In this document: positions 1 through 64,000 of the stretch, in pieces
How the letters are laid out: every line of letters begins with the position of its first letter
How positions within the stretch are numbered: the first letter of the stretch is position 1
DNA from: Pseudoflavonifractor phocaeensis
GTDB taxonomy: Bacteria > Bacillota > Clostridia > Oscillospirales > Oscillospiraceae
Assembly: GCF_021531375.1 (NCBI RefSeq)
Contig: NZ_JADYTU010000001.1
Location: forward strand, 1 to 64,000
Reading direction: 5' to 3'
DNA length: 64,000 nucleotides
The notes under the pieces: generated by a model
Database searches by the model: none
What the model was told of the DNA's origin: nothing
What the model saw: only the letters and a program-made list of their open reading frames with translations
Program-made: the position numbers and the translations under genes

Positions 1-72
1 GCCAAAAGGGGGAGGGATAAGCCCCCGCCCTACCAAGCCCTCGCCCTACATGAAACGATAAACTAAAATTTA
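1..72. mobile_element. Right-hand end of a MITE-like repeat element (cut by window start)
   Basis: The last ten bases (63-72) are the terminal motif CTAAAATTTA that also ends the elements at 8830-9136, 32237-33090 and 50522-50783. Read on the − strand, 1-72 is almost identical to the left end of the 50522 element, including the run from the terminal motif through the GTAGGG and GGGCTTGG blocks to the C-rich stretch. It is therefore the same family in opposite orientation. No coding sequence is visible. It stops 7 bases short of the stop codon of the neighbouring gene. Confidence 0.75.
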
Positions 73-79
73 TCAAAAA

Positions 80-607
80 TCATGCCTGAACCAAAATCCC
101 CTCCAACGGCCCCTGATGGACCGTCCGCAGCCCCGCCACCTGGCAGAAGTCGGCGGGGCGAAGGAGGGCGGGGGGCTTGGGCAGCTCCAACGCTCCGCAA
201 TCCTCCAGCAGGCCGGCCACGAACTGGGAGCAGAAGTAGTGGTGCCGGCGGCGGAGCGGCAGGTTAAAATAGCAGGCCAGGGTGCCCAGCAGGTTATAGC
301 CGTATTCCTCCCGCCGGGCATACATGCAGTTCAGCTGCCGGCGCAGACGGAAGTAGGTCTCCTGGCTCACTTTCAGCTCGTAGAGGCAGCAGGGGACGGT
401 GCGCCGCCGAAGGGTGACCTGCTCCTCCACCAGACCGGCGGGCAGGGCGAAATGCTCATACTTTCTGCCAAAGCTGTAAAAGGGACCGGTGGGTCCATCC
501 AGTCCGATGGAGGCGTGGGTATAGCGGTCCTGGGTGGCCAGATGGATCAGCCGGGAGAACCAGGTCCCCGACCGGGTGAGCAGGATGTAGACAGTTCGTT
601 CCTCCAT
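80..607 (-). CDS. Putative permuted papain-like (YiiX/NlpC-P60-type) cysteine amidase family protein
   Basis: This is a 175-residue soluble protein without a signal peptide. Two features suggest the circularly permuted papain-like fold of YiiX/YaeF proteins: an N-terminal THASIGL segment (candidate catalytic His, about residue 31) and a C-terminal YFCSQFVAGLL segment (candidate nucleophile Cys, about residue 127). In that family His precedes Cys, as here. A GAGGAGG ribosome binding site lies 8 bases before the ATG. The gene stands alone, divergent from smc. The substrate is unknown. The family call rests on these motifs only, so a conserved hypothetical label would also be fair. Confidence 0.6.
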   Translation of the reverse strand: MEERTVYILLTRSGTWFSRLIHLATQDRYTHASIGLDGPTGPFYSFGRKYEHFALPAGLVEEQVTLRRRTVPCCLYELKVSQETYFRLRRQLNCMYARREEYGYNLLGTLACYFNLPLRRRHHYFCSQFVAGLLEDCGALELPKPPALLRPADFCQVAGLRTVHQGPLEGILVQA

Positions 608-689
608 GCTGTGGACCTCCTCTGCCTTGGAATGATACTATGATATCAATCCAATCCAAAATCCTCCTGAAGACAAGATTAAGATTTTC

Positions 690-699
690 CTAAAATTTA
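690..699. repeat. Solitary CTAAAATTTA motif
   Basis: This is an exact copy of the ten-base end of the MITE-like elements, standing alone in the 279-base gap between the divergent gene at 80-607 and smc. No partner end is visible nearby. It may be a relic of an excised or decayed element. The rest of the gap holds a CCGG-N5-CCGG hairpin with a T tract (about 728-747) and the smc promoter. Confidence 0.5.
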
Positions 700-773
700 T
701 GGTCCGGATGGAGGAAACGAAAAAATACCGGAGGAACCGGCTTTTTTTCGGCGCACTTTTGCCGGCCTTTCAA

Positions 774-802
774 TTGCAATCCCCGGGGTATTTTGCTATA
801 AT
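774..802 (+). promoter_or_regulatory. Sigma-A-type promoter of smc
   Basis: A −35 box TTGCAA (774-779) and a perfect −10 box TATAAT (797-802) are separated by 17 bases. The smc start lies 85 bases further on. Confidence 0.75.
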
Positions 803-886
803 ATAACATCTATGAGTATGTCTCCGCCTCCGGGGACCGGCGGGCGGAACCAATTGACATCCTGCGTCAGATATGAGGTGTGGCTT

Positions 887-3800
887 TTGTACTTAAAAGC
901 ATTGGAGATCCAGGGCTTCAAATCCTTCCCGGACAAGACGGTGCTGACCTTCGCCGAGGATATCACCGCCATCGTGGGGCCCAACGGGTCCGGCAAATCC
1001 AATATCTCCGACGCCATCCGCTGGGTTATGGGGGAGCAGTCCACCCGGGCCCTCCGGGGCGGCAAGATGGAGGACGTGATCTTCGGCGGCACCGCCAAGC
1101 GCAAGCAGACGGGCTACGCCGAGGTATCTCTGGTGCTGGACAACACCTCTCATATCTTCGACATGGAGGAGTCCGAGGTGATGGTCACCCGGCGGTACTA
1201 CCGCTCCGGCGAGAGCGAGTACTATATCAACCGCCGTTCCGTCCGGCTGAAGGACGTCAATGAGCTGTTCATGGACACGGGCCTGGGCCGGGAGGGCTAC
1301 TCCATCATCGGCCAGGGCAAGATCGACGAAATTTTGTCCGTCAAGTCCTCCGACCGCCGGGAGGTCTTTGAGGAGGCCGCCGGCATCTCCCGCTACCGCC
1401 ACCGGAAGGAGGAGGCCGAGCGGAAGCTGGAGCGCACCGACGAGAATCTGGTGCGGGTCAACGACAAGATCGCCGAGCTGGAGCTCCAGGTGGAGCCCCT
1501 GCGGGAGCAGAGCGAGAAGGCCCAAAAGTACCTGGTCCTCCGGGACGAGCTGCGGGGACTGGAGATCTCCGTCTGGCTGGACAGTCTGGAGCGGATCCGG
1601 GCCAACGCCATCAAGGTGGAGGCCGACTACCAGGAGGCCGCCCGCCAGCAGGCCGAAGCCAGGACCGCCCAGGAGAAGGCCTATGCCGCCGCCGAGCGCT
1701 ACTCGGAGGAAATGCGGGAGAAGGACGTGGAGGCGGACCGGCTCCGGTTTGAGATGCAGGGCCGGGAGGCGGCCGCCAAGGAGCTGGAGTCGGCCATCGC
1801 CGTGCTGAAAAGCAACATCCAGCACAATCTGGAGTCCGCCCAGCGGCTGAAGAGCGATCTGGAGCAGCAGGAGGGCCGGGAGGACTCCCTGGCCGCCCAG
1901 ATCGACCAGCGCCGCCGGCGGCTGGAGGAGATCGAGGGACAGCTGAAGGGGTCCCGGGAGGAGCTGGCCGCCAAGAGCGGCCAGGCGGAGGAGGCCGCCC
2001 GCTCGGCGGGCACCCTGGCCCGGGAGCTGGAGGAGCTGCGGCAGCGGGAGAATCTGAGCTCCGCCGACGCCGCCGAGGCCAAGGCCCTGCTGTCCGCCCT
2101 GGCCGCCGCCGCCCAGGAGGTGCTGGACCGGGACGAGACCGTCCGCCGGGAGGCCCATGAACTGGAGGAGCGCCTGGACCAGGCGAAACAGGAGGTCCGC
2201 GCCGCCAAGAAGCAGTACGATAACGCCGTGGAGGAGCGGGACGCCGCTCAAAACGTCATCAACGGCTACAGCCTCCGGGCCGAATCCCGCCGGAAAAGGG
2301 CGGAGCAGATGAAGGACCGCCAGGTGAAGCTGCAAATGGAGGAGAATGCCCTGGCCTCCCGGATCAAGCTGCTCTCCGAGATGGAGAAGGTCCACGAGGG
2401 CTACTCCAAGGCGGTGAAGCTGGTCATGGGAGAGGCCCAGCGGGGGACGCTGAAAAACATCCACGGCCCGGTGGCCGACCTGCTGAAGGTGCCCGACCGG
2501 TACACCGTGGCAATTGAGACCGCCCTGGGCGGGGCCATGCAGAACATCGTGGTGGACCGGGAGGAGGACGGCAAAGCCGTCATCAACTATCTGAAGCGCC
2601 GGGACGGGGGGCGCGCCACCATCCTGCCCATCAGCTCCATCCGCCCGGGCGAGCTGCGGGAGGGAGCCAGCCTCCGGCGGGAGCCCGGCTTTGTGGGAGT
2701 GGGGGATCAGCTGATCTCCTTCGACCCCAGATATCAAAACGTATTTTCCAACCTTTTGGGCCGTGTGGCCGTTATGGAGGACCTGGACTCCGCCATCGCC
2801 GCCGCCCGGAAGTACAGCTATAAATTCCGCATCGTCACGCTGGACGGCCAGGTGCTCAACCCCGGCGGCTCCATGACCGGCGGCTCCGCCAGCCGCAGCG
2901 CCGGCATCCTGAGCCGGGCCAACGAGCTGGAGCGGCTCAATCAGCAGATCGTGGGCGTCCGGGACCAGGGGGCGGAGGCCGCCCGGGCCCTGGCCGAGGC
3001 GGAGCGGGAGTCCACCGCCGCCCGCTATGAGCTGGAGACCGCCCAGGGACAGCTGCGGATGTGGGAGGACGCCATTTTGAAGGCCGAAGCCCTGCTGTCC
3101 CATTGCCGCAGTGTGGCCGCCGATCTGGAGCGCCAGCAGGAGGGCCAGCGGGCCGAGTTGGAGCAGCTGAAGGGCCGCTCCGCCCAGATCGAGAAAGACA
3201 CCCAGAGCGCCCGGGAACGCATCCGGGAACTGGAGGGGGCCGCCGCCGCCCTGAAAAGCGAGGCGGAGGGCAAGGCCAGAGGCCAGACCGACCTGCAGGA
3301 GCGGTCCGCCCGCATCGCCCGGGAGGTGGCCGAGGTCAACGCCGCCCTGGCCGCGCTGGAGGCAGAGCGGGAGACCATCCGGTCCGGCCTGAGCGAGCTG
3401 GAGGAATTGAAGGCCAGCATCGCCGGGGACCGGGACCAGAGCCAGGCCCGCATGGCGGACTACCAGGCCGAAAACGCGGACTTTGCCCGGACCATCGGGG
3501 AGAAGGAGGCGCAGCTGGCCGCCATCCAGGCGGAGAACCGGGACCGCTCCGACGCCGTTGCACAGCTGAACCGGGAGAAGCTGGAGCTGGAGGGCCTGCG
3601 TACCAGGGCCGCCAGAGAGAGCCAGAGCCGGAACGAGGAGCTGCTGCGCATCGGGGGCGAGGTCTCCCGGCTGGAGCAGAAGAAGGTGTCCGCGTCCATG
3701 GAGGAAAAGCAGCTGCTGGATAAGCTGTGGGAAAACTACGAGCTGTCCCACGAGGCCGCCAAGCAGCAGCGGGTGGAGATCGAGTCGGTCCAGAAGGCCG

Positions 3801-4459
3801 GCCGGCGCATCGGAGAGCTGAAGCGGGGCATCTCCGCCCTTGGCCATGTGAACGTGGGGGCCATCGAGGAGTTCCAGCGGGTCAACGAGCGGTATACCTA
3901 CCTTACTGACCAGCGGGACGACGTGGACCGGGCCAAGAAGGAGCTGGAGGAGATCATCGCCAACATCACCGGCGAGATGAAGACCATCTTCGCCCGGGAG
4001 TTCCAGACTATCAACGAGGCCTTCGGCCAGACCTTCCTGGAGCTGTTCGGAGGCGGAAAGGCCACCCTGGAGCTGGAGGACCCCAACGATATCCTGAACT
4101 GCGGCATCGAGATCAAGGTCCAGCCCCCGGGCAAGGCTTTGAAGATCATTTCCCTGCTGTCCGGCGGCGAGAAGGCCTTTGTGGCCATCGCCCTGTACTT
4201 CGCCATTTTGAAGGTCCGCCCCACTCCCTTCGTGGTCATGGACGAGATCGAAGCCGCCCTGGACGACAACAACGTGGTCCGCTTCGCCCGGTATATGCGG
4301 AGCATGGCGGAAAAGACCCAGTTCATCGTCATCACCCACCGCCGGGGCACCATGGAGGAAGCCGACGTCCTCTACGGCGTCACCATGCAGGAACAGGGCG
4401 TGTCAAGAATGCTGACCATCAACCTGAATGATGTGGAGAAGGAACTGAATATCCGGTAG
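887..4459 (+). CDS. smc: Chromosome partition protein SMC
   Basis: SMC is the ATPase core of the condensin-like SMC-ScpAB complex that compacts and segregates the chromosome. The protein is 1190 residues, the usual length. It shows Walker A GPNGSGKS (about 31-38), a long coiled coil, a hinge at about 520-680 with the glycine motifs NPGGSMTGG, a second coiled coil, the ABC signature LSGGEK (about 1090) and Walker B VVMDEIEAAL (about 1114). The TTG at 887 is chosen because it gives the family N-terminus YLKALEIQGFKSF and has GAGGTG 7 bases upstream; an upstream ATG at 812 would add 25 unrelated residues. A RAYT gene follows 11 bases after the stop, then ftsY two genes on, which is the common smc-ftsY order interrupted. 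Confidence 0.97.
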   Translation: MYLKALEIQGFKSFPDKTVLTFAEDITAIVGPNGSGKSNISDAIRWVMGEQSTRALRGGKMEDVIFGGTAKRKQTGYAEVSLVLDNTSHIFDMEESEVMVTRRYYRSGESEYYINRRSVRLKDVNELFMDTGLGREGYSIIGQGKIDEILSVKSSDRREVFEEAAGISRYRHRKEEAERKLERTDENLVRVNDKIAELELQVEPLREQSEKAQKYLVLRDELRGLEISVWLDSLERIRANAIKVEADYQEAARQQAEARTAQEKAYAAAERYSEEMREKDVEADRLRFEMQGREAAAKELESAIAVLKSNIQHNLESAQRLKSDLEQQEGREDSLAAQIDQRRRRLEEIEGQLKGSREELAAKSGQAEEAARSAGTLARELEELRQRENLSSADAAEAKALLSALAAAAQEVLDRDETVRREAHELEERLDQAKQEVRAAKKQYDNAVEERDAAQNVINGYSLRAESRRKRAEQMKDRQVKLQMEENALASRIKLLSEMEKVHEGYSKAVKLVMGEAQRGTLKNIHGPVADLLKVPDRYTVAIETALGGAMQNIVVDREEDGKAVINYLKRRDGGRATILPISSIRPGELREGASLRREPGFVGVGDQLISFDPRYQNVFSNLLGRVAVMEDLDSAIAAARKYSYKFRIVTLDGQVLNPGGSMTGGSASRSAGILSRANELERLNQQIVGVRDQGAEAARALAEAERESTAARYELETAQGQLRMWEDAILKAEALLSHCRSVAADLERQQEGQRAELEQLKGRSAQIEKDTQSARERIRELEGAAAALKSEAEGKARGQTDLQERSARIAREVAEVNAALAALEAERETIRSGLSELEELKASIAGDRDQSQARMADYQAENADFARTIGEKEAQLAAIQAENRDRSDAVAQLNREKLELEGLRTRAARESQSRNEELLRIGGEVSRLEQKKVSASMEEKQLLDKLWENYELSHEAAKQQRVEIESVQKAGRRIGELKRGISALGHVNVGAIEEFQRVNERYTYLTDQRDDVDRAKKELEEIIANITGEMKTIFAREFQTINEAFGQTFLELFGGGKATLELEDPNDILNCGIEIKVQPPGKALKIISLLSGGEKAFVAIALYFAILKVRPTPFVVMDEIEAALDDNNVVRFARYMRSMAEKTQFIVITHRRGTMEEADVLYGVTMQEQGVSRMLTINLNDVEKELNIR

Positions 4460-4470
4460 GAGAACATACG

Positions 4471-4998
4471 ATGGAACTTCCGGTACGAAAGCGTGTCCGG
4501 CTGAAAGAATACGATTACAGCAGTCCAGGGGCATATTTTATTACGATTTGTACCCAGGGACGGCAATGCCTCTTTCCCTTTCCCGTAGGGGCGGCCCCAT
4601 GTGGCCGCCCGAATCCCGCGCGGGAGATTGCCGAAGAATGGCTGGAAAAACTGCCGGGTAAATACCCGGGCGTATGCTTGGAAAAATATGTGGTCATGCC
4701 CAATCATGTCCATTTGATTCTGCGGATCGCGTCCCAACAGGAAACGGGCGGCCACATGGGGCCGCCCCTACAAGAAATGTTAGATTGGTATAAGACCATG
4801 ACGACCAATGCCTATATCCGGGCGGTAAAATCCGGTATATTGCCGCCCTTTGCAAGACGGGTTTGGCAAAGAGGGTATTATGAGCACATAATACGAAATG
4901 AACGGGACTACTTGGAAATCTGGCAATACATCGACCAAAACCCCGCCCGGTGGGGCGAGGATGAATATTACGCGGAAAACGCGGGAGGTGCCCCTTGA
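4471..4998 (+). CDS. REP-associated tyrosine transposase (RAYT, Y1/TnpA_REP family)
   Basis: This 175-residue HUH single-strand endonuclease belongs to the IS200/IS605-like Y1 superfamily, the RAYTs that act on REP palindromes. Visible motifs are SPGAYFITICT (first strand), MPNHVHLI (about residue 73, the HUH metal-binding pair), and a C-terminal YYEHIIRNERDYLEIWQYIDQNP block that carries the candidate catalytic tyrosine. AGGAGA precedes the ATG. The gene sits 11 bases after smc and its stop overlaps the TTG of the next gene, so it appears to be read within the smc-ftsY transcript. Oddly, two 27-nt inverted repeats, each a GTAG-headed hairpin, are part of the reading frame (residues about 39-47 and 92-100). 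The length is normal, so the enzyme may be active. Confidence 0.9.
   Translation: MELPVRKRVRLKEYDYSSPGAYFITICTQGRQCLFPFPVGAAPCGRPNPAREIAEEWLEKLPGKYPGVCLEKYVVMPNHVHLILRIASQQETGGHMGPPLQEMLDWYKTMTTNAYIRAVKSGILPPFARRVWQRGYYEHIIRNERDYLEIWQYIDQNPARWGEDEYYAENAGGAP
4585..4611 (+). repeat. REP-like hairpin inside the RAYT gene, copy 1
   Basis: The unit begins with the tetranucleotide GTAG and continues as an imperfect palindrome: GGGCGGCC, a short loop around CATG, then GGCCGCCC. It is 27 bases (nine codons, in frame). Its exact reverse complement lies at 4745-4771, and a copy with one mismatch lies at 32946-32972. GTAG heads are characteristic of REPs recognised by RAYT proteins. Confidence 0.8.
4745..4771 (-). 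repeat. REP-like hairpin inside the RAYT gene, copy 2 (inverted)
   Basis: This is a perfect 27/27 reverse complement of 4585-4611, placed 133 bases downstream in the same coding sequence. Together the two form a BIME-like inverted pair that could fold either as two separate hairpins or as one long 27-bp stem in single-stranded DNA or mRNA. Confidence 0.8.
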
Positions 4999-5603
4999 AC
5001 GAAGCAGAAAACAAAAATAAAAACCAAACCCTGGTCATCCTGGGCCTGATCGCCCTGATCGTTGTACTGTTCGTAGGGATCAAGCTGATCTTCGCCGGAC
5101 TGGGAGCCATGCTTCCCAAGGAGGAGGCCAGCCGCTACACCGTACTGACGGATGAGAAGGGCCAGACCTCCGCCTATGGAGCGCGTCTGCTTGACCAGGA
5201 GGAGCGCCAGGAACAGGATGTTCAGCACTGGCTGGACAGCGCCCGGGAATGGGCCGGCGATCCGGAACACAGCGCCTTCTGGCTCTACCGCGTTGACACC
5301 GACGAATACCTCCTTTACCTCCCGGGGCAGGACCGTACCCTCTCCGCCGCCGACGTGACCGCCTCCGAGGAGAAAGACGAGGACGGGGAACTCTCCCTGG
5401 TCCTGCGCTTCAGAACTCCGGAGGACGGGGCGGAAGTGGCGCCGGAGGAGCAGCTGTTTAGCTTCCAGACCTATTCCCAGGGGTGGCGGGGCGTCCGGAT
5501 CAAAGTTATCCTGGATGGCCGGGAGAAAACCGTATCCAAGCTGGCCTCCAAGGGGGGGCAAGCTATACTCCACCGAGGAACTGTATATCGGCCGCGACAT
5601 TGA
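4995..5603 (+). CDS. Membrane-anchored protein of unknown function, C-terminus probably frameshifted
   Basis: This is a 202-residue protein with a short charged N-terminus, one transmembrane helix (about residues 12-36, TLVILGLIALIVVLF) and a soluble, acidic exported part. I do not recognise the family. TTG at 4995 overlaps the RAYT stop (TTGA) and follows GGGAGGTG, so translation is coupled. The last 17 codons after a run of seven G (5552-5558) use rare codons (ATA, CGA, GGA, GTA). The +1 frame there reads GKLYSTEELYIGRDID and stops at 5607 with codons typical of the genome. One G is therefore probably extra, through sequencing error, mutation or slippage. The gene is co-transcribed with ftsY, 24 bases downstream. 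Confidence 0.75.
   Translation: MNEAENKNKNQTLVILGLIALIVVLFVGIKLIFAGLGAMLPKEEASRYTVLTDEKGQTSAYGARLLDQEERQEQDVQHWLDSAREWAGDPEHSAFWLYRVDTDEYLLYLPGQDRTLSAADVTASEEKDEDGELSLVLRFRTPEDGAEVAPEEQLFSFQTYSQGWRGVRIKVILDGREKTVSKLASKGGQAILHRGTVYRPRH
5552..5558 (+). other. G7 homopolymer at a probable frameshift
   Basis: Seven G follow AA in codons AAG GGG GGG. With six G the frame would continue as GGC AAG CTA TAC to a stop at 5605-5607. The two frames end within 4 bases of each other, so either product has nearly the same length. Confidence 0.6.
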
Positions 5604-5627
5604 CTGAAAAGGGAAAGGAACAAGACC

Positions 5628-6497
5628 ATGGGTTTTTTTGACAAACTGAAAAAGATCAATATTTTCGCCAGCTTCGGCTCGGAGCTGACCGACGACTTCT
5701 ACGACGAGCTGGAGGAGTCCCTGATCCTGGCGGACACCGGCATGGACGTGACCCTGGAGCTGGTGGAGGAGCTGCGCCGCCGGGTACGCGCCGAGGGCGT
5801 CAAGACCGTGGAGGAGGCCCGCTCCTGCATGGTCCGGGTCATCGCCGAGGCTCTGGAGGCCGGAGAGCAGGGGCTGGACCTGTCCACCAAGCCCTCTGTG
5901 CTTCTGTTCATCGGGGTGAACGGCGTGGGCAAGACCACCACCATCGGCAAGATCGGCGCCCAGCTGAAGCACAGCGGCAAGAAGGTCCTCTTCTGCGCCG
6001 CCGACACCTTCCGGGCCGCCGCCGCCGAGCAGCTGACCATCTGGGCCGACCGGGCCGGAGTGGACATCATCAAGCAGCACGAGGGGGCCGACCCCGCCGC
6101 CGTGGTCTTTGACGCCACCTCCGCCGCCAAGGCCCGGAAGACCGACGTGGTGCTGGTGGACACAGCCGGACGGCTGCACAACAAGCAGAACCTGATGAAC
6201 GAGCTGAACAAGATCAGCCGGGTCATCGACCGGGAACTGCCCGGCTGTGCCCGGGAGACCCTGCTGGTGCTGGACGCCACCACCGGCCAGAACGGCCTGA
6301 TCCAGGCCAAGCAGTTCAAGGAGGCCGCCGGCATTACCGGCATTGTCCTGACCAAGCTGGACGGCACCGCCAAGGGCGGCATCGCCATCGCCATCGCTAA
6401 GGAGCTGGGCGTCCCCGTGAAGTACGCCGGGGTGGGCGAGGGCATCGACGATCTGAAGCCCTTTGACGCCGCTGAGTTTGCCCAGGCGCTGATCTGA
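5628..6497 (+). CDS. ftsY: Signal recognition particle receptor FtsY
   Basis: FtsY is the membrane-associated GTPase that receives SRP-ribosome complexes for co-translational insertion. The 289-residue protein has the NG domain with an N-terminal helical bundle, G1 GVNGVGKTTT (about 98), a G3 DTAGR (about 179) and a G4 TKLDGTAKGG (about 242). The acidic A domain seen in enterobacteria is absent, leaving a short amphipathic N-terminus (GFFDKLKKINIF) for membrane contact, as is usual in Firmicutes. GGAAAGG precedes the ATG. It is the last gene of the smc transcript; a GC hairpin (6498-6514) without a T tract follows. Confidence 0.97.
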   Translation: MGFFDKLKKINIFASFGSELTDDFYDELEESLILADTGMDVTLELVEELRRRVRAEGVKTVEEARSCMVRVIAEALEAGEQGLDLSTKPSVLLFIGVNGVGKTTTIGKIGAQLKHSGKKVLFCAADTFRAAAAEQLTIWADRAGVDIIKQHEGADPAAVVFDATSAAKARKTDVVLVDTAGRLHNKQNLMNELNKISRVIDRELPGCARETLLVLDATTGQNGLIQAKQFKEAAGITGIVLTKLDGTAKGGIAIAIAKELGVPVKYAGVGEGIDDLKPFDAAEFAQALI

Positions 6498-6590
6498 GGC
6501 CGGGGGTGCCGGCCATGGGGGAGGAAAGCCCCTCAATGTCCTGAGCGCAGGCCAAAACTGTGGTATGAAACCGTGCAATTAAGGGTTACG

Positions 6591-6674
6591 TAATAGTAAT
6601 AGTAACAGGAACAGTAATAGAGACAGTAAGTGTTAGTGTTATAGTGAACTGTGATTGTCACTGTTATAGTCATA
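6591..6674 (+). repeat. Degenerate hexanucleotide tandem repeat (TAAYAG-like)
   Basis: In the 323-base gap between ftsY and rph, about fourteen six-base units of the type TAATAG, TAACAG, GAACAG, TTAGTG, TTATAG follow one another almost without interruption. The tract is far more AT-rich than its surroundings and has stop codons in its repeat frame. No gene is seen in the gap; the remainder holds a GGGCC/GGCCC hairpin (about 6677-6691) and the rph promoter region. Confidence 0.65.
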
Positions 6675-6789
6675 GTGGGCCCTGTGGCCCGGGAGAGAGG
6701 GAAAAAAGTTTTTCTTTGGAACGCGGAGAAGGCGGACCCGTACCCCGGGGTGAAATTTACATCTTGGCTAAGATTGAGACACAAAACTG

Positions 6790-6798
6790 TGATACAAT
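6790..6798 (+). promoter_or_regulatory. Possible extended −10 promoter of rph
   Basis: The sequence TGATACAAT is an extended −10 (TG-N-TACAAT). No −35 box at normal spacing is convincing, since TTGAGA is only 13 bases upstream. It lies 22 bases before the rph ATG. Confidence 0.4.
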
Positions 6799-6820
6799 AA
6801 AAAGAGAGAGGAAGTTTTTC

Positions 6821-7534
6821 ATGTCCCGTATCGACGGAAGAAAAAACGATGAGCTGCGGCCCATCGAGATCATTCCCAATATCAACAAGTTCGCGGAGGG
6901 CTCCTGCCTCATCCGCTGCGGCAACACCCATGTGCTGTGCTGCGCCAGCGTGGAGGAGCGCACCCCGCCCCACGTCCCCGAAGGGGAGGGCTGGGTCACC
7001 GCCGAGTACTCCATGCTCCCCCGGGCCAACCGGGAGCGCTCCAAGCGGGACATCGCCAAGCTGAAGCTGTCCCCCCGCTCCGCCGAGATCCAGCGGCTCA
7101 TCGGCCGGGCCCTCCGGGCCTGCGTGGACATGGAGAAGCTGGGGGAGCGGACCATCACCGTGGACTGCGACGTGCTCCAGGGAGACGGCGGTACCCGCAC
7201 CGCCAGCGTCACCGGCGGCTATGTGGCCCTGGCTCTGGCCTGCCGCAAGCTGGTGGAGCAGGGGCTGATCCCCGAGATGCCTTTGAAGACCTGCGTGGCC
7301 GCCATCTCGGCGGGCATCGTGGATGACCGGCTGCTGCTGGACCTGTGCTATGAGGAGGATTCCGCCGCCCAGGTGGACCTGAACTGCGTCATGACCGGGG
7401 AAGGGGAACTGGTGGAGCTCCAGGGCACCGGCGAGGGCCGGGCCTTCACCGTTGAGGAGCAGCGGAAGCTGGTGGACCTGTGCGCCAAGGGCATCCGGGA
7501 GGTCCAGGCCATCCAGAAGAGCGTTCTGGGCTGA
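6821..7534 (+). CDS. rph: Ribonuclease PH
   Basis: RNase PH is a phosphate-dependent 3'-5' exoribonuclease that trims tRNA 3' ends and degrades rRNA. The protein is 237 residues, the normal length. It has the family N-terminus RIDGRKNDELRPI, the tRNA-binding segment PPHVPEGEGWVTAEYSMLPRA, the conserved DCDVLQGDGGTRTASVTG core and the C-terminal LDLCYEEDSAAQVDLN strand. ATG 6821 follows a GAGAGAGGAAG ribosome site; upstream in-frame codons run through repeat sequence and are rejected. It starts an rph-(PQ-loop)-rdgB operon. The rph-rdgB pairing is common in Firmicutes. Confidence 0.97.
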   Translation: MSRIDGRKNDELRPIEIIPNINKFAEGSCLIRCGNTHVLCCASVEERTPPHVPEGEGWVTAEYSMLPRANRERSKRDIAKLKLSPRSAEIQRLIGRALRACVDMEKLGERTITVDCDVLQGDGGTRTASVTGGYVALALACRKLVEQGLIPEMPLKTCVAAISAGIVDDRLLLDLCYEEDSAAQVDLNCVMTGEGELVELQGTGEGRAFTVEEQRKLVDLCAKGIREVQAIQKSVLG

Positions 7535-7546
7535 GGAGGCGCGGCT

Positions 7547-7837
7547 GTGGCACAGATATTTGAGACCATCATGCTGATCTGCTTCGGCCTGTCCTGGCCC
7601 TTCAATATTACCAAATCCCTGCGCTCCCGGACGGCGAAGGGCAAGAGCCTGCAGTTTGAGATCTGCATCGTGATCGGATACCTCTTTGGTATCGCGGGGA
7701 AATTCGTGGCGGGGAACGTGACCTATGTGGTGGCCGTCTATGTGCTGGACCTGCTGATGGTGACCACGGACATCCTGCTGACCTGCCGGAACCGCAGACT
7801 GGACCGTCTGGCGGAAGAAAAGGAGTGTGTCGGATGA
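7547..7837 (+). CDS. Small PQ-loop/SemiSWEET-like membrane protein
   Basis: This 96-residue protein has three predicted membrane helices (about 5-20, 38-56 and 60-78). Between helices 1 and 2 the segment SWPFNITKSLRSRTAKGKSL resembles a PQ-loop, with W-P-x-N-I in place of P-Q. This is the pattern of half-transporters of the SemiSWEET type, which work as dimers, but the substrate is unknown. GTG 7547 follows GAGGAGG by 7 bases. The stop overlaps the rdgB start (ATGA), so the two are translationally coupled within the rph operon. The fold assignment is inference from length, topology and that motif. Confidence 0.6.
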   Translation: MAQIFETIMLICFGLSWPFNITKSLRSRTAKGKSLQFEICIVIGYLFGIAGKFVAGNVTYVVAVYVLDLLMVTTDILLTCRNRRLDRLAEEKECVG

Positions 7838-8424
7838 CAAAATTGGTGCTGGCCAGCAAGAATAAAAAGAAGCTGGCGGAACTGAACGATATCCTGTCCC
7901 AGCTGGGGATCCAGGTCTGCTCCGAGGCGGAGGCCGGTGTGGACGTGGAGGTGGAGGAGACTGGGACTACCTTTGAGGAAAATTCCCTTTTGAAAGCCAA
8001 GGCCGTCATGGAGGCCAGCGGCCTGCCCGCCGTGGCCGACGACTCCGGTCTGTGCGTGGACTGCCTGGGGGGCGCCCCGGGGGTCTATTCCGCCCGGTAC
8101 GGCGGCGAGGGGCTGGACGACACCGGCCGGTATAAGCTGCTGCTGGAGAATATGCGGGGCCAGATGCCCCGGACGGCTAAATTCGTGTCCGTCATCACCT
8201 GCTGCTTCCCCAACGGGGACGTGATCTCCGCCCGGGGGGAGTGCCCCGGCACCATCGCCTTCGCCCCCATGGGGGAGGGCGGCTTCGGCTATGACCCGGT
8301 GTTTTTCGTGCCCCAGCTGAAAAAGACCTTCGCCCAGCTGACGGCGGAGGAGAAAAACGCCATCTCCCACCGGGGCAAGGCCCTGGAGGCCTTTCAGGTC
8401 AAGCTGAAGGAATATTTGAAATGA
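7834..8424 (+). CDS. rdgB: XTP/dITP diphosphatase (RdgB/HAM1)
   Basis: This house-cleaning enzyme hydrolyses dITP, XTP and ITP to monophosphates to keep deaminated purines out of DNA and RNA. It is 196 residues long. It shows the nucleotide-binding start LVLASKNKKKLAEL, the catalytic VADDSGLCVDCLGGAPGVYSARY stretch (about 68-90), FGYDPVF (about 151) and the ending EEKNAISHRGKAL. ATG 7834 overlaps the upstream stop as ATGA and is preceded by AAGGAG; a GTG three codons earlier is less likely. Confidence 0.96.
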   Translation: MTKLVLASKNKKKLAELNDILSQLGIQVCSEAEAGVDVEVEETGTTFEENSLLKAKAVMEASGLPAVADDSGLCVDCLGGAPGVYSARYGGEGLDDTGRYKLLLENMRGQMPRTAKFVSVITCCFPNGDVISARGECPGTIAFAPMGEGGFGYDPVFFVPQLKKTFAQLTAEEKNAISHRGKALEAFQVKLKEYLK

Positions 8425-8459
8425 CGCGGGCGCGGCAATGGAAAACCTGGGTTTCAATA

Positions 8460-8508
8460 TGATAGAATATAGGAGGTAGAGCGGGGACTTGCCCCGCCGG
8501 ATAACATG
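8460..8508 (+). promoter_or_regulatory. yhbY leader: promoter-like −10, distant Shine-Dalgarno and hairpin
   Basis: TGATAGAAT (8460-8468) is an extended −10. A perfect AGGAGG (8471-8476) follows, but it is 29 bases from the yhbY ATG at 8506. Between them lies a hairpin, GCGGGG (8481-8486) pairing with CCCCGC (8492-8497). No start codon lies at normal distance from the AGGAGG. Folding of the hairpin would shorten the apparent distance to about 12 bases. If transcription starts from the −10, the AGGAGG would be at the very 5' end or missing. Confidence 0.4.
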
Positions 8509-8832
8509 GAACTGACAAGCAAACAGCGGGCCCAGCTTCGGGGCCTGGCCAATACCATCGACACCATTTTGATCGTGGGCAAGGACGGCATTGGGGATAA
8601 CCTGGTGAAGCAGGCCAACGACGCCCTGGAGGCCCGGGAGCTCATCAAGGGCCGGGTGCTGGAGAACTCCATGCTCTCCCCCCGGGAGGCCGCCGAGGCC
8701 CTGGCGCCCCTGACCCGCAGCGAAGTGGTCCAGGTCATCGGAACAAAATTCGTTTTGTATCGTCCAAGCCATAACAAGGACAAAAAGGACAAGATCGTGC
8801 TGGTGGCCGATAAGAAGAAAAAAGAGGGGTAA
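8506..8832 (+). CDS. yhbY: Ribosome-associated RNA-binding protein YhbY (CRM domain)
   Basis: YhbY-type proteins are single CRM domains that bind pre-50S ribosomal particles. This one is 108 residues, the normal size. The N-terminal TSKQRAQLRGLAN helix, the central IVGKDGIGDNLVKQANDALEARELIKGRVL (GxxG-type loop) and the IGTKFVLYRPS strand are all family features. It precedes nadD-yqeK, an LCP gene and rsfS, the standard Firmicute neighbourhood. The stop TAA (8830-8832) is also the first three bases of the repeat element that follows. Confidence 0.95.
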   Translation: MELTSKQRAQLRGLANTIDTILIVGKDGIGDNLVKQANDALEARELIKGRVLENSMLSPREAAEALAPLTRSEVVQVIGTKFVLYRPSHNKDKKDKIVLVADKKKKEG

Positions 8833-9136
8833 ATTTTAGTTTATGTGTTCAGTTGAAGGAGTGCGTATAAAGCCCCCTTTCGCAAAAGGGGGTGGCCCGA
8901 AGGGCCGGGGGATTTTTCCTTCAGGAAAAGAAATGCTTTAAAATATAGAAAGAAAACCCTCAGTCAGCCTTCGGCTGACAGCGTCCCTACCTCCTTTGGC
9001 CTTCGGCCATTTCCCCCCGACGGGGGGAATCGTCCCCCGCCGTCCGACGGCTGCCATTTTGGCGGCGGCCCCAAGGGGCCGCCCTACGGGCGGGGCGTCC
9101 CCGACGCCCCATAATACATCCATAAACTAAAATTTA
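8830..9136. mobile_element. MITE-like element A with TAAATTTTAG/CTAAAATTTA inverted ends
   Basis: This 307-base gene-free element fills the gap between yhbY and nadD. Its ends (TAAATTTTAGTTTATG at 8830 and the inverted CATAAACTAAAATTTA at 9121-9136) form a 16-base terminal inverted repeat. The interior is a chain of hairpins (CCCCCTTT/AAAGGGGG, GGCCCGAAGGGCC, GTCAGCC/GGCTGAC and others). About 140 bases at the right (8995-9136) are nearly identical to the right end of the element at 50522-50783, apart from an insertion there. It encodes no transposase. The element begins and ends with TA, which would suit a mariner-type TA target, but I cannot prove a duplication. Confidence 0.75.
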
Positions 9137-9174
9137 CCTCATTTGATAGATCAAACGAAAAAGGTGGTGCCTGT

Positions 9175-10395
9175 ATGAAAATTGGAATCTACGGCGGGAC
9201 CTTTAATCCGCCCCACTTGGGGCATCTGGCGGCGGCCCGGACGGCGGTGGAAAAGCTGGGCCTGGACAAACTGCTGCTCATCCCGGCGGCCATCCCGCCC
9301 CACAAGGAGCTCCCCCAGGGAACGCCGCCTGCCCAGGAGCGGCTGGCCATGGTGGAGAAAATGGCCGACGCCATGAGAATGCCCCAGGTGGTGGAGGTCT
9401 CTGACCTGGAACTGGAGCGGGAGGGGAAGAGCTACACCTCGGACACCCTGGCGCAGCTCCACGCCCGGTATCCGGAGGCGGAGCTGTGGCTGCTCATGGG
9501 TACCGACATGTTCCTCAGCCTCCACCAGTGGCATGAGCCGGAGCGCATTCTGGAGCTGGCCTCGGTGTGCGCCTTCGGGCGGACAGAACAGGACGGGGAA
9601 GCGGTCTTCGCGGCCCAGCGGGAGTATCTGACCCGGACCTTTGGGGCCAAGGTGGAGACCATGACTCTGGACGGTCTGGTGGATGTCTCCTCCACCCGGC
9701 TCAGAGCGCTGCTGGCTGAGGACCGGGGGGGCGAATACCTGCTGCCCGCCGTCTACGGCCACATTTTGATGAACGGCCTCTACGGCACCCGCGCCGACCT
9801 GAAGCACCTTGACCTGCCCGAGCTGCGGGCCTGCTCCTACTCCATGGTGAGACAGAAGCGGGTGCCCCACATCATGGGCACCGAGGAGGAGGCCGTCCGT
9901 CTGGCCCGGCGCTGGGGCGCGGACGAGACGCTGGCCCGCCGGGCCGCCATCCTCCATGACTGTACCAAGTACCTGGAGCTGGAGCCCCAGCTGGCCCTGT
10001 GCGAGCAATACGGGGTGGAGCTGGACGAGCTGGAGCAGCGGGCCGTGAAGCTGCTCCATTCCAAGACCGGGGCGTGTATTGCCCGGGCGGTTTTTGGAGA
10101 ACCTGATGAGGTGTATGACGCCATCTTCTGGCACACCACCGCCAAGGAGAACATGACGGTGCTGGAAAAGATCCTCTACCTGGCCGACTACATAGAGCCC
10201 AACCGGGATTTCGACGGGGTGGAGCGCCTGCGGGCCCTGGCTTATGAGGACATCGACAAGGCCCTGCTGCTGGGGGTGGAGACCACCATTCAGGAGATGG
10301 AGGAGCGGAAGCTGCCCATCCACAAAAAGACATTGATGGCCCGGGACTGGCTGCGCAGTCACGGGGTGAGCGTAACAGAGGGATCAGATAAATGA
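9175..10395 (+). CDS. nadD: Fused nicotinate-nucleotide adenylyltransferase NadD / YqeK-type HD hydrolase
   Basis: This is a 406-residue two-domain protein. Residues 1 to about 200 are NadD, which adenylates nicotinate mononucleotide for NAD synthesis: GIYGGTFNPPHLGHL (nucleotidyl-transferase H-x-G-H motif) and the VSSTRLR C-terminal motif. Residues about 205-400 are a YqeK-like HD domain with AILHDCTKY (about 258) and FWHTT, the family that cleaves diadenosine tetraphosphate symmetrically. In most Bacilli these are two adjacent genes; here they are one continuous reading frame. ATG 9175 has AAGGTGG before it. The stop overlaps the LCP start (ATGA). Confidence 0.94.
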   Translation: MKIGIYGGTFNPPHLGHLAAARTAVEKLGLDKLLLIPAAIPPHKELPQGTPPAQERLAMVEKMADAMRMPQVVEVSDLELEREGKSYTSDTLAQLHARYPEAELWLLMGTDMFLSLHQWHEPERILELASVCAFGRTEQDGEAVFAAQREYLTRTFGAKVETMTLDGLVDVSSTRLRALLAEDRGGEYLLPAVYGHILMNGLYGTRADLKHLDLPELRACSYSMVRQKRVPHIMGTEEEAVRLARRWGADETLARRAAILHDCTKYLELEPQLALCEQYGVELDELEQRAVKLLHSKTGACIARAVFGEPDEVYDAIFWHTTAKENMTVLEKILYLADYIEPNRDFDGVERLRALAYEDIDKALLLGVETTIQEMEERKLPIHKKTLMARDWLRSHGVSVTEGSDK

Positions 10396-11993
10396 GCGAT
10401 CAAAGCAGAAAAAGAGGAAAACGGGAGGCCGGCGGACATTCCTCTCCCCTGGCCCGGTACTGGGGCCAGTACAAGGCGTGGCTGGCCGGGCTGACCAGGG
10501 GCCAGCTGATCCGGTACCGTGTGCTGGAGACGGCCACCATCATCGCCCTGATCATCATCGTGGGGTTTTTCTTCCTGCGGTCCTGGATCAGAATGCCGGA
10601 CCTGCCCGGTCAGGACCAGGCCGGAGGGAACAGCGCGGGAGATATGTCCTTTGAGGACGCGGACGTCCCGGATATCGTTCAGAGCGGAAGAAAGGACGGG
10701 GTGTACACCTTCCTGCTGGTGGGCAAGGACGTGGCCAGCGGGTCCACGGACACCATGCTGCTGCTGACCTATGACACGAAGGAAAAGACCATCCATGGCC
10801 TGAACCTGCCCCGGGACACCATGATCAACGTGAGCACCACCAGCAAGCGGCTCAACGCGGTGTACAGCTATAACAAGGGCAAGGACAAGGATACCCAGGT
10901 GGAGAAGGGCATGGCCGCGCTGAAAAAAGAGGTGGCCAACCTCACCGGCATCACCCCCGACTACTATGTGATCGTGGAGTGGGAGGCCATTGGAGAGCTG
11001 GTAGACGCCCTGGGCGGGGTGGAATTCGAGGTCCCCTTTGATATGGACTATGACGACCCCTACCAGGACCTGCACATCCACCAGAAGGCGGGGCTGCGGC
11101 TGCTCAACGGAGACGACGCCATGCAGGTCATCCGCCACCGGAAGAACAACGACGGCAGCCACTCCGCCGGCGACGTGGGACGGCTGAAGATCCAGCAGGA
11201 CTTCCTGAAGGCGGTGGCTAAAAAGTGCCTCCAGCCCGCCACCTTCCTGAAGATCCCCGCCCTGGCGGAGATCTTCGCCAAGAACGTGACCACCGATCTG
11301 ACGGTGGGCAATATCCTGGGCTTCGCGGAGCAGGCCTACGGCATGAATCCCGATGAGGACGTGTCCTTTGTCACGGCGCCCATCGGAGCCTCCTTTATGT
11401 ACCGGGGAGCCGCTTTGATCACGCTGGACGAGACGGAGCTGCTGACCCTTCTCAACGACGGGATGAACCCCTATCTGCGCGACATTGAAGCCAGTGATCT
11501 TCAGTTGGTATACCGAAAGAGCAACGGCTCCTTCGGCGTGACCAACGGCACTCTGGCGGACGAACGGATGGGTCAGGCCCAATCCAGCAGCACCCAGAGC
11601 ACGCCGAAGGAGGACGAGGAACCGGATGAGCCCATCGAGCCCATAGATCCCGGCGACGTCAGCCAGGGCGAGACGGAGGAACCCGGCCAGTCCGGCGGTT
11701 CCCAGAGTGGGGAAGAGGAGAAGCCCCCCGACAGCTCCGACACGCCCCAGACGCCTCCCGACGGCAGCCAGGCCCCGGAGGGCGGCGGAAGCGAACCCTC
11801 CCAGGGCGGGGAGGGCAGCTCCTCTGAGGGCGAGCCCTCCAAGAGCGGCGAGAATCCCGGGGCTATCGACCCCGATTTGGTATTGCCCGACCCCGGCAGC
11901 GGCGGCTCCCAGGACGTGGGAGCCGCGGCGAGCGACAACAATCCGGTGACAGTGTTCCCGGCCCCCTCCGGTTCCGGGGAACTGGCGGCGTGA
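10392..11993 (+). CDS. LytR-CpsA-Psr (LCP) family cell-wall glycopolymer ligase
   Basis: LCP enzymes transfer lipid-linked teichoic acid or other glycopolymers to peptidoglycan outside the membrane. The 533-residue protein has a cytoplasmic basic N-terminus, one transmembrane helix (about 45-66), and the LCP domain (about 95-365) with TFLLVGKD, STDTMLLLTYD, LNLPRDTMI and an HRKNNDGSHSAGDVGRLKIQQ segment carrying the conserved Arg residues. A disordered tail rich in Glu, Pro, Ser and Gly (about 390-530) follows. ATG 10392 overlaps the nadD-yqeK stop. Its position between nadD-yqeK and rsfS is conserved in many Clostridia. Confidence 0.94.
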   Translation: MSDQSRKRGKREAGGHSSPLARYWGQYKAWLAGLTRGQLIRYRVLETATIIALIIIVGFFFLRSWIRMPDLPGQDQAGGNSAGDMSFEDADVPDIVQSGRKDGVYTFLLVGKDVASGSTDTMLLLTYDTKEKTIHGLNLPRDTMINVSTTSKRLNAVYSYNKGKDKDTQVEKGMAALKKEVANLTGITPDYYVIVEWEAIGELVDALGGVEFEVPFDMDYDDPYQDLHIHQKAGLRLLNGDDAMQVIRHRKNNDGSHSAGDVGRLKIQQDFLKAVAKKCLQPATFLKIPALAEIFAKNVTTDLTVGNILGFAEQAYGMNPDEDVSFVTAPIGASFMYRGAALITLDETELLTLLNDGMNPYLRDIEASDLQLVYRKSNGSFGVTNGTLADERMGQAQSSSTQSTPKEDEEPDEPIEPIDPGDVSQGETEEPGQSGGSQSGEEEKPPDSSDTPQTPPDGSQAPEGGGSEPSQGGEGSSSEGEPSKSGENPGAIDPDLVLPDPGSGGSQDVGAAASDNNPVTVFPAPSGSGELAA

Positions 11994-12015
11994 TCCGGCA
12001 GAAAGAAAGGAGAAA

Positions 12016-12381
12016 ATGGATTTGACTTCTTATGAAATGGCGATCCAGCTGGCCAAGGCCCTGGACAGTAAAAAGGGACAGGACATCAAGGTACTGAAGA
12101 CGGAGGAACTGACCACTCTGGCCGACTATTTCGTGCTGTGCACCGCCACCTCCAACACCCAGATCAAGGCCATGTCCGACGCCTGCGAGGAGGCGATGGA
12201 GAAGCAGGGAGAACAGGCCCACCACATCGAGGGCCACCGGGGCGGCACCTGGCTGCTCATGGACTTCTCCTGCGTGGTGGTCCATGTGTTCACCGACGAG
12301 GCCCGGAAGTTCTATGACCTGGAGCGGCTGTGGAGCGACGCCCAGGAGGTGGACCTCGCCCAGGTGCTGAAGCCCGACTGA
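12016..12381 (+). CDS. rsfS: Ribosomal silencing factor RsfS
   Basis: RsfS (YbeB/Iojap) binds ribosomal protein uL14 and blocks subunit joining when nutrients are low. It is 121 residues, full length. Recognisable blocks are ALDSKKGQDIKVLKTEELTTLADYFVLCTATS, HHIEGHRGGTWLLMDFSCVVVHVF and the ending YDLERLWSDA. GAAAGGAG precedes the ATG. It is the last gene of the yhbY-nadD-LCP-rsfS operon, closed by the terminator at 12431. Confidence 0.97.
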   Translation: MDLTSYEMAIQLAKALDSKKGQDIKVLKTEELTTLADYFVLCTATSNTQIKAMSDACEEAMEKQGEQAHHIEGHRGGTWLLMDFSCVVVHVFTDEARKFYDLERLWSDAQEVDLAQVLKPD

Positions 12382-12430
12382 TCCCAGAACTGCCCCTTGG
12401 GAGAGAATAGAGAGAACAGGTAAAGAAAAA

Positions 12431-12465
12431 GGCCGTCCCGGCGGAATGCCGGGACGGCCTTTTTT
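12431..12465. terminator. Bidirectional intrinsic terminator between rsfS and the lipid kinase gene
   Basis: A perfect 12-bp stem GGCCGTCCCGGC with a 5-base loop is followed by six T; five A precede it, giving a T tract on the − strand as well. It serves two convergent genes. Confidence 0.92.
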
Positions 12466-12469
12466 GGTT

Positions 12470-13363
12470 TTATTTTCCCCGGATAATGGTCAGGGCTTTT
12501 TGACAGTTCATCACTTCGTTGACAGGCAGGTTGCCGCCGTATTCCCCGTCGATGGTCCAGGGAATGGGCTTGTCGCAGGTGAAGATCAGGTGGGAGGCCT
12601 GAAAGTGGACCCGGGCCCCGGCGCTCATGGGGGTCTGGTCCAGCAGGGTCTGGAAGCCGTTGGCCACGTCGGCGATGCTGACGGGCTTTTTGATCAGATC
12701 CACCTCGAACAGGCCGTCGTCCAGCACCACATGCTCGCTTTTGGGCAGGCGGATGCCGCCGATGGAAAAGGCGTTGCTCACCATGCCGAAGTAGAAGTCG
12801 TCCTCCAGGACGTGACCGTCGTACTCCACCTTCAAGTGGTAAGGGGTGATGGTGGGCAGGGAGGCGATGCCTTCCATGATGTAGGCCAGGTGGCCGAAGG
12901 TGTTTTTCAGATCCTGGGGCGTGTCGTAGGCCACCTGGGTGAAGGCGCCGAAGGCTGCCACATAGACAAAGGGCTTTCCGTTGAGCTTGCCGATGTCGCT
13001 GGGCCTGGGGACGCCCTGTCCGGCGGCGATGGCGGCGGCCTGGACGGGGACCTTGGGCAGGTCCAGGGTGGTGGCGCAGTCGTTGGTGGAGCCAAAGGGG
13101 ATGTAGCCCAGCAGAGGGGGAGAATCCAGGGCCATCAGGCCGGTCACGGTTTCGCTGAGGGTGCCGTCACCGCCGGCGCAGACCACCCGGTCAAAGCGGG
13201 GGCCAAGCTCCCGGGCGGCCCGGGTGGCGTCTCCCTTGTCCTGGGTGGGGTAAGCGGTGACCAGCCAGCCGGCTTTGGTAAACACGTCCAGGATCTGGGG
13301 CAGGCCCTCCGAGACCTGGCCTTTACCGGCCGTGGGGTTGTAAATAAAAAGCAGGGTGTTCAA
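12470..13363 (-). CDS. Diacylglycerol/lipid kinase family protein (YegS/DgkB-like)
   Basis: This 297-residue member of the DAGK catalytic family phosphorylates diacylglycerol or a related lipid at the membrane. It has LFIYNPTAGKG at the start, the catalytic glycine loop VVCAGGDGTLSETVTGL (about 57-73), LGYIPFGSTNDCA (about 84) and the C-terminal domain containing DDGLFEVDLI. TTG 13363 is chosen because GGAGG lies 6 bases upstream and it gives the family N-terminus NTLLFIYNP. The gene is monocistronic, between the terminator at 12431 and its own promoter at 13472-13499. Which lipid is the substrate cannot be read from sequence. Confidence 0.9.
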   Translation of the reverse strand: MNTLLFIYNPTAGKGQVSEGLPQILDVFTKAGWLVTAYPTQDKGDATRAARELGPRFDRVVCAGGDGTLSETVTGLMALDSPPLLGYIPFGSTNDCATTLDLPKVPVQAAAIAAGQGVPRPSDIGKLNGKPFVYVAAFGAFTQVAYDTPQDLKNTFGHLAYIMEGIASLPTITPYHLKVEYDGHVLEDDFYFGMVSNAFSIGGIRLPKSEHVVLDDGLFEVDLIKKPVSIADVANGFQTLLDQTPMSAGARVHFQASHLIFTCDKPIPWTIDGEYGGNLPVNEVMNCQKALTIIRGK

Positions 13364-13471
13364 AGATGAGCCTCCTTCAGACAATCAAGAAAACAGATGG
13401 GCAGATCCGCGGACCCGCCGGAATGATCCGCCTGTCGGCCGCACCGCGGAGCGGTTTAGCCAGTAGAGCCT

Positions 13472-13499
13472 ATTATAGGGTAAGGAATAGAAAAATCAA
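13472..13499 (-). promoter_or_regulatory. Promoter of the lipid kinase gene (− strand)
   Basis: Read on the − strand, TTGATT (13499-13494) and TATAAT (13477-13472) are 16 bases apart. The 320-base gap 13364-13683 otherwise holds GC-rich palindromic bits (GGCCG/CGGCC near 13570), no gene, and a weak TACAAT (13661-13666) upstream of azlC. Confidence 0.65.
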
Positions 13500-13683
13500 G
13501 GAGAAAAGTGTGAATTTTTATCCTTTCTTTACGCCTGGGGTTGTCAGAATGGGCAAAAACGCCGTCCGCCGGCCGTAAAGCCGGAAAGGGGACCGGAGCG
13601 GAAGGACAACAGGGGGTTGCACGCCGGAGGAAAAACGGGTAAAATGACAGGGAAATGCTGTACAATGAGGTGGATAACGCGCT

Positions 13684-14406
13684 ATGAATCGTAAAACTTT
13701 GGCCGCGGCCTTCCCGTTCACAGTGCCGGTGCTGATGGGGTATCTGGCCATCGGGATGGCCTTCGGCCTGATGCTCCAGTCGGCGGGCTACGGCGTGGTG
13801 TGGGCCTTCATGATGAGCCTGACCATTTACGCCGGCTCGGGCCAGTATTTGGGGGTGTCCCTCCTGGCCACGGGAGCTCCGCTGCCCCAGGTGGCCTTTC
13901 TGACCCTGATGATCAACTTCCGGCACCTGGTCTACGGGCTGTCCATGCTGGAGAAATTCCGGGGCATGGGCGTGCGGAAGCTGTATATGATGTTTTCCCT
14001 GACGGACGAGACCTATGCGCTGCTCAGCTCCGCGCGGCCGCCGGAGGGAGTGGAGGAGCACGACTTCTATTTCTGCGTGGCGCTGCTGGACCACTGCTAT
14101 TGGATCGCGGGCTCCGTCATCGGTTCGCTGGCCGGAGCGGCCCTGGGCTTTGACACCACGGGCGTGGATTTCGCCATGACCGCCCTGTTCCTGGTCATTG
14201 CCGTGGGCCAGTGGAAGGCTGCGGGCAGCCATCTGCCGGCCCTGCTGGGGGCAGCGGCCACGCTGGTCAGCCTGCTGCTGGTGGGGGCGGAGGATATGCT
14301 GCTCCCCGCCCTTGGGATCATCGTGTTGGTGCTGACCCTGCTGCGGCCCAGACTGGATGAGTCCCGTCCCGCCCAACAGGCGCGGAGTCAGGAGGTGACC
14401 CCATGA
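13684..14406 (+). CDS. azlC: AzlC family branched-chain amino acid export permease
   Basis: AzlC is the large subunit of a two-component exporter of branched-chain amino acids or their analogues. It is 240 residues with about seven membrane helices. The diagnostic early segment PVLMGYLAIGMAFGLML and the MSLTIYAGSGQYLGVSLL and LMINFRHLVYGLSML motifs are present. GAGGTGG lies 10 bases before the ATG. It overlaps azlD by 4 bases (ATGA-type coupling), as is standard for this pair. Confidence 0.94.
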   Translation: MNRKTLAAAFPFTVPVLMGYLAIGMAFGLMLQSAGYGVVWAFMMSLTIYAGSGQYLGVSLLATGAPLPQVAFLTLMINFRHLVYGLSMLEKFRGMGVRKLYMMFSLTDETYALLSSARPPEGVEEHDFYFCVALLDHCYWIAGSVIGSLAGAALGFDTTGVDFAMTALFLVIAVGQWKAAGSHLPALLGAAATLVSLLLVGAEDMLLPALGIIVLVLTLLRPRLDESRPAQQARSQEVTP

Positions 14407-14738
14407 TGCTGACCACCGGACAAGCTGTCGCGTCCATCGCCGTCATGGCGGCGGTCACGTTTTTGACCCGGGCCCTGCCCTTCCTGCTCTTTGACCGGGG
14501 GGACCACCCTCCCAGACTGGTGCTGTACCTGGGAAAGGTCCTGCCTCCGGCCATTATTGCCATGCTCATCGTCTACTGCCTGAAGGGCATCAGCTTTGCC
14601 GCGCCGGGAGGATGGGTCCCCACCCTGCTGGCGGGCGGGGCGGCGGTGCTCCTCCACCTGTGGAAGGGCAACGACCTGCTGTCGATCTTTGGGGCCACGG
14701 TCCTGTATATGGTCCTGGTCCAGGGCGTGTTTGGATAA
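14403..14738 (+). CDS. azlD: AzlD family branched-chain amino acid export subunit
   Basis: AzlD is the small partner of AzlC. It has 111 residues and four predicted helices, with the family features AAVTFLTRALPFLLF near the start and YLGKVLPPAIIAMLIVYCLK. The start overlaps the end of azlC, and GGAGGTGACC precedes it. No clear terminator separates it from the FabG-like gene 66 bases downstream. Confidence 0.93.
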   Translation: MMLTTGQAVASIAVMAAVTFLTRALPFLLFDRGDHPPRLVLYLGKVLPPAIIAMLIVYCLKGISFAAPGGWVPTLLAGGAAVLLHLWKGNDLLSIFGATVLYMVLVQGVFG

Positions 14739-14804
14739 CATTCAACATTGGTTTAAAACCCGGGGGCCGGACGGTCCCGGGGCGGCGGAAGGAGGAGAGA
14801 CCTT

Positions 14805-15539
14805 GTGGCAAAGAACGTGTTGATCACCGGCGCTTCCCGGGGCATCGGAGCGGCGGCGGCCCGTCAGTTCGGGGCAGCCGGATGGAACGTGGCCCTGAAT
14901 TATTGCCGCAGCCGGGAGCAGGCCCTGTCCCTGGCGGCGGAGCTGGCCTGTTCCGGCGTGGAGGCGGTGGCGCTGGAGGGGGACGTGTCCGACCCGGTCC
15001 AGGCGGCCGCTCTGGTAGAGGCGGCAGAGGCCATGGGTCCTCTGGACGCGCTGGTGTGCTGCGCCGGGGTGGCCCTGCCCCAACAGCTGCTCACCGACAC
15101 CACCGAAGACCAGTGGCGCAAGGTGATGGGGGTGGATCTGGACGGGGTGTTTTACACCATCCGGGCGGCCTATCCCGGCTTTGTGCGCCGTCAGGGGGGC
15201 TCCATCATCACGGTGTCCTCCATGTGGGGAGTGACCGGGGGCTCCTGTGAGGCGGCCTACTCCGCCGCCAAGGCGGGAGTCATCGGCCTGACCCGGGCCC
15301 TGGCCAAGGAGCTGGGCCCCTCCCACGTCCGGGTGAACTGCGTGGCTCCCGGAGTCATCGACACCGAAATGAACGGGCACCTGTCGCCGGAGGACCTGGC
15401 GGCTCTGGGGGAGGAGACCCCCTTGGGCCGGATCGGGACCCCGGAGGAGGCGGCCAGAGCCATGGTGTTCCTGGCCTCGGACCAGGCATCCTTCATCACC
15501 GGACAGGTCTTGCAGGTGGACGGCGGCTTCGTGATTTGA
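14805..15539 (+). CDS. FabG-like 3-oxoacyl-ACP reductase / SDR family oxidoreductase
   Basis: This 244-residue classical short-chain dehydrogenase reduces a ketone with NAD(P)H. It has the cofactor motif TGASRGIG (8-15), the NNAG equivalent CCAGVA (about 86), the catalytic Ser in TVSSMWG (about 138), YSAAKAG (Tyr and Lys, about 151 and 155) and PGVIDTEM. The closest named relatives are FabG and YmfI. Because the gene is outside a fatty-acid cluster the substrate is uncertain. GTG 14805 has GGAGGAGAG upstream. Confidence 0.88.
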   Translation: MAKNVLITGASRGIGAAAARQFGAAGWNVALNYCRSREQALSLAAELACSGVEAVALEGDVSDPVQAAALVEAAEAMGPLDALVCCAGVALPQQLLTDTTEDQWRKVMGVDLDGVFYTIRAAYPGFVRRQGGSIITVSSMWGVTGGSCEAAYSAAKAGVIGLTRALAKELGPSHVRVNCVAPGVIDTEMNGHLSPEDLAALGEETPLGRIGTPEEAARAMVFLASDQASFITGQVLQVDGGFVI

Positions 15540-15574
15540 CGGCACAGGGCATAAATCAGCTTTTAGGACAATAT

Positions 15575-15589
15575 CTGATATCATATCAG
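15575..15589. promoter_or_regulatory. Perfect palindrome, possible operator
   Basis: CTGATAT-C-ATATCAG is a 7-1-7 perfect inverted repeat in the AT-rich leader of the DUF4015 gene. Its size suits a dimeric repressor site, but no regulator gene is adjacent. Confidence 0.3.
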
Positions 15590-15614
15590 GAAAGAATAAA
15601 CGCCATGAGACGGA

Positions 15615-15638
15615 CTGCCGGGGGCATGCTCCCGGCAG
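15615..15638. other. Leader hairpin before the DUF4015 gene
   Basis: CTGCCGGG (15615-15622) pairs with CCCGGCAG (15631-15638) across an 8-base loop containing GCATGC. No T tract follows, so it is not an obvious terminator. It lies 24 bases before the next ATG. Confidence 0.4.
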
Positions 15639-15662
15639 GATTGATGGGAAAGGAGAACGGGG

Positions 15663-16766
15663 ATGCGTCGCTCCCAAAACAGGTACAGCGGCTATCGGGG
15701 CCGCAGGACGGCAAATGACCTGCTGAAGCGGATCGCCCTGGTGCTGGCTGTGCTGGTGGCTCTGGTCCTGGGCGGACTGTTTTTGGGTCAGGATTATATT
15801 GTATTCACAGACAACGGTCTGCGGCTGGACCTGCCCTTCTTCCGCCGGGAGACGCAGGAGCCTCTGGACCCGGGCAGCGTCAGCGTGGTGGTCCGGCCCA
15901 AGGAACCGGAGGACAACGAGCCGGAGGACCAGCAGCCAGAGGAGCAACAGCCGGTCCCCGAAGAGGCTATGGCGGCGGTGGAGCTGCCGGTGTCCGCCCT
16001 TCTGGACGGCACGGCGGCCCAGCGGCTGGAGGAGGCGGGGGCCAACAGCCTGATCCTGGAGATGAAGGACCGGGAGGGCCGTCTGGCCTGGCGTTTCCGG
16101 CAGGAGCTGGCGGTCCAGTCGGGCGTCCCAATGGGGACCGAAGAGATGAACGAGGCCCTTCAGCTGTGGAATGAAGGAGGGGTCTATACCGTGGCCCGGG
16201 TGTGCTGCTTCCGGGACAACACCCTCCCGTACCAGCGCAACGAGGTGGCGCTGCGGGCCGGCTATGGGAACTGGCGGGACGAACTGGGCCTGCGCTGGCT
16301 CAATCCGGACAGTCAGGCCGCCCGGACGTATCTGGCGGACTTGTGCGAAGAGCTGGCCCAGCTGGGCTTTGACGAGATCCTATTGGAGTGCTGCCAATTT
16401 CCCTGCCGGGGGAATCTGGAGGCCGTCGTCCCCAACGGCTCCTTCGCGGACGGAGGGTTCGAGACGGTGATGGCCGGCTTCCTGAGCCAGCTGGGCGAGA
16501 GGCTGGAGCCCTATGGCACGGTCCTGTCCCTGCGGGCGGACCGGGATGCTCTGGCGGACGGGGCGGCCGGAAGCGGCCTGACGGCCGCAGCGCTGGAGTC
16601 CGGCGTGGACCGGATTTGGATGGAGGAGGACGGCCAGGAGCCCGCCACTGTGGAACTGCTCTCCCAAGCTGGCCTCTCGGAGCCGGAGCAGCGGCTGGTG
16701 GTCCTGGCCCCCGCACTGGACGGGGAGAGCGCTGCCCCCCAGGCGGTCCTGGAGGAAATGACATAG
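15663..16766 (+). CDS. DUF4015 family putative glycoside hydrolase, membrane-anchored
   Basis: This 367-residue exported protein has a basic N-terminus, one membrane helix (about 23-43), an acidic Glu/Pro/Gln-rich linker (about 75-105) and a TIM-barrel-like domain. The segments GGVYTVARVCCFRDNTLP, LRWLNPDS and YLADLCEELAQLGFDEILLE match the pattern of DUF4015 (putative polysaccharide-degrading enzymes related to alpha-amylase-type barrels). ATG 15663 follows GGAAAGGAG. It is probably surface-anchored and acts on cell-wall or dietary glycans; the substrate is unknown. A terminator follows immediately. Confidence 0.75.
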   Translation: MRRSQNRYSGYRGRRTANDLLKRIALVLAVLVALVLGGLFLGQDYIVFTDNGLRLDLPFFRRETQEPLDPGSVSVVVRPKEPEDNEPEDQQPEEQQPVPEEAMAAVELPVSALLDGTAAQRLEEAGANSLILEMKDREGRLAWRFRQELAVQSGVPMGTEEMNEALQLWNEGGVYTVARVCCFRDNTLPYQRNEVALRAGYGNWRDELGLRWLNPDSQAARTYLADLCEELAQLGFDEILLECCQFPCRGNLEAVVPNGSFADGGFETVMAGFLSQLGERLEPYGTVLSLRADRDALADGAAGSGLTAAALESGVDRIWMEEDGQEPATVELLSQAGLSEPEQRLVVLAPALDGESAAPQAVLEEMT

Positions 16767-16771
16767 AGCTG

Positions 16772-16819
16772 AAACAAGTTCTCAGGTGCTTTTTGCAACT
16801 GAGAACTTGTTTTCTTTCG
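16772..16819 (+). terminator. Intrinsic terminator after the DUF4015 gene
   Basis: A 14-bp perfect stem, AAACAAGTTCTCAG (16772-16785) with its complement (16799-16812), has a 13-base loop and a TTTTCTTT tail. Confidence 0.85.
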
Positions 16820-16974
16820 TGGACATGAGAGGGATGAAAAAGAAAAAGCAGGAAAATTCATTAAAAGAAGCGAAAATGGGAATGAAAATTGGCCGTCTCA
16901 GGAAAAAATAAATAATTAAAATGAAAGTAAAAAAAGAGAAGCGTCAACGGTAAGAAAGTTTAATAAAATAAAGC

Positions 16975-17003
16975 TTGCATTTTTCGAATATATCACATAA
17001 AAT
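16975..17003 (+). promoter_or_regulatory. Promoter of the V-type ATPase operon
   Basis: TTGCAT (16975-16980) and TAAAAT (16998-17003) are 17 bases apart, 55 bases before the first ATPase gene. The 150 bases upstream are strikingly A-rich (runs of A at about 16836, 16905 and 16930) and may act as an UP element. Nothing else is seen in the 16820-17058 gap. Confidence 0.7.
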
Positions 17004-17058
17004 AAAACCTAGAGATTTTTCCTATGCAATGCGCTAAGACAAAAAAGGTGGTGGAATC

Positions 17059-17372
17059 ATGGCAGTAGAAGCCATTCAGAAAGTGACCCAGGCGGAAGCG
17101 GAATCCAAGCAGCGCAGAGACGCGGCGGCGGCGGAGAGCAAGCAGAAAGTTCTGGTAGCCCAGCGCGCGGCGCAGCGTCTGTTGGAGGAAGCCCGGGGTC
17201 AGGCTGAGGCCGAGGTTCGTCAGATGCTGGGGGACGCGGAGGCTGAGGCCGCCCGCTTGGCGGAGCAGGTCATGGACCAGGCCCGGCAGGAGTGCGAGAC
17301 CATGAAGCAAGATGCACGCCAGCGTCTGGACCAGGCCGCCCAGTTGATTGTAGAAAGGGTTGTGAATCGCTG

Positions 17373-17373
<1 letters not shown>
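17059..17373 (+). CDS. ntpF: V-type ATPase subunit G/H-like peripheral stalk protein
   Basis: This 104-residue, almost wholly helical protein (coiled coil about 8-95, rich in Ala, Glu, Gln and Arg) fits the peripheral-stalk subunit that pairs with subunit E. It is the first gene of the operon, as ntpF is in the Enterococcus Na+-ATPase operon. AAAGGTGGTGG precedes the ATG. Its stop overlaps the start of the subunit I gene by one base (TGATG). The subunit name rests on position, size and coiled-coil character. Confidence 0.85.
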
Positions 17374-19848
<2,475 letters not shown>

Positions 19849-19870
19849 CGCTGGGAAAGGAACCGGCTTT

Positions 19871-20557
19871 ATGGAAGGAATCGAAAAAATCACAGCCAAG
19901 ATCATTCAGGACTCTGAGGCGGAGATCACCCAGCTGATGGCCCAGACCGACGCCAAGGTCCAGTCCATTGGCGAGGCGGCCAAGGCCCAGGCGGACAAAG
20001 AGACCGCCGATACCCTGGCTAAGGGCCGCCGGGCCGCCGGCGAACGTCTGGAGCGGCTGAAGTCCGCGGCCCAGATGGAGACCAGAAAGCTGGCCCTGGG
20101 GGCTAAGCAGGAGGTGCTGGCCGAGGCCTTTGATCTGGCGCTGGAGAAGCTGTGCACCCTGCCCGACCAGGAATACATTGACCTGCTGACCCGTCTGGCG
20201 CTGGAGGCCTCCTCCACCGGCCGGGAGCAGCTGGTCTTTTCCCCCAAGGACCGGGCGCGGATCGGCAAGCAGGTGGTGGTAGCCGCCAATGACGCCCTGG
20301 TCAAGGGCGTGGCCCCCGAGCTGCCCAACTCCATCACCGACACCAAGGTGGGGGCCTTCCTGGGCAAGGTGGTCAACTCCACCGCCGCCATCGTGTCCGG
20401 CACCGGGATGCTGACCCTCAGCGAGGAGACCCGTCCCATCAAGGGCGGCTTCATCATGGTGGACGGCGACGTGGAGATCAACTGCGCCTTTGAGACCTTG
20501 GTCCGCCTCCAGCGGGAAAAGCTGGAGAAGGAAGTGGCAAACCTGCTGTTTGATTAA
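19871..20557 (+). CDS. ntpE: V-type ATPase subunit E (peripheral stalk)
   Basis: This 228-residue protein has a long N-terminal coiled coil (about 1-90) and a globular C-terminal domain typical of subunit E, which with the G/H-like subunit forms the peripheral stalk tying V1 to subunit I. The ending GGFIMVDGDVEINCAFETLVRLQREKLEKEVANLLF is characteristic. GGGAAAGGA precedes the ATG. The stop codon runs directly into an AATTTAGG stretch and a structured spacer before ntpC. Confidence 0.94.
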   Translation: MEGIEKITAKIIQDSEAEITQLMAQTDAKVQSIGEAAKAQADKETADTLAKGRRAAGERLERLKSAAQMETRKLALGAKQEVLAEAFDLALEKLCTLPDQEYIDLLTRLALEASSTGREQLVFSPKDRARIGKQVVVAANDALVKGVAPELPNSITDTKVGAFLGKVVNSTAAIVSGTGMLTLSEETRPIKGGFIMVDGDVEINCAFETLVRLQREKLEKEVANLLFD

Positions 20558-20570
20558 AATTTAGGAGTTC

Positions 20571-20676
20571 GGAATCAGAAGCTTTGGCGTCCGGCTTTCC
20601 CGGAGAGGCCTGGAAGATCCCGCCGCCGGCGGAGCCATGGCCGCTTGCTTCTCATTCCTTGCTCCGCCCTGATTCC
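20571..20676 (+). other. Structured spacer between ntpE and ntpC
   Basis: The 138-base gap is the longest but one inside the operon. GGAATCAGAAGC (20571-20582) can pair with GCTTCTCATTCC (20647-20658, 11 of 12) or, at its first 8 bases, with CTGATTCC (20669-20676). GC-rich inner palindromes (CGCCGCCGGCGG at about 20621) add further structure. There is no open frame and no T tract. It may be a processing or stability element. Confidence 0.4.
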
Positions 20677-20695
20677 AAAAGTGAGGAGGGATACC

Positions 20696-21679
20696 TTGTC
20701 CCACCGAAAAGATACGGATTATCTCTCCATCTCCGCCCGCATCCGGGCCATGGAAAACCGTCTGCTGACCCGGGAACGCATGGACCGCATGATCGACGCA
20801 CGGGACACCTCCGAGGCCATGAAGGTGCTCGGCGAGTGCGGCTACGGAGAAGGAGCTTCGCTGGACGCCGTCCTGGCCCAGGCCCGGGCGGACACCTTCC
20901 GGGATATGGAGGCGGCTGCCCCCGATCACCGGCTGGTGGAGATCTTCCAGCTGAAATATGACTATCACAACGCCAAGGCCATCCTGAAGGCCCAAGCCAT
21001 GGGCGTGCCGGCGGAGCGGCTGCTCCTGCCCGGCGGGCGCTATGACGGCAAGGAGCTGTTAGAGGGCTGGCAGCGGGAGGACCTGCGCGGCTGCTCCGAG
21101 ACCTTCCGGAAGGCCATGGACCGGGCCAAGGCCGCCCTGGCCGAGAGCCGCGATCCCCAGCAGGCCGACGTGATCCTGGACCGGGCCTGCTATGAGGAGA
21201 TGGCCCGGCTGGCCCGGGAGCTGGAGAGCGACTTTCTCATGGGCTATGTCCGCCTGTCGGTGGATGTGGCCAACCTCCGAACCGCCATCCGGGTACACCG
21301 GATGGGGAAGGAGGGAGACTTCCTGCGCCAGGTGCTGCTGCCCGGCGGCAGCGTGTCCGAGCAGACGGTGGCCGCCGCCCGGGGCGAGGCGCTGGGCGAG
21401 GTGTTCCGTTCCGGTCCCCTGGCCCAGGCGGCGGAGCTGGGCGCCAAGCTGACCCAGCCGGGCAGCGGAGCGCTGACGGCCTTTGAAAAGGCCTGTGACG
21501 ACGCTGTGACCGCCTATCTGTCCGCCGCCCGCCGCGTCCCCTTCGGGGAACAGACGGTGGTGGGCTACCTGTATGCCCGTGAACTGGAGCTGACCGCCAT
21601 CCGGACCATCTTCGCGGGCCGGGCGGCGGGGCTGGATGGAGATACCATCCGGTCCCGGCTCCGTGGGACCTATGTGTAA
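20696..21679 (+). CDS. ntpC: V-type ATPase subunit C (d-type rotor socket)
   Basis: Subunit C couples the central stalk to the proteolipid ring. It is 327 residues, nearly all helical, with YLSISARIRAMENRLLT at the start, LKYDYHNAKAILKAQ (about 88) and the C-terminal GYLYARELELTAIRTIFAGR block. TTG 20696 is preferred because GAGGAGGG is 6 bases upstream; an ATG 51 bases earlier lies in the structured spacer. Confidence 0.94.
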   Translation: MSHRKDTDYLSISARIRAMENRLLTRERMDRMIDARDTSEAMKVLGECGYGEGASLDAVLAQARADTFRDMEAAAPDHRLVEIFQLKYDYHNAKAILKAQAMGVPAERLLLPGGRYDGKELLEGWQREDLRGCSETFRKAMDRAKAALAESRDPQQADVILDRACYEEMARLARELESDFLMGYVRLSVDVANLRTAIRVHRMGKEGDFLRQVLLPGGSVSEQTVAAARGEALGEVFRSGPLAQAAELGAKLTQPGSGALTAFEKACDDAVTAYLSAARRVPFGEQTVVGYLYARELELTAIRTIFAGRAAGLDGDTIRSRLRGTYV

Positions 21680-21693
21680 GGGGGTGGGGGAAC

Positions 21694-22002
21694 ATGTATA
21701 AGATCGCTGTGATGGGCGACATGGACAGCGTCCTGGGCTTCAAGGCCCTGGGGCTGGAGGTCTGCCCCGTGACCAACCCCGAGGAGGGCCGGGAGGCGCT
21801 CCACCGCATGGCCAAGGAGAATTATGCCATCATCTATATGACCGAGCAGCTGGCCGCGCAGCTCCCCGCGGAGATCGCGCGGTACAAGGACGCCCTGACC
21901 CCCGCCATCATTCTGATCCCCGGCAAGGAGGGATCCCTGGGCATCGGCATGGACAACGTGAAGACCGCCGTGGAACGGGCGGTCGGAGCGGATATTTTAT
22001 AA
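21694..22002 (+). CDS. ntpG: V-type ATPase subunit F (central stalk)
   Basis: This 102-residue Rossmann-like protein is the small central-stalk subunit that works with subunit D (named NtpG in Enterococcus). It carries the typical start YKIAVMGDMDSVLGFKALG and the AIILIPGKEGSLGIGMD segment. AAGGGGGTGGGG precedes the ATG, 14 bases after ntpC. The usual gene order C-F-A-B-D is kept. Confidence 0.94.
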   Translation: MYKIAVMGDMDSVLGFKALGLEVCPVTNPEEGREALHRMAKENYAIIYMTEQLAAQLPAEIARYKDALTPAIILIPGKEGSLGIGMDNVKTAVERAVGADIL

Positions 22003-22013
22003 TTTTAAGATTC

Positions 22014-22092
22014 CCAAATCGAAGCCCAACAGAGTGGGTTCGATTTGGAGAGGAGGCGCAACGCAGCAAAGCGGATATCCGGCTTTAGCCGG
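22014..22092 (+). other. Hairpin-rich spacer before ntpA
   Basis: CCAAATCGAA-g-CCCA (22014-22028) pairs with TGGGTTCGATTTGG (22035-22048) apart from one bulged G, and CCGGC/GCCGG (22079-22092) forms a second hairpin. Neither has a T tract. An AGGAGG at about 22051 is too far from the ntpA ATG (22139) to serve it. The 136-base gap has no gene. Confidence 0.45.
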
Positions 22093-22138
22093 GTGGAGCG
22101 GAGCGGAGTTTGTGCCGACGAGAAAGAAGGTTTAGCCT

Positions 22139-23914
22139 ATGGGTAAAATCGTCAAGGTCTCCGGCCCCCTGGTGGTAGCCACCGGCATGGAGGAGGCCAA
22201 CATGGCGGACGTGGTCCGCGTGGGTGAGCAGCGCCTCATCGGCGAGATCCTCACCATGACCGGCGGCTCCGCCTCCATCCAGGTCTATGAGGAGACCTCC
22301 GGCCTGGGTCCCGGCGCCGAGGTGGTCACCACCGGCTCCCCCCTGTCGGTGGAGCTGGGTCCCGGTCTGGTGGAAAATATTTATGACGGCATCCAGCGTC
22401 CCCTGGAGGAGATCATGAAGAAGGTCCAGGGCAACAATCTGCCCCGCGGCGTGGAGGTGCCCGCTCTGGACCGGGAGAAGAAGTGGGAGTTCAACGCCAC
22501 GGTGGAGCCCGGCGCCCAGGTGGTGGGCGGCGACATCATCGGTACCGTCCAGGAGACCCCCTCCATCCTCCACAAGATCATGATCCCCCCCAAGATGAAG
22601 GGAAAAATCGTATCCATCCAGTCCGGCTCCTTCACCGTCACCGAGACGGTGGCCGTGCTGGAGCAGGAGGACGGCTCCCGGGTGGAGCTGCCCATGATGC
22701 AGAAGTGGCCCGTCCGTGTGGGCCGCCCCTATAAGCACAAGTATCCCCCGGTCATCCCCCTGCAGTCCGGCCAGCGGATCGTGGATACCTTCTTCCCCGT
22801 GGCCAAGGGCGGCACCGCCGCCATCCCCGGCCCCTTCGGCTCGGGCAAGACGGTGATGCAGCACGCTCTGGCCAAGTGGTCCGACGTGGATCTGGTGGTC
22901 TACATCGGCTGCGGCGAGCGCGGCAACGAGATGACCGACGTTCTGCGGGAGTTCCCCGAACTGGTGGACCCCCGGACCGGCGAGTCCCTGATGAAGCGGA
23001 CCGTCCTCATCGCCAATACCTCCGATATGCCCGTGGCCGCCCGTGAGGCCTCTATCTATACCGGCATTACCATCGCCGAGTACTTCCGTGACATGGGCTA
23101 CGCCGTGGCCGTCATCGCCGACTCCACCTCCCGCTGGGCCGAGGCCCTGCGTGAGATGTCCGGACGTCTGGAGGAGATGCCCGGCGAGGAGGGCTACCCC
23201 GCCTACCTGTCCTCCCGTCTGGCCCAGTTCTACGAGCGGGCCGGCTCCGTGTCCTGCCTGGGGTCCGACGAGGACCGCCGGGGCTCCCTGACAGCCGTGG
23301 GCGCCGTGTCCCCTCCCGGCGGCGACCTGTCCGAGCCCGTGTCCCAGGCCACCATGCGTATCGTCAAGGTGTTCTGGGCCCTGGACGCCTCCCTGGCCTA
23401 CCGCCGCCACTTCCCCGCCATCAACTGGCTGAACTCCTACTCCCTGTATCTGGATTCCCTGAAGCCCTGGTATGACGAGCATCTGGGCAAGGACTTCCTG
23501 GCCAACCGGGAGTGGGCCATGTCCACCCTCCAGGAGGAGGCCAGCCTGAACGAGATCGTCCAGCTGGTGGGCAAGGACTCCCTGTCCGCCAAGGACCAGA
23601 TCACCCTGGAAGTGGCCAAGATGATCCGGGAGGACTTCCTCCAGCAGAACTCCTTCGTGGACATTGACTCCTACTCCGAGTATGACCGACAGGCCCGGAT
23701 GCTGGCCATGATCCGTCAGTATGAAAACGAGTGCCGCGGCGCAGCGGAGCGGGGCGGAGACCTGAATGCCCTGTTTACCGTCCCCGTGCGGGAGAAGATC
23801 GGCCGGGCCAAGTCCGTCCCCGCCGACCAGTATAAGGACGCCTACGCCAACATTCTGGTGGAGATGGAAGAAGAAATCAGCGCCATCGCGGAGAAGGGAG
23901 AGGATGACCTGTGA
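22139..23914 (+). CDS. ntpA: V-type ATPase catalytic subunit A
   Basis: This is the 591-residue nucleotide-hydrolysing subunit of V1. It has the N-terminal barrel, the extra non-homologous region typical of A subunits (about 115-185), Walker A GPFGSGKT (about 232-239), GCGERGNEM (about 260) and the [27 protein letters not shown] motif (about 338). GAGAAAGAAGG precedes the ATG. The stop overlaps the GTG start of ntpB (GTGA). Confidence 0.98.
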
Positions 23915-25290
23915 TTCGGGAATATAAAACCATTCAGGAGATCTCCGGCCCTCTGATGGTGGTCAACAGGGTCCAGGGTGTCACCTATGATGAGCTGGCT
24001 GAGATCGAGCTGTCCGACGGCTCTGTCCGCCGCTGTAAGGTGCTGGAGGTCAACGGCGACTCCGCCGTGGTCCAGCTCTTTGAGGCCTCCGCCGGCATCA
24101 ATCTGAAGGACTCCAAGATCCGCTTTTTGGGCCACCCCCTCCAGCTGGCCGTCTCCGGCGACATGCTGGGCCGGGTGTTCAACGGTATGGGCCAGCCCAT
24201 TGACGGCGGCCCTGCCATCCTGGCTGACGAGTACCGGGATATCAACGGCCTGGCCATGAATCCCGCCGCCCGGAACTACCCCAACGAGTTTATCCAGACG
24301 GGCATCTCCACTATCGACGGACTGAATACCCTGGTCCGTGGCCAGAAGCTGCCCATCTTCTCCGGCTCCGGCCTGCCCCACAATGTGCTGGCCGCCCAGA
24401 TCGCCCGTCAGGCCAAGGTGCTGGGCGACGAGGCCGCCAACTTCGCCGTGGTCTTCGCCGCCATCGGCATCACCTTCGAGGAGTCCAACTTCTTCGTGGA
24501 GGAGTTCAAGCGCACCGGCGCCATCGACCGCACCGTGCTGTTCACCAACCTGGCCAACGACCCCGCCGTCGAGCGTATCGCCACCCCCCGTATGGCCCTG
24601 ACCGCCGCCGAGTATCTGGCCTTTGAGAAGGATATGCACGTGCTGGTCATCCTGACCGATATCACCAACTACGCCGAGGCCCTGCGTGAGGTCTCCGCCG
24701 CCAAGAAGGAGGTCCCCGGCCGCCGCGGCTACCCCGGCTACCTGTACACCGACCTGGCCACCATGTACGAGCGCGCCGGCCGGCAGATGGGCAAGAAGGG
24801 CTCCATCACCATGATCCCCATTCTGACCATGCCCGAGGACGACAAGACCCACCCCATCCCCGACCTGACCGGTTATATCACCGAGGGCCAGATCATCCTG
24901 TCCCGTGAGCTGTACCGCAAGGGCATCAATCCCCCTGTGGACGTGCTGCCCTCCCTGTCCCGTCTGAAGGACAAGGGCGTCGGTCCCGGCAAGACCCGTG
25001 AGGACCATGCCAACACCATGAACCAGCTCTTCGCCGCCTACTCCACCGGCAAGGAGAACAAGGAACTGATGTCCATCCTGGGCGAGGCCGCCCTGTCTCC
25101 CACCGACCTGCTGTACGCCAAGTTTGCTGACGAGTTTGAAAAGCGCTATGTGGCCCAGGGCACCGACGAGAACCGGTCCATTGAGGAGACCTTGGATCTG
25201 GGCTGGGAGCTGCTGAGCATCCTGCCCCGGAGCGAACTGAAGCGGATCAAGCCGGAGTATATCGACAAGTACCTGCCCAAAAAGGATTAA
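23911..25290 (+). CDS. ntpB: V-type ATPase non-catalytic subunit B
   Basis: The 459-residue B subunit alternates with A in the V1 head. It lacks a Walker A lysine, having [10 protein letters not shown] at that place (about 150), as expected. Other marks are [51 protein letters not shown] and [30 protein letters not shown]. The start is GTG overlapping the ntpA stop; an ATG downstream would remove the conserved N-terminal [14 protein letters not shown]. Confidence 0.98.
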
Positions 25291-25302
25291 GGGGGGATCG
25301 AG

Positions 25303-26016
25303 ATGCCAAGCGCCACCATCAATCCCACCCGAATGGAGCTGACCAGGCTGAAAGGCCGGCTCAAGACCGCCCAGCGGGGCCATAAGCTGCTGAAGGATAA
25401 GAGGGACGAGCTGATGAAGCAGTTCATGGACGTGGTGCGGGAGAACCGGGCCCTCCGGAAACGGGTGGAGGAGGGGCTGATGCGGGCCCACGGTTCCTTT
25501 ACCGTGGCCGCCGCCCTCATGTCTCCCGAGATGCTGGAGCAGTCCCTGCTGTACCCCAAGCAGTCCGTGGAGCTGGATATGACCTTCCAGAATATCATGT
25601 CTGTGGATGTGCCCCAGTACCACTTCCGCACCAGCAGCCAGGACCCCGGCGAGGTCTACCCCTATGGCTTTGCCCAGACCAGCGGCGAGCTGGACGACGC
25701 CGTGGACGCCATGTCCCAGGTGTTCCAGGATATGCTGCGGCTGGCCGAGGTGGAAAAGACCTCCCAGCTGTTGGCGGAGGAGATCGAAAAGACCCGCCGC
25801 CGGGTCAACGCCCTGGAGTATGTGAAGATCCCTCAGATGCAGTCCAGCATCAAGTATATTACCATGAAGCTGGATGAGAACGAGCGGGCCAATACCATCC
25901 GCCTCATGAAGGTCAAGGACATGATCCTGAAGGAGGCCATCCAGGAGAAGCGGGACGAGGACGCCCGGGCCATCAGAACCTTTGGGTCTGAAGGCGAGGC
26001 TCCGCAGCAGGTTTAA
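25303..26016 (+). CDS. ntpD: V-type ATPase subunit D (central rotor shaft)
   Basis: The 237-residue D subunit is the antiparallel coiled-coil shaft inside the A3B3 head. It begins NPTRMELTRLKGRLKTAQRGHKLLKDKRDELM, the family signature, and ends in the paired coil EIEKTRRRVNALEYVKIPQMQSSIKYI. AAGGGGGG precedes the ATG, 12 bases after ntpB. It is the last gene of the operon, closed by the terminator at 26063. Confidence 0.97.
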   Translation: MPSATINPTRMELTRLKGRLKTAQRGHKLLKDKRDELMKQFMDVVRENRALRKRVEEGLMRAHGSFTVAAALMSPEMLEQSLLYPKQSVELDMTFQNIMSVDVPQYHFRTSSQDPGEVYPYGFAQTSGELDDAVDAMSQVFQDMLRLAEVEKTSQLLAEEIEKTRRRVNALEYVKIPQMQSSIKYITMKLDENERANTIRLMKVKDMILKEAIQEKRDEDARAIRTFGSEGEAPQQV

Positions 26017-26062
26017 CAGACGGCTGCTGTACCGCTCCCGCGATGTCAATAAAATAAATGAC

Positions 26063-26100
26063 ACAGGCACCGTTTGGGAAACCAAACGGTGCCTGTATTT
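26063..26100. terminator. Intrinsic terminator of the V-ATPase operon
   Basis: A 15-bp perfect stem, ACAGGCACCGTTTGG and complement, is closed by a GAAA tetraloop, with TATTTG after it and a T-rich tail on the − strand. It probably also ends the convergent LysR gene. Confidence 0.9.
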
Positions 26101-26140
26101 GTCGCTAAAACCTGCCGGCTCCGAGTACCATACCCTGCTG

Positions 26141-27082
26141 TTATCCAAACACCTGTTGGGCCGTTTGAATGAGCAGCTTACAGGGATTGGAGATATATTT
26201 CCCCTTTTTATGGACGACGCACAGCTTTCGGTAGGGCGCTCCGTCTATGGGGTAGAGGCAGATCTTTTTGCCGTGGTCCCCGTAGCGGAAGAGCGTATCG
26301 GTGACAAAGCTGCACCCCAGTGCGGATTCGGTGTATTGAAGGGATGTGATAAGCTGGTCCAACTGCAGCATGACCTTTGAGGTCGAGCCGTATTGGGCAA
26401 ATATTTTTTGTGCCCGCTGAAACATATCATTTTCCGGCTTTAGAAGAATAAAGGGTTTTTCCAGCATCCCCCGTATTTCCTCGGAGGGCAGGGACGCGGC
26501 GGGACGTCTATTCTGACGGATCATTTCCCGGGTGATTTGGAAGGGCTTGAGCCGCCCGTTTTCCGGTTCGCTGTCCGGGACGGCCAGTAAGATCTGCTCG
26601 TTGAGCAGGTGGTGGTATACCAGCGTGTCGTCCTCCATATCAAAACTGTCGATGACGAGATCCAATTCGCGGTCCTGAACCATGCGGCGCAGAGAAAAGG
26701 ATTTTTCCTCGATGAGGTCGATCTGAAGTTCCGGATAGCGGGGCATGAGCTGGCGCAGAATAAGCGGAACGATACTGGACAGGACATAATTAGAGCCGCC
26801 CAACCGGACCGTTCCTTTGACCAGGTTTTGAATGTCCCATAGCTTTTCGTTGAGGGTGTCCTCGCACTGGGCCACATTTTCGATGTACTCAATGAATGCT
26901 TGGCCGGCCTGTGTCAGCTCCAGCGGAGTCGCACCCCGGTCAAATATGGGGGCTCCAAACTCCCGCTCCGCCTTCTTTACCATGGCGCTGAGGGAAGGCT
27001 GGGAGATGTATAATTTTTCCGCCGCTCTGGTAAAGCTCCTCTCTTTGTATACCGTATAGATGTATTTCAGTTTGAGATCCAT
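26141..27082 (-). CDS. LysR family transcriptional regulator
   Basis: This 313-residue regulator has an N-terminal winged helix-turn-helix (YTVYKERSFTRAAEKLYISQPSLSAMVKKAEREFG, about 8-42) and a LysR substrate-binding domain with GGSNYVLSSIVPLILRQLMPRYP. ATG 27082 has GGAGG 9 bases upstream; the TTG two codons earlier is too close. It is divergent from glutamate racemase with 103 bases between, and an inverted repeat TTGAT-N5-ATCAA there overlaps the murI −35 box. Control of murI and of itself is the natural inference. The effector is unknown. Confidence 0.92.
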   Translation of the reverse strand: MDLKLKYIYTVYKERSFTRAAEKLYISQPSLSAMVKKAEREFGAPIFDRGATPLELTQAGQAFIEYIENVAQCEDTLNEKLWDIQNLVKGTVRLGGSNYVLSSIVPLILRQLMPRYPELQIDLIEEKSFSLRRMVQDRELDLVIDSFDMEDDTLVYHHLLNEQILLAVPDSEPENGRLKPFQITREMIRQNRRPAASLPSEEIRGMLEKPFILLKPENDMFQRAQKIFAQYGSTSKVMLQLDQLITSLQYTESALGCSFVTDTLFRYGDHGKKICLYPIDGAPYRKLCVVHKKGKYISNPCKLLIQTAQQVFG

Positions 27083-27135
27083 AGCCAAACGCCTCCATAG
27101 TTATATGACTATGAGTTTTATAGATTCATTTGTAT

Positions 27136-27150
27136 TTGATTATATATCAA
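27136..27150. promoter_or_regulatory. Candidate LysR operator
   Basis: TTGAT-TATAT-ATCAA is a perfect inverted repeat containing the LysR T-N11-A motif. It covers the −35 box of the murI promoter, so binding could repress murI or need effector-dependent repositioning to activate it. Confidence 0.55.
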
Positions 27151-27164
27151 GGGGCCATTATAAT
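27136..27164 (+). promoter_or_regulatory. Promoter of murI
   Basis: TTGATT (27136-27141) and a perfect TATAAT (27159-27164) are 17 bases apart. The murI ATG follows 21 bases later with GGAGGC before it, leaving a very short leader. Confidence 0.8.
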
Positions 27165-27185
27165 CAAGGCATAGGAGGCGATCTT

Positions 27186-27956
27186 ATGAATCAGCAGCGT
27201 CCGATTATTGTCTTTGATTCTGGTTTTGGCGGGATCAGCGTATTGAAAAAATTGGTCCGCGCGATGCCGAATGAGAGCTTTTTATATTTTGGAGACTCCG
27301 CCAACGCCCCATATGGCCCCCGCCCCCAAAGCGAGGTGCGGGAACTGACCGTAGCGGCAATCAAGTCGCTGCTTCCATACAACCCCAAGGCGGTGGTGAT
27401 CGCCTGCAATACGGCCACAGCAGCCGCGTTGGAGGCAGTCCGGCGGAGCTGCCCCGGCATCCCGGTCATTGGGATTCAGCCCGCAGTCAAGGCGGCGGCG
27501 GAAGTGAGCCGGCGGGTCCTGGTACTGGCCACAGCGGGGACGCTGGCTTCCGAATCCTTCCAGAAGCAGATGGAGGATTTGGCCGGCGGTCCGGAGATCC
27601 TTTCCCTGGCTGCGCCGGGTATCGTAACGTATGTGGAAGGGACGATGAATGACCGGGAATGGATCATAAGTTATCTGAAGGACCTGTTTCGGCCCATGGA
27701 CGGGAAGCCTGTGGACAGTGTTGTTCTGGGCTGTACCCACTTCCCCTTCGCCAAAGATGTGATCCAGGAAGCCTTGGGATATCCGGTTTCGTTCTTTGAC
27801 GCCAGCCAGGAAGTATCGGAGAGAACGATTGCGGCGTTAGAGGAGAAGGAATGGCGGAACCAGGAAGAAAGCAGCGGAAGCATCACCTTCGTCAACAGCC
27901 TTCACAAAGAGTATACGATTCGCTTCGCATGGGCGCTTTTCGCCAGCATGTGCTGA
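27186..27956 (+). CDS. murI: Glutamate racemase
   Basis: MurI interconverts L- and D-glutamate to supply D-Glu for peptidoglycan. The protein is 256 residues. It shows the conserved PIIVFDSGFGGISVL start (Asp11), Cys74 in IACNTATA and Cys183 in LGCTHFPF, the two catalytic thiols. It has GGAGGC upstream of ATG 27186; an upstream in-frame start would run through the promoter. The base composition is slightly more AT-rich than the flanking operons. The linked divergent LysR gene suggests dedicated control, which is unusual for this housekeeping enzyme. Confidence 0.95.
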   Translation: MNQQRPIIVFDSGFGGISVLKKLVRAMPNESFLYFGDSANAPYGPRPQSEVRELTVAAIKSLLPYNPKAVVIACNTATAAALEAVRRSCPGIPVIGIQPAVKAAAEVSRRVLVLATAGTLASESFQKQMEDLAGGPEILSLAAPGIVTYVEGTMNDREWIISYLKDLFRPMDGKPVDSVVLGCTHFPFAKDVIQEALGYPVSFFDASQEVSERTIAALEEKEWRNQEESSGSITFVNSLHKEYTIRFAWALFASMC

Positions 27957-28003
27957 GGGCTGTTTAGGCTTCCTGCGGCTGCGGCGGTAAAGTATTACAG
28001 AAA

Positions 28004-28045
28004 ACGCACGCCTGAATCCAAATCGGATTCAGGCGTGCGTCTTTT
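28004..28045. terminator. Bidirectional terminator between murI and sstT
   Basis: A 16-bp perfect stem (28004-28019 with 28025-28040) has a five-base loop, CTTTTC after it, and a TTTTCTG tail on the − strand. Confidence 0.9.
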
Positions 28046-28099
28046 CATTTCCGGTTGAATGGAACTTATATCAGGGAACGGTATTGTCTTGAAATTGAC

Positions 28100-29317
28100 T
28101 CAATACCCCATGTCCCGGCCGGCCTTGCGGCGGTTGCGGAACTCGGCGGTGGCGGTGAACAGCACGTCGGAGGAGGAGTTCAGCGCGGTCTCGCAGGAGT
28201 CCTGGATGACGCCGATGATGAAGCCGATGGCGACCACCTGCATGGCCGCGTCGTTGGAGATGCCGAACAGGGAGCAGGCCAGGGGGATCAGCAGCAGGGA
28301 GCCGCCGGCCACGCCAGAGGCTCCGCAGGCAGCCAGAGAGGACACCACGCTCAGCAGCAGGGCGGTGGCAAAGTCCACCTGGACCCCCAGGGTGTTGGCG
28401 GCGGCCAAGGTCAGCACCGTGATGGTGATGGCGGCGCCGGCCATGTTGATGGTGGCGCCCAGAGGGATGGAGACGGAGTACTTGTCCTCATCCAGCCCCA
28501 GTTCCTTGCACAGCTTCATGTTTACCGGGATGTTGGCGGCGGAGCTGCGGGTAAAGAAGGCCATAATGCCGCTGTCCCGCAGGCACTTGAAGACCAGGGG
28601 ATAGGGATTCTTCCGGATGCAGACAAAAACGATCAGGGGGTTGACCACCAGAGCCACGAAGAACATGCAGCTCACCAACACCAGGATCAGATGGCCGTAG
28701 GAGGCGAAGGAGTCAAAACCGGTTTCGGACACGGTGGTGAAGACCAGGCCCAGAATACCGAAGGGGGCGCAGCTGATGACCCAGCGGATGGCGGTGCTCA
28801 TGGCGTCTGAGATGTCGGCCAGCGCCTTCTGGGTGCCCTCGCCGGAGCTCCTCAAAGCCAGACCAAAAACCACGGCCCAGAGCAGGATGCCCATATAGTT
28901 GGCGTTGACGATGGCGTTGATGGGGTTGCTGACGGCGTTGGTCAGGAGATTCATGATTACCTCGCCAATGCCGCCGGGAGCGGAATTTTCAGCGGCCTGC
29001 TCCAAAAGCAGGGTGGAGGGGAAGGCGAAGCTGGCCACAACAGCGCACAGGGCAGCCAGGAAGGTGCCCACCAGGTAGAGGACGATGACCGTGGACATGT
29101 TGCTGCCGGAGCCTCCCTTGTGCCGGGCCAGGGAGTGCATGACCAGGAAGAAGACCAGCAGGGGAGCCAGGGCCTTCAGAGCGCCCACGAACAGGGTGCC
29201 CAGAACGCCGATCACAGAGGCGGAGGGGATTAGCAAGCCCAGGATCACGCCGAGGATCAGGCCCAGGATGATGCGTTTCACAAGACTGATGCGGTTCCAT
29301 TTTTGGATCAATTCCAT
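28100..29317 (-). CDS. sstT: Serine/threonine:Na+ symporter SstT
   Basis: This 405-residue DAACS-family carrier takes up serine and threonine with sodium. It has about eight membrane helices and two re-entrant loops. The family substrate/ion motifs are present: [16 protein letters not shown] (serine-rich HP1, about 280), [17 protein letters not shown] (NMAG-type helix, about 312) and [14 protein letters not shown] with [24 protein letters not shown] 29317 lies 10 bases after AAAGGA. It fits a cell with sodium energetics and with L-serine dehydratase nearby. Confidence 0.95.
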
Positions 29318-29401
29318 TTTTTCCAATTCCTTTCTCTCTGCGGGGGAGTGGTGCGGCCAGCGAGCAGTTGTATTTCAAGGACGCACACCCAAGAGCAAAA
29401 A

Positions 29402-29425
29402 AATCCCACCCCTCTGGGTGGGATT
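29402..29425. terminator. Terminator after tRNA-Gly
   Basis: AATCCCACCC-CTCT-GGGTGGGATT has T tracts on both strands. On the − strand it lies 5 bases beyond the tRNA CCA end. Confidence 0.85.
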
Positions 29426-29430
29426 TTTGC

Positions 29431-29506
29431 TGGAGCGAGTGACGAGGCTCGAACTCGCTACCTCCACCTTGGCAAGGTGGCGCTCTACCAGATGAGCTAC
29501 ACTCGC
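29431..29506 (-). tRNA. tRNA-Gly (GCC)
   Basis: On the − strand the 76-base sequence folds as a cloverleaf: acceptor GCGAGTG/CACTCGC, D-stem GCTC/GAGC, anticodon stem CCACC/GGTGG with loop TTGCCAA (anticodon GCC), and T-arm with TTCGAGC. The 3' CCA is encoded. It is a single tRNA gene with its own terminator. Confidence 0.97.
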
Positions 29507-29597
29507 AGCGACAAGTGGTATTATAGCAGAAATTGAGCCAATGTCAATATGGAATTTGAAAAAAATTAAATTTTTTGTCGGGAGGAAAATGAGGGGC

Positions 29598-30707
29598 TCA
29601 GAGCTCCGGAGACGGGGCATCGGATTCCTCGGGAGCTTCGCAGGGAGGGACTGCCTCCCGGTCCCAGTCGTAGCCCAGCTGCTCCATCTGGGCGTCCCAC
29701 AGGAATACGTCCTCCTCACCGGCGGGCCGGGCCAGATCCATGTGCCGCCACCCGGCCTGGGTGCTCACCAGGTTCCAGCTGTGGGGTTCCCCGTTGAGAG
29801 AGCCCTCCACGATCTGGCAGGAGTAGTTCAGCCGCTGGCACAGCAGGGACATGGCCAGCGCCAGTCCAAGGCTGTCGGCCTGGTGCTCGGCCAAGGTGTG
29901 GTAGGCGGTGGAGCCGCCGCCGGGGACGTACCGGGCGCTGCCCAGAATGGCCGCGCGGATGTCAAGCAGGCCCTGATCGTCCATGGCGTCCCACAGCCTT
30001 CCTGCCATGTCGTCGGCCAGCAGAGCCAGCGCGGACTTCCGGCGCTGCAGCTCCTCCTGATCCAGCTGGTAGGTCAACAGGATCTCCACGATGCGCTGCC
30101 GCCCGCTGTCGGGATAGAAGGTGACGCTGGCCCGGGGGTAGTCCAGGGCGGTCTCCGGCGCGGCGAAATAGGCCTGACGGATGAGGGCCTGGATATACTC
30201 GTAGTCCTCGTCGAAGTAGCTGATCCGCAGGACGCATTCCGGGGCGAAGGCTGCCATGGTCTCCTCCAGCTCGCTGCGAATGGCGGTGGTGCCGGTGGCA
30301 GAGGCGATGGAAGCAATCTGCTCCCGGCTGCGGCGGTAGGTGATCTGGACGTCGGCCTCGTCATAGGTGACGATGGAGGTGACGTTATACTTGATGTAGT
30401 CCACGGCGTAGGCACCCAGAGGGTCCTCCTGGACCACCTCCAGACAGGCGGCCTCCAGATCGGCCTCCGCGTCCCGGGAGTCGCTGTACAGGCGGATGGA
30501 CCCGGTCTCGATGCCCTGGGAGATAAAGTAGATCAGGGCGTTGACCAGCTCCTGGTAGCTCTCTACACGGAGGACGGAGGGGTCGCCCTCGGCGGTGAGG
30601 TTGGAGTTGTGGGGGGTGACATGGACATAGTCCCGGTTCAGTAGGGAAGAACACCCCGACAGCAGAAGCGCCGCCGCGGTCACCGCAGCCAGGAACCGTC
30701 GTTTCAT
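29598..30707 (-). CDS. Lipoprotein with C-terminal transglutaminase-like domain
   Basis: This 369-residue protein has a lipoprotein signal (AAALLLSGC, Cys19) and so is anchored outside the membrane. The C-terminal part (about 255-335) looks like a transglutaminase-like fold, with a helix SLGLALAMSLLCQRLNYSC, then GEPHSWNLV (His) and WRHMDLARP (Asp). At the place where the catalytic Cys normally stands (G-x-C) I read A-D-S, so the nucleophile appears replaced by Ser and the domain may be binding-only. The middle of the protein is unrecognised. GGAGG precedes the ATG. It is the last of a three-gene − strand group with LUD and YitT genes. Confidence 0.7.
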   Translation of the reverse strand: MKRRFLAAVTAAALLLSGCSSLLNRDYVHVTPHNSNLTAEGDPSVLRVESYQELVNALIYFISQGIETGSIRLYSDSRDAEADLEAACLEVVQEDPLGAYAVDYIKYNVTSIVTYDEADVQITYRRSREQIASIASATGTTAIRSELEETMAAFAPECVLRISYFDEDYEYIQALIRQAYFAAPETALDYPRASVTFYPDSGRQRIVEILLTYQLDQEELQRRKSALALLADDMAGRLWDAMDDQGLLDIRAAILGSARYVPGGGSTAYHTLAEHQADSLGLALAMSLLCQRLNYSCQIVEGSLNGEPHSWNLVSTQAGWRHMDLARPAGEEDVFLWDAQMEQLGYDWDREAVPPCEAPEESDAPSPEL

Positions 30708-30732
30708 CGGGGGACCTCCTTCCGTGCCGGGA

Positions 30733-31323
30733 TCAATAGCCCAGCTCCTGATCCACGAGAATCAGCTCCATGCGTGCTACGCCGGCGGGCTTGCCCCACA
30801 GGACAGTGAGGGCCTTGCAGATGCGCTCGGGGCTCTTGCAGTTATAGCAGCGGTCGCCCTTGGCGGCGCAGGGGGTCTGTCTGCCCAGCCGCTGGGCGTT
30901 CTTGGGGGCGGCGATGTTCCGGGCGCGCCACAAAGCGGACTCATAGTCGGGGGCGATCTTGTTGCGGCCCACCACCAGATAGACCGTCTGGTGGCCGAAC
31001 AGCGTGGAGGCCACCCGGTTGCAGGTGCCGTCGATGTTGATGATCTCGCCGGTCTCGGCCAGACCGTTCACGGAGCTGATGTACACGTCGGTGGTCATGG
31101 CGTCGGCCAGGGAGCCGCCCTCCCAGTGCCAGACCACCTGGTTGTGGGCGGACAGGCGGGGATAGAGTCCCATCTCCTGCAAAGTTACGGAGCCGCCGAA
31201 GGAAACGGTCCGGCCGTCGATCTGCCGGTCCAAATAATCGGCGGCCTGGGCGGCGGTATCGAAGCAGCGCACGGTGTAGCCCAGCTCCTCCAGTGTCCCG
31301 CTCAGCTTTTTCAAATCGGTCAT
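30733..31323 (-). CDS. LUD domain protein (lactate utilization LutC/YkgG-like)
   Basis: This 196-residue protein matches the LUD (DUF162) family: FGGSVTLQEMGLYPRL, DVYISSVNGLAETGEIINIDGTCNRVAS and TVYLVVGRNKIAPDYESALWRARNIAAPKNAQRL. It ends with a Cys cluster (PCAAKGDRCYNCKSPERICKA) that may bind a metal or an Fe-S cluster. Stand-alone LUD proteins of this clostridial type have no established reaction, and no lutA or lutB genes are nearby. ATG 31323 has AAAGGATG upstream. Confidence 0.85.
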   Translation of the reverse strand: MTDLKKLSGTLEELGYTVRCFDTAAQAADYLDRQIDGRTVSFGGSVTLQEMGLYPRLSAHNQVVWHWEGGSLADAMTTDVYISSVNGLAETGEIINIDGTCNRVASTLFGHQTVYLVVGRNKIAPDYESALWRARNIAAPKNAQRLGRQTPCAAKGDRCYNCKSPERICKALTVLWGKPAGVARMELILVDQELGY

Positions 31324-31341
31324 CAAAGATCATCCTTTCTG

Positions 31342-32202
31342 TTAGATATCATGTTGTTGATAGTGCCGGAAGCCCAGACCCAGCACCTCGTGGGCGTCGC
31401 AGACGATAAGAAAGGCGTCGGGGTCCAGCTCTTTCACCGCCTGCTTCACTGCCACGATCTGCCGCTGCTTGAAGGCGCACATCAGGATCTGCTTCTCTTC
31501 CCCGCTCCAGCCCCCCTGGCCATGGAGAATGGTGACGCCCCGTTCCAGCTGGTGGACCAGCGCGCCCAGGACTGCCTCTGTCTGGTCGGTGATGATATAA
31601 GCCACCTTGGCCGTGTCCAGACCGTAGAGCACCGTGTCCATGACCAGCGTGGAAATGTACAGAGCGATCAGGCCGTACAGGGCCGTGTCCAGACTGTGGA
31701 ATACCAGAGCGTAGACGCAGATCACCGCAAGATCCAGCCCCAGCAGCAGCTTGCCCATGGGCAGCCAGGGCAGGGGCAGCTTCAGCAGCCGGGCCAGCAG
31801 GTCGGTGCCGCCGGTGGAGGCCCCCTGACCCAGGATGACGCCCAGGGAGATCCCCAGGAGCAGACCGCCGTAGATGCAGGCCAGCAGAGGTTCCATGGGA
31901 CGGAAGGCGTATGCCCGGTCCAGCAGGTCGATGAACAGGGAGGACAGGGTCATGGCGTACAGGGAGGAGACCAGCAGGCGGCCTCCCAGCAGCTTCCATC
32001 CCAGCAGGAACAGCGGGACGTTCATGCAGAACACCAGTGCGCCGATGGAGGGAAAGCCCAGAAAGGCGTGGATGATCTGGGCAACGCCGGTAAATCCGCC
32101 GTAGGCGATGTTGTTGGGGGCGTAGCACCAGTTAAAGGCCAGAGCGTAGACGGCGCAGCCGGCGGTGATGAGCAGATAGCGGCGCAGGGTTTTCAGGGAC
32201 AA
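31342..32202 (-). CDS. YitT family membrane protein
   Basis: This 286-residue protein has five to six N-terminal membrane helices (family pattern NWCYAPNNIAYGGFTGVAQIIH, GASTGGTDLLARLL) and a soluble C-terminal DUF2179 domain (about 200-286: KVAYIITDQTEAVLGALVHQLERGVTILHGQGGWSG). The role of YitT proteins is not established. TTG 32202 is used because CAGGAGG lies upstream at correct spacing; reading farther back enters repeat sequence. It is the first gene of the YitT-LUD-lipoprotein group. Confidence 0.88.
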   Translation of the reverse strand: MSLKTLRRYLLITAGCAVYALAFNWCYAPNNIAYGGFTGVAQIIHAFLGFPSIGALVFCMNVPLFLLGWKLLGGRLLVSSLYAMTLSSLFIDLLDRAYAFRPMEPLLACIYGGLLLGISLGVILGQGASTGGTDLLARLLKLPLPWLPMGKLLLGLDLAVICVYALVFHSLDTALYGLIALYISTLVMDTVLYGLDTAKVAYIITDQTEAVLGALVHQLERGVTILHGQGGWSGEEKQILMCAFKQRQIVAVKQAVKELDPDAFLIVCDAHEVLGLGFRHYQQHDI

Positions 32203-32236
32203 GGTGATTCCTCCTGTCAGTGCATCGGGGAGAAGA

Positions 32237-33090
32237 TAAATTTTAGTTTGTCTGAGGATTTCGCCAGCGGGCGGGACGGGAGTTAAGACGGGGGATGTTT
32301 CGCCCTGCGGGGCGAGTTCCTTTGCCCGCGGCGGCAAAGGAACCAAAACGCCGCCGGGGACGGCGGCAGGGAAAGCGCAAAAAATTTCCGGCGTGGGAAA
32401 TTTTTTCTGCGCTTTTGTGCCGCCTCTCCCCGGACCCCCATTACGGGAGAGCAGGCGGCCTTGCGTTAATCTCAGATCGCAAAATGTGAGAGCGCTCACA
32501 CCGCCTTTTGCTTTGCAAAATGGAGAAGATTTCACGGGGGATAAGCAATGCAGCCCGCCTCGATGGCGGTAAAGACTGCCAGCAGTTACTTCTTACCCAC
32601 CTGGCCCGCCGGGGCCGCCCGAAGGTGCTCCGTTTTTGAATTGACCTGATAGAAAGGGAGAAACTGGCAGCTAAGGGGATCGCACCCCGCGATTGTTCAC
32701 TCAGAGGCGCGCTCTTCACAAGGTGAAGCAGACGCCAATTTCACTGGCGCAGAGCGGCAGCGGGCGGGAATGAGAGGGGTATCCCGGCTTTTGCCCGCGC
32801 CGAACAGTATTCTGCATATTCTTTGATGGCTCCCCATGGGGACCGGGGCCGAAGCCCCGGAGATTTTTTGGGTACTTTTGTATCTCTACAAAAGTACCTC
32901 GCCCGGGGGCGAAATATCCCTTCGTCCAAACTTCCGTCCCGACTGCGGGCGGCCACGTGGGGCCGCCCCTACAATTCTAACATACAAACCTGCTAGCCCG
33001 CCGCAGCCCCAGTCCCTCGTACGCCCCCAGTGTGCGCACTGGGCCACCTTCTAAAAGGGAGAAGGCTTTAGGCAGAGAAACTAAAATTTA
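32237..33090. mobile_element. Composite MITE-like element C, 0.85 kb, gene-free
   Basis: The ends TAAATTTTAGTTTGTC (32237) and CTAAAATTTA (33081-33090) are inverted and match the other elements. The 854-base interior, between the YitT gene and parC, has no plausible gene. It is a mosaic of palindromes: GGTACTTTTGTA-TCTC-TACAAAAGTACC (32871-32898), GGGGC/GCCCC (about 32845), CCCAGTG-TGCG-CACTGGG (33026-33043), and a 27-nt REP unit (32946-32972). AT-rich and GC-rich blocks alternate sharply, so it may be several repeats nested in one another. The right end is 4 bases from the parC stop codon. Confidence 0.6.
32946..32972 (-). repeat. REP-like hairpin, intergenic copy
   Basis: It matches 26 of 27 bases of the repeat inside the RAYT gene (same orientation as 4745-4771) and ends in GTAG on the − strand. 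Its occurrence outside the transposase gene supports a mobile REP family. Confidence 0.75.
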
Positions 33091-33094
33091 CCAA

Positions 33095-35338
33095 TCACAG
33101 CAGTGTCATCTGCTCCTCGCCCCGGTCAGCCTCCCGGAGGAGCGCGCCGGCGATGGGCAGAGACCGGGCCCGGTACCGGGCGGCATTGACGATGGGGGTG
33201 TCGGCCAGGGGAAGGGCGCGCTCCACCCTGTACTTGGGCTTCAGGGTCATGACATTGACCCCCTGGGTGGTGCGGGTGGTCTTGGGGTTCAGGCTGGCGG
33301 TGTGGAACACCACGCACCGGCCCTCGGTGGAGATGACCGCCATCTCCAGATCCTCTTTCAGCAGGAGGGCGGACACCAGGGGAGCCTTGTCCGAATAGGC
33401 CCCGGTCAGTTTCTTGCGTTTGGTCTGGGTCTGATAGGCGGACAGCTCTACCCGGGCCGCCTTCCCGTTGTCAAAGAAGAACAGCAGGTGCCCGGAGTAA
33501 TCCCCGGGGATGCAGGCCCAGACCGCCTTTTCCTCCGGGTCCATCCCCAGCTTGGTGGGCAGATAGTCCCCCAGTACACTGGCCTTGGTGTCGTCGAAGT
33601 CGGACAGCCGGGTCTTGTAGCACTGCTGCCGGTCGGTGAACACCAGCAGCTCATCCCGGTTGTTGGCCTCCCACTGGAGGCAGGGGCCGTCCCCCTCCTT
33701 GTATTTCTGGTCGCTGGCCATGCGCAGGGACTGGGGGGTGATCTTTTTCAGATAGCCCTCCCGGGAGAAAAACAGGTGGACGGGATAGTCGGGGACCTCC
33801 TCCGCTTCCACCGCCACGGTCTCCAGCTCGTGGTCGTAGACGATGTCGGTGCGCCGGGGGAGGGCGTACTTCTTTTTCACCTCCGCCAGTTCGTCCATGA
33901 TGATCTTCCGGATGCGCTGTGGGGAGTTGACCGTGTCCTCCAGATCGGCGATCTCATCTTCCAGAGCGTCAACCTCCTGGGTGCGCTTTAGGATGTACTC
34001 CTTGTTGATGTTTCGCAGGCGGATGTCGGCCACATATTCGGCCTGGATCTGGTCGATGCCGAAGCCGATCATCAAATTGGGGATGACCTCGGCGTCCTCC
34101 TCGGTGTCCCGGATGATCTTGATGGCCCGGTCGATGTCCAGCAGGATGCACCGCAGGCCCTTCAAAAGGTGGAGCTTCTCCTTTTTCTTGCTCATGGAGT
34201 AGTATACCCGCCGGCGCACCGAATCCATCCGCCAGGCGGTCCACTCCTCCAGAATCTCCCGCACGCCCATGACCCGGGGCATCCCGGCGATGAGAATGTT
34301 AAAGTTGCAGGACTGGCTGTCCAGCAGGGGGGTGGAGCGGAACAGCTTGGCCATCAGCTTGTCCGGGTCGGTGCCCCGCTTCAGGTCAATGGTCAGCTTC
34401 AGACCGGACAGGTCGGTCTCGTCCCGCATGTCGGCGATCTCCTTGACCTTGCCCGTTTTGACCAGTTCGGTCACCTTGTCCATAATGGCCTCAGTGGTGG
34501 TGGAGTAAGGGATCTCGTAGACCTCAATGAGGTTTTCCGCCTTGTTGTACCGCCACTTGGAACGCACCTTGAAGGAGCCGCGCCCGGTGCGGTAGATCTC
34601 GCTGAGGGCGGCTTCGTTATAGAGCAGCTCTCCGCCGGTGGGCAGGTCGGGGGCCTTCAGGGTGGACATGATGTCGTGGTCGGGATTTTTCAGGAAAGCG
34701 ATGGTGGTGTCGCACACTTCACCCAGATTGAAGCCGCACAGGTTGCTGGCCATGCCCACGGCGATGCCCTGGTTGGCGGATACCAGCACGTTGGGGAAGG
34801 TGGTGGGCAGGAGGGTGGGCTCCTTCAGCTTGCCGTCATAGTTGTCCACAAAGTCCACCGTGTCCTGGTCGATGTCCCGGAACAGCTCGGCGCAGATGGG
34901 GTCCAGCCGCACCTCGGTGTACCGGCTGGCGGCCCAGGCCATGTCCCGGGAGTACACCTTGCCGAAGTTGCCCTTGGAGTCCACCAGGGGGTGGAGCAGG
35001 GCGCCGTAGCCCCGGGACAGGCGGACCATGGTGTCGTAGATGGCGGCGTCGCCGTGGGGGTTGAGCTTCATGGTCTGCCCCACCACGTTGGCGCTCTTGG
35101 TCCGGGGCCCGCCCAGCAGCTTCATCTGGTACATGGTGTACAGCAGCTTCCGGTGGGAGGGCTTGAAGCCGTCGATCTCCGGAATGGCCCGGGAGACGAT
35201 GACGGACATGGCGTAGGGCATATAGTTGATCTCCAGCGTCTGGGTGATGGGCTGTTCCAGCACCTCGGCCCGCAGGCCCATGACGTTGGGGTTGTTCACT
35301 CTGGGGCGGTTTTCCTCAGGGTTCTTTTTTTTAGCCAT
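33095..35338 (-). CDS. Type IIA DNA topoisomerase subunit A (divergent ParC/GyrA-like)
   Basis: This 747-residue subunit is the DNA breakage-reunion half of a type IIA topoisomerase. It has the N-terminal PYAMSVIVSRAIPEIDGFKPSHRKLLYTMY, the catalytic Tyr in AASRYTEVRL (about 125), a coiled-coil tower and a C-terminal beta-pinwheel. I find no GyrA-box (QRRGGKG), so a topoisomerase IV-like enzyme is more likely than gyrase. At the quinolone-determining stretch it reads NPHGDAAIYDTM, with Ala where Ser83 of E. coli GyrA stands. ATG 35338 is chosen for AAGGA at 9 bases. It is the last gene of the topoisomerase-serine dehydratase operon. Confidence 0.88.
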   Translation of the reverse strand: MAKKKNPEENRPRVNNPNVMGLRAEVLEQPITQTLEINYMPYAMSVIVSRAIPEIDGFKPSHRKLLYTMYQMKLLGGPRTKSANVVGQTMKLNPHGDAAIYDTMVRLSRGYGALLHPLVDSKGNFGKVYSRDMAWAASRYTEVRLDPICAELFRDIDQDTVDFVDNYDGKLKEPTLLPTTFPNVLVSANQGIAVGMASNLCGFNLGEVCDTTIAFLKNPDHDIMSTLKAPDLPTGGELLYNEAALSEIYRTGRGSFKVRSKWRYNKAENLIEVYEIPYSTTTEAIMDKVTELVKTGKVKEIADMRDETDLSGLKLTIDLKRGTDPDKLMAKLFRSTPLLDSQSCNFNILIAGMPRVMGVREILEEWTAWRMDSVRRRVYYSMSKKKEKLHLLKGLRCILLDIDRAIKIIRDTEEDAEVIPNLMIGFGIDQIQAEYVADIRLRNINKEYILKRTQEVDALEDEIADLEDTVNSPQRIRKIIMDELAEVKKKYALPRRTDIVYDHELETVAVEAEEVPDYPVHLFFSREGYLKKITPQSLRMASDQKYKEGDGPCLQWEANNRDELLVFTDRQQCYKTRLSDFDDTKASVLGDYLPTKLGMDPEEKAVWACIPGDYSGHLLFFFDNGKAARVELSAYQTQTKRKKLTGAYSDKAPLVSALLLKEDLEMAVISTEGRCVVFHTASLNPKTTRTTQGVNVMTLKPKYRVERALPLADTPIVNAARYRARSLPIAGALLREADRGEEQMTLL

Positions 35339-35410
35339 TGGGATCATTCCTTGTTTTAGGATAGGGTCGCGAAACTATGGTTGCCGGTCAGGCGGAGACG
35401 GTCCGCGGGT

Positions 35411-36280
35411 TCACGGTTCCTTTGGGGCGTATTCCAGACCGAAGGGGGTGGCGGCCAGTCCGCCCTTCCCCGTCTCCCGCAGGGTGTGGGGCAGGGACTG
35501 TCCCACCTCGGCCATGGCGTCCAGCACCTGGTCGGGAGGCACCCGGCTCTCGATGCCGGCCAGAGCCATCTGGGCAGCGGACAAAGCGTCCATGGCTCCG
35601 ATGACGTTGCGCTTGACGCAGGGCACCTCCACCAGTCCGCCCACCGGGTCGCACACCAGGCCCAGCAAATTCTTCACCGCCATGGCGCAGGCGTTGGCCA
35701 TCTGCTCCGGGGTCCCTCCCTGAAGGTGGACCAGAGCGGGAGCGGCCATAGCGGCGGCGGAGCCGATCTCCGCCTGACAGCCCCCCTCAGCCCCGGAAAT
35801 GGAGGCCCGCTCGGCGATGACCATGCCGAAGCCGGCGGCCACATAGAGGGCCTGGACCAGCGCCTCCTCCGAAGCGCCGAAGTGCCGCCGGTAGGGGAGC
35901 AGGACGGCGGGCAGCACGCCGCAGGCCCCGGCGGTGGGGGCGGCCACGATGCGCTTCATGCAGGCGTTGCACTCCCCCATCCGGAGGGCTCCGGCCATCA
36001 CGTCAGACAGGAAAGGACCGCACAGGGTGCCGCCCGCCTGGGCGTAGGCGGCCATCTTGCCTCCGTCGCCCCCCACCAGACCGCTGGCCGAGCGGTCCCC
36101 GGGGCGGTAGGACTGGTCCGCCTGGACCATGACCTCCAGCATGGCGGTCATTCGGGCCAGGGACTCCTCCCGGGAGATGCCCTGGCGCTCACAGTCGGAC
36201 AGCAGGACGTTTTCCCACAGGGGCAGACCGGCCTGCTCCGTGTCCCGGAGCATCTGGCCGATGGAAGTGAATTCGATCAT
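35411..36280 (-). CDS. sdaAA: L-serine dehydratase, iron-sulfur-dependent, subunit alpha
   Basis: SdaAA carries the [4Fe-4S] cluster and catalytic site that deaminates L-serine to pyruvate and ammonia. The 289-residue protein has MKRIVAAPTAGACGVLPAVL, ISGAEGGCQAEIGSA and GLVCDPVGGLVEVPCVKRN, the Cys-bearing family motifs. Its ATG overlaps the sdaAB stop (ATGA), with GAGGAGG upstream. It probably converts serine delivered by SstT. Confidence 0.96.
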   Translation of the reverse strand: MIEFTSIGQMLRDTEQAGLPLWENVLLSDCERQGISREESLARMTAMLEVMVQADQSYRPGDRSASGLVGGDGGKMAAYAQAGGTLCGPFLSDVMAGALRMGECNACMKRIVAAPTAGACGVLPAVLLPYRRHFGASEEALVQALYVAAGFGMVIAERASISGAEGGCQAEIGSAAAMAAPALVHLQGGTPEQMANACAMAVKNLLGLVCDPVGGLVEVPCVKRNVIGAMDALSAAQMALAGIESRVPPDQVLDAMAEVGQSLPHTLRETGKGGLAATPFGLEYAPKEP

Positions 36281-36948
36281 AAATGTTCCTCCTCGGGGGT
36301 GTATCGGGTGACCCGCAGGATGCCGGGCAGGTCCCGGACCTCACGGGCGGCCTCGGGCGGGATGGGCTGGTCGCACTCGATGACCATGACGGCGCTGCCC
36401 CCCCGGCCGCCCCGGTTGAGCTGGAGGGTGGCCACGTTCAGCCCCCGGCGGGCCAGGGCTCCGGTGACCTGGCTGACACAGCCGGGCTGGTCGGTATTGT
36501 GGACCACCAGCGTGGGCAGGTCGCCGCTGAAGGAGGTGTCCAGACCGTCCACCCGGAACACCCGGATGCGGCCGCCCCCCGGGGAAGAGGCACCCACCTC
36601 CAGTTTGCCCCCCTGGTCCCCCTCCAGACGGATGAGGACGCTGTTGGGGTGGACCTCCCGGAGCACACAGGAGCCGAAGGTGAACTCCAGGCCCCGCTCT
36701 TTTGCCAGCTCAAAGCTGTTGGGCACCCGGCTGTCGTCGGGAGCCAGTCCCAGCAGCCCGGCGATGAGGGCCTGATGGGTGCCGTGGCCCTCGCCGGTGG
36801 AGGCGAAGGAGCCGTGGAGCAGAAGCTCTGCCCGCACCGGCTCCTGGCCCAGCAGGGAACGGGCCATCCGGCCGATGCGGACCGCGCCGGCGGTGTGGGA
36901 GCTGGAGGGGCCCACCATCACGGGACCCAGGATGTCGAACAGGTTCAT
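36277..36948 (-). CDS. sdaAB: L-serine dehydratase, iron-sulfur-dependent, subunit beta
   Basis: The 223-residue beta subunit has the N-terminal FDILGPVMVGPSSSHTAGAVRIG block and a C-terminal ACT domain (about 148-220, LPTLVVHNTDQPGCVSQVTGALARRGLN) likely to sense serine. GGAGGAG lies 5 bases before ATG 36948; a longer frame upstream is not supported. It follows parE with a 145-base gap that contains a weak hairpin. Confidence 0.95.
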   Translation of the reverse strand: MNLFDILGPVMVGPSSSHTAGAVRIGRMARSLLGQEPVRAELLLHGSFASTGEGHGTHQALIAGLLGLAPDDSRVPNSFELAKERGLEFTFGSCVLREVHPNSVLIRLEGDQGGKLEVGASSPGGGRIRVFRVDGLDTSFSGDLPTLVVHNTDQPGCVSQVTGALARRGLNVATLQLNRGGRGGSAVMVIECDQPIPPEAAREVRDLPGILRVTRYTPEEEHL

Positions 36949-37021
36949 AAAAACTCCTCCGAAATGTATCACGCCTCGCCTGTTCGCGACGCACGGCTTC
37001 CTTACGACTCGGGCTTGAAAC

Positions 37022-37038
37022 AGCCACATGCTGTGGCT
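37022..37038 (-). terminator. Weak hairpin between parE-like gene and sdaAB
   Basis: AGCCACA-TGC-TGTGGCT, followed on the − strand by GTTTC. The stem is only 7 bp and the tail is poor, so it is probably an attenuator or nothing more than a spacer in one operon. Confidence 0.3.
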
Positions 37039-37093
37039 TTGGTTTCTCGCCCTCGCTCCAGTCCATCCGTGCTGCTCACGACGGCTCGGACGC

Positions 37094-39082
37094 TTAAGAA
37101 ATATCCGCCAAATCCAGATATTTATACCCGTTGTCGGCGATATGGTTCTTCCGCCCGGGGAGGTCGTCCCCCAGCAGCAGGTCAAAGACCTGGGCGGTGC
37201 GCTCCACGTCCTCGGGCATGACCTTGATAAGACGGCGGGTCTCGGGATTCATGGTGGTCAGCCACATCATGTCGGGTTCGTTCTCGCCCAGGCCCTTGGA
37301 GCGCTGGACGTCGTACTTCTTACCCTGGAGGGTGGCCACGATGTCGTTTTTCTCCTTGTCGGAGTAGGCGAACCAGGTCTTTTCCTTGCAGGTGATCTCG
37401 TATAGGGGAGATTCGGCGATATAGACATAGCCCTCCTGGATGAGGGTGGGGGTGAGGCGGTAGAGCATGGTGAGGATCAACGTCCGGATCTGAAAGCCGT
37501 CCACGTCGGCGTCGGTGCAGATGACCACCTTGTTCCACCGCAGGTTGTTCAGATCGAAGGCGGCCATATCCTTGGCCCGCTTGTCGTGGACCTCTACCCC
37601 GCAGCCCAGCACCTTCAAAAGGTCGGTGATGATCTCGCTTTTGAAGATCTTGCCGTAGTCCGCCTTCAAGCAGTTGAGGATCTTGCCCCGGACGGGCATG
37701 ATGCCCTGAAATTCCGCGTCCCGGCTCATTTTGACGCTGCCCATGGCGGAGTCGCCCTCCACGATATACAGCTCCCGGCGGCTGACGTCCTTGGTGCGGC
37801 AGTCCACGAACTTCTGGACCCGGTTGGCCAGATCCATGGAGCCCGTCAGCTTCTTTTTGATGTTTAGCCTGGTTTTCTCGGCGTTTTCCCGGGCCCGCTT
37901 GTTGATGAGGACCTGCTCGCCGATCTTCTGGGCGTCCAGGGGGGTTTCGATGAAATAGACCTCCAGCTGGGCGCGGAGAAAATCGGTCATGGCCTCCTGG
38001 ACGAATTTGTTGTTGATGGCCTTTTTGGTCTGGTTCTCATAGGAGGTCTGGGTGGAGAAGTTGTTGCTCACCAGCACCAGGGCGTCCTGAATGTCGGGGA
38101 AGGTGATCTTGCTCTCGTTCTTGGTGTACTTGTTCTGCTGCTTGAGGTAGGCGTCGATGGCGGAGACGAAGGCGGACTTCATGGCCTTCTCCGGGGAGCC
38201 GCCGTGCTCCAGCCAGGAGGAGTTGTGGTAGTGCTCGATGACCTGGACTTTGTTGGAGAAGCAGAAGGAGACGGACAGCTTGACCTTATACTCCGGCTTG
38301 TCCGCCCGGTCCCGGCCCTTGCGCTCCGTCTGCCAGAAGACGGGCAGGGTGAGCGAGTCCTCCCCCGCCAGTTCGGCCACATAGTCCACGATGCCGTTTT
38401 CGTACTGGAAGTCCTGGACGGCGAACTTGCCGGGGGCGGTCTCGTTCCGGAACCGGAAGGTGATCCCCGCGTTGACCACCGCCTGCCGCTTCATCACGTC
38501 CAGGTAGTAGGACTCGGGGATGTCGATGTCGGTAAAGACCTCCAGATCGGGCTTCCAGCGGAAGGTGGAGCCCGTTTTCTTGCCCCGGTCGGTGGGCTCC
38601 TTGTTCAGCCCGCCGATGTTCTCGCCCTTCTCAAAGTGGAGGCTGTATTTGAAGCCGTCCCGGCGGATGACGGCGTCAAAATACTCGCTGGCGTACTGGG
38701 TGGCGCAGGAGCCCAGACCGTTGAGGCCCAGGGAGTACTCATAGTTGTCCCCGCTGCCGTTCTCGTACTTGCCGCCGGCGTACAACTCGCAGAAGACCAG
38801 CTCCCAGTTGTACTTCTGCTCCTTTTCGTTCCAGTCCACGGGGCAGCCCCGGCCCTGGTCCTCCACCTCGATGGACTTATCCAGGTAGCGGGTGACGGTG
38901 ATGAGGCGGCCGTGGCCTTCCCGGGCCTCGTCGATGGCGTTGGAGAGGATCTCGAACACCGCGTGTTCGCAGCCCTCCAGCCCGTCGGAGCCGAAGATGA
39001 CGCCGGGCCGCATGCGGACCCGGTCGGCCCCCTTCAGGGAGGTGATGGATTCATTTCCGTAGCTGGGTTTCTTTTGAGCCAT
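37094..39082 (-). CDS. Type IIA DNA topoisomerase subunit B (divergent ParE/GyrB-like)
   Basis: This 662-residue ATPase subunit has a GHKL ATP site (ILSNAIDEA, DQGRGCPVDWNEKEQ, LNGLGSCATQYAS), a transducer, and a TOPRIM domain with YIVEGDSAMGSVKMSRD (about 435) and CTDADVDGFQIRTLIL (about 510). Several normally invariant stretches are altered: RMRPGVIFGSDG for the usual RKRPGMYIGS, and the loop after EGDSA. It therefore belongs to a divergent clostridial branch, distinct from the housekeeping gyrB, which is not in this window. Its partner is the subunit A gene downstream. GAGGAAAG precedes the ATG. Confidence 0.88.
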   Translation of the reverse strand: MAQKKPSYGNESITSLKGADRVRMRPGVIFGSDGLEGCEHAVFEILSNAIDEAREGHGRLITVTRYLDKSIEVEDQGRGCPVDWNEKEQKYNWELVFCELYAGGKYENGSGDNYEYSLGLNGLGSCATQYASEYFDAVIRRDGFKYSLHFEKGENIGGLNKEPTDRGKKTGSTFRWKPDLEVFTDIDIPESYYLDVMKRQAVVNAGITFRFRNETAPGKFAVQDFQYENGIVDYVAELAGEDSLTLPVFWQTERKGRDRADKPEYKVKLSVSFCFSNKVQVIEHYHNSSWLEHGGSPEKAMKSAFVSAIDAYLKQQNKYTKNESKITFPDIQDALVLVSNNFSTQTSYENQTKKAINNKFVQEAMTDFLRAQLEVYFIETPLDAQKIGEQVLINKRARENAEKTRLNIKKKLTGSMDLANRVQKFVDCRTKDVSRRELYIVEGDSAMGSVKMSRDAEFQGIMPVRGKILNCLKADYGKIFKSEIITDLLKVLGCGVEVHDKRAKDMAAFDLNNLRWNKVVICTDADVDGFQIRTLILTMLYRLTPTLIQEGYVYIAESPLYEITCKEKTWFAYSDKEKNDIVATLQGKKYDVQRSKGLGENEPDMMWLTTMNPETRRLIKVMPEDVERTAQVFDLLLGDDLPGRKNHIADNGYKYLDLADIS

Positions 39083-39138
39083 GACTAACTTTCCTCGCTA
39101 TTCCAAAGGCGCCGCGGCGCACATAATAATACAGGATA

Positions 39139-39168
39139 ATGATACCAAATGTTGTGGTCGAAAGTCAA
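39139..39168 (-). promoter_or_regulatory. Promoter of the topoisomerase-serine dehydratase operon
   Basis: On the − strand TTGACT (39168-39163) and TATCAT (39144-39139) are 18 bases apart, 57 bases before the parE-like ATG. Confidence 0.6.
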
Positions 39169-39242
39169 GGAAAGGGGGAGGGAGCGGGGCTGGGAATAAA
39201 AGAGGAAAAACTCCAAACAATGAACGGGGGAGGAGGATGGCC

Positions 39243-39716
39243 ATGGAATGGTTTCAGGTGGTAGAGGCGGGCGAGGGCATCGAAGGGGCCATCCTGCGGG
39301 ACCTGGCGGCCCGGCGGAGCGGGGCGGAGCGGCACGTCAGCACGAGCCATCCGACCCTGCTGGTGGTGTCTCCCCGGGCAGCGACCCAGGGGCTGAAGCT
39401 GCCCGCCGCCTGCCGGACGGTGCTGCTGCCGGGGGACGCCGGCGGGCTGCTGGCGGGCCTGCGGGCGGCCAGCGCGGTGAGCTACGGCACCTCCCCCAGG
39501 GACAGCCTGACCATTTCCAGCCGGGAGCGGGGGCGGCTGTGGGCGGCCCTCCAGCGGGAACTGGTGACGGTGGACGGCCAGGTGGTGGAGCGGCAGGAAT
39601 TCCCCCTGGCGCTGGAACCGGGCAGGGAAGAACTGCCCGCTCTGGCGGTGGCGGGGGCGCTGCTGCTGCTGGGCGTGCCGCCGGAGGCGCTGGAGGACCC
39701 GGCGCCGGGAACGTGA
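39243..39716 (+). CDS. Conserved hypothetical protein
   Basis: This 157-residue soluble protein has no recognised domain. It has an alternating beta/alpha pattern: PTLLVVSPRAATQGLKLPAACRTVLLPGD, then ASAVSYGTSPRDSLTISS and QRELVTVDGQVVERQEFPL. It has no membrane helix and no signal. ATG 39243 is chosen because AGGAGG is 6 bases upstream; the ATG at 39237 abuts it. The gene is divergent from the topoisomerase operon and precedes a GGDEF gene that has its own promoter. I cannot assign a function. Confidence 0.75.
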   Translation: MEWFQVVEAGEGIEGAILRDLAARRSGAERHVSTSHPTLLVVSPRAATQGLKLPAACRTVLLPGDAGGLLAGLRAASAVSYGTSPRDSLTISSRERGRLWAALQRELVTVDGQVVERQEFPLALEPGREELPALAVAGALLLLGVPPEALEDPAPGT

Positions 39717-39777
39717 ACCAGATGGAAGAAAGAACAAAAAGATCGGACGTATTTCCAAGCCAGGAACAGTCTCAAAG

Positions 39778-39807
39778 TGGACACCGGGTCAAACTCTGTG
39801 CTATAAT
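39778..39807 (+). promoter_or_regulatory. Promoter of the receiver-GGDEF gene
   Basis: TGGACA (39778-39783) and TATAAT (39802-39807) are 18 bases apart, with an extended −10 TG-C. Confidence 0.7.
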
Positions 39808-39924
39808 ATCCAAAAACAGATATAATACCCGCGGCCGGCCTGCTGGCCCGCCTGTCGTACTGTGGGTCAGACGTCCGGCGGAACACGCGGAAAGGACGAG
39901 AACGCTGAGAAAGGGGAGAAAGGG

Positions 39925-41523
39925 ATGGAGAGGCTGAACCGGCAGAAGATCCTGGTGGCAGATGATTCTGAGATCAATCGCTCTATCCTTTCGGATATTC
40001 TGAGCGGAGAATTTGAGATCCTGGAGGCGGAAAACGGGCGGCAGGCTTTGGAGACGATCGAAAAACTGGGCCGGGAGCTGGCTCTGGTCCTGCTGGACAT
40101 CATCATGCCGGTCATGGACGGCTTTCAGGTACTGGAAGGCATGCGGGATGGCGGGTGGCTGGACGACATCCCCGTCATCATCATGTTCGCGGAGAACAAC
40201 CCTGACTATGTGCGGCGGGCCTATGACCTGGGGGTGGCGGAATGTATCCGGCGGCCCTTTGACGCCAGGATCCTGCGGCGGCGGGTGGCAAACACCATCA
40301 TGCTGTACGCCAAGCGGAATCGCCTGACAGAGATCGCATCGGAGTATATGCACTCCAGGGGCGAAAGCGGCTCTTCCGAAGAGAAGAAGCTTTGGGACGA
40401 GGAACGGGGTGCCTTCCATCCGAAGCTGCTGGAGTGGCTGGCGAAAGGCGGAGAAGAAGCTGGGAGGGACGCTTCCAATGCGGAGGACGGCGAGTACCGC
40501 AGCGCGGTGAGCGAGATGTCCCATGAGGTCCCGCCGGAGCAGGACCTGACGGCCTCGGAGCGCACGCTGCGGCTGCTGGAGTGGGAGCGGAACAAATATC
40601 GGTTTTTCGCCTCTATGTCCGGGGAGGTCCAGTTTGAGTATAATGTGGACACTGACGTACTTACGGTGTCGGAGTGGGGCGCCCACTATCTGGGGATCAG
40701 GGAGATCCAGGATCATCCCCGGGACAATGCGGCCTTAAAGCAGGTCGTCGGGGAACAGGCCCTGAAGGAGCTGATCTCCAAGCTGCACCGCAGCACACGG
40801 GAATGTCCCATGGTGGAGTGCAGCTGCTGCGTCAACGTCAAGGGAAAACAACGGTGGGGCAAGGTCCTTTTTGTGACGCTGTGGTCGGAGGATGAGCCGG
40901 CGGAATATCTGGGCGTCATCGGAAAATTTGTGGATATCCATGAGGAGCACAGCCGGATCCAGGCGCTGGAGCAGATCGCGTCCCACGACGGGCTGACAGG
41001 ACTGCTGAACCGGGACGCTGTCAGCAGCCGGATCGAGGTCCTGCTGGCGGAAAACCGGGACCGGAAATATGTTCTGGCCGTGGTGGATCTGGACCACTTC
41101 AAGGAGGCCAATGACCGGTATGGCCACCTGTTTGGGGATAAGGTACTGACGTATGTGGCGGATAAGCTGCGCAAGAGCATCCGCAGTACGGACCTGGCGG
41201 CCCGGGTGGGCGGGGACGAGTTTCTGGTGTTCATGGAGTATACCGACCAGATACAGGCCCAGGCGGAACGGATCTTCCGGGCCCTGTCCGGTGAATTTCA
41301 GGGCTTGCCCCTCAGCGTGAGTATGGGCCTTGCCCGGTCGGAGAAGGCGGACGGCGGATACGACATGCTGTTCCGTCGGGCGGATCAGGCCCTCTACGCC
41401 GCCAAGAGGCGGGGGAGGAGCCGCTACTGTTTCTACGACGACTCCATGCGGGATATGCTGTCGGTGCTGTCCCCCATCGAGAGCGACAGAATACCGGATC
41501 AACTTCCGCCGGAGACAGACTGA
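39925..41523 (+). CDS. Receiver-PAS-like-GGDEF diguanylate cyclase
   Basis: This 532-residue signalling protein should make cyclic di-GMP. Domains are a receiver (1 to about 125; Asp13, Asp14, phospho-acceptor Asp58), a linker, a PAS-like sensor (about 215-345, FEYNVDTDVLTVSEWGAHYLG) and a GGDEF domain (about 360-515) with RVGGDEF (about 427-433) preceded by the inhibitory I-site RSTD. In the receiver, the usual Thr is Phe (IIMFAEN) and the usual Lys before Pro is Arg (RRPFD), so the phosphorylation switch may be atypical. ATG 39925 follows GGGGAGAAAGGG. It is followed 14 bases later by an MBL-fold gene. Confidence 0.9.
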   Translation: MERLNRQKILVADDSEINRSILSDILSGEFEILEAENGRQALETIEKLGRELALVLLDIIMPVMDGFQVLEGMRDGGWLDDIPVIIMFAENNPDYVRRAYDLGVAECIRRPFDARILRRRVANTIMLYAKRNRLTEIASEYMHSRGESGSSEEKKLWDEERGAFHPKLLEWLAKGGEEAGRDASNAEDGEYRSAVSEMSHEVPPEQDLTASERTLRLLEWERNKYRFFASMSGEVQFEYNVDTDVLTVSEWGAHYLGIREIQDHPRDNAALKQVVGEQALKELISKLHRSTRECPMVECSCCVNVKGKQRWGKVLFVTLWSEDEPAEYLGVIGKFVDIHEEHSRIQALEQIASHDGLTGLLNRDAVSSRIEVLLAENRDRKYVLAVVDLDHFKEANDRYGHLFGDKVLTYVADKLRKSIRSTDLAARVGGDEFLVFMEYTDQIQAQAERIFRALSGEFQGLPLSVSMGLARSEKADGGYDMLFRRADQALYAAKRRGRSRYCFYDDSMRDMLSVLSPIESDRIPDQLPPETD

Positions 41524-41537
41524 GAGGAGCAAGCGAA

Positions 41538-42368
41538 ATGGGCTTTCAGATCATTACTCTGATGGAGAACACCGCCCCCCGGGACTGTCTGGCGGCGGAA
41601 CACGGGCTGAGCCTGCTCATCCAGGGAGAGGGCTGCAAGGTCCTGTACGACACGGGGGCCAGCCCCCGGTTTCTGCAGAACGCCCGGAGTCTCGGGGCGG
41701 ATCTGAGCGGACTGGACGCTCTGGTGCTGAGCCACGGCCATTATGACCACACCGGCGGCGCCGCCGCCCTGCTGACGGGCAGCTTTCGGCCCCGGACGGT
41801 CTATGTTGGTCCCCGCTTCTTTGACAGCCGGTACAGCCGGAAAGGGGACGGCCTGATGGAGATCGGTTCCGTTCTGGAGCGGGAGACCCTGGAGGCGGCG
41901 AAAGTCACCTGCACAGTGGTGGGGGAGGAGCCCCTGGCCCTGGGCCGGGGGATCTGGCTGGTATCCTGTTTCACCCCTTTGGAGGAGGTGGAGCGGCCCT
42001 CTCCCCTGATGCTGCGGCGGGTGGACGGCCGGCTGGAGACAGACCGCTTTGAGGACGAGGTGGCGGTGGTGCTGGAGGGCCGGGATGGGCTGACGCTGAT
42101 CTCCGGCTGCGCCCATGTGGGGATCCTCAGCATGTGCCGGCGGGTATCCCGGCTCTTTGACCGCCCGGTGACGGGCTTTGTGGGCGGGACCCACTTGATG
42201 GCGGCGGACGACGCCCGCATCCGGTATACCTGCGACTGCCTGCGGGAGCGGGGGCTGGTCCGGCTTGGGGCCTGCCACTGCAGCGGCCCGCGGGCCTCGG
42301 AGTATTTTCAGGAGCATTTCCCCGGGTTTTTCCTGAACAACGTGGGTTCCCGGGTGGAAGTGGAATAA
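41538..42368 (+). CDS. Metallo-beta-lactamase-fold hydrolase
   Basis: This 276-residue protein has the metal motif LSHGHYDHTGG (H-x-H-x-D-H, about 62-70), a later ISGCAHVGI (His) and VGGTHLM (His). It resembles the family labelled 7,8-dihydropterin-6-yl-methyl-aminobenzene 5'-phosphate synthase-like, whose bacterial members have no proven reaction. It lacks a signal peptide. It starts 14 bases after the GGDEF gene with GAGAGGAG upstream, so the two are co-transcribed. The beta-lactam link is one of fold only. Confidence 0.85.
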   Translation: MGFQIITLMENTAPRDCLAAEHGLSLLIQGEGCKVLYDTGASPRFLQNARSLGADLSGLDALVLSHGHYDHTGGAAALLTGSFRPRTVYVGPRFFDSRYSRKGDGLMEIGSVLERETLEAAKVTCTVVGEEPLALGRGIWLVSCFTPLEEVERPSPLMLRRVDGRLETDRFEDEVAVVLEGRDGLTLISGCAHVGILSMCRRVSRLFDRPVTGFVGGTHLMAADDARIRYTCDCLRERGLVRLGACHCSGPRASEYFQEHFPGFFLNNVGSRVEVE

Positions 42369-42392
42369 AAGGATCAAAACGAAAGAATGCCA

Positions 42393-42429
42393 AATTGGAA
42401 AGGGAACCTCGACGGTTCCCTTTCCAATT
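42393..42429 (+). terminator. Hairpin terminator after the MBL-fold gene
   Basis: A 16-bp perfect stem AATTGGAAAGGGAACC with a five-base loop. The tail is GCCTTTCTC, only moderately T-rich. Confidence 0.75.
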
Positions 42430-42491
42430 GCCTTTCTCTGAAAAACTTGGACCGGCGGGATGTTTTGACAGCACGCCCGATGATAAAAAAA

Positions 42492-42523
42492 TTGAAATCC
42501 TATTAACCGTAAGGTATAATAGG
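42492..42523 (+). promoter_or_regulatory. Rrf2 gene promoter with overlapping inverted-repeat operator
   Basis: TTGAAA (42492-42497) and TATAAT (42515-42520) are 17 bases apart. A perfect inverted repeat, CCTATTA (42499-42505) and TAATAGG (42517-42523), separated by 11 bases, fills the spacer and −10 box. The 25-base length is the size of Rrf2-family operators, which points to autoregulation by the product. Confidence 0.7.
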
Positions 42524-42547
42524 CTAATAAACAAGGAGGGATGAACC

Positions 42548-42979
42548 ATGATGATTTCCACAAAGGGGCGGTATGCCCTTCGGGTGCTGATCGATCTGGC
42601 TGAGCACCAGACCGACGGATATATCCCTCTGAAAACCATCGCGGAGCGGCAGGGGATCTCAGAAAAGTACCTGGAGATCGTGCTGAAGTCGCTGGTCAAG
42701 GCCCGGGTCCTGACAGGGGTGCGGGGCAAGGGCGGCGGCTACCGGCTGACCAAGCCGCCGGAGCAGTACACCGTAGGGGAGATCCTTCGGTTGACGGAGG
42801 AGAGCCTGGCGCCGGTGTCCTGCCTGGAGGAGGGCGCATGCCAGTGTCCCCGGGAGGCGGAATGCCGTACCATCGGCCTGTGGAGCGGCCTGGACCAGGT
42901 CATCAACCGGTATCTGGACAGCTACACCCTGGCGGACCTGATGGTCTCCGGCGGGGAGAGAAACGGCCATCGCATCTGA
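42548..42979 (+). CDS. Rrf2 family transcriptional regulator (IscR/CymR-like)
   Basis: This 143-residue winged-helix regulator starts MISTKGRYALRVLIDLAEH and has GKGGGYRLTKPPEQYTVGEILRLTE. A Cys cluster (SCLEEGACQCPREAEC, about 92-107) with four cysteines resembles the Fe-S site of IscR more than CymR, which lacks it. No iscS or iscU genes follow, so it may act at a distance. AAGGAGGG lies 8 bases before the first ATG. The gene has its own strong promoter and an inverted-repeat operator. Confidence 0.93.
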   Translation: MMISTKGRYALRVLIDLAEHQTDGYIPLKTIAERQGISEKYLEIVLKSLVKARVLTGVRGKGGGYRLTKPPEQYTVGEILRLTEESLAPVSCLEEGACQCPREAECRTIGLWSGLDQVINRYLDSYTLADLMVSGGERNGHRI

Positions 42980-43060
42980 GGACAAGAGGATCAAGTCCAA
43001 AGGGCCGCCCTGCCGCGCGGCGCGCAAGTCTCCCGTTCCATTGAAGCAGCAAAGAAAAAA

Positions 43061-43096
43061 CTGGTATGGAGCCTTGGGGCTCCATACCAGTTTTTT
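43061..43096. terminator. Bidirectional terminator
   Basis: CTGGTATGGAGCC-TTGG-GGCTCCATACCAG with six T after and six A before. It ends both the Rrf2 gene and the convergent methyltransferase gene. Confidence 0.93.
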
Positions 43097-43120
43097 GTAC
43101 TGGGAGGGGTGAAGTATGTA

Positions 43121-44890
43121 TTACTCCTGACGGATCTGTTCCAGAATTCGGGTCATCAGCTGGACCCGGCGGAAGGGGGTGATGAGATAGAGCCCATCCG
43201 TGTAGGGGGTGATCTCCCGGGCGATCCGGGCGGAGATGGTGACGGCCAGGTCCTCGGCCTCCTCCTTCTCCTTCCCCTCGTACAGGGCCGTGATCTCGTC
43301 GCAGACCCGCATGCCGGAGATCTCGTTGTTGAGGAAGCAGGCGTTCCGGTGGCTGACCACGGGGAAGACGCCGCCCAGGATCTTGCCCTTCAGGGTGGCC
43401 CGGGCCAGCTTCAGATTTTCCAGCGCCTCCGGGGAGAGGACGGGCTGGGTGAGGAATCCGGTGACGCCGCACTCCTCCTTGTCCTGGGCCAGCTTCAGCT
43501 GCATATGGAAATTTCGGGCGTTCAGGTTCAGCGCTCCGAAGATGCGGAAGGGGGTCCGGAGGGTGGTCTCGTTGAGGCTGCTGACGAAGCGGGCCAGCTT
43601 CCGGGAGTTGAAGTTGAAAACGCTCTTGACCTCGTCCCGGTCCTCGGTGGGGATGGGGTCGCCGGTGACCAGCAGGACGTTGTGGACGTCCTCCATGGAC
43701 AGACCCAGCAGCAGGGCCTTGGTGGCGTTCAGGTTCCGGTCCCGGCAGGTCATGTGGGGCAGAGGCTCCACGCCCAGCTCCCGCTTGACCTTGCAGGCCA
43801 GCAGGCTGCTGTCCGCCCGGGGACGGCCCACGGGGCAGTCGGCGATGGTGACGGCGTCGGCGCCGGCGTCGTGGAGGGAGCGCACCCCCTCCAGGAAGAA
43901 GGTCAGATCATCGTCGGTGGGCGGGTCCAGCTCCACGGCGATGACCCGGCGTCCGCTGTCCAGCTTGTCCGCCAGGGTGTTGGTGGCAGGGACCTCCCGG
44001 TGCTCCGGCGCCTTTCGGGGGCGGGGGACCGGCACGATGGGCCGGTGTCCGGCCAGAGCGGTGGCTGTCATGGCGATGTGCTTGGGCGTGGTGCCGCAGC
44101 AGCCGCCCAGAATGGCGGCGCCGGCCTGGGCGATCTGGACCATTTTCTGGCTGAAATAATCCGGCTTCCCCTGGAACACCGTACGGCGGCCCAGCACCGT
44201 GGGGTAGCCGGCGTTGGGCATCACCGACAGGGTAACGCCGGTGAGGTCCAGACTCTGGATGAACTCCAGCAGGTGGTGGGGGCCGGACACACAGTTGAAG
44301 CCCACGGCGTCCACCTCAGGCAGATCGGCGGTGTGGCGGAACAGCTCCCGGCCCAGACGGCCCTCCCGGGTGATCCCGTCGGAGTCCACGGCATAGGAGA
44401 CGATGAGGTAGGCCTGAGAACAGTGGGCTTTCAGATGCTTGGCCAGCTCCGGGATTCCGTCGTCGGTGGGCAGGGTCTCCACCACGAAATGGGTCAGCCC
44501 CTGCTGGAGGAAGATGTCTGCCTGACGGCAGTAGTTTTCCGCCGGGGACAGCTCCTTCCCCTGGGGAGCGGGGCCAATGTCCGCGAAGACGTAGGCGTCA
44601 AAGGGCTGGGCGGCCTCCAGCGCCAGGCGGCAACCGGCCTCGATGATGCGGCGGGCCGGAGCCTCGTCCCCCTGGGCCATGTCCACGCCCACGGAGAAGG
44701 TGTTGGTCTTGATGGCCCGGCAACCGGCCTCCAGATAGGCCCGGTGGATGGCCGTGATCTCGTCCGGGTGGTCCAGGTTGGCCCGCTCGCACCGCTCTTC
44801 CTCCCTGCCGGGGAGGGAAGCGAAATAGGTGCCCATGGCACCGTCAAACAACAGGGGAGCGTCCTGCTTTAAGTAAGTTCTGATGTCCAT
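43121..44890 (-). CDS. Bifunctional homocysteine S-methyltransferase / methylenetetrahydrofolate reductase
   Basis: This 589-residue fusion resembles Bacillus YitJ. The N-terminal half (1 to about 290) is a homocysteine methyltransferase barrel: LLFDGAMGTYFAS start and zinc Cys in FNCVSGP and GGCCGTTPKH. The C-terminal half (about 305-589) is a flavin MTHFR barrel: VIAVELDPPTDDD, TCRDRNLNATKALLLG, VLLVTGDP. It could turn methylene-THF into a methyl group and pass it to homocysteine. The start gives DIRTYLKQDAPLLFDGAMGT with AAAGGG upstream. No SAM riboswitch is visible in its leader. Confidence 0.93.
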   Translation of the reverse strand: MDIRTYLKQDAPLLFDGAMGTYFASLPGREEERCERANLDHPDEITAIHRAYLEAGCRAIKTNTFSVGVDMAQGDEAPARRIIEAGCRLALEAAQPFDAYVFADIGPAPQGKELSPAENYCRQADIFLQQGLTHFVVETLPTDDGIPELAKHLKAHCSQAYLIVSYAVDSDGITREGRLGRELFRHTADLPEVDAVGFNCVSGPHHLLEFIQSLDLTGVTLSVMPNAGYPTVLGRRTVFQGKPDYFSQKMVQIAQAGAAILGGCCGTTPKHIAMTATALAGHRPIVPVPRPRKAPEHREVPATNTLADKLDSGRRVIAVELDPPTDDDLTFFLEGVRSLHDAGADAVTIADCPVGRPRADSSLLACKVKRELGVEPLPHMTCRDRNLNATKALLLGLSMEDVHNVLLVTGDPIPTEDRDEVKSVFNFNSRKLARFVSSLNETTLRTPFRIFGALNLNARNFHMQLKLAQDKEECGVTGFLTQPVLSPEALENLKLARATLKGKILGGVFPVVSHRNACFLNNEISGMRVCDEITALYEGKEKEEAEDLAVTISARIAREITPYTDGLYLITPFRRVQLMTRILEQIRQE

Positions 44891-45140
44891 AGTTCCAATC
44901 CCTTTCTTGGATCTGTGTGGGCGGAGGCGGCGGGGAGCGCCGTCTCTGTCGATTTAGTGGTATCATACCGTATTTTGGCCCGGTTGTACAGTCAGCAAAA
45001 TGTTGGAAAAGACAAAGAATTTTTTGTGATAATTTTATACTTAAATAGTATGTTAGTGTGAATAATGGGCAAGTGAAGATAACTCCGCCAAGCGCCCGGG
45101 GAGGGGAAGGCAATGGAGATGTGTGCGGCAAGGGCAGAAA

Positions 45141-45170
45141 AAGAGGGCGGAGCGATTGCTCCACCCTCTT
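45141..45170 (-). terminator. Orphan terminator-like hairpin (− strand)
   Basis: AAGAGGG-c-GGAGC pairs with its complement across a GATT loop (one mismatch) and is followed on the − strand by TTTTTC. It sits about 250 bases upstream of the methyltransferase start and ends no annotated gene, so it may be an attenuator or close a small RNA. Confidence 0.55.
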
Positions 45171-45212
45171 AAAAGTGCTTGATTTAAGCGGTATTGGCTT
45201 ATTATAGCAAAA

Positions 45213-45239
45213 GGGGTATCCAATATTGCAGGACACCCC
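45213..45239 (-). terminator. Second terminator-like hairpin (− strand)
   Basis: On the − strand GGGGTGTCC pairs with GGATACCCC (9 bp, one G-T) across a nine-base loop and is followed by TTTTGC. No gene immediately precedes it. Confidence 0.45.
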
Positions 45240-45500
45240 ATAAAGATAATTCATATTCTTTTTCTTTATTTCTCTTGGAAGATGTGCGGTTTAAGTTCAA
45301 AGTCGTTCCGCACTTGTTCGTTGTTCTTCAAAGGCGATAAAAGATGTGCGAAGATGTATAATTTAGTTCAAACATCTGGTTTCCTGAACACCTAAAAGTT
45401 TATAATACAGACATCCACATTGCTGACTTCCACATATGGCATTTTCAGAAGGAAAACAGAGATAGACTTCCACAGAAACTTCCACCCCACCCGGCGGAGG
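45240..45500. other. AT-rich, gene-free region with direct repeats
   Basis: The 683-base gap 44891-45573 has no convincing gene. This part is far more AT-rich than the flanks. It holds two copies of AGATGTGCG followed by TTTAAGTTCAAA or TTTAGTTCAAA (about 45280-45372), and four direct repeats of GACTTCCACA-type sequence (45410, 45425, 45465, 45477). A 33-codon open stretch on the − strand (about 45257-45360) has no start and looks like a gene relic. Composition suggests acquired DNA. Confidence 0.5.
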
Positions 45501-45508
45501 ACGCAAAA

Positions 45509-45538
45509 AAGAGGAGACCACTTTCGTGGTCTCCTCTT
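45509..45538 (-). terminator. Terminator of the rubrerythrin remnant (− strand)
   Basis: AAGAGGAGACCAC-TTTC-GTGGTCTCCTCTT is a perfect 13-bp stem followed on the − strand by six T. It lies 36 bases beyond the stop codon of the truncated rubrerythrin. Confidence 0.9.
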
Positions 45539-45573
45539 GGATAAATCCTTGATGTATCAGGGATTTCAGCCGA

Positions 45574-45630
45574 TTAGAAGTAGCGCTCCAGCAGGCCCTT
45601 CAGAGCCTTGCCGTGGCGGGCCTCGTCGCG
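45574..45630 (-). pseudogene. 3' remnant of a second rubrerythrin gene
   Basis: On the − strand this reads [18 protein letters not shown] and stop, nearly the same as the last 18 residues of the intact rubrerythrin at 45969 ([18 protein letters not shown]). The DNA match stops sharply at 45630, and the stop codon of the zinc-ribbon gene begins 7 bases later. Its own terminator survives downstream. A tandem rubrerythrin copy seems to have lost all but its 3' end when other DNA replaced it. Confidence 0.85.
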
Positions 45631-45636
45631 AACCCG

Positions 45637-45891
45637 TCAGATTTTGTACCAGTCGCTGGGATTACCCGGGCGTTTCGCACCGCATTTGGCACAAGTTCCT
45701 CTGGGCGCGCCTGCGTAGGTGTTTTCGTTCAGCTCACCGCACTTTTCACATTGCCAGCGGCGCTCTTCTTCTGATATTGGGTGGTACATGTCAGGTGCAA
45801 TATTGGGATATACGCGTTTGCAATTCGGGCATATGACATGAGAATCCCAGCGGGAATTCTCAAATTCACACCCGCATCTGCAAATGACCAT
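45637..45891 (-). CDS. Small zinc-ribbon protein
   Basis: This 84-residue protein has four Cys pairs: CRCGC (4-8), CPNC (21-24), CEKC (48-51) and CAKC (67-70). The second half, WQCEKCGELN ... GTCAKCGAKRPGNPSDW, has the layout of a RanBP2-type or double zinc-ribbon finger. It is probably a nucleic-acid or protein-binding accessory factor; the partner is unknown. GGGAGGG lies 6 bases before the ATG. Codon use is more AT-rich than in neighbours, and the gene occupies the place of a lost rubrerythrin body, so I infer acquisition. Confidence 0.75.
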   Translation of the reverse strand: MVICRCGCEFENSRWDSHVICPNCKRVYPNIAPDMYHPISEEERRWQCEKCGELNENTYAGAPRGTCAKCGAKRPGNPSDWYKI

Positions 45892-45928
45892 TCATTTCCC
45901 TCCCATTGTGGTTCTATCATTCTATCGC

Positions 45929-45960
45929 AAAAAACGGCGGGAAGAGATCCCGCCGCTTTT
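45929..45960. terminator. Terminator of the perR-rubrerythrin operon
   Basis: CGGCGGGA-AGAGA-TCCCGCCG with T tracts in both directions. It lies just beyond the rubrerythrin stop. Confidence 0.88.
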
Positions 45961-45968
45961 TGTATTTC

Positions 45969-46511
45969 TTACTTGAAGTAGCGCTTCAGCAGGCCCTCGA
46001 AAGCCTTGCCGTGACGGGCCTCGTCGCGGGCCATCTCATGGACGGTGTCGTGGATGGCGTCCAGGTTCAGGGCCTTGGCCTTCTTGGCCAGCTCGAACTT
46101 GCCGGCGGTAGCGCCGTTCTCGGCGTCCACGCGCATCTCCAGGTTCTTCTTGGTGGAGTCGGTCACCACCTCGCCCAGCAGCTCGGCGAACTTGGCGGCG
46201 TGCTCGGCCTCCTCATAGGCGGCCTTCTCCCAGTACAGGCCGATCTCGGGATAACCCTCGCGGTGAGCCACACGGGCCATGGCCAGATACATACCGACCT
46301 CGGTGCACTCGCCCTGGAAGTTCTCGCGCAGGCCGGCGATGATCTCCTCGTCCACGCCCTGGGCTACGCCCACAACGTGCTCAGCGGCCCAGGTCTTCTC
46401 GGCGGACTGCTCCTGGAACTTGGAAGCGGGGGCCTTGCAGATGGGGCAGGACTCGGGAGCGGCATCTCCCTCGTGAACATAACCGCAGATGGTGCAAACA
46501 AACTTCTTCAT
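45969..46511 (-). CDS. Reverse rubrerythrin (NADH peroxidase type)
   Basis: This 180-residue protein reduces hydrogen peroxide, and perhaps O2, in anaerobes. The rubredoxin domain comes first ([13 protein letters not shown] and CPICKAP, Cys pairs at about 5, 8, 23 and 26), followed by a diiron ferritin-like four-helix domain with [32 protein letters not shown] and [11 protein letters not shown]. That order is the reverse of classical rubrerythrin. ATG 46511 has AGGAGG 10 bases upstream and overlaps the perR stop. It is almost certainly PerR-regulated and strongly expressed (consistent C/G third positions). Confidence 0.95.
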
Positions 46512-46927
46512 GATAATATGTCCTCCTCGTGTTGCTGATTTTGTATACATGTTTGGCAAACGCCGTGAAAGCTGAGTTCATGGTAATCCACCATGAGCCC
46601 GTATTGCTCACTGACGTCGCGGTCAAGGTGGTCGGCCAGTTCGATCTGGCTCAGATCCATCACCGCGCCGCAGCGACTGCAAATAAAGTGACTGTGCGGG
46701 GTCGTGATGCCGTCGAATCGCTCGTGCCCACGGACCACTCCTACACTCCGGATATCGCCCCGTTCCTGAAAAAAGATCAGGTTGCGGTAGACGGTTCCCA
46801 AACTCAGGTCGGGATGGCTGGGTTTCAGGGTCTGGTAGACCCATTCGGCGGAGGGGTGGCAATCCGTGCCTTGGATGGCAGAGAGGATGGCGGCGCGTTT
46901 CTTACTGTATCGTGTCGTGCGTTCCAC
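46508..46927 (-). CDS. perR: Fur family regulator, PerR-like
   Basis: This 139-residue metal-dependent repressor has a winged helix ([24 protein letters not shown]), the metal-site residues HERFDG and [11 protein letters not shown], and a structural zinc site made of CSRC (about 84-87) and CQTC (about 124-127). The pattern and the coupled rubrerythrin gene fit PerR, a peroxide sensor, rather than Fur. GTG 46927 follows AGGGGGC. The upstream sequence is AT-rich and includes CAATATTG, but no clean PerR box can be claimed. Confidence 0.9.
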
Positions 46928-47020
46928 CTTATGCCCCCTAACAATATTGATTCTTATTTACGAAAAGATGATACCATATGGGCAGCGGTTTGTAAAGAGG
47001 AAAATAACAGAAAATAAAAA

Positions 47021-47073
47021 AATTTTGGAGGCAAGGCGGCCAAGACAGCCGATCAACCTTGCCAGCCAAAATT
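47021..47073 (-). terminator. Terminator after the TVP38-family gene (− strand)
   Basis: AATTTTGGAGGCAAGG (47021-47036) pairs with the segment at 47057-47073 apart from small bulges, and on the − strand seven T follow. It lies 84 bases past the stop codon, unusually far. Confidence 0.7.
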
Positions 47074-47156
47074 CTGGAGGGAAAAATCATTTTATAATAG
47101 AGGTGCCTCGCGGGGCGATTCGGAACAAGGCGGCTTCCCGACTCAAAAGAAGGGCT

Positions 47157-47849
47157 TCAGGGTTTGGGACGGCGGCGGAGCCGGGCAAGAACGGCGGCCT
47201 CCGCCCGGTCTGCGTATTTCAGTCCCAGGACAAAGCACACCGCTCCGGCCAGACCGGCCAGCACCAGGATCCACGGGGGACAGGCGAAGGAAGCGCCACC
47301 CAGTCCGCAGGCGAACAGCAGTCCCCAGGGGCGGGCGAGCAGGACGATGACCAGAAAGCGGCGGAAGGGGAGCTCGGTGAGACCGGCCAGGATGCACAGC
47401 ACGTCATCGGGGAAGTAGGGGAACAGGAAGGCCAGGACCAAGAAAACAGAGGCCTTGGAGCGGATCACGTCCTGATATTTTTCCGACAGCCGGCGGCTGA
47501 CCACCCGGTCGGCAAAGTCCTGGCCCAGGAGTCGGGCCAGCCAAAAGACCAGCAGGGAGCCGGCGATGATGGCGGAAAAAGTGAGCAAAAAGGCGGGCCA
47601 AACGCCGAACAGCATCCCACCCGCGGCGGCGGTGATGTTGCTGGGGATGGGGGCCAGCACTACGGAGAGAAATTGCAGCAGAAAGAAGGACAGATGGGAA
47701 TAGGGGGCGGAGCGGCTGATATAGGCCCGCAGCGCCTCCGGGGAGGTGCAGGCGGCGAAAAAACCGCTCCGGTACAAAAACAGGCCGCTCCCCGCCGCCA
47801 GAAGGAGGACCAGAGCCCATAAGAGCCACTGCTTTCTACTGCTGACCAT
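47157..47849 (-). CDS. TVP38/TMEM64 (DedA-superfamily) membrane protein
   Basis: This 230-residue protein has about five membrane helices. The family core is visible: VVLAPIPSNITAAAGGMLFGVWPAFLLTFSAIIAGSLLVFWLARLLG and FLFPYFPDDVLCILAGLTELPFRRFLVIVLLARPWG. Superfamily members are implicated in lipid scrambling or transport; the role here is not shown. ATG 47849 has GGGAGGATGGG upstream, while a longer frame is not supported. The gene stands alone. Confidence 0.88.
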   Translation of the reverse strand: MVSSRKQWLLWALVLLLAAGSGLFLYRSGFFAACTSPEALRAYISRSAPYSHLSFFLLQFLSVVLAPIPSNITAAAGGMLFGVWPAFLLTFSAIIAGSLLVFWLARLLGQDFADRVVSRRLSEKYQDVIRSKASVFLVLAFLFPYFPDDVLCILAGLTELPFRRFLVIVLLARPWGLLFACGLGGASFACPPWILVLAGLAGAVCFVLGLKYADRAEAAVLARLRRRPKP

Positions 47850-47962
47850 GTACCCATCCTCCCATCTCCGCGGTGTTTCCCACAAGGGGCAGGGGCGGAG
47901 CCCCGGCAGGATCATCCTATCACCGGGACATTAGGAATCCCGAAAAAAATTCTTAAAAAACC

Positions 47963-47972
47963 CTAAAATTTA
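47963..47972. repeat. Solitary CTAAAATTTA motif overlapping a stop codon
   Basis: This is an exact copy of the element end. Read on the − strand it is TAAATTTTAG, and its first three bases are the stop codon of the NUDIX gene. No partner end lies nearby. Confidence 0.55.
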
Positions 47973-48485
47973 TCCCCGCGCTTCCAGAATCTCCGGATGG
48001 CGGAGGTAGTGCTCGGTCACCAGATAGGAGATGGCGGGGGCGGGATGGAGGAGCGACAGGGCCTTATCCGGAGCGACCCACACGGCCTGGTCCACTTCGC
48101 CGGAGAGGCGGAAGTCCCGCCGCCGGACTCGGGCGGCAAAGCCGATCATCAGCATGTCCTTTTTCTCGAACCAGTAGGTGCCCGTCATAGCCAGCCGGGA
48201 CACGGACAGGCCCAGCTCCTCCTGGATCTCCCGGGCGGCGCATTCCTCGGCGGACTCGCCGGGCTTCATGTAGCCGGAGACCAGAACATGGTATTGGGAG
48301 GAGATGTACCCCTGCCGCAGCAGGGCCACGTTTCCCTCCTCATCCACCGCCAGGGCGATGATGCAGGTGGAGAACATGGGGAACAGGGGGCGCTTGCAGG
48401 CGTCGCACCAGGGGACCAGCCCCTCGTCCCCGGTCTCCCGGGGGATCGCCTTGGCGCCGCAGTGGGGACAGTATTGAAACGTCAT
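47970..48485 (-). CDS. NUDIX hydrolase with zinc ribbon (NudC-like)
   Basis: This 171-residue protein has a zinc ribbon (CPHCG ... CDACKRP, about residues 6-31) and a Nudix box GYMKPGESAEECAAREIQEELGL (about 71-93, complete Gx5Ex7REUxEExGU). NudC-type enzymes cleave NADH to NMNH and AMP and can decap NAD-RNA. It lacks the N-terminal domain of E. coli NudC and the SQPWPFP motif is not seen, so another nucleoside diphosphate substrate is possible. ATG 48485 is preferred over an upstream GTG. Confidence 0.88.
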   Translation of the reverse strand: MTFQYCPHCGAKAIPRETGDEGLVPWCDACKRPLFPMFSTCIIALAVDEEGNVALLRQGYISSQYHVLVSGYMKPGESAEECAAREIQEELGLSVSRLAMTGTYWFEKKDMLMIGFAARVRRRDFRLSGEVDQAVWVAPDKALSLLHPAPAISYLVTEHYLRHPEILEARG

Positions 48486-48527
48486 GGAAAACACTCTTTT
48501 CTCTCTATATGTCCACAGACCGGGAAT

Positions 48528-49289
48528 TCAGGGCAGGTCCAGTTCCAGCAGGACGGGGCAGTGGTCGCTGCCTTCCACGGTGGAGAGGATCTCGGCCCGT
48601 TTGATCTTGTCCCGCAGGCGGTCGGAGACGATAAAGTAGTCGATGCGCCATCCCGCGTTGTTCTTCCGGGCGTTGAAGCGGTAGGACCACCAGGAGTAGG
48701 CCCCGGTCAGATCGGGATAGAGGAAGCGGAAGGTGTCGGTAAAGCCGGAGGAGAGGAGAACGGTCATTTTTTCCCGCTCCTGGTCGGAGAAGCCGGCGTT
48801 CATCCGGTTGGTCTTGGGGTTTTTCAGGTCGATCTCCTGGTGGGCCACGTTCAGGTCGCCGCAGTAGACCACCGGCTTCACCTTGTCCAGGGACATGAGG
48901 TACTCCCGGAGGTCATCCTCCCACTCCATCCGGTAGTCCAGCCGCTTCAGGCCGTCCTGGGCGTTGGGGGTGTAGCAGCACACCAGATAGAACTGCTCAT
49001 ACTCCAGCGTGATGAGCCGCCCCTCGTGGTCGTGGAGCTCTTTGTCCATGCCGTAAGCCACGGACAGGGGCTGGCGGTGGGTAAAGACGGCAGTGCCGGA
49101 GTAGCCCTTTTTCTCCGCCGAGTTCCAGAATTCCAGACAACCCTCCTCCAGGTCCACATGGGCCTGGCCCTGCTCCATCTTGGTCTCCTGGAGACAGATA
49201 AAATCGGGGGATTGCTCCCGGTAAAAGTCCAGAAATCCCTTTTTCAGACAGGCCCGCAGGCCGTTGACGTTCCAGGAAATGAATTTCAT
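48528..49289 (-). CDS. xth: Exodeoxyribonuclease III / AP endonuclease
   Basis: This 253-residue base-excision repair enzyme (ExoA/XthA) cuts at abasic sites. It shows KFISWNVNGLRA, FICLQETKMEQ (catalytic Glu34), YCGDLNVAHQEIDL (Asp and Asn), AYSWWSYRFNARKNNAGWRIDYFIVSD, and the ending GSDHCPVLLEL (catalytic His). GAAGGGAG precedes the ATG. It is divergent from asnA, with its own promoter at 49340-49369. Confidence 0.97.
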   Translation of the reverse strand: MKFISWNVNGLRACLKKGFLDFYREQSPDFICLQETKMEQGQAHVDLEEGCLEFWNSAEKKGYSGTAVFTHRQPLSVAYGMDKELHDHEGRLITLEYEQFYLVCCYTPNAQDGLKRLDYRMEWEDDLREYLMSLDKVKPVVYCGDLNVAHQEIDLKNPKTNRMNAGFSDQEREKMTVLLSSGFTDTFRFLYPDLTGAYSWWSYRFNARKNNAGWRIDYFIVSDRLRDKIKRAEILSTVEGSDHCPVLLELDLP

Positions 49290-49339
49290 GGGCGGCTCCC
49301 TTCTTCTGACGGTGTCAGAACGCGTATTTACTGGCCCAT

Positions 49340-49369
49340 ATTATAATGCGGGAGGGGACTGCTTGGCAA
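49340..49369 (-). promoter_or_regulatory. Promoter of the exonuclease III gene
   Basis: On the − strand TTGCCA (49369-49364) and TATAAT (49345-49340) are 18 bases apart. Confidence 0.65.
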
Positions 49370-49376
49370 GAACAGA

Positions 49377-49405
49377 TTGCATTTCCCGCTCCAATTAGCT
49401 ATAAT
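49377..49405 (+). promoter_or_regulatory. Promoter of asnA
   Basis: TTGCAT (49377-49382) and TATAAT (49400-49405) are 17 bases apart. The leader to the ATG is about 100 bases and contains a GC-rich block (about 49425-49460) that could fold; I recognise no riboswitch. Confidence 0.75.
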
Positions 49406-49510
49406 AATAGTCTGCTGAACGAATCGCGCTGCGCCGCCCGGCCTCCGGTCCCGCAGGCGTTTATCATCAGAAAAAATTTTTAGTATCATGTCACAAAGGA
49501 GCGGTTCAAA

Positions 49511-50524
49511 ATGAGCGAGATCCAGATCCCCCAGGGATACACCTCCCTGTTGTCCATTTACGAGACCCAGAAGGCCATCAGCCTGCTGAAGCGGCTGTTT
49601 GAGGACAAGCTGGCCGGGGCCCTGCGGCTCCACCGGGTGTCCGCGCCCCTGTTCGTGTCGGCCTCCTCCGGTCTGAACGACGACCTGAACGGGGTGGAGC
49701 GTCCGGTGTCCTTTGACATCAACGGCGTGGAGGACACGGCCCAGGTGGTCCACTCCCTGGCCAAGTGGAAGCGCCTGGCGCTGAAGCGCTATCAGTTCCA
49801 GGTGGGCGAGGGCCTGTACACCGACATGAACGCCATCCGGCGGGACGAGGAGCTGGACCACCTCCACTCCGCCTATGTGGACCAGTGGGACTGGGAGAAG
49901 GTGATCCGGGCGGAGGACCGGAACACGGAATATCTCCAGAACACGGTGCGCTCCATCGTCAGCGCCCTGGCCGACACCCAGTATTTCCTGCGCACGGTGT
50001 TCCCCCAGCTGTCCGTGCTGCCCCAGCTGACCAACGACATCGCGTTCGTCACCTCCCAGGAGCTGGAGGACCTGTACCCCACCCTGACGGGCAAGGAGCG
50101 GGAGAACGCCTTCGTGAAGGACCATCCCGTCACCTTCCTCATGGGCATCGGCGGCAAGCTGCGCTCCGGCAAGCCCCACGACGGCCGGGCGCCGGACTAT
50201 GACGACTGGAACCTGAACGGCGACCTGCTGGTGTGGGACAGCGTTAACGGCCAGGCCATAGAGCTGTCCTCCATGGGCATCCGGGTGGACCCGGAGAGTC
50301 TGGACCGGCAGCTGACTCTGGCCGGCTGCGACGACCGGCGGGAGCTGCCCTTCCATAAGATGCTGCTCAGCGGCCAGCTGCCCCTGACCATGGGCGGCGG
50401 CATCGGCCAGTCCCGGGTGTCCATGCTGCTGCTGGGCAAGTGCCATATCGGCGAGGTCCAGTCCTCCCTGTGGGACGAGGCCAATGTGAAAGCCTGTGAG
50501 AAGGCCGGGGTCATTCTGCTGTAA
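49511..50524 (+). CDS. asnA: Aspartate--ammonia ligase (asparagine synthetase A)
   Basis: AsnA makes asparagine from aspartate, ammonia and ATP. The 337-residue protein has the class II synthetase-like core: ETQKAISLLKRLFEDKLAGALRLHRVSAPLFV, GLYTDMNAIRRDE, YVDQWDWEKVI and GGGIGQSRVSMLLLGKCHIGEVQ. AAAGGAG precedes the ATG. Its TAA stop (50522-50524) is exactly the first three bases of the repeat element that follows. Confidence 0.97.
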   Translation: MSEIQIPQGYTSLLSIYETQKAISLLKRLFEDKLAGALRLHRVSAPLFVSASSGLNDDLNGVERPVSFDINGVEDTAQVVHSLAKWKRLALKRYQFQVGEGLYTDMNAIRRDEELDHLHSAYVDQWDWEKVIRAEDRNTEYLQNTVRSIVSALADTQYFLRTVFPQLSVLPQLTNDIAFVTSQELEDLYPTLTGKERENAFVKDHPVTFLMGIGGKLRSGKPHDGRAPDYDDWNLNGDLLVWDSVNGQAIELSSMGIRVDPESLDRQLTLAGCDDRRELPFHKMLLSGQLPLTMGGGIGQSRVSMLLLGKCHIGEVQSSLWDEANVKACEKAGVILL

Positions 50525-50783
50525 ATTTTAGTTTATCGTTTCATGTAGGGTAAGGGCTTGGTAGGGCGGGGGCTTATCCCTCCCCCTTTTTGCCTTCGGC
50601 CATTTCCCCCCGACGGGGGGAATCGTCCCCCGCCGTCCGACGGCTGCCATTTTGGCGGCGGCCCCAAGGGGCCGCCCTACGGGCGGGGCGTCCAGAGGCC
50701 GCCCCTTACGAAGCCATATTGTAAACCGTGCGTAGGGGGCGGCGTCCCCGACGCCCCATAATACATCCATAACCTAAAATTTA
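50522..50783. mobile_element. MITE-like element B
   Basis: The element runs from TAAATTTTAGTTTATC (50522) to CTAAAATTTA (50774-50783). The left part (to about 50590) matches the fragment at 1-72 and the right part matches element A (8995-9136). Compared with A it has an insertion of about 54 bases (about 50693-50746) containing another GTAGGG palindrome. No coding capacity. It begins on the asnA stop codon and ends 35 bases before the next start. Confidence 0.75.
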
Positions 50784-50817
50784 TTTCTTGGTCAAGAATC
50801 AGGAAAACGAGGTACAC

Positions 50818-51492
50818 ATGCCCATTACCATTACCAAACTGAACATTGACGAGGTCCTGCGGTACATGGGCTGTCCGCCGGACAAGGCCGACGCGGCGAC
50901 CCGGGCCCTGGCGGAGGAGAGCGCCGGGCAGATGCTCCGGGCCGTCACGCCCCGCTGGACCTGGCGGGTCTTTGACCTGGCCTTTGAGGCGGAGGGCGTC
51001 CGGATGGGCGGACTGCTGCTGCCGGGGCAGGACCTGAAGGACCATTTGCGGGGCTGTGAGCGGGCCGCGCTGTTCTGCGCCACCTTGGGATCTGGGGCGG
51101 ACGCCCTGATCCGCAGGGCGGAGAGCGTGGACATGGCCCGGGCGCTGGCCCTGGACTGCGCCGCCGCCGCCGCGGTGGAGGCGGTGTGCGACCAGATCGA
51201 GGGGGAGCTTCAGGCCATGTTCCCCGGCTGCTCCTTCCCCTTCCGGTTCAGCCCCGGGTACGGAGACCTGCCCCTGACCCTCCAGGGGGACCTGCTGGCC
51301 GCCCTGGACGCTCCCCGCCGGGTGGGGCTGACCGCCAGCGCCAGCAATATCCTGCTCCCCAGAAAGTCAGTGACCGCCATTTTAGGCATATCCCGGAACC
51401 AGATCGAGAAACATATCCGCAGCTGCCTGGGCTGCCCCGCCCATGACGGCTGCCAATACCGAAAGTCAGGTGGACATTGTGGAATTTCGTGA
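50818..51492 (+). CDS. Free-standing methionine synthase reactivation (MetH activation-domain) protein
   Basis: This 224-residue protein corresponds to the C-terminal activation domain of E. coli MetH, which uses SAM to remethylate oxidised cobalamin. Family features are RAALFCATLGSGADALIRRAES, DCAAAAAVEAVCDQIE and FRFSPGYGDLPLTLQGDLLAAL. It ends in a Cys cluster (CLGCPAHDGCQYRKSGGHC). ATG 50818 has GAGGT upstream and removes a repeat-derived extension. It overlaps the metH reading frame, so enzyme and reactivator are co-produced. Confidence 0.9.
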   Translation: MPITITKLNIDEVLRYMGCPPDKADAATRALAEESAGQMLRAVTPRWTWRVFDLAFEAEGVRMGGLLLPGQDLKDHLRGCERAALFCATLGSGADALIRRAESVDMARALALDCAAAAAVEAVCDQIEGELQAMFPGCSFPFRFSPGYGDLPLTLQGDLLAALDAPRRVGLTASASNILLPRKSVTAILGISRNQIEKHIRSCLGCPAHDGCQYRKSGGHCGIS

Positions 51493-53872
51493 ATTGCTGA
51501 AGGCCCCCGGCCCCATTCTGCTGGACGGCGGTATGGGCAGTATGCTCCAGGCCAAGGGCCTGGCTCTGGGGGAGTACCCGGAACTGGCCGCTCTGGAGCA
51601 CCCGGACTGGCTGAAGGAGATCCACCGGGCCTATGTGGAGGCCGGGTCCCAGATCATCTATGCCAACACCTTCGGAGCCAACCGGGAAAAGCTGCGCCGC
51701 ACCGGAAGAACGGTGGCAGAGGTGGTGTCCGCCTCGGTGGCGCTGGCCCGGGAGGCGGCGGAGGGGAAAGCCCTGGTGGCCCTGGACCTGGGCCCCATCG
51801 GGCAGCTGCTGGAGCCCACCGGCATCCTGAAGTTTGAGGACGCGGTGGACATTTTCAAGGAGATCGTGACGGCCGGCGCTGCCGCCGGGGCGGACCTGGC
51901 GGTGATCGAGACCATGACCGACCTGCAGGAGGTCCGGGCCGCCCTGCTGGCGGTAAAGGAGAACATCGATCTGCCAGTGATGGCCACCATGAGCTATGAG
52001 GAGCGGGGCCGGACCTTCCTGGGTTGCGACCCCGCCTCGGCGGCCCTCACCCTGGAGGGGATGGGGGCGGACGCCGTGGGTGTCAACTGCTCCCTGGGTC
52101 CCCGGGAGATGCCCCCCCTGGTGGAGGAGCTGACCCGCTGGACCACCCTGCCCATCGCCGTCAAACCCAACGCCGGCCTGCCCGACCCGGGCGGGGCGGG
52201 CTATGACATTACGGCGGAGGAGTTTGCCGCCAGCATGGCCCGGCTGGCCGACCTGGGGGTCAAGCTGTACGGCGGCTGCTGCGGCACCACGCCGGAGTAT
52301 ATTGCCCGGATGAAGGCGGAGCTGGAGGGGCGTACCATACGGGACATTCCCAGACAGGTCCCCGCCGCCGTGTGCAGCGGCACCTGCACCGTCCCCATTG
52401 ACCGGGTGCGGGTCATCGGCGAGCGGATCAACCCCACGGGCAAGAAGGCCATGAAGGAGGCCCTGCGCAAGGGCGACGTGGATTATATGCTGAACCAGGC
52501 CCTGGCCCAGACCGGGGCGGGAGCGGATATCCTGGACGTGAACGTGGGTCTGCCCGAGATCGACGAGGCGGACATGATGGTCCGGGTGGTCAAGGCCCTC
52601 CAGGGGGTCACCGACGCCCCCCTCCAGCTGGACTCCACCGATCCAAAGGCGCTGGAGGGCGCTCTGCGGGTCTACTGCGGCAAGGCCATCGTCAATTCGG
52701 TCAACGGGGACGAGGAGAGCATGGAGGCCATCCTCCCCCTGGTGAAGAAATACGGCGCCGCCGTGGTGGGGCTGACCCTGGACCGGAAGGGCATCCCCAA
52801 GAGCACTGAGGAGCGCATGGTCATCGCCCGGCGGATCCTGGACAAGGCCCTCTCCTACGGTATCCGCCGGGAGGACGTGTATATCGACTGCCTGACCCTC
52901 ACCGTTTCGGCGGAGCAGGCTGGGGCAGCCCAGACGCTGGAGGCGCTGCGCCGGGTCCACGGGGAGCTGGGGCTGAAAACGGTGTTGGGAGTGTCCAATA
53001 TCTCCTTCGGACTGCCCGCCCGGCCCCTGGTGAACCAGAACTTTTTGACCATGGCCATGACCTGCGGTCTGGACCTTCCCATCATCAACCCCAATCTGGA
53101 ATCCATGATGGCCGCCGTCCGCAGCTATCACCTGCTGATGAACATCGACCGGGACGCCCGGGAGTTTATCGCCGCCTACGGCGACGCCCAGGTGTCCACC
53201 ACCATCACCGCCGGTACTTCCTCCGCACCCGCCGCGGCCGGGACCGGGGAGCGGGACCTGGGCAAGCTGGTGGAGGCCGGCTTGAAGAGCGAGGCCGGAC
53301 AGGCCGCCCGCCGGCTGCTGGCGGAGCGGGAGCCCATGGACGTGGTGGACAATATCCTGATCCCCGCCCTGGACCGGGTGGGAGCGGACTTTGAATCGGG
53401 CCGGGTGTTCCTGCCCCAGCTGATCCAGTCGGCAGGAGCCGCTCAGGCCGCCTTCGAGGTCATCCGGGAGACGCTCTCCGGCCAGCCGGGCCGGGAGACG
53501 GACAAGGGCACCATCGTGCTGGCCACCGTCAAGGGGGACATCCACGACATCGGCAAGAATATTGTCAAGGTGCTGCTGGAAAACTACGGCTACACTGTCA
53601 TCGACCTGGGCAAGGATGTGGACCCCGCCGCCGTGGTGGAGGCCGCCCGGAAGCATGGAGCCGCTCTGGTGGGGCTGTCCGCCCTGATGACCACCACCCT
53701 GAAGAGTATGGAGGAGACCATCGCCCTGCTCCACCGGGAGCAGGTCCCCTGCAAGACCGTGGTGGGCGGCGCGGTGCTCACGCCAGAGTATGCCGCCCAG
53801 ATCGGCGCCGACTTCTACGCCAAGGACGCCAAGGAGAGCGTGGACGTGGCCCGGCGGGTCTTTGGAAAGTAA
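51479..53872 (+). CDS. metH: Cobalamin-dependent methionine synthase (MetH lacking activation domain)
   Basis: This protein of about 797 residues has three modules: a homocysteine barrel (ILLDGGMGSMLQ; zinc Cys in VNCSLGPRE and GGCCGTTPEY), a pterin-binding barrel (IGERINPTGKKAMKEALR, LDVNVGLPEIDE) and a cobalamin domain with VKGDIHDIGKNIV (the His that replaces the lower ligand). The activation domain is a separate gene just upstream. The start is unsure: GTG 51479 has AGGTGG 5 bases upstream and gives EFRELLKAPGPILLDGG, while ATG 51443 lacks a ribosome site. No cobalamin riboswitch is visible. Confidence 0.93.
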   Translation: MEFRELLKAPGPILLDGGMGSMLQAKGLALGEYPELAALEHPDWLKEIHRAYVEAGSQIIYANTFGANREKLRRTGRTVAEVVSASVALAREAAEGKALVALDLGPIGQLLEPTGILKFEDAVDIFKEIVTAGAAAGADLAVIETMTDLQEVRAALLAVKENIDLPVMATMSYEERGRTFLGCDPASAALTLEGMGADAVGVNCSLGPREMPPLVEELTRWTTLPIAVKPNAGLPDPGGAGYDITAEEFAASMARLADLGVKLYGGCCGTTPEYIARMKAELEGRTIRDIPRQVPAAVCSGTCTVPIDRVRVIGERINPTGKKAMKEALRKGDVDYMLNQALAQTGAGADILDVNVGLPEIDEADMMVRVVKALQGVTDAPLQLDSTDPKALEGALRVYCGKAIVNSVNGDEESMEAILPLVKKYGAAVVGLTLDRKGIPKSTEERMVIARRILDKALSYGIRREDVYIDCLTLTVSAEQAGAAQTLEALRRVHGELGLKTVLGVSNISFGLPARPLVNQNFLTMAMTCGLDLPIINPNLESMMAAVRSYHLLMNIDRDAREFIAAYGDAQVSTTITAGTSSAPAAAGTGERDLGKLVEAGLKSEAGQAARRLLAEREPMDVVDNILIPALDRVGADFESGRVFLPQLIQSAGAAQAAFEVIRETLSGQPGRETDKGTIVLATVKGDIHDIGKNIVKVLLENYGYTVIDLGKDVDPAAVVEAARKHGAALVGLSALMTTTLKSMEETIALLHREQVPCKTVVGGAVLTPEYAAQIGADFYAKDAKESVDVARRVFGK

Positions 53873-53882
53873 ATCAAAAGAA

Positions 53883-53914
53883 GAGCCCGGACTGTGTGTC
53901 CGGGCTCCCTCTTT
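53883..53914 (+). terminator. Terminator after metH
   Basis: GAGCCCGGAC-TGTGT-GTCCGGGCTC is a 10-bp perfect stem followed by CCTCTTTT. Confidence 0.88.
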
Positions 53915-53933
53915 TCAGGGAGAGGAAACCGAG

Positions 53934-53962
53934 TTGCGGGAAAGAGACCCGTCTGGTATAAT
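53934..53962 (+). promoter_or_regulatory. Promoter of the GH25 lysozyme gene
   Basis: TTGCGG (53934-53939) and a perfect TATAAT (53957-53962) are 17 bases apart, 46 bases before the ATG. Confidence 0.7.
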
Positions 53963-54008
53963 GTTCGACGAAACTCGACAACAGCGCCGTGTGCCGGGAG
54001 GGCAGACC

Positions 54009-54905
54009 ATGAGAGAAGATACCAATCGAAAGTCGAAGAAGGCAGAGAAGCCAAGCCGCTTGGCGCGAAAAAACGGGGGTTTCGGCCGGGCAGTTCTGGC
54101 GGTGCTGGCCCTGGTGCTGGCTCTGGCCGCGGCGGCGGCCCTGTATTTTGTCATGAATCCCGAGCCGGTCACCTTTACCTACCGGGACCGGATTCTGGAG
54201 GCAAAGCCCGGGGTCCCGGTAAACCGGTATGACCGGGAGGGCTTTACGGTGGATGAGCGGGGTCGGGTGTCCTATTCTGACAACGGACGCCGGGCTAAGG
54301 AGGGCATTGACGTGTCCTTTTATCAAGGGGAGATCGAATGGCAGGCGGTGGCGGCGGACGGCGTGGAATTCGCCATGATCCGGCTGGGCTACCGGGGCTA
54401 TACCGAGGGAACACTCCAGTTTGACAGCCGCTTTGCGGAAAACATTCGGGGGGCTGCGGAAGCCGGTCTGGAGGTAGGGGTCTACTTCTTCTCTCAGGCC
54501 ATCACCCCGGAGGAGGCGGAGGAAGAGGCGGACTTTGTGCTCAAGGCCCTGGAGGGGTATGAGATCACCTACCCCGTGGCCTTCGACTGGGAGCCTATCA
54601 CCCCGGGAAAGGACGCCCGGACCGACGGTCTGGACGGGGAGACCCTGACCCAGTGCGCGGCGGCCTTCTGCCGCAGGGTGGAGCAGGCGGGGTACGAACC
54701 CGTGGTCTATCTGAATCAGGAGATGGGCTATCTCCTCTATGACCTGTCCCTTTTGACCGACTGGCCTATCTGGCTGGCGGAGTACGACAGCGCTCCGGAT
54801 TTTTACTATGACTTTATGCTCTGGCAGTATACCCACACGGGGACCGTGGACGGGATCCAGGGGAAGGTGGACTGGAACCTGGACCTGCGCCCTGCGGTGA
54901 ATTAA
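54009..54905 (+). CDS. GH25 muramidase (lysozyme), membrane-anchored
   Basis: This 298-residue protein has a basic N-terminus, one membrane helix (about 28-48) and a GH25 barrel (about 97-298). The family marks are GIDVSFYQGEIEW (catalytic-site Asp), FAMIRLGYRGYTEG, GVYFFSQAITPEEAEEEADFVL, AFDWEP (the Asp-x-Glu pair) and LWQYTHTGTVDGIQGKVDWNL. It should cleave the MurNAc-GlcNAc bond outside the cell. A single membrane anchor rather than cell-wall repeats suggests a role in its own wall turnover. ATG 54009 follows GGGAGGGC. Confidence 0.92.
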   Translation: MREDTNRKSKKAEKPSRLARKNGGFGRAVLAVLALVLALAAAAALYFVMNPEPVTFTYRDRILEAKPGVPVNRYDREGFTVDERGRVSYSDNGRRAKEGIDVSFYQGEIEWQAVAADGVEFAMIRLGYRGYTEGTLQFDSRFAENIRGAAEAGLEVGVYFFSQAITPEEAEEEADFVLKALEGYEITYPVAFDWEPITPGKDARTDGLDGETLTQCAAAFCRRVEQAGYEPVVYLNQEMGYLLYDLSLLTDWPIWLAEYDSAPDFYYDFMLWQYTHTGTVDGIQGKVDWNLDLRPAVN

Positions 54906-54907
54906 AT

Positions 54908-54942
54908 CAACAGGCCTCCCGGCATAGCCGGGAGGCCTGTTG
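54908..54942. terminator. Hairpin terminator between convergent genes
   Basis: A perfect 16-bp stem CAACAGGCCTCCCGGC with an ATA loop. T tracts are weak on both sides, but the stem is very stable. Confidence 0.75.
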
Positions 54943-54944
54943 AG

Positions 54945-56024
54945 CTATTGTAAGATCTCACCACAGAGGTCCAGAGCCATCTGTTCCACCCGGTCAAAGT
55001 CCACATAGGGGTTGTAAATGGCCTCCAGGTCGTCGTGCATGGCCTTGGCCTGGGCCAGGGAGGACACGGCCTCGTCCATCAGGGCGGAGGACACCTTTTT
55101 GGAAAAGCGGAGGCGGGGGCGGCTGTGGCGGAGCAGCTCCCGGTCCGCCGCCGCGTCCAGCCGGATGCGGCGGTAGGGGGTACCCGGGAAGGGGAGCGCG
55201 GCGGTGGAGGTCAGGAAGGCCAGATCCAGCTGGGGGACCAGCAGATGGGCCAGCCGGTCGGGCGCCATCGGGTCGGGACAGGCCACCACGTCATATCCGC
55301 CCGCTGTGATGCCGGCCAGAAGGTGGATGAGGACCTCATGGGCCAGACCGTAGTTGTCCGCCAATTCATAGATCCGGTCGCACTGGGCCTGGGCGGTGTC
55401 GAACAGGCAGATGGGCCCCGCGTGGGTCACCGCGCCGAGGAACCGCTGCTTGATCTGTCCCCCCGAGGGCCGCTTTTTCTTCCGCAGCTCCCGGGCCAGA
55501 ATGCCGTGCGCCCGCTTGGCCAGCTTTTCCGACAGCTCGTCGGTGAGCAGGGCAGCGCGCACGTCCTCATAAATTTCAGCCGACGCGCCCAGACAGCGGT
55601 AAGCGCGTTGATAGCAGCCCTTGTAGCCCGACATGCAGGAGATGATGTCCGGCCGCAGAGGGGCCAGCCCCCGGGAGTCATAGCACTGGCCTATGTTCAC
55701 ATAGCGCTCCACCACCCCGGGATATTTTGGCTCGACCACATGGGGGGCGGTGCCGTCCACAAAGGCCACAGCCAGCTGGGGGAGGAGCAGGGCGTCCAGG
55801 GAAGCCGGGTCCCCGGAACAGAGGATGTACTCGGTCTCCAGCCCGGCCTGCTCCATGCGCTGGCCGACCCGGCGCATGAGGGTGGACTTGCCGCAGCCGG
55901 GACCGCCCTTCAGGATATAGATGGCCCGGGCCGTCTCGGGCGCAATCAATTCCGGGTAGAGGGAATAGAAACCAGAAGGGGCGTTTGCCCCCAGAAAATA
56001 TTGGATGTGAGGTAAAGCAGACAT
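54945..56024 (-). CDS. P-loop ATPase family protein of unknown function (PRK06851-like)
   Basis: This 359-residue protein has Walker A LKGGPGCGKSTLMRRVG (about 41-49) and the family pattern GFYSLYPEL, VAFVDGTAPHVVEPKYPG and YVNIGQCYDS. The second half repeats the layout of the first (TAGGYDVVACPDPMAPDRLAHLLVPQLDLAFLTS), but its own P-loop is degenerate (FDTAQAQCDRI, no GxGK[ST]). Its biochemical role is unknown to me. GGAGGG precedes the ATG, and the stop abuts the terminator at 54908-54942. Confidence 0.85.
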   Translation of the reverse strand: MSALPHIQYFLGANAPSGFYSLYPELIAPETARAIYILKGGPGCGKSTLMRRVGQRMEQAGLETEYILCSGDPASLDALLLPQLAVAFVDGTAPHVVEPKYPGVVERYVNIGQCYDSRGLAPLRPDIISCMSGYKGCYQRAYRCLGASAEIYEDVRAALLTDELSEKLAKRAHGILARELRKKKRPSGGQIKQRFLGAVTHAGPICLFDTAQAQCDRIYELADNYGLAHEVLIHLLAGITAGGYDVVACPDPMAPDRLAHLLVPQLDLAFLTSTAALPFPGTPYRRIRLDAAADRELLRHSRPRLRFSKKVSSALMDEAVSSLAQAKAMHDDLEAIYNPYVDFDRVEQMALDLCGEILQ

Positions 56025-56148
56025 AACCGACCCTCCATATCAACGAATCTGTACCCCAGACTATGCGGAGAACGGGCCATCGGTTCGCAGGAAATGGAAA
56101 GAGCCAAAAAACATCGGAAAAACACTGATAAATGGGCAAAAATACACA

Positions 56149-56177
56149 TTGACAGACAGAAATGAGTGGGGTAGAAT
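56149..56177 (+). promoter_or_regulatory. Strong promoter of the [FeFe]-hydrogenase gene
   Basis: A perfect −35 TTGACA (56149-56154) and TAGAAT (56172-56177) are 17 bases apart. The leader to the ATG is about 105 bases. Confidence 0.8.
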
Positions 56178-56288
56178 GAGGGCGAAAATGAAGGGAAACT
56201 TGCAGGATGAAGGATTGGGCGGCAGTTCCTGCACATCTGACGGCCGCTTTGGAACAACAACGAGGGAAAAGTTGGAGGAAGAGAGAGT

Positions 56289-57746
56289 ATGCGTACATTT
56301 GAGACCAAAATTCAGGAGCTGAAGACTTCTGTTTTGACGGAGGTAGCCCGGCTGACTTGGGAGGACCGGAGCCAGACCAGTGTTCTGGACATTCCGGAGA
56401 AGATCATTCCCGGCCCCGAGGCCAGCCTGCGCTGCTGTATCTATAAGGAACGGGCCATCATCAACAGCCGGGTGAAGATGGCTATGGGCGGCGACAAGAC
56501 CAACCCCTGCGTGGTGGAAGTGCTCCCCATCGCCTGCGACGAGTGCCCCGTGACCGAGATGACGGTCAGCGCCTCCTGCCGCGGCTGTCTGGCCACCCGT
56601 TGCGTCCACGCCTGCCCGAAGGACGCCATCACCATCGTGAACCACCGCGCCCAGATCGACCACCAGAAGTGCATCACCTGCGGCAAGTGTCTCACCGCCT
56701 GCCAGTACAGCGCCATTGTGAAGACCCAGCGCCCCTGCGAGAAGGGCTGCCCCGCCGGCGCCATCTCCATGGGTCCGGACAAGAAGGCGTCCATCGACAT
56801 CAACAAGTGCATCTCCTGCGGCAACTGCGTGTACCAGTGCCCCTTCGGCGCCATCCAGGACAAGTCTTGGATCACAGACGCCATCCAGATGCTTCGTGGC
56901 GGCGAGCACTGGGGCTATAAGACCTATGCCGTCATCGCTCCCTCCATCGCCGGCCAGTTCGCCCCTGCTACATATGGCCAGCTGGTGGCCGGCCTGAAGG
57001 CGCTGGGCTTCTCCGGCGTGGCCGAGGTGGCTCTGGGCGCCGACATGGTGGCCGACCGGGAGTCTGACGAGCTGATGGAGCGGGGCGTGCTGACCTCCTC
57101 CTGCTGCCCCGGCTTTGTGGGTTATGTGAAGAAGAAGCACCCCGAGCTGGACAAGTATGTGTCCCACACTCCCTCTCCCATGGTCATGATCGGCCTGCAC
57201 CTGAAGGAGAAGGAGCCTGACGCGAAGGTGGTCTTTATCGGCCCCTGCGTGGCCAAGAAGAAGGAGTTCCAGCTGGGCCGCACCATGAACGCCATCGACT
57301 GTGTGCTGACCTATGAGGAACTGTTCGCCCTGTTCGAGTCCAAGGACATCGACCTGACCAAGCTGGAGGAGGCCGAACTGGATGAGGCCAGCCCCTTCGG
57401 CCGCAACTTTGCCCGCAGCGGCGGCGTGGCCCAGGCCGTGGTCCAGGCCCTGCAGGAGAAGAATGCCGACTTTGAGGTGAAGGCTGTCCCCTGCAGCGGG
57501 ATCTCCCAGTGCGAGATGGCGCTGCTCAAGCTGAAGCTGGGCAAGCTGGAGGGCAACTTTATCGAGGGCATGGCCTGTGAGGGCGGCTGTGTCCAGGGCG
57601 CCGGCTGTCTGGTCCGCAGCCCCCGCAACCGCTTGGACGTGGAAAATCACGCCAAGGAGGCCCAGGGCCGCACCATCCTGGCCGCGGTGTCCGCCCCCAA
57701 GGCCCAGGCGGCCGCCAAGACCGAGAGCAAGACCGAAAAGGCCTGA
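56289..57746 (+). CDS. Monomeric [FeFe]-hydrogenase (group B type)
   Basis: This 485-residue protein has an N-terminal ferredoxin part with Cys-rich clusters (CRGCLATRCVHACP, CITCGKCLTACQ, CISCGNCVYQCP) and a C-terminal H-cluster domain. The three H-cluster motifs are TSSCCPGFV (about 268), GPCVAKKKE (about 318) and EGMACEGGCVQGAG (about 427). The TSSCCP form of the first motif points to the group B enzymes of Clostridia. The tail (about 465-485) is Ala/Lys-rich. It should evolve or consume H2 with ferredoxin. Maturases are not in the window. GGAGGAAGAG precedes the ATG. Confidence 0.93.
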   Translation: MRTFETKIQELKTSVLTEVARLTWEDRSQTSVLDIPEKIIPGPEASLRCCIYKERAIINSRVKMAMGGDKTNPCVVEVLPIACDECPVTEMTVSASCRGCLATRCVHACPKDAITIVNHRAQIDHQKCITCGKCLTACQYSAIVKTQRPCEKGCPAGAISMGPDKKASIDINKCISCGNCVYQCPFGAIQDKSWITDAIQMLRGGEHWGYKTYAVIAPSIAGQFAPATYGQLVAGLKALGFSGVAEVALGADMVADRESDELMERGVLTSSCCPGFVGYVKKKHPELDKYVSHTPSPMVMIGLHLKEKEPDAKVVFIGPCVAKKKEFQLGRTMNAIDCVLTYEELFALFESKDIDLTKLEEAELDEASPFGRNFARSGGVAQAVVQALQEKNADFEVKAVPCSGISQCEMALLKLKLGKLEGNFIEGMACEGGCVQGAGCLVRSPRNRLDVENHAKEAQGRTILAAVSAPKAQAAAKTESKTEKA

Positions 57747-57757
57747 TCCTGTGCTTC

Positions 57758-57796
57758 AAAGCCGGGGCTTCCTTACTGGGAGGCCCCGGCTTTTTG
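57758..57796 (+). terminator. Terminator after the hydrogenase gene
   Basis: AAAGCCGGGGCTTCC and its near-perfect complement are followed by TTTTTG. Confidence 0.88.
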
Positions 57797-57950
57797 TGCA
57801 CGGATGGAGAAAGCCCGTGTGATAACCTGGCATCCGCCCGGGGAGAAGGTACGGTCAAATTCCGGCTTACTGCCCGCTGAACGCTGACCACGGCGCTGGG
57901 GATGAAGTAAGAAGGGAGAAAGTGGGAAACGGGAGCTTGGGAAGAATGGA

Positions 57951-57984
57951 TTTACAAAGGGCGAAAAGTAAGATATACTATATC
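57951..57984 (+). promoter_or_regulatory. Promoter of the zinc importer operon with overlapping palindrome
   Basis: TTTACA (57951-57956) and TATACT (57974-57979) are 17 bases apart. A perfect 6-1-6 palindrome, GATATA-C-TATATC (57972-57984), covers the −10 box and could be a repressor site. It does not match a standard Zur box. The rest of the 281-base gap (57797-57950) shows nothing. Confidence 0.6.
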
Positions 57985-58027
57985 AGTTAAAAAGAACGGA
58001 CTTGATTCATATTTTGAGAGGTATTTC

Positions 58028-58981
58028 ATGAGAAAACGCATCCTTTGTCTGATCGCGGCCCTCCTGTTTCTGCTGCCCGGCTGCGGGCGGACGAGACCTG
58101 GGGCGGAGGAAACCCGGCTCACCGTGGTGGCCACCACCTATCCCGTCTATCTGTTCGTCAGCGCCGTCACCGCCGGCGTGGAAGGGGTGGCGGTGGAACG
58201 GCTGAACACCGGCGAGGCCAGTTGTCTCCACGATTACACCCTGTCGGTCCAGGACATGAAGGAGATCGAACAGGCCGATGTGATCGCCCTGAACGGCGCG
58301 GAGCTGGAGGAATTTATGGAGGACGCTCTGGCCGCCTCCGACGCGTTTGTCATCGACTGTTCCGAGGGCATGGACCTGCTGGAGAACCTGGAGCACCACC
58401 ATGAGGAGGGCGGCGAGGAGGACCACGACCACGGCCACTGGGACCCCCACTATTGGATGAGCCCCATGCACGCCGACCATATGGTGTCCCGTCTGCGGGA
58501 AAAGCTGTGTGAGATCGATCCGGAGCATGAGCGGACCTATGAGGAGAACGCCGGCCAGGTCAGCGCCCAGCTGGACGCCCTGGACAAGGAGCTGACCGAC
58601 ATGTTCGCCGCGCTGAACGGGACGTGGAAGGAGATCACGGGCCTTATCACCTTCCACGACGGCTTCCAGTATTTTGCCTGGGCCTACGGCCTGCCCCTGC
58701 TGGAGTCCATCGAGGAGGAGGCGGGCAGCGAGGCCAGCGCCCATGAGATCGTGGAGATCACGGAGCTGGTGCGGGAATATGATATCCCCGTTATCTTCAC
58801 CGAGGTCAACGGCTCCGACGCCACCGCTAAGGCCATTTCCCGGGAAACGGGCTGTGAGGTGGCCCAGCTGACCATGGTGATGGACGGTCCGGACGACGGG
58901 CTGTCCAACTATCTGGAGGGTCTGCGGAGCAATGCGAGAACCATTGTCAATGGATTTGCGGGAGAGGAGGTAGTCCGGTGA
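58028..58981 (+). CDS. znuA: Zinc ABC transporter substrate-binding lipoprotein
   Basis: This 317-residue cluster A-I binding protein has a lipoprotein signal (LLFLLPGC, Cys19) and a metal-binding domain. The His-rich loop (HHHEEGG ... DHDHGHW, about 122-139) is typical of ZnuA/AdcA rather than manganese receptors. Other marks are LNGAELEEFM, DPHYWMSP, ITFHDGFQYFAWAYGLPLL and FTEVNGSDATAKAISRETG. The stop overlaps the ATPase start (GTGA). Confidence 0.93.
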   Translation: MRKRILCLIAALLFLLPGCGRTRPGAEETRLTVVATTYPVYLFVSAVTAGVEGVAVERLNTGEASCLHDYTLSVQDMKEIEQADVIALNGAELEEFMEDALAASDAFVIDCSEGMDLLENLEHHHEEGGEEDHDHGHWDPHYWMSPMHADHMVSRLREKLCEIDPEHERTYEENAGQVSAQLDALDKELTDMFAALNGTWKEITGLITFHDGFQYFAWAYGLPLLESIEEEAGSEASAHEIVEITELVREYDIPVIFTEVNGSDATAKAISRETGCEVAQLTMVMDGPDDGLSNYLEGLRSNARTIVNGFAGEEVVR

Positions 58982-59781
58982 GAAAGATCAAACATGGCCG
59001 CCTGGCCACCGGCTGCGCCGATGCCTGCTGCCTGAAGCTGGAGGGCCTGTCGGTACGCCTCCAGGGAGACTCCATCCTGGAGGACGTGTCCTTCCATTTG
59101 CACTGCGGAGAGATCGTGGCCCTCATCGGCCCCAACGGGGCGGGAAAATCCTCCTTGTTCCGCAGCATCCTGGGGCAGATGCCCTATCGGGGGAGCATTA
59201 CCTTTTCCCCGGCAGGCGGCCCCGCCATCCGCCTGGCTGACGGCACCGTCACCGGAGGGAAACGGCCCCTGGTGGGCTATGTGCCCCAAGCCCCCAGCTT
59301 TGACCGGGGAGACCCGGTGAGCGTACTGGACTTCTTTACCGCCGCCACCGCCAAGTGGCCGGTGTGGCTGCCGGTGCCCAAGGGGTACCGGGAGCGGGCG
59401 GCGGCCAGTCTGGCCCGGGTACACGGGGAGGACCTGCTGGACAAGCCCATGGGGGCCCTGTCCGGCGGCCAGCTCCAGAGGGTGCTGCTGGCCCTGGCCC
59501 TGGAGCCGGTGCCCCACATCCTGATCCTGGACGAGCCCCTGTCCGGCGTGGACATCGAGGGGGAGCACCAGCTGCTGGAGATGCTGGACGAGCTGCGGAC
59601 CCAGTATGACCTGTCCATTTTCCTGTCCACCCACGACTTTGCCACGCTGAGCCAGTTCGCCGACAAGGTGATCCTGCTGAACAAGAAAGTGCTCAAGGCG
59701 GGACCGCCCGATGAGGTGCTGTCCTCTCCGGAGTTTTATGAGACCTTCCATCTGCGGATGGGGAAGGGAGGCGAGGCGTGA
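58978..59781 (+). CDS. znuC: Zinc ABC transporter ATP-binding protein
   Basis: The 267-residue ATPase has Walker A GPNGAGKS (about 54-61), a Q-loop in GYVPQAPSFDRGDPVSV, the signature LSGGQLQR (about 161), Walker B ILILDEPLSGVD (about 181) and the H-loop STHDF. Its start GTG overlaps the end of the binding-protein gene, and its stop overlaps the permease ATG (TGATG). Confidence 0.95.
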   Translation: MRKIKHGRLATGCADACCLKLEGLSVRLQGDSILEDVSFHLHCGEIVALIGPNGAGKSSLFRSILGQMPYRGSITFSPAGGPAIRLADGTVTGGKRPLVGYVPQAPSFDRGDPVSVLDFFTAATAKWPVWLPVPKGYRERAAASLARVHGEDLLDKPMGALSGGQLQRVLLALALEPVPHILILDEPLSGVDIEGEHQLLEMLDELRTQYDLSIFLSTHDFATLSQFADKVILLNKKVLKAGPPDEVLSSPEFYETFHLRMGKGGEA

Positions 59782-60626
59782 TGGAGCTGTGGTACTCTCT
59801 GGTGTCCCTGCTGCCCTTTGAGTGGGCTCAGCCCGGGACCATGTACTTTATGAAGCACGCTCTGCTGGCGGTGCTGGTCATCTCCCCTCTGTTCGGTATC
59901 CTGTCCACCATGGTGGTCCATAGCCGCATGTCCTTCTTCTCCGACGCCCTGGGCCACTCCGCCTTTACCGGAATGGCCATCGGGGCCCTGTGCGGCTTCA
60001 ACGAGCCCAGCTGGGCGGCGGTGATCTTCGCCATCCTCTTCGCCCTGCTGTTCAACCTGGTCCGCCGCCGCTCCGCACTGGCCAGTGATACGGTCATCGG
60101 CGTCTTTTCCTCCACCGCCGTGGCGCTGGGCATCTTCCTGTCCACTTTGGGCGGCCGGTCCTTCACCAAGTTCAATAATCTGCTCATCGGTGACATTTTG
60201 TCGGTGGAACCGGCCAAGATCGGTCTGCTGGCCCTGATCCTGGTGCTGGTGGTCCTGCTGTGGGCGGGGTCTTTCAACCAGCTCATGCTGTCCGCCGTCC
60301 ATCCGGCCCTGGCCGACAGCCGGGGCATTCGGGTGTTCTGGCAGGAGACGGTGTTCTCCATGGCCATCGCCGTGGTGGTTACCCTGTCCATGACCTGGGT
60401 GGGCCTGCTGGTCATCAACTCCCTGCTGGTGCTGCCCGCCGCCTCCGCCCGGAACGTGGCCCGGAACATGGCCCAGTACCACCTGATCTCCCTGCTGGGA
60501 GCGGTGGCGGCCGGCGTGGCGGGTCTGATGACCTCCTACTACATCGGCGCATCCGCCGGCGCCGCCATCACCCTGTATCTGGCGGTGTGGTTCCTTATCA
60601 CCTTCCTGCTGCGGAAAAAAGGATAA
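59781..60626 (+). CDS. znuB: Zinc ABC transporter permease
   Basis: This 281-residue ABC-3 family permease has about eight helices, with SRMSFFSDALGHSAFTGMAIG (family coupling motif), SDTVIGVFSSTAVALGIFL and TMTWVGLLVINSLLVLPAASARNVARNM patterns. ATG 59781 overlaps the ATPase stop by one base and GGGAGGCG lies upstream. It completes the znuACB operon, ended by a bidirectional terminator. Confidence 0.94.
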   Translation: MELWYSLVSLLPFEWAQPGTMYFMKHALLAVLVISPLFGILSTMVVHSRMSFFSDALGHSAFTGMAIGALCGFNEPSWAAVIFAILFALLFNLVRRRSALASDTVIGVFSSTAVALGIFLSTLGGRSFTKFNNLLIGDILSVEPAKIGLLALILVLVVLLWAGSFNQLMLSAVHPALADSRGIRVFWQETVFSMAIAVVVTLSMTWVGLLVINSLLVLPAASARNVARNMAQYHLISLLGAVAAGVAGLMTSYYIGASAGAAITLYLAVWFLITFLLRKKG

Positions 60627-60635
60627 CAAATCCCC

Positions 60636-60670
60636 AAAGCCCCACGGACCGGACCGGTCCGTGGGGCTTT
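60636..60670. terminator. Bidirectional terminator between znuB and the AEC gene
   Basis: AAAGCCCCACGGACC-GGACC-GGTCCGTGGGGCTTT is a perfect 15-bp stem serving convergent genes. Confidence 0.88.
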
Positions 60671-60691
60671 GAGGTGTATGAAAAGAGTGGG

Positions 60692-61621
60692 TTAAGCGAG
60701 GATCAGAGCCCAGGCGGGGATGGTGAGCACCGACAGCAGGATGGTGACCACCACGCACTTGGTTGCGAAGGGGGCGTCACTGTCATACCGGGCAGCAAAG
60801 AGCACCGTGGTGCTGGCGCCGGGCATTCCGGACATCAGGACGGCGATGCCTTTCGCGGTGGAGTCCAGAGGCAGGACCAGACAGCAAAGATAGGTGATCA
60901 GGGGCAGCCCCACCAGACGGATGAAGCTGAAATAGAGGGAGTCCCGGTCAAGAAAATGCCTGGGGTCCATGTCCGCCAGGATAGAGCCGGTGATGACCAT
61001 GACCATGGGGGTGGTGCAGGCGGCCATGGAGCGCACCGTGGAATCCAACAGGCCGGGGAGCCGGAAGGGGGTCAGCATGAAGAACAGCCCCAGATACAGT
61101 CCCACCAGACAGGGGTGGAGAAAGACCTTTCGGATGACCTCCTTTTTGGAAGGGGGCGCGGTGAAATAGGACAGGCCGACGGACCACATGAAGATCCGCA
61201 TGGGGATGAGAAAGATGGAGTTGTACAGCAGCCCCAGATCCCCGTACAGTCCCTCGGAGATAGCCGTGCCCAGAAAGCCTCCGTTGGAGGCCAAGGTGGT
61301 GTATTGCAGGATATTCCGGCGCTCGGGAACATAGCGGCGGTAGAGGAACCGGTTCAGCGCCACATACAGCAGCTCCAGGGCCACGGCCAGGGCAAACAGT
61401 ACCGAGCAGGAGCGGAAAACGGACAGGTCCATAGCGCCCAAAAAGGATTTCAGAATATTGCAGGGAATGAAGATCCGGATGGTCACATCGGACAGCACCT
61501 GGCGGCCGGCCTTTGTGATGACTCCGGCCTTGGCGAGAACCACTCCGGCCGCCATCATCAGCACAAGGGTGCTCTGTAATTCGATCAACTGGATGAGTGT
61601 CCCGGTCAGCGGGATCGGCAT
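60692..61621 (-). CDS. AEC family transporter (auxin efflux carrier superfamily)
   Basis: This 309-residue membrane protein has ten predicted helices in two halves, with the family patterns [23 protein letters not shown] at the start, [22 protein letters not shown] and the C-terminal [27 protein letters not shown] members often carry organic acids such as malate; the substrate is not evident here. AAAGGAGGG precedes ATG 61621. It follows a GntR gene on the same strand, separated by a terminator, and may be its target. Confidence 0.9.
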
Positions 61622-61688
61622 GAGACAGCCCTCCTTTGTTTGGCTAATGTAGCATGACCGGAGGGAATGTATCAAATTTGAAACAAAC

Positions 61689-61728
61689 ACCGCCCCCTGT
61701 GTACCCACCGGGATACACAGGGGGCGGT
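61689..61728 (-). terminator. Terminator after the GntR gene
   Basis: ACCGCCCCCTGTGTA pairs with its complement (one bulge); on the − strand TGTTTGTTTC follows. Confidence 0.78.
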
Positions 61729-61733
61729 AAGAT

Positions 61734-62420
61734 TCAGGGAGCTTGGTCCTTTTGGACCCTGAGGGCGGTCCGCATGGCGTCGGTCATGTGCGCGCGGATG
61801 GCGGCCGCCGCGCCCTCCTCGTCGTGGGCGGCAATGGCTTTGTAGATGGCCCGGTGACGCTGGAGATTCCGCACTACATTCTGATGGGGGACCAGCCGGA
61901 TCAAATAAAACCGGGATTGACGGAGCAGCTGGTCATAGGCGGCCTGAAGATAGCGGTTGTGGGAGGCCTCGCCCACCAGGGCATGGAAAGCGGAGTCCAG
62001 CCGGGTGGCCGCAGAGCGGTCCTCCCGTTCAATGGCGTCCTGATATTCCGCTAAATTGTTCTCCATGGCCGCCAGCTGGTCCCGGGTGGCCCAGTGGGTG
62101 GCCAGACGGGCGGAAAAGGACTCCAGCTCGCAGCGGTACTCCATAAAATCCGCAAAGTCCTGGCCATCCAGCAGGGGGGCCTGGAACCCGCGGGGCGTGC
62201 GGGAGACGAAGCCCTCCTCCGACAGACGGAGCAGAGCGTCCCGGACGGGAGAACGGCTCATGTCCAACTGCTGCGCCAGGTCGTTTTGATTCAAGTGGGC
62301 GCCCGGCTCCAGTTGGCCGTCCAGCAGGCCGTCCAGCACCATCCGGTAGGCCAATTCTGTGCTGGGAAGAAAGGGGTTTTGTTCCCGGAGTGTGTGCAGC
62401 TTGTCTCGATCAAAAAGCAT
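61734..62420 (-). CDS. GntR family regulator, FadR subfamily (FCD domain)
   Basis: This 228-residue regulator has an N-terminal winged helix ([39 protein letters not shown], about 38-76) and a helical FCD ligand domain with the metal-binding pattern (D-x3-H in [17 protein letters not shown], a later HQNVV and H in [16 protein letters not shown]-type C-terminus). ATG 62420 has GGAG 7 bases upstream. It is the second gene of a − strand pair with the 137-residue unknown. Many FCD regulators sense organic acids, which would suit the adjacent AEC carrier. Confidence 0.9.
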
Positions 62421-62447
62421 GGTCATTCTCCTGAGGGCGGGCGGGGG

Positions 62448-62861
62448 TCAGGTGTCAATATCCACCAGAATATTGTCGGTTCCGTGCTGTTCAAACTCGG
62501 CGATATAGGCGTCGATGCGGCTGGTCAGCTCAGCGTAGTTGCTCTCGTCGATAGGGGCGTCGTCCATATCCCGGCGGGCCAGATCCTCGGCCAGAATGTC
62601 GAAAAAGACGTTGTTTTCGTACTCCGCGATGGCCTCGTGGATGCCGCCTTCCACAAAGGCCCGGGAGGGGACGATCTCGCCCTGATACAGCTCCGCCAGG
62701 GCGGGCATGCCCTCCAGAATGGCTTGGCCGAAGACCAGGCTCTCCACCTCGTCATAGTCCGCGAAGCGCTGGTCGCCCCGGGTGGAATTCAAGATCCAAT
62801 TTCCGATGTATACTAGATCCAGCAGCCGTCGAAACTGCTTGTTGCTCAATTCCAGGTTCAT
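62448..62861 (-). CDS. Hypothetical protein, acidic
   Basis: This 137-residue acidic, mostly helical soluble protein (NLELSNKQFRRLLDLVYIGNWILNSTR ...) has no motif I can name. It lacks a signal or membrane helix. AAAGGAGG precedes ATG 62861. It lies 27 bases before the GntR gene and shares its promoter at 62905-62932, so the two are one operon. The name should stay hypothetical. Confidence 0.75.
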   Translation of the reverse strand: MNLELSNKQFRRLLDLVYIGNWILNSTRGDQRFADYDEVESLVFGQAILEGMPALAELYQGEIVPSRAFVEGGIHEAIAEYENNVFFDILAEDLARRDMDDAPIDESNYAELTSRIDAYIAEFEQHGTDNILVDIDT

Positions 62862-62904
62862 GAATGGGACCTCCTTTCCCGGAATCAGAGATGCGGTCAC
62901 TCAT

Positions 62905-62932
62905 ATTATAACCGGAAGGCCGCATTTGTCAA
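62905..62932 (-). promoter_or_regulatory. Promoter of the hypothetical-GntR operon
   Basis: On the − strand a perfect TTGACA (62932-62927) and a perfect TATAAT (62910-62905) are 16 bases apart. Confidence 0.8.
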
Positions 62933-63035
62933 ATGGGGAATCGCGGCAGGCAGGGGAGGTGTTCCGGGAAATTTCCCCTTGTCTTTCCGGGGAAAATGAC
63001 ATAGAATATTATCTGCTGGAATTTGACATTCCGCC

Positions 63036-63065
63036 CTTTACAACCGGGGGGAAAAGCGTGTATAA
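63036..63065 (+). promoter_or_regulatory. Promoter of the ywiB-argS operon
   Basis: TTTACA (63036-63041) and TATAAT (63060-63065) are 18 bases apart. A TTGACA at 63022 is too distant to pair with this −10. Confidence 0.7.
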
Positions 63066-63123
63066 TACCTCCACCTGCGGCTGCCCGGGGCGGCCGGAGA
63101 ATCAAAGCCCATTGGAGGCAGCT

Positions 63124-63573
63124 ATGGAAAAGGATGTAGTCATCTCCATCAAGGGGATGCAGAAATATGAGGACGCCGACCCGGACGTCATTGAGCTGGT
63201 CACCGCGGGACGGCTGATGCGGGATGACGCGGGTTATACCCTGACCTACCAGGAGAGCGAGCTCACCGGACTGGAGGGTACGCTGACCACCATCCAGGTG
63301 GAGGCGGAGGGGGAACTGGTGACCCTGATGCGGGTGGGAGAGGTCAACGCCCAGATGGTCTTTCAGGAGGGCCGCCGCCACCTGTCCATGTACAATACAC
63401 CTTATGGCGCCATGGCCATTGGGGTGAATACCCGCCACCTGCTGGCCGACCTGAACGACCAGGGGGGCGACATCGAGATCGACTACGCCATCGAGATCGA
63501 CCACGCCATTGCCGGGCGGAACATCTTCCGAATCAAGGTGACGGAAGCCCAGGGCTGCGGACTCAAGCAATAA
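63124..63573 (+). CDS. DUF1934 family protein (YwiB-like)
   Basis: This 149-residue beta-barrel (calycin-like) protein has the DUF1934 start KDVVISIKGMQKYEDADPDVIELVTAGRL and the segments YTLTYQESELTGLEGTLTTIQVE and MYNTPYGAMAIGVNTRHL. In Bacillus, ywiB sits next to argS, as here. The function is unknown. GGAGGC precedes ATG 63124. Confidence 0.92.
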   Translation: MEKDVVISIKGMQKYEDADPDVIELVTAGRLMRDDAGYTLTYQESELTGLEGTLTTIQVEAEGELVTLMRVGEVNAQMVFQEGRRHLSMYNTPYGAMAIGVNTRHLLADLNDQGGDIEIDYAIEIDHAIAGRNIFRIKVTEAQGCGLKQ

Positions 63574-63723
63574 AATGCACGATGCAGGATAAGATGGACA
63601 CTCAGACCGAGCAGAAAGAGCGAAAGCGTATCTTGACCAGTGGGCAGACGCACCGGTGCGGAAGCATAGATTCCGCATGTTGCATGCTGCCTTCTGTATT
63701 ATAAATAAGGTGTGATAGATAAA
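63574..63723 (+). other. Spacer between ywiB and argS
   Basis: The 150-base gap holds a perfect palindrome CGCACCGGTGCG (63649-63660) and a GCATG-TT-GCATGC repeat near 63696. The T-box sequence expected in some tRNA-synthetase leaders is not seen. A 38-codon frame (ATG at 63582) lacks a ribosome site. Confidence 0.4.
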
Positions 63724-64000
63724 ATGAGCAACATGATCCAGGCCGCCCGGCAGCAGGTGGCCCAGCTGACCCAGGCCGCGTACGAGAAGGCGGCCGCCGC
63801 CGGCGTTCTGCCCGCGGGCGCGGAGGTAAAGGCCACCATTGAGATCCCCAAGGACACCTCCCACGGGGACTACGCCTCCTCCTTCGCCATGGCGGGAGCC
63901 AAGGCCCTGCACAAGGCGCCCCGGATGATCGCCCAGGCCATCGTGGATAACCTGGACCTGGAGGGCAGCTATTTCCAGAAGGTGGAGATCGCCGGCCCCG
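63724..64000 (+). CDS. argS: Arginyl-tRNA synthetase, N-terminal part (cut by window end)
   Basis: The first 92 codons are present and open to the window edge. The protein begins with the Arg-tRNA synthetase N-terminal (Add-1) domain: an amphipathic helix, then EVKATIEIPKDTSHGDYASSFAMAGAKALHKAPRMIAQAIVDNL, a highly characteristic stretch for recognition of the tRNA D-loop. The catalytic domain lies beyond the window. AAGGTG is upstream of ATG 63724. It is coupled with ywiB as in many Firmicutes. Confidence 0.93.
   Translation, partial: MSNMIQAARQQVAQLTQAAYEKAAAAGVLPAGAEVKATIEIPKDTSHGDYASSFAMAGAKALHKAPRMIAQAIVDNLDLEGSYFQKVEIAGP

Follow-up and report, generated by a model that had tools for sequence, protein, structure and literature searches.

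The window analysed here, a stretch of 64,000 nucleotides from Pseudoflavonifractor phocaeensis, represents contig C11 of a 2.28-Mb genome (G000) and contains, in this order, smc (812-4459, plus strand), a gene for a REP-associated tyrosine transposase (RAYT) of the HUH/Y1 type (4471-4998, plus strand, 175 aa), a small ORF, and ftsY (5628-6497, plus strand). The smc-RAYT order is also found at two homologous loci, namely that of Pseudoflavonifractor capillosus (L063), where ftsY again lies downstream, and L064. The HUH motif NHVH (residues 78-81) is encoded at 4702-4713 (plus strand) and Y153, within YIDQNP, at 4927-4929 (plus strand). Y153 is presumed to be the catalytic tyrosine by analogy with the RAYT/IS200 Y1 transposases; it is unchanged in 42 of 42 homologues, whose alignment has R6, R10, H79, H81, K108, and R142 among its other invariant residues.

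The assignment of the gene is based on its ORF, profile searches, the fold, and these invariant residues. The protein scores 20.2 bits against Pfam Y1_Tnp (PF01797) and 62.1 bits against NCBIfam REP_Tyr_transpos (NF047646), below the curated cut-offs of 23 and 80, respectively, which are naming thresholds of the library and no trait of the protein; at E ≤ 1e-3, NF047646 recognises every one of the 42 aligned homologues. A profile built from the 42 homologues matches the solved RAYT-REP complex 4ER8 (E 1.3e-10), the title of which names a RAYT bound to a REP hairpin, and the same entry is the top Foldseek match (E 1.6e-7) of the AlphaFold model (mean pLDDT 82). The protein thus has the HUH fold with a single catalytic Tyr (Y1) and is closest to 4ER8 by both profile and model, yet only 20% identical to it; we take the organism of 4ER8 to be E. 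coli (TnpAREP). The earlier note had called the gene a RAYT, and although the curated cut-offs are missed, the first rank of 4ER8 in both searches bears this out; we file it as a divergent RAYT on the basis of fold, motifs, and REP association. An ordinary autonomous insertion sequence was considered and rejected: the genome has no multiple near-identical copies of the gene, only a paralogue of 40% identity and an antisense match across the arms described below, and the smc neighbour is the same in two relatives (L063 and L064). The antisense match is to the RAYT's own protein (G000:C11:4580-4780, minus strand; 47% identity over residues 36-102) and arises because the inverted arms read alike in both directions.

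The RAYT gene holds GTAGGGGCGGCCCCATGTGGCCGCCC twice, at 4585-4610 on the plus strand (internal REP 1) and, as the exact reverse complement, at 4746-4771 on the minus strand (internal REP 2, with its GTAG foot at 4771). The earlier note had described perfect 27-nt reverse complements at 4585-4611 (plus) and 4745-4771 (minus), each a GTAG-footed hairpin, together with a distant copy matching at 26 of 27 positions (32946-32972), and all of this was reproduced. Together the arms make up a 27-nt inverted repeat without a mismatch, its halves separated by 133 nt (0.00 expected in shuffles), and each folds into GTAG followed by an 8-bp stem (GGGCGGCC/GGCCGCCC) with a 6-nt loop (about -11 kcal/mol as DNA, z -2.6 to -3.5). 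The GTAG feet of both point outward. A 28-nt arm pattern with ≤3 mismatches matches the window at 4584-4611, 4745-4772, and 32946-32973, i.e., three times against 0.00 expected (100 shuffles); at this threshold the window has only the two arms and the distant site, and no REP flanks the RAYT ORF. The distant site is an extragenic copy of the same family (32947-32972, minus strand) that differs by 1 nt and is covered by no ORF of at least 80 aa. Each arm had also been said to be exactly nine codons in frame, which is correct for arm 1, equal to codons 39-47 (VGAAPCGRP), but not for arm 2, which runs from the second base of codon 92 into codon 101 (TGGHMGPPLQ) and is thus out of register. In the model, residues 39-47 are part of the loop between strand E20-28 and the first helix, H49-64, and residues 92-101 fall in the loop between E79-86 and H100-120, of which residues 100-101 begin the helix. 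The segment between the REPs (4611-4745, plus strand) encodes the first helix, two strands, and the HUH motif.

The distribution of this arrangement was assessed in 150 homologous loci (148 distinct; the duplicates L046/L102 and L120/L124 all have no straddling pair), one of 151 having been dropped because no HUH motif was in reach. A direct motif search detected a straddling pair, with GTAGGG (plus) before and CCCTAC (plus) after the HUH codons, in 96 of the 150 loci, a count that may over-state the frequency because the homologue query included arm-coded residues. The pair was present in 36 of 79 loci from the all-genomes set (the best 80 of at least 554 relatives), in 58 of 69 from the same order (a sample of 29 loci beyond the own genome and 40 further entries, the rest, mostly partial or lower-scoring, being left out), and in both loci of the own genome. 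A separate measure, the arm score, rates the complementarity of the 170 nt preceding the HUH codons to the 190 nt that follow; its distribution is two-peaked, and it reaches at least 13 in 101 of 150 loci, 93 of them shared with the 96 from the motif search. Hairpins of at least 5 bp occur in both arms of 90 of the 96 pair loci, a filter that favours intact stems; in these 90 loci the outer span of the pair is 158-250 nt, and REP length is equal between the arms in 89. The feet are outward in 96 of the 101 loci with an arm score of at least 13, inward in one (L139), and unassigned in four. The earlier supposition of a conserved design thus applies to the 96 loci but not to the 54 of 150 without a straddling pair, in which the protein manages without it.

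Several of the latter loci have REPs elsewhere. In the other ARRANGEMENTS, found in 17 of 150 loci, two REPs (plus, then minus) both lie between HUH and Y; these loci belong mostly to other phyla and usually have two unequal variants. In L067, L068, and L100, one REP is inside the gene and the other lies some 270-285 nt upstream of HUH, where it is probably no longer within the ORF, whereas L102/L046 (one sequence), L107, L052, and L179 have flanking REPs and none inside; in some further loci lacking the straddling pair, no REP was found. Since REPs are thus inside, flanking, or differently placed, a REP pair often accompanies the RAYT gene, and its place varies. Deviating geometries were observed in L139, where the pair straddles HUH with feet inward, and in L044, where a minus-then-plus pair lies between HUH and Y. 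The RAYT of L173 (G152:C15) has one internal REP and is surrounded by ten upstream and four downstream REPs in alternating orientation, all of which represent a few close variants.

The two arms vary between homologues as reverse complements of each other, which the earlier note had proposed to check. The mean arm match is 23.1 within genes and 9.3 after re-pairing (sd 0.32, maximum 10.7 of 10000 permutations; 101 genes), where the permutations treat genes as independent. When only one gene is taken from each arm cluster (22 clusters at 3 edits), 21 of the 22 arms match their own partner strictly better than any other; finer clustering lowers this to 27 of 37 and 39 of 55, since near-identical families then compete. 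The 90 hairpin-bearing genes have 63 distinct arm-1 sequences. Among the 89 pairs of equal length, the arms are identical in 42 and different in 47, and the unequal pairs contain 59 loop differences and 32 stem pairs that differ between the arms (in 26 genes). Compensation, with both sides changed and Watson-Crick pairing in both arms, accounts for 26 of these 32 stem differences, and six are otherwise. In a protein tree built without the arm residues, which has few columns and is poorly resolved (37 of 97 inner branches are open), the REP loop types often follow the clades of the proteins. Comparison of the window gene with L063 and L064 gave arm identities of 52/52, 50/52, and 50/52, with 17 of 17 third positions in the arms unchanged; outside the arms, identity is 67-68% overall and 49-52% at third positions. 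Thirty-one gene pairs picked for alike arms have 95% identity in the arms, a value that is partly due to the selection and no independent evidence, and 52% at third positions between the arms, which shows the drift of the gene. These comparisons indicate that it is at the nucleotide level that the hairpins of the pair stay intact, and that pair and protein change together. A separate observation concerns L063 (P. capillosus An827; gene 1501-2022), which has an in-frame stop before HUH, both REP arms still being perfect.

At ≤1 mismatch, the arm REP family has 12 copies in G000, two of them inside the RAYT gene; of the 61 other RAYT-bearing genomes of the order, G048 has one copy and the remaining 60 have none. 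Outside the RAYT gene, no family copy was seen in a recognisable gene of G000, and several lie in mechanically called ORFs. The core REP pattern has 10 exact matches in G000 and nine more with 1-2 mismatches; at ≤3 mismatches there are 59 matches, many of which represent another palindrome, against eight for the reversed pattern. The genome encodes a second RAYT, the paralogue at C66:13090-13599 (40% identity, one in-frame TGA), which bears its own, different REP pair (13204, plus; 13368, minus) belonging to a family of 30 copies, two of them internal. RAYT genes and dispersed GTAG REPs are therefore associated in G000.

Seven REP families were searched in 62 RAYT-bearing genomes. Copies outside the gene were found in 12 of 15 carrier cases against 40 of 419 non-carrier cases, where a carrier is a genome with a scored full-length RAYT locus, plus G061 (L191), fragments or partial matches in G141, G283, and G167 may add carriers, and genome completeness varies (98% for G061, 85% for G195, 47% for G147). 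The earlier claim that the gene bears sites matching the REPs of its genome is accordingly sustained for the 12-copy family in G000, but not for the three of 15 carrier cases in which the genome has no copy outside the gene. The fit between carriers and family copies is clear but not exclusive. For instance, the family of L042, L040, L059, and L156 numbers 24, 35, 88, and 16 copies, counting internal ones, in its four carriers, against 0-24 copies in the 58 other genomes, ten of which have matches (24 in G029), and the family of L051, L168, L159, and G061 is present in 17 of 62 genomes, including the non-carriers G195 (16 copies) and G060 (10). There are three copies of the G040 family in G040 (two internal) and 1-4 in three other genomes; three of the L144 family in the carrier G248 (two internal) and 1-3 in five others; and the L146/L148 family occurs in five of 62 genomes, with two copies in G147 (both internal), three in G210, and 2-3 in the others. 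In these three families, some non-carriers match or exceed the carriers in copy number. The L039/L037 family has two copies in G195 (both internal), eight in G048, and 22, 9, 4, 1, and 1 in five non-carriers, G242 having 22 copies and no detected full-length RAYT that bears the family. At ≤1 mismatch, G061 and G195 contain only the internal copies of their RAYT's family; a pair can thus persist without many REPs elsewhere in the genome, and on account of these two genomes we rejected the simple idea that an abundant pool had supplied the arms.

A search for traces of copy-out in the fetched flanks of the 90 hairpin-bearing loci revealed 20 extra REP copies in 18 of them and no other cognate REP (≤2 mismatches) in 72. 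Only the extra REP of L115 looks copied with coding flanks: the REP 3' of the RAYT gene in its genome G296 (L214, G296:C50, 1182-1206) has arm-1-like coding context on both sides. The two extra copies at L133 and the one at L145 resemble partial duplications of the gene, and the other 16 have no clear likeness to the gene context. The arms of L115 are different REPs, with cores GATTCACGAATC and GCATCACGATGC. An exact loop-type search of G296 yielded 33 copies, of which three are at the RAYT gene, 22 form 11 doublets, and eight are single; all 11 close doublets pair exactly the two arm variants of L115, within a search specific to one loop type, in which a doublet would go unnoticed if its partner were of another type. 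These hetero-doublets have their feet inward with 21-22 nt between them and occur in both orders, whereas the feet of the gene pair are outward, so that simple copying of the gene pair does not yield the doublets. The one doublet fetched from the genome of L105 has the same two variants, which are also the arms of L105, and the genome of L118 has three doublets (GATT/GCTT twice, GATT/GCAT once), the pattern having missed the downstream arm of L118. In G242, which has several RAYTs, a sample of 20 stretches (400 kb) contained 27 GTAGGG hairpins against 1, 1, 6, and 4 for control feet; its 12 close pairs are mixed in both family and orientation and do not repeat the hetero-doublet picture of G296. 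As judged from these sequences, the link between gene pair and doublets appears striking in one RAYT clade and may not be general.

REPs inside RAYT genes have already been published. For subclass 2.4, the text of Quentin 2018 describes REP insertions in the rayt gene, generally between HuH and Y and possibly of little impact, together with the motifs NH[IFV]H, WQ, and YIxNNP and a median HuH-Y distance of 88 aa (PMC6006769). As far as that description goes, the RAYT studied here has in common with subclass 2.4 the NHxH and WQ motifs, in-frame GTAG REPs inside the gene, and dispersed REPs, but it has YIDQNP in place of YIxNNP and an HUH-Y distance of about 74 aa. Arm 2 conforms to the published placement, whereas arm 1 sits before HUH; the 17 loci with both REPs between HUH and Y come closer to it. 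No mention of a straddling inverted pair or of covariation was found in the main text of PMC6006769, and no description of the straddling pair, the covariation, or the REPIN match was found in the literature searched, which lay mostly outside subscription papers and preprints; within this scope, the straddling pair and its coevolution appear to be new. In the REPtron, according to the text of Nunvar 2010, a rayt gene is flanked by two inverted REPs, as is also the E. coli rayt (PMC2817692). The present locus resembles that description in that an enzyme gene is tied to two inverted cognate REPs in a clade-specific manner, and differs in that the REPs are within the ORF rather than flanking it. 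Intragenic REPs and Rickettsia palindromic elements that keep the frame of coding genes are described in the text of Di Nocera 2013 (PMC3733652). These are likewise palindromic repeats preserving the frame; however, they affect varied genes at mostly varied sites, whereas here the enzyme's own gene is involved, at two fixed sites, in fixed orientation, and with coevolution.

We propose, with a probability of about one half, that the locus is a self-contained unit of an enzyme and its cognate sites, the internal pair being a resident substrate copy and the reservoir or seed of dispersed REPs. The RAYT's own recognition sites would be the two inverted REP hairpins, feet outward, in two surface loops flanking the HUH core, in effect a REPtron packed into its own reading frame. 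Whether inherited vertically or horizontally, enzyme and sites would stay linked by way of the resident pair, from which dispersed REPs and REPINs could be seeded. From the pair, its conservation, its covariation, and its match to genomic REPs, all evident at the sequence level, we infer that the RAYT recognises its internal REPs and that the pair may serve as a reservoir or seed. The reservoir role is favoured by the own family, with 12 copies in G000 and one in 61 other genomes, by the likewise paired second RAYT, and by the L115-type REP with arm-1 coding context on both sides, as copy-out would give; it is opposed by the family copies in G195 (16), G060 (10), G029 (24), and G242 (22), where no full-length bearer was detected. 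Perfect inverted repeats in a gene carry a risk of inversion and of hairpin instability, and their long retention therefore has to be explained, be it by selection or by the enzyme constantly renewing them. In a wider formulation, which we put forward more tentatively, the coding sequence would specify the enzyme and at the same time be the master copy of that enzyme's non-autonomous mobile DNA, with both (sometimes unequal) REPIN ends in frame and with specificity and sites evolving as one locus, whether selfish or domesticated.

Alternatively, though in our view less likely, REPs mobilised by the enzyme may have landed long ago in two tolerant loops and been updated by RAYT-driven or recombinational exchange with genomic REPs without any benefit to the gene, a view close to that of subclass 2.4 in the text of Quentin 2018 (PMC6006769). 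Neutral insertion followed by REP-to-REP conversion by the enzyme could also have made the arms alike. The passenger view would agree with the position of both arms in lower-confidence loops of the model, with the existence of homologues without arms, with the intragenic REPs of unrelated genes described in PMC3733652, and with the frequent presence of slightly different variants in the two arms (47 of 89), as if altered singly. However, the same two sites and orientation recur in 96 of 101 scored pairs, across 22 arm clusters, and the pair is kept in genomes where no other copy was found and in the 72 of 90 loci whose fetched flanks have no other cognate REP.

A feedback role, in which the RAYT would bind the REP hairpins in single-stranded DNA or mRNA of its own gene, or the arms would pair in the mRNA, and expression would thereby be limited, is doubtful in our judgement. 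The mRNA at 4560-4800 folds with a 27-bp duplex of the arms (MFE -119.6, z -7.2, none of 200 shuffles as stable), the outward-feet geometry and span of 158-250 nt are constant, and 4ER8 shows that a RAYT-REP hairpin complex exists. Against this, the stem differs between the arms in 26 of 89 pairs, which weakens the arm-arm duplex while the hairpins are mostly kept, so that the duplex itself is not what is kept. RAYTs are not known to bind RNA.

Selection on the arm-coded loop peptides, with the DNA repeats as a by-product, is highly improbable. The codon phases of arm 1 and arm 2 in the 90 genes are (0,1) in 57, (0,0) in 25, and (1,1) in eight, and a phase that would place TAG in frame is absent among them; arm 1 is therefore in phase 0 in 82 of 90, as peptide selection would have it, but arm 2 is divided between phase 1 (65 genes) and phase 0 (25). 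In addition, the arm-coded peptides differ between clades, stem changes are compensated, and the three closest genes do not differ at any of the 17 third positions in their arms; the two arm-2 phases and the unchanged third positions led us to reject this explanation. Many homologues come from metagenome assemblies, but chance or an assembly artefact has a negligible probability and was rejected, given the zero expectation in shuffles, the reversed-pattern controls (0 in all seven 62-genome searches; 8 against 59 in G000 at 3 mismatches), and the presence of the pair in an isolate genome (L063), a complete chromosome (L081), and a single-contig genome (G242).

Synonymous recoding of the two 26-nt sites makes the reservoir, feedback, and neutral models testable. 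Loci of this kind bear on the questions of where REPs originate and how a RAYT knows its REP; as each gene bears sites that appear to be its own cognate ones, each locus gives a labelled pair of enzyme and site, and together they provide a data set for the specificity code.

Further palindromic arrangements were observed. In L020 and L021, a CGCCCTAC lies beside a palindrome of the kind that the earlier note had placed in MITE-like elements. Another palindrome, TTGGCGGCGGCCCCAAGGGGCCGCCC, is present in the window at 9059-9084 (plus) and 50652-50677 (plus), with 26 exact copies listed in G000, where it is commoner than the REP; in places it adjoins REPs of the second family within composite elements (e.g., C14:17906/17935 and C65:26074/26103). 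A small tandem array with three direct REP copies at 71-nt spacing is located at G000:C31:15372-15539. Finally, feet-inward doublets at C5:29737/29819, C66:18601/18667, and C66:27016/27075 each join a REP of the RAYT family 1 with a REP of family 2 and look as if the sites of two enzymes had been joined.
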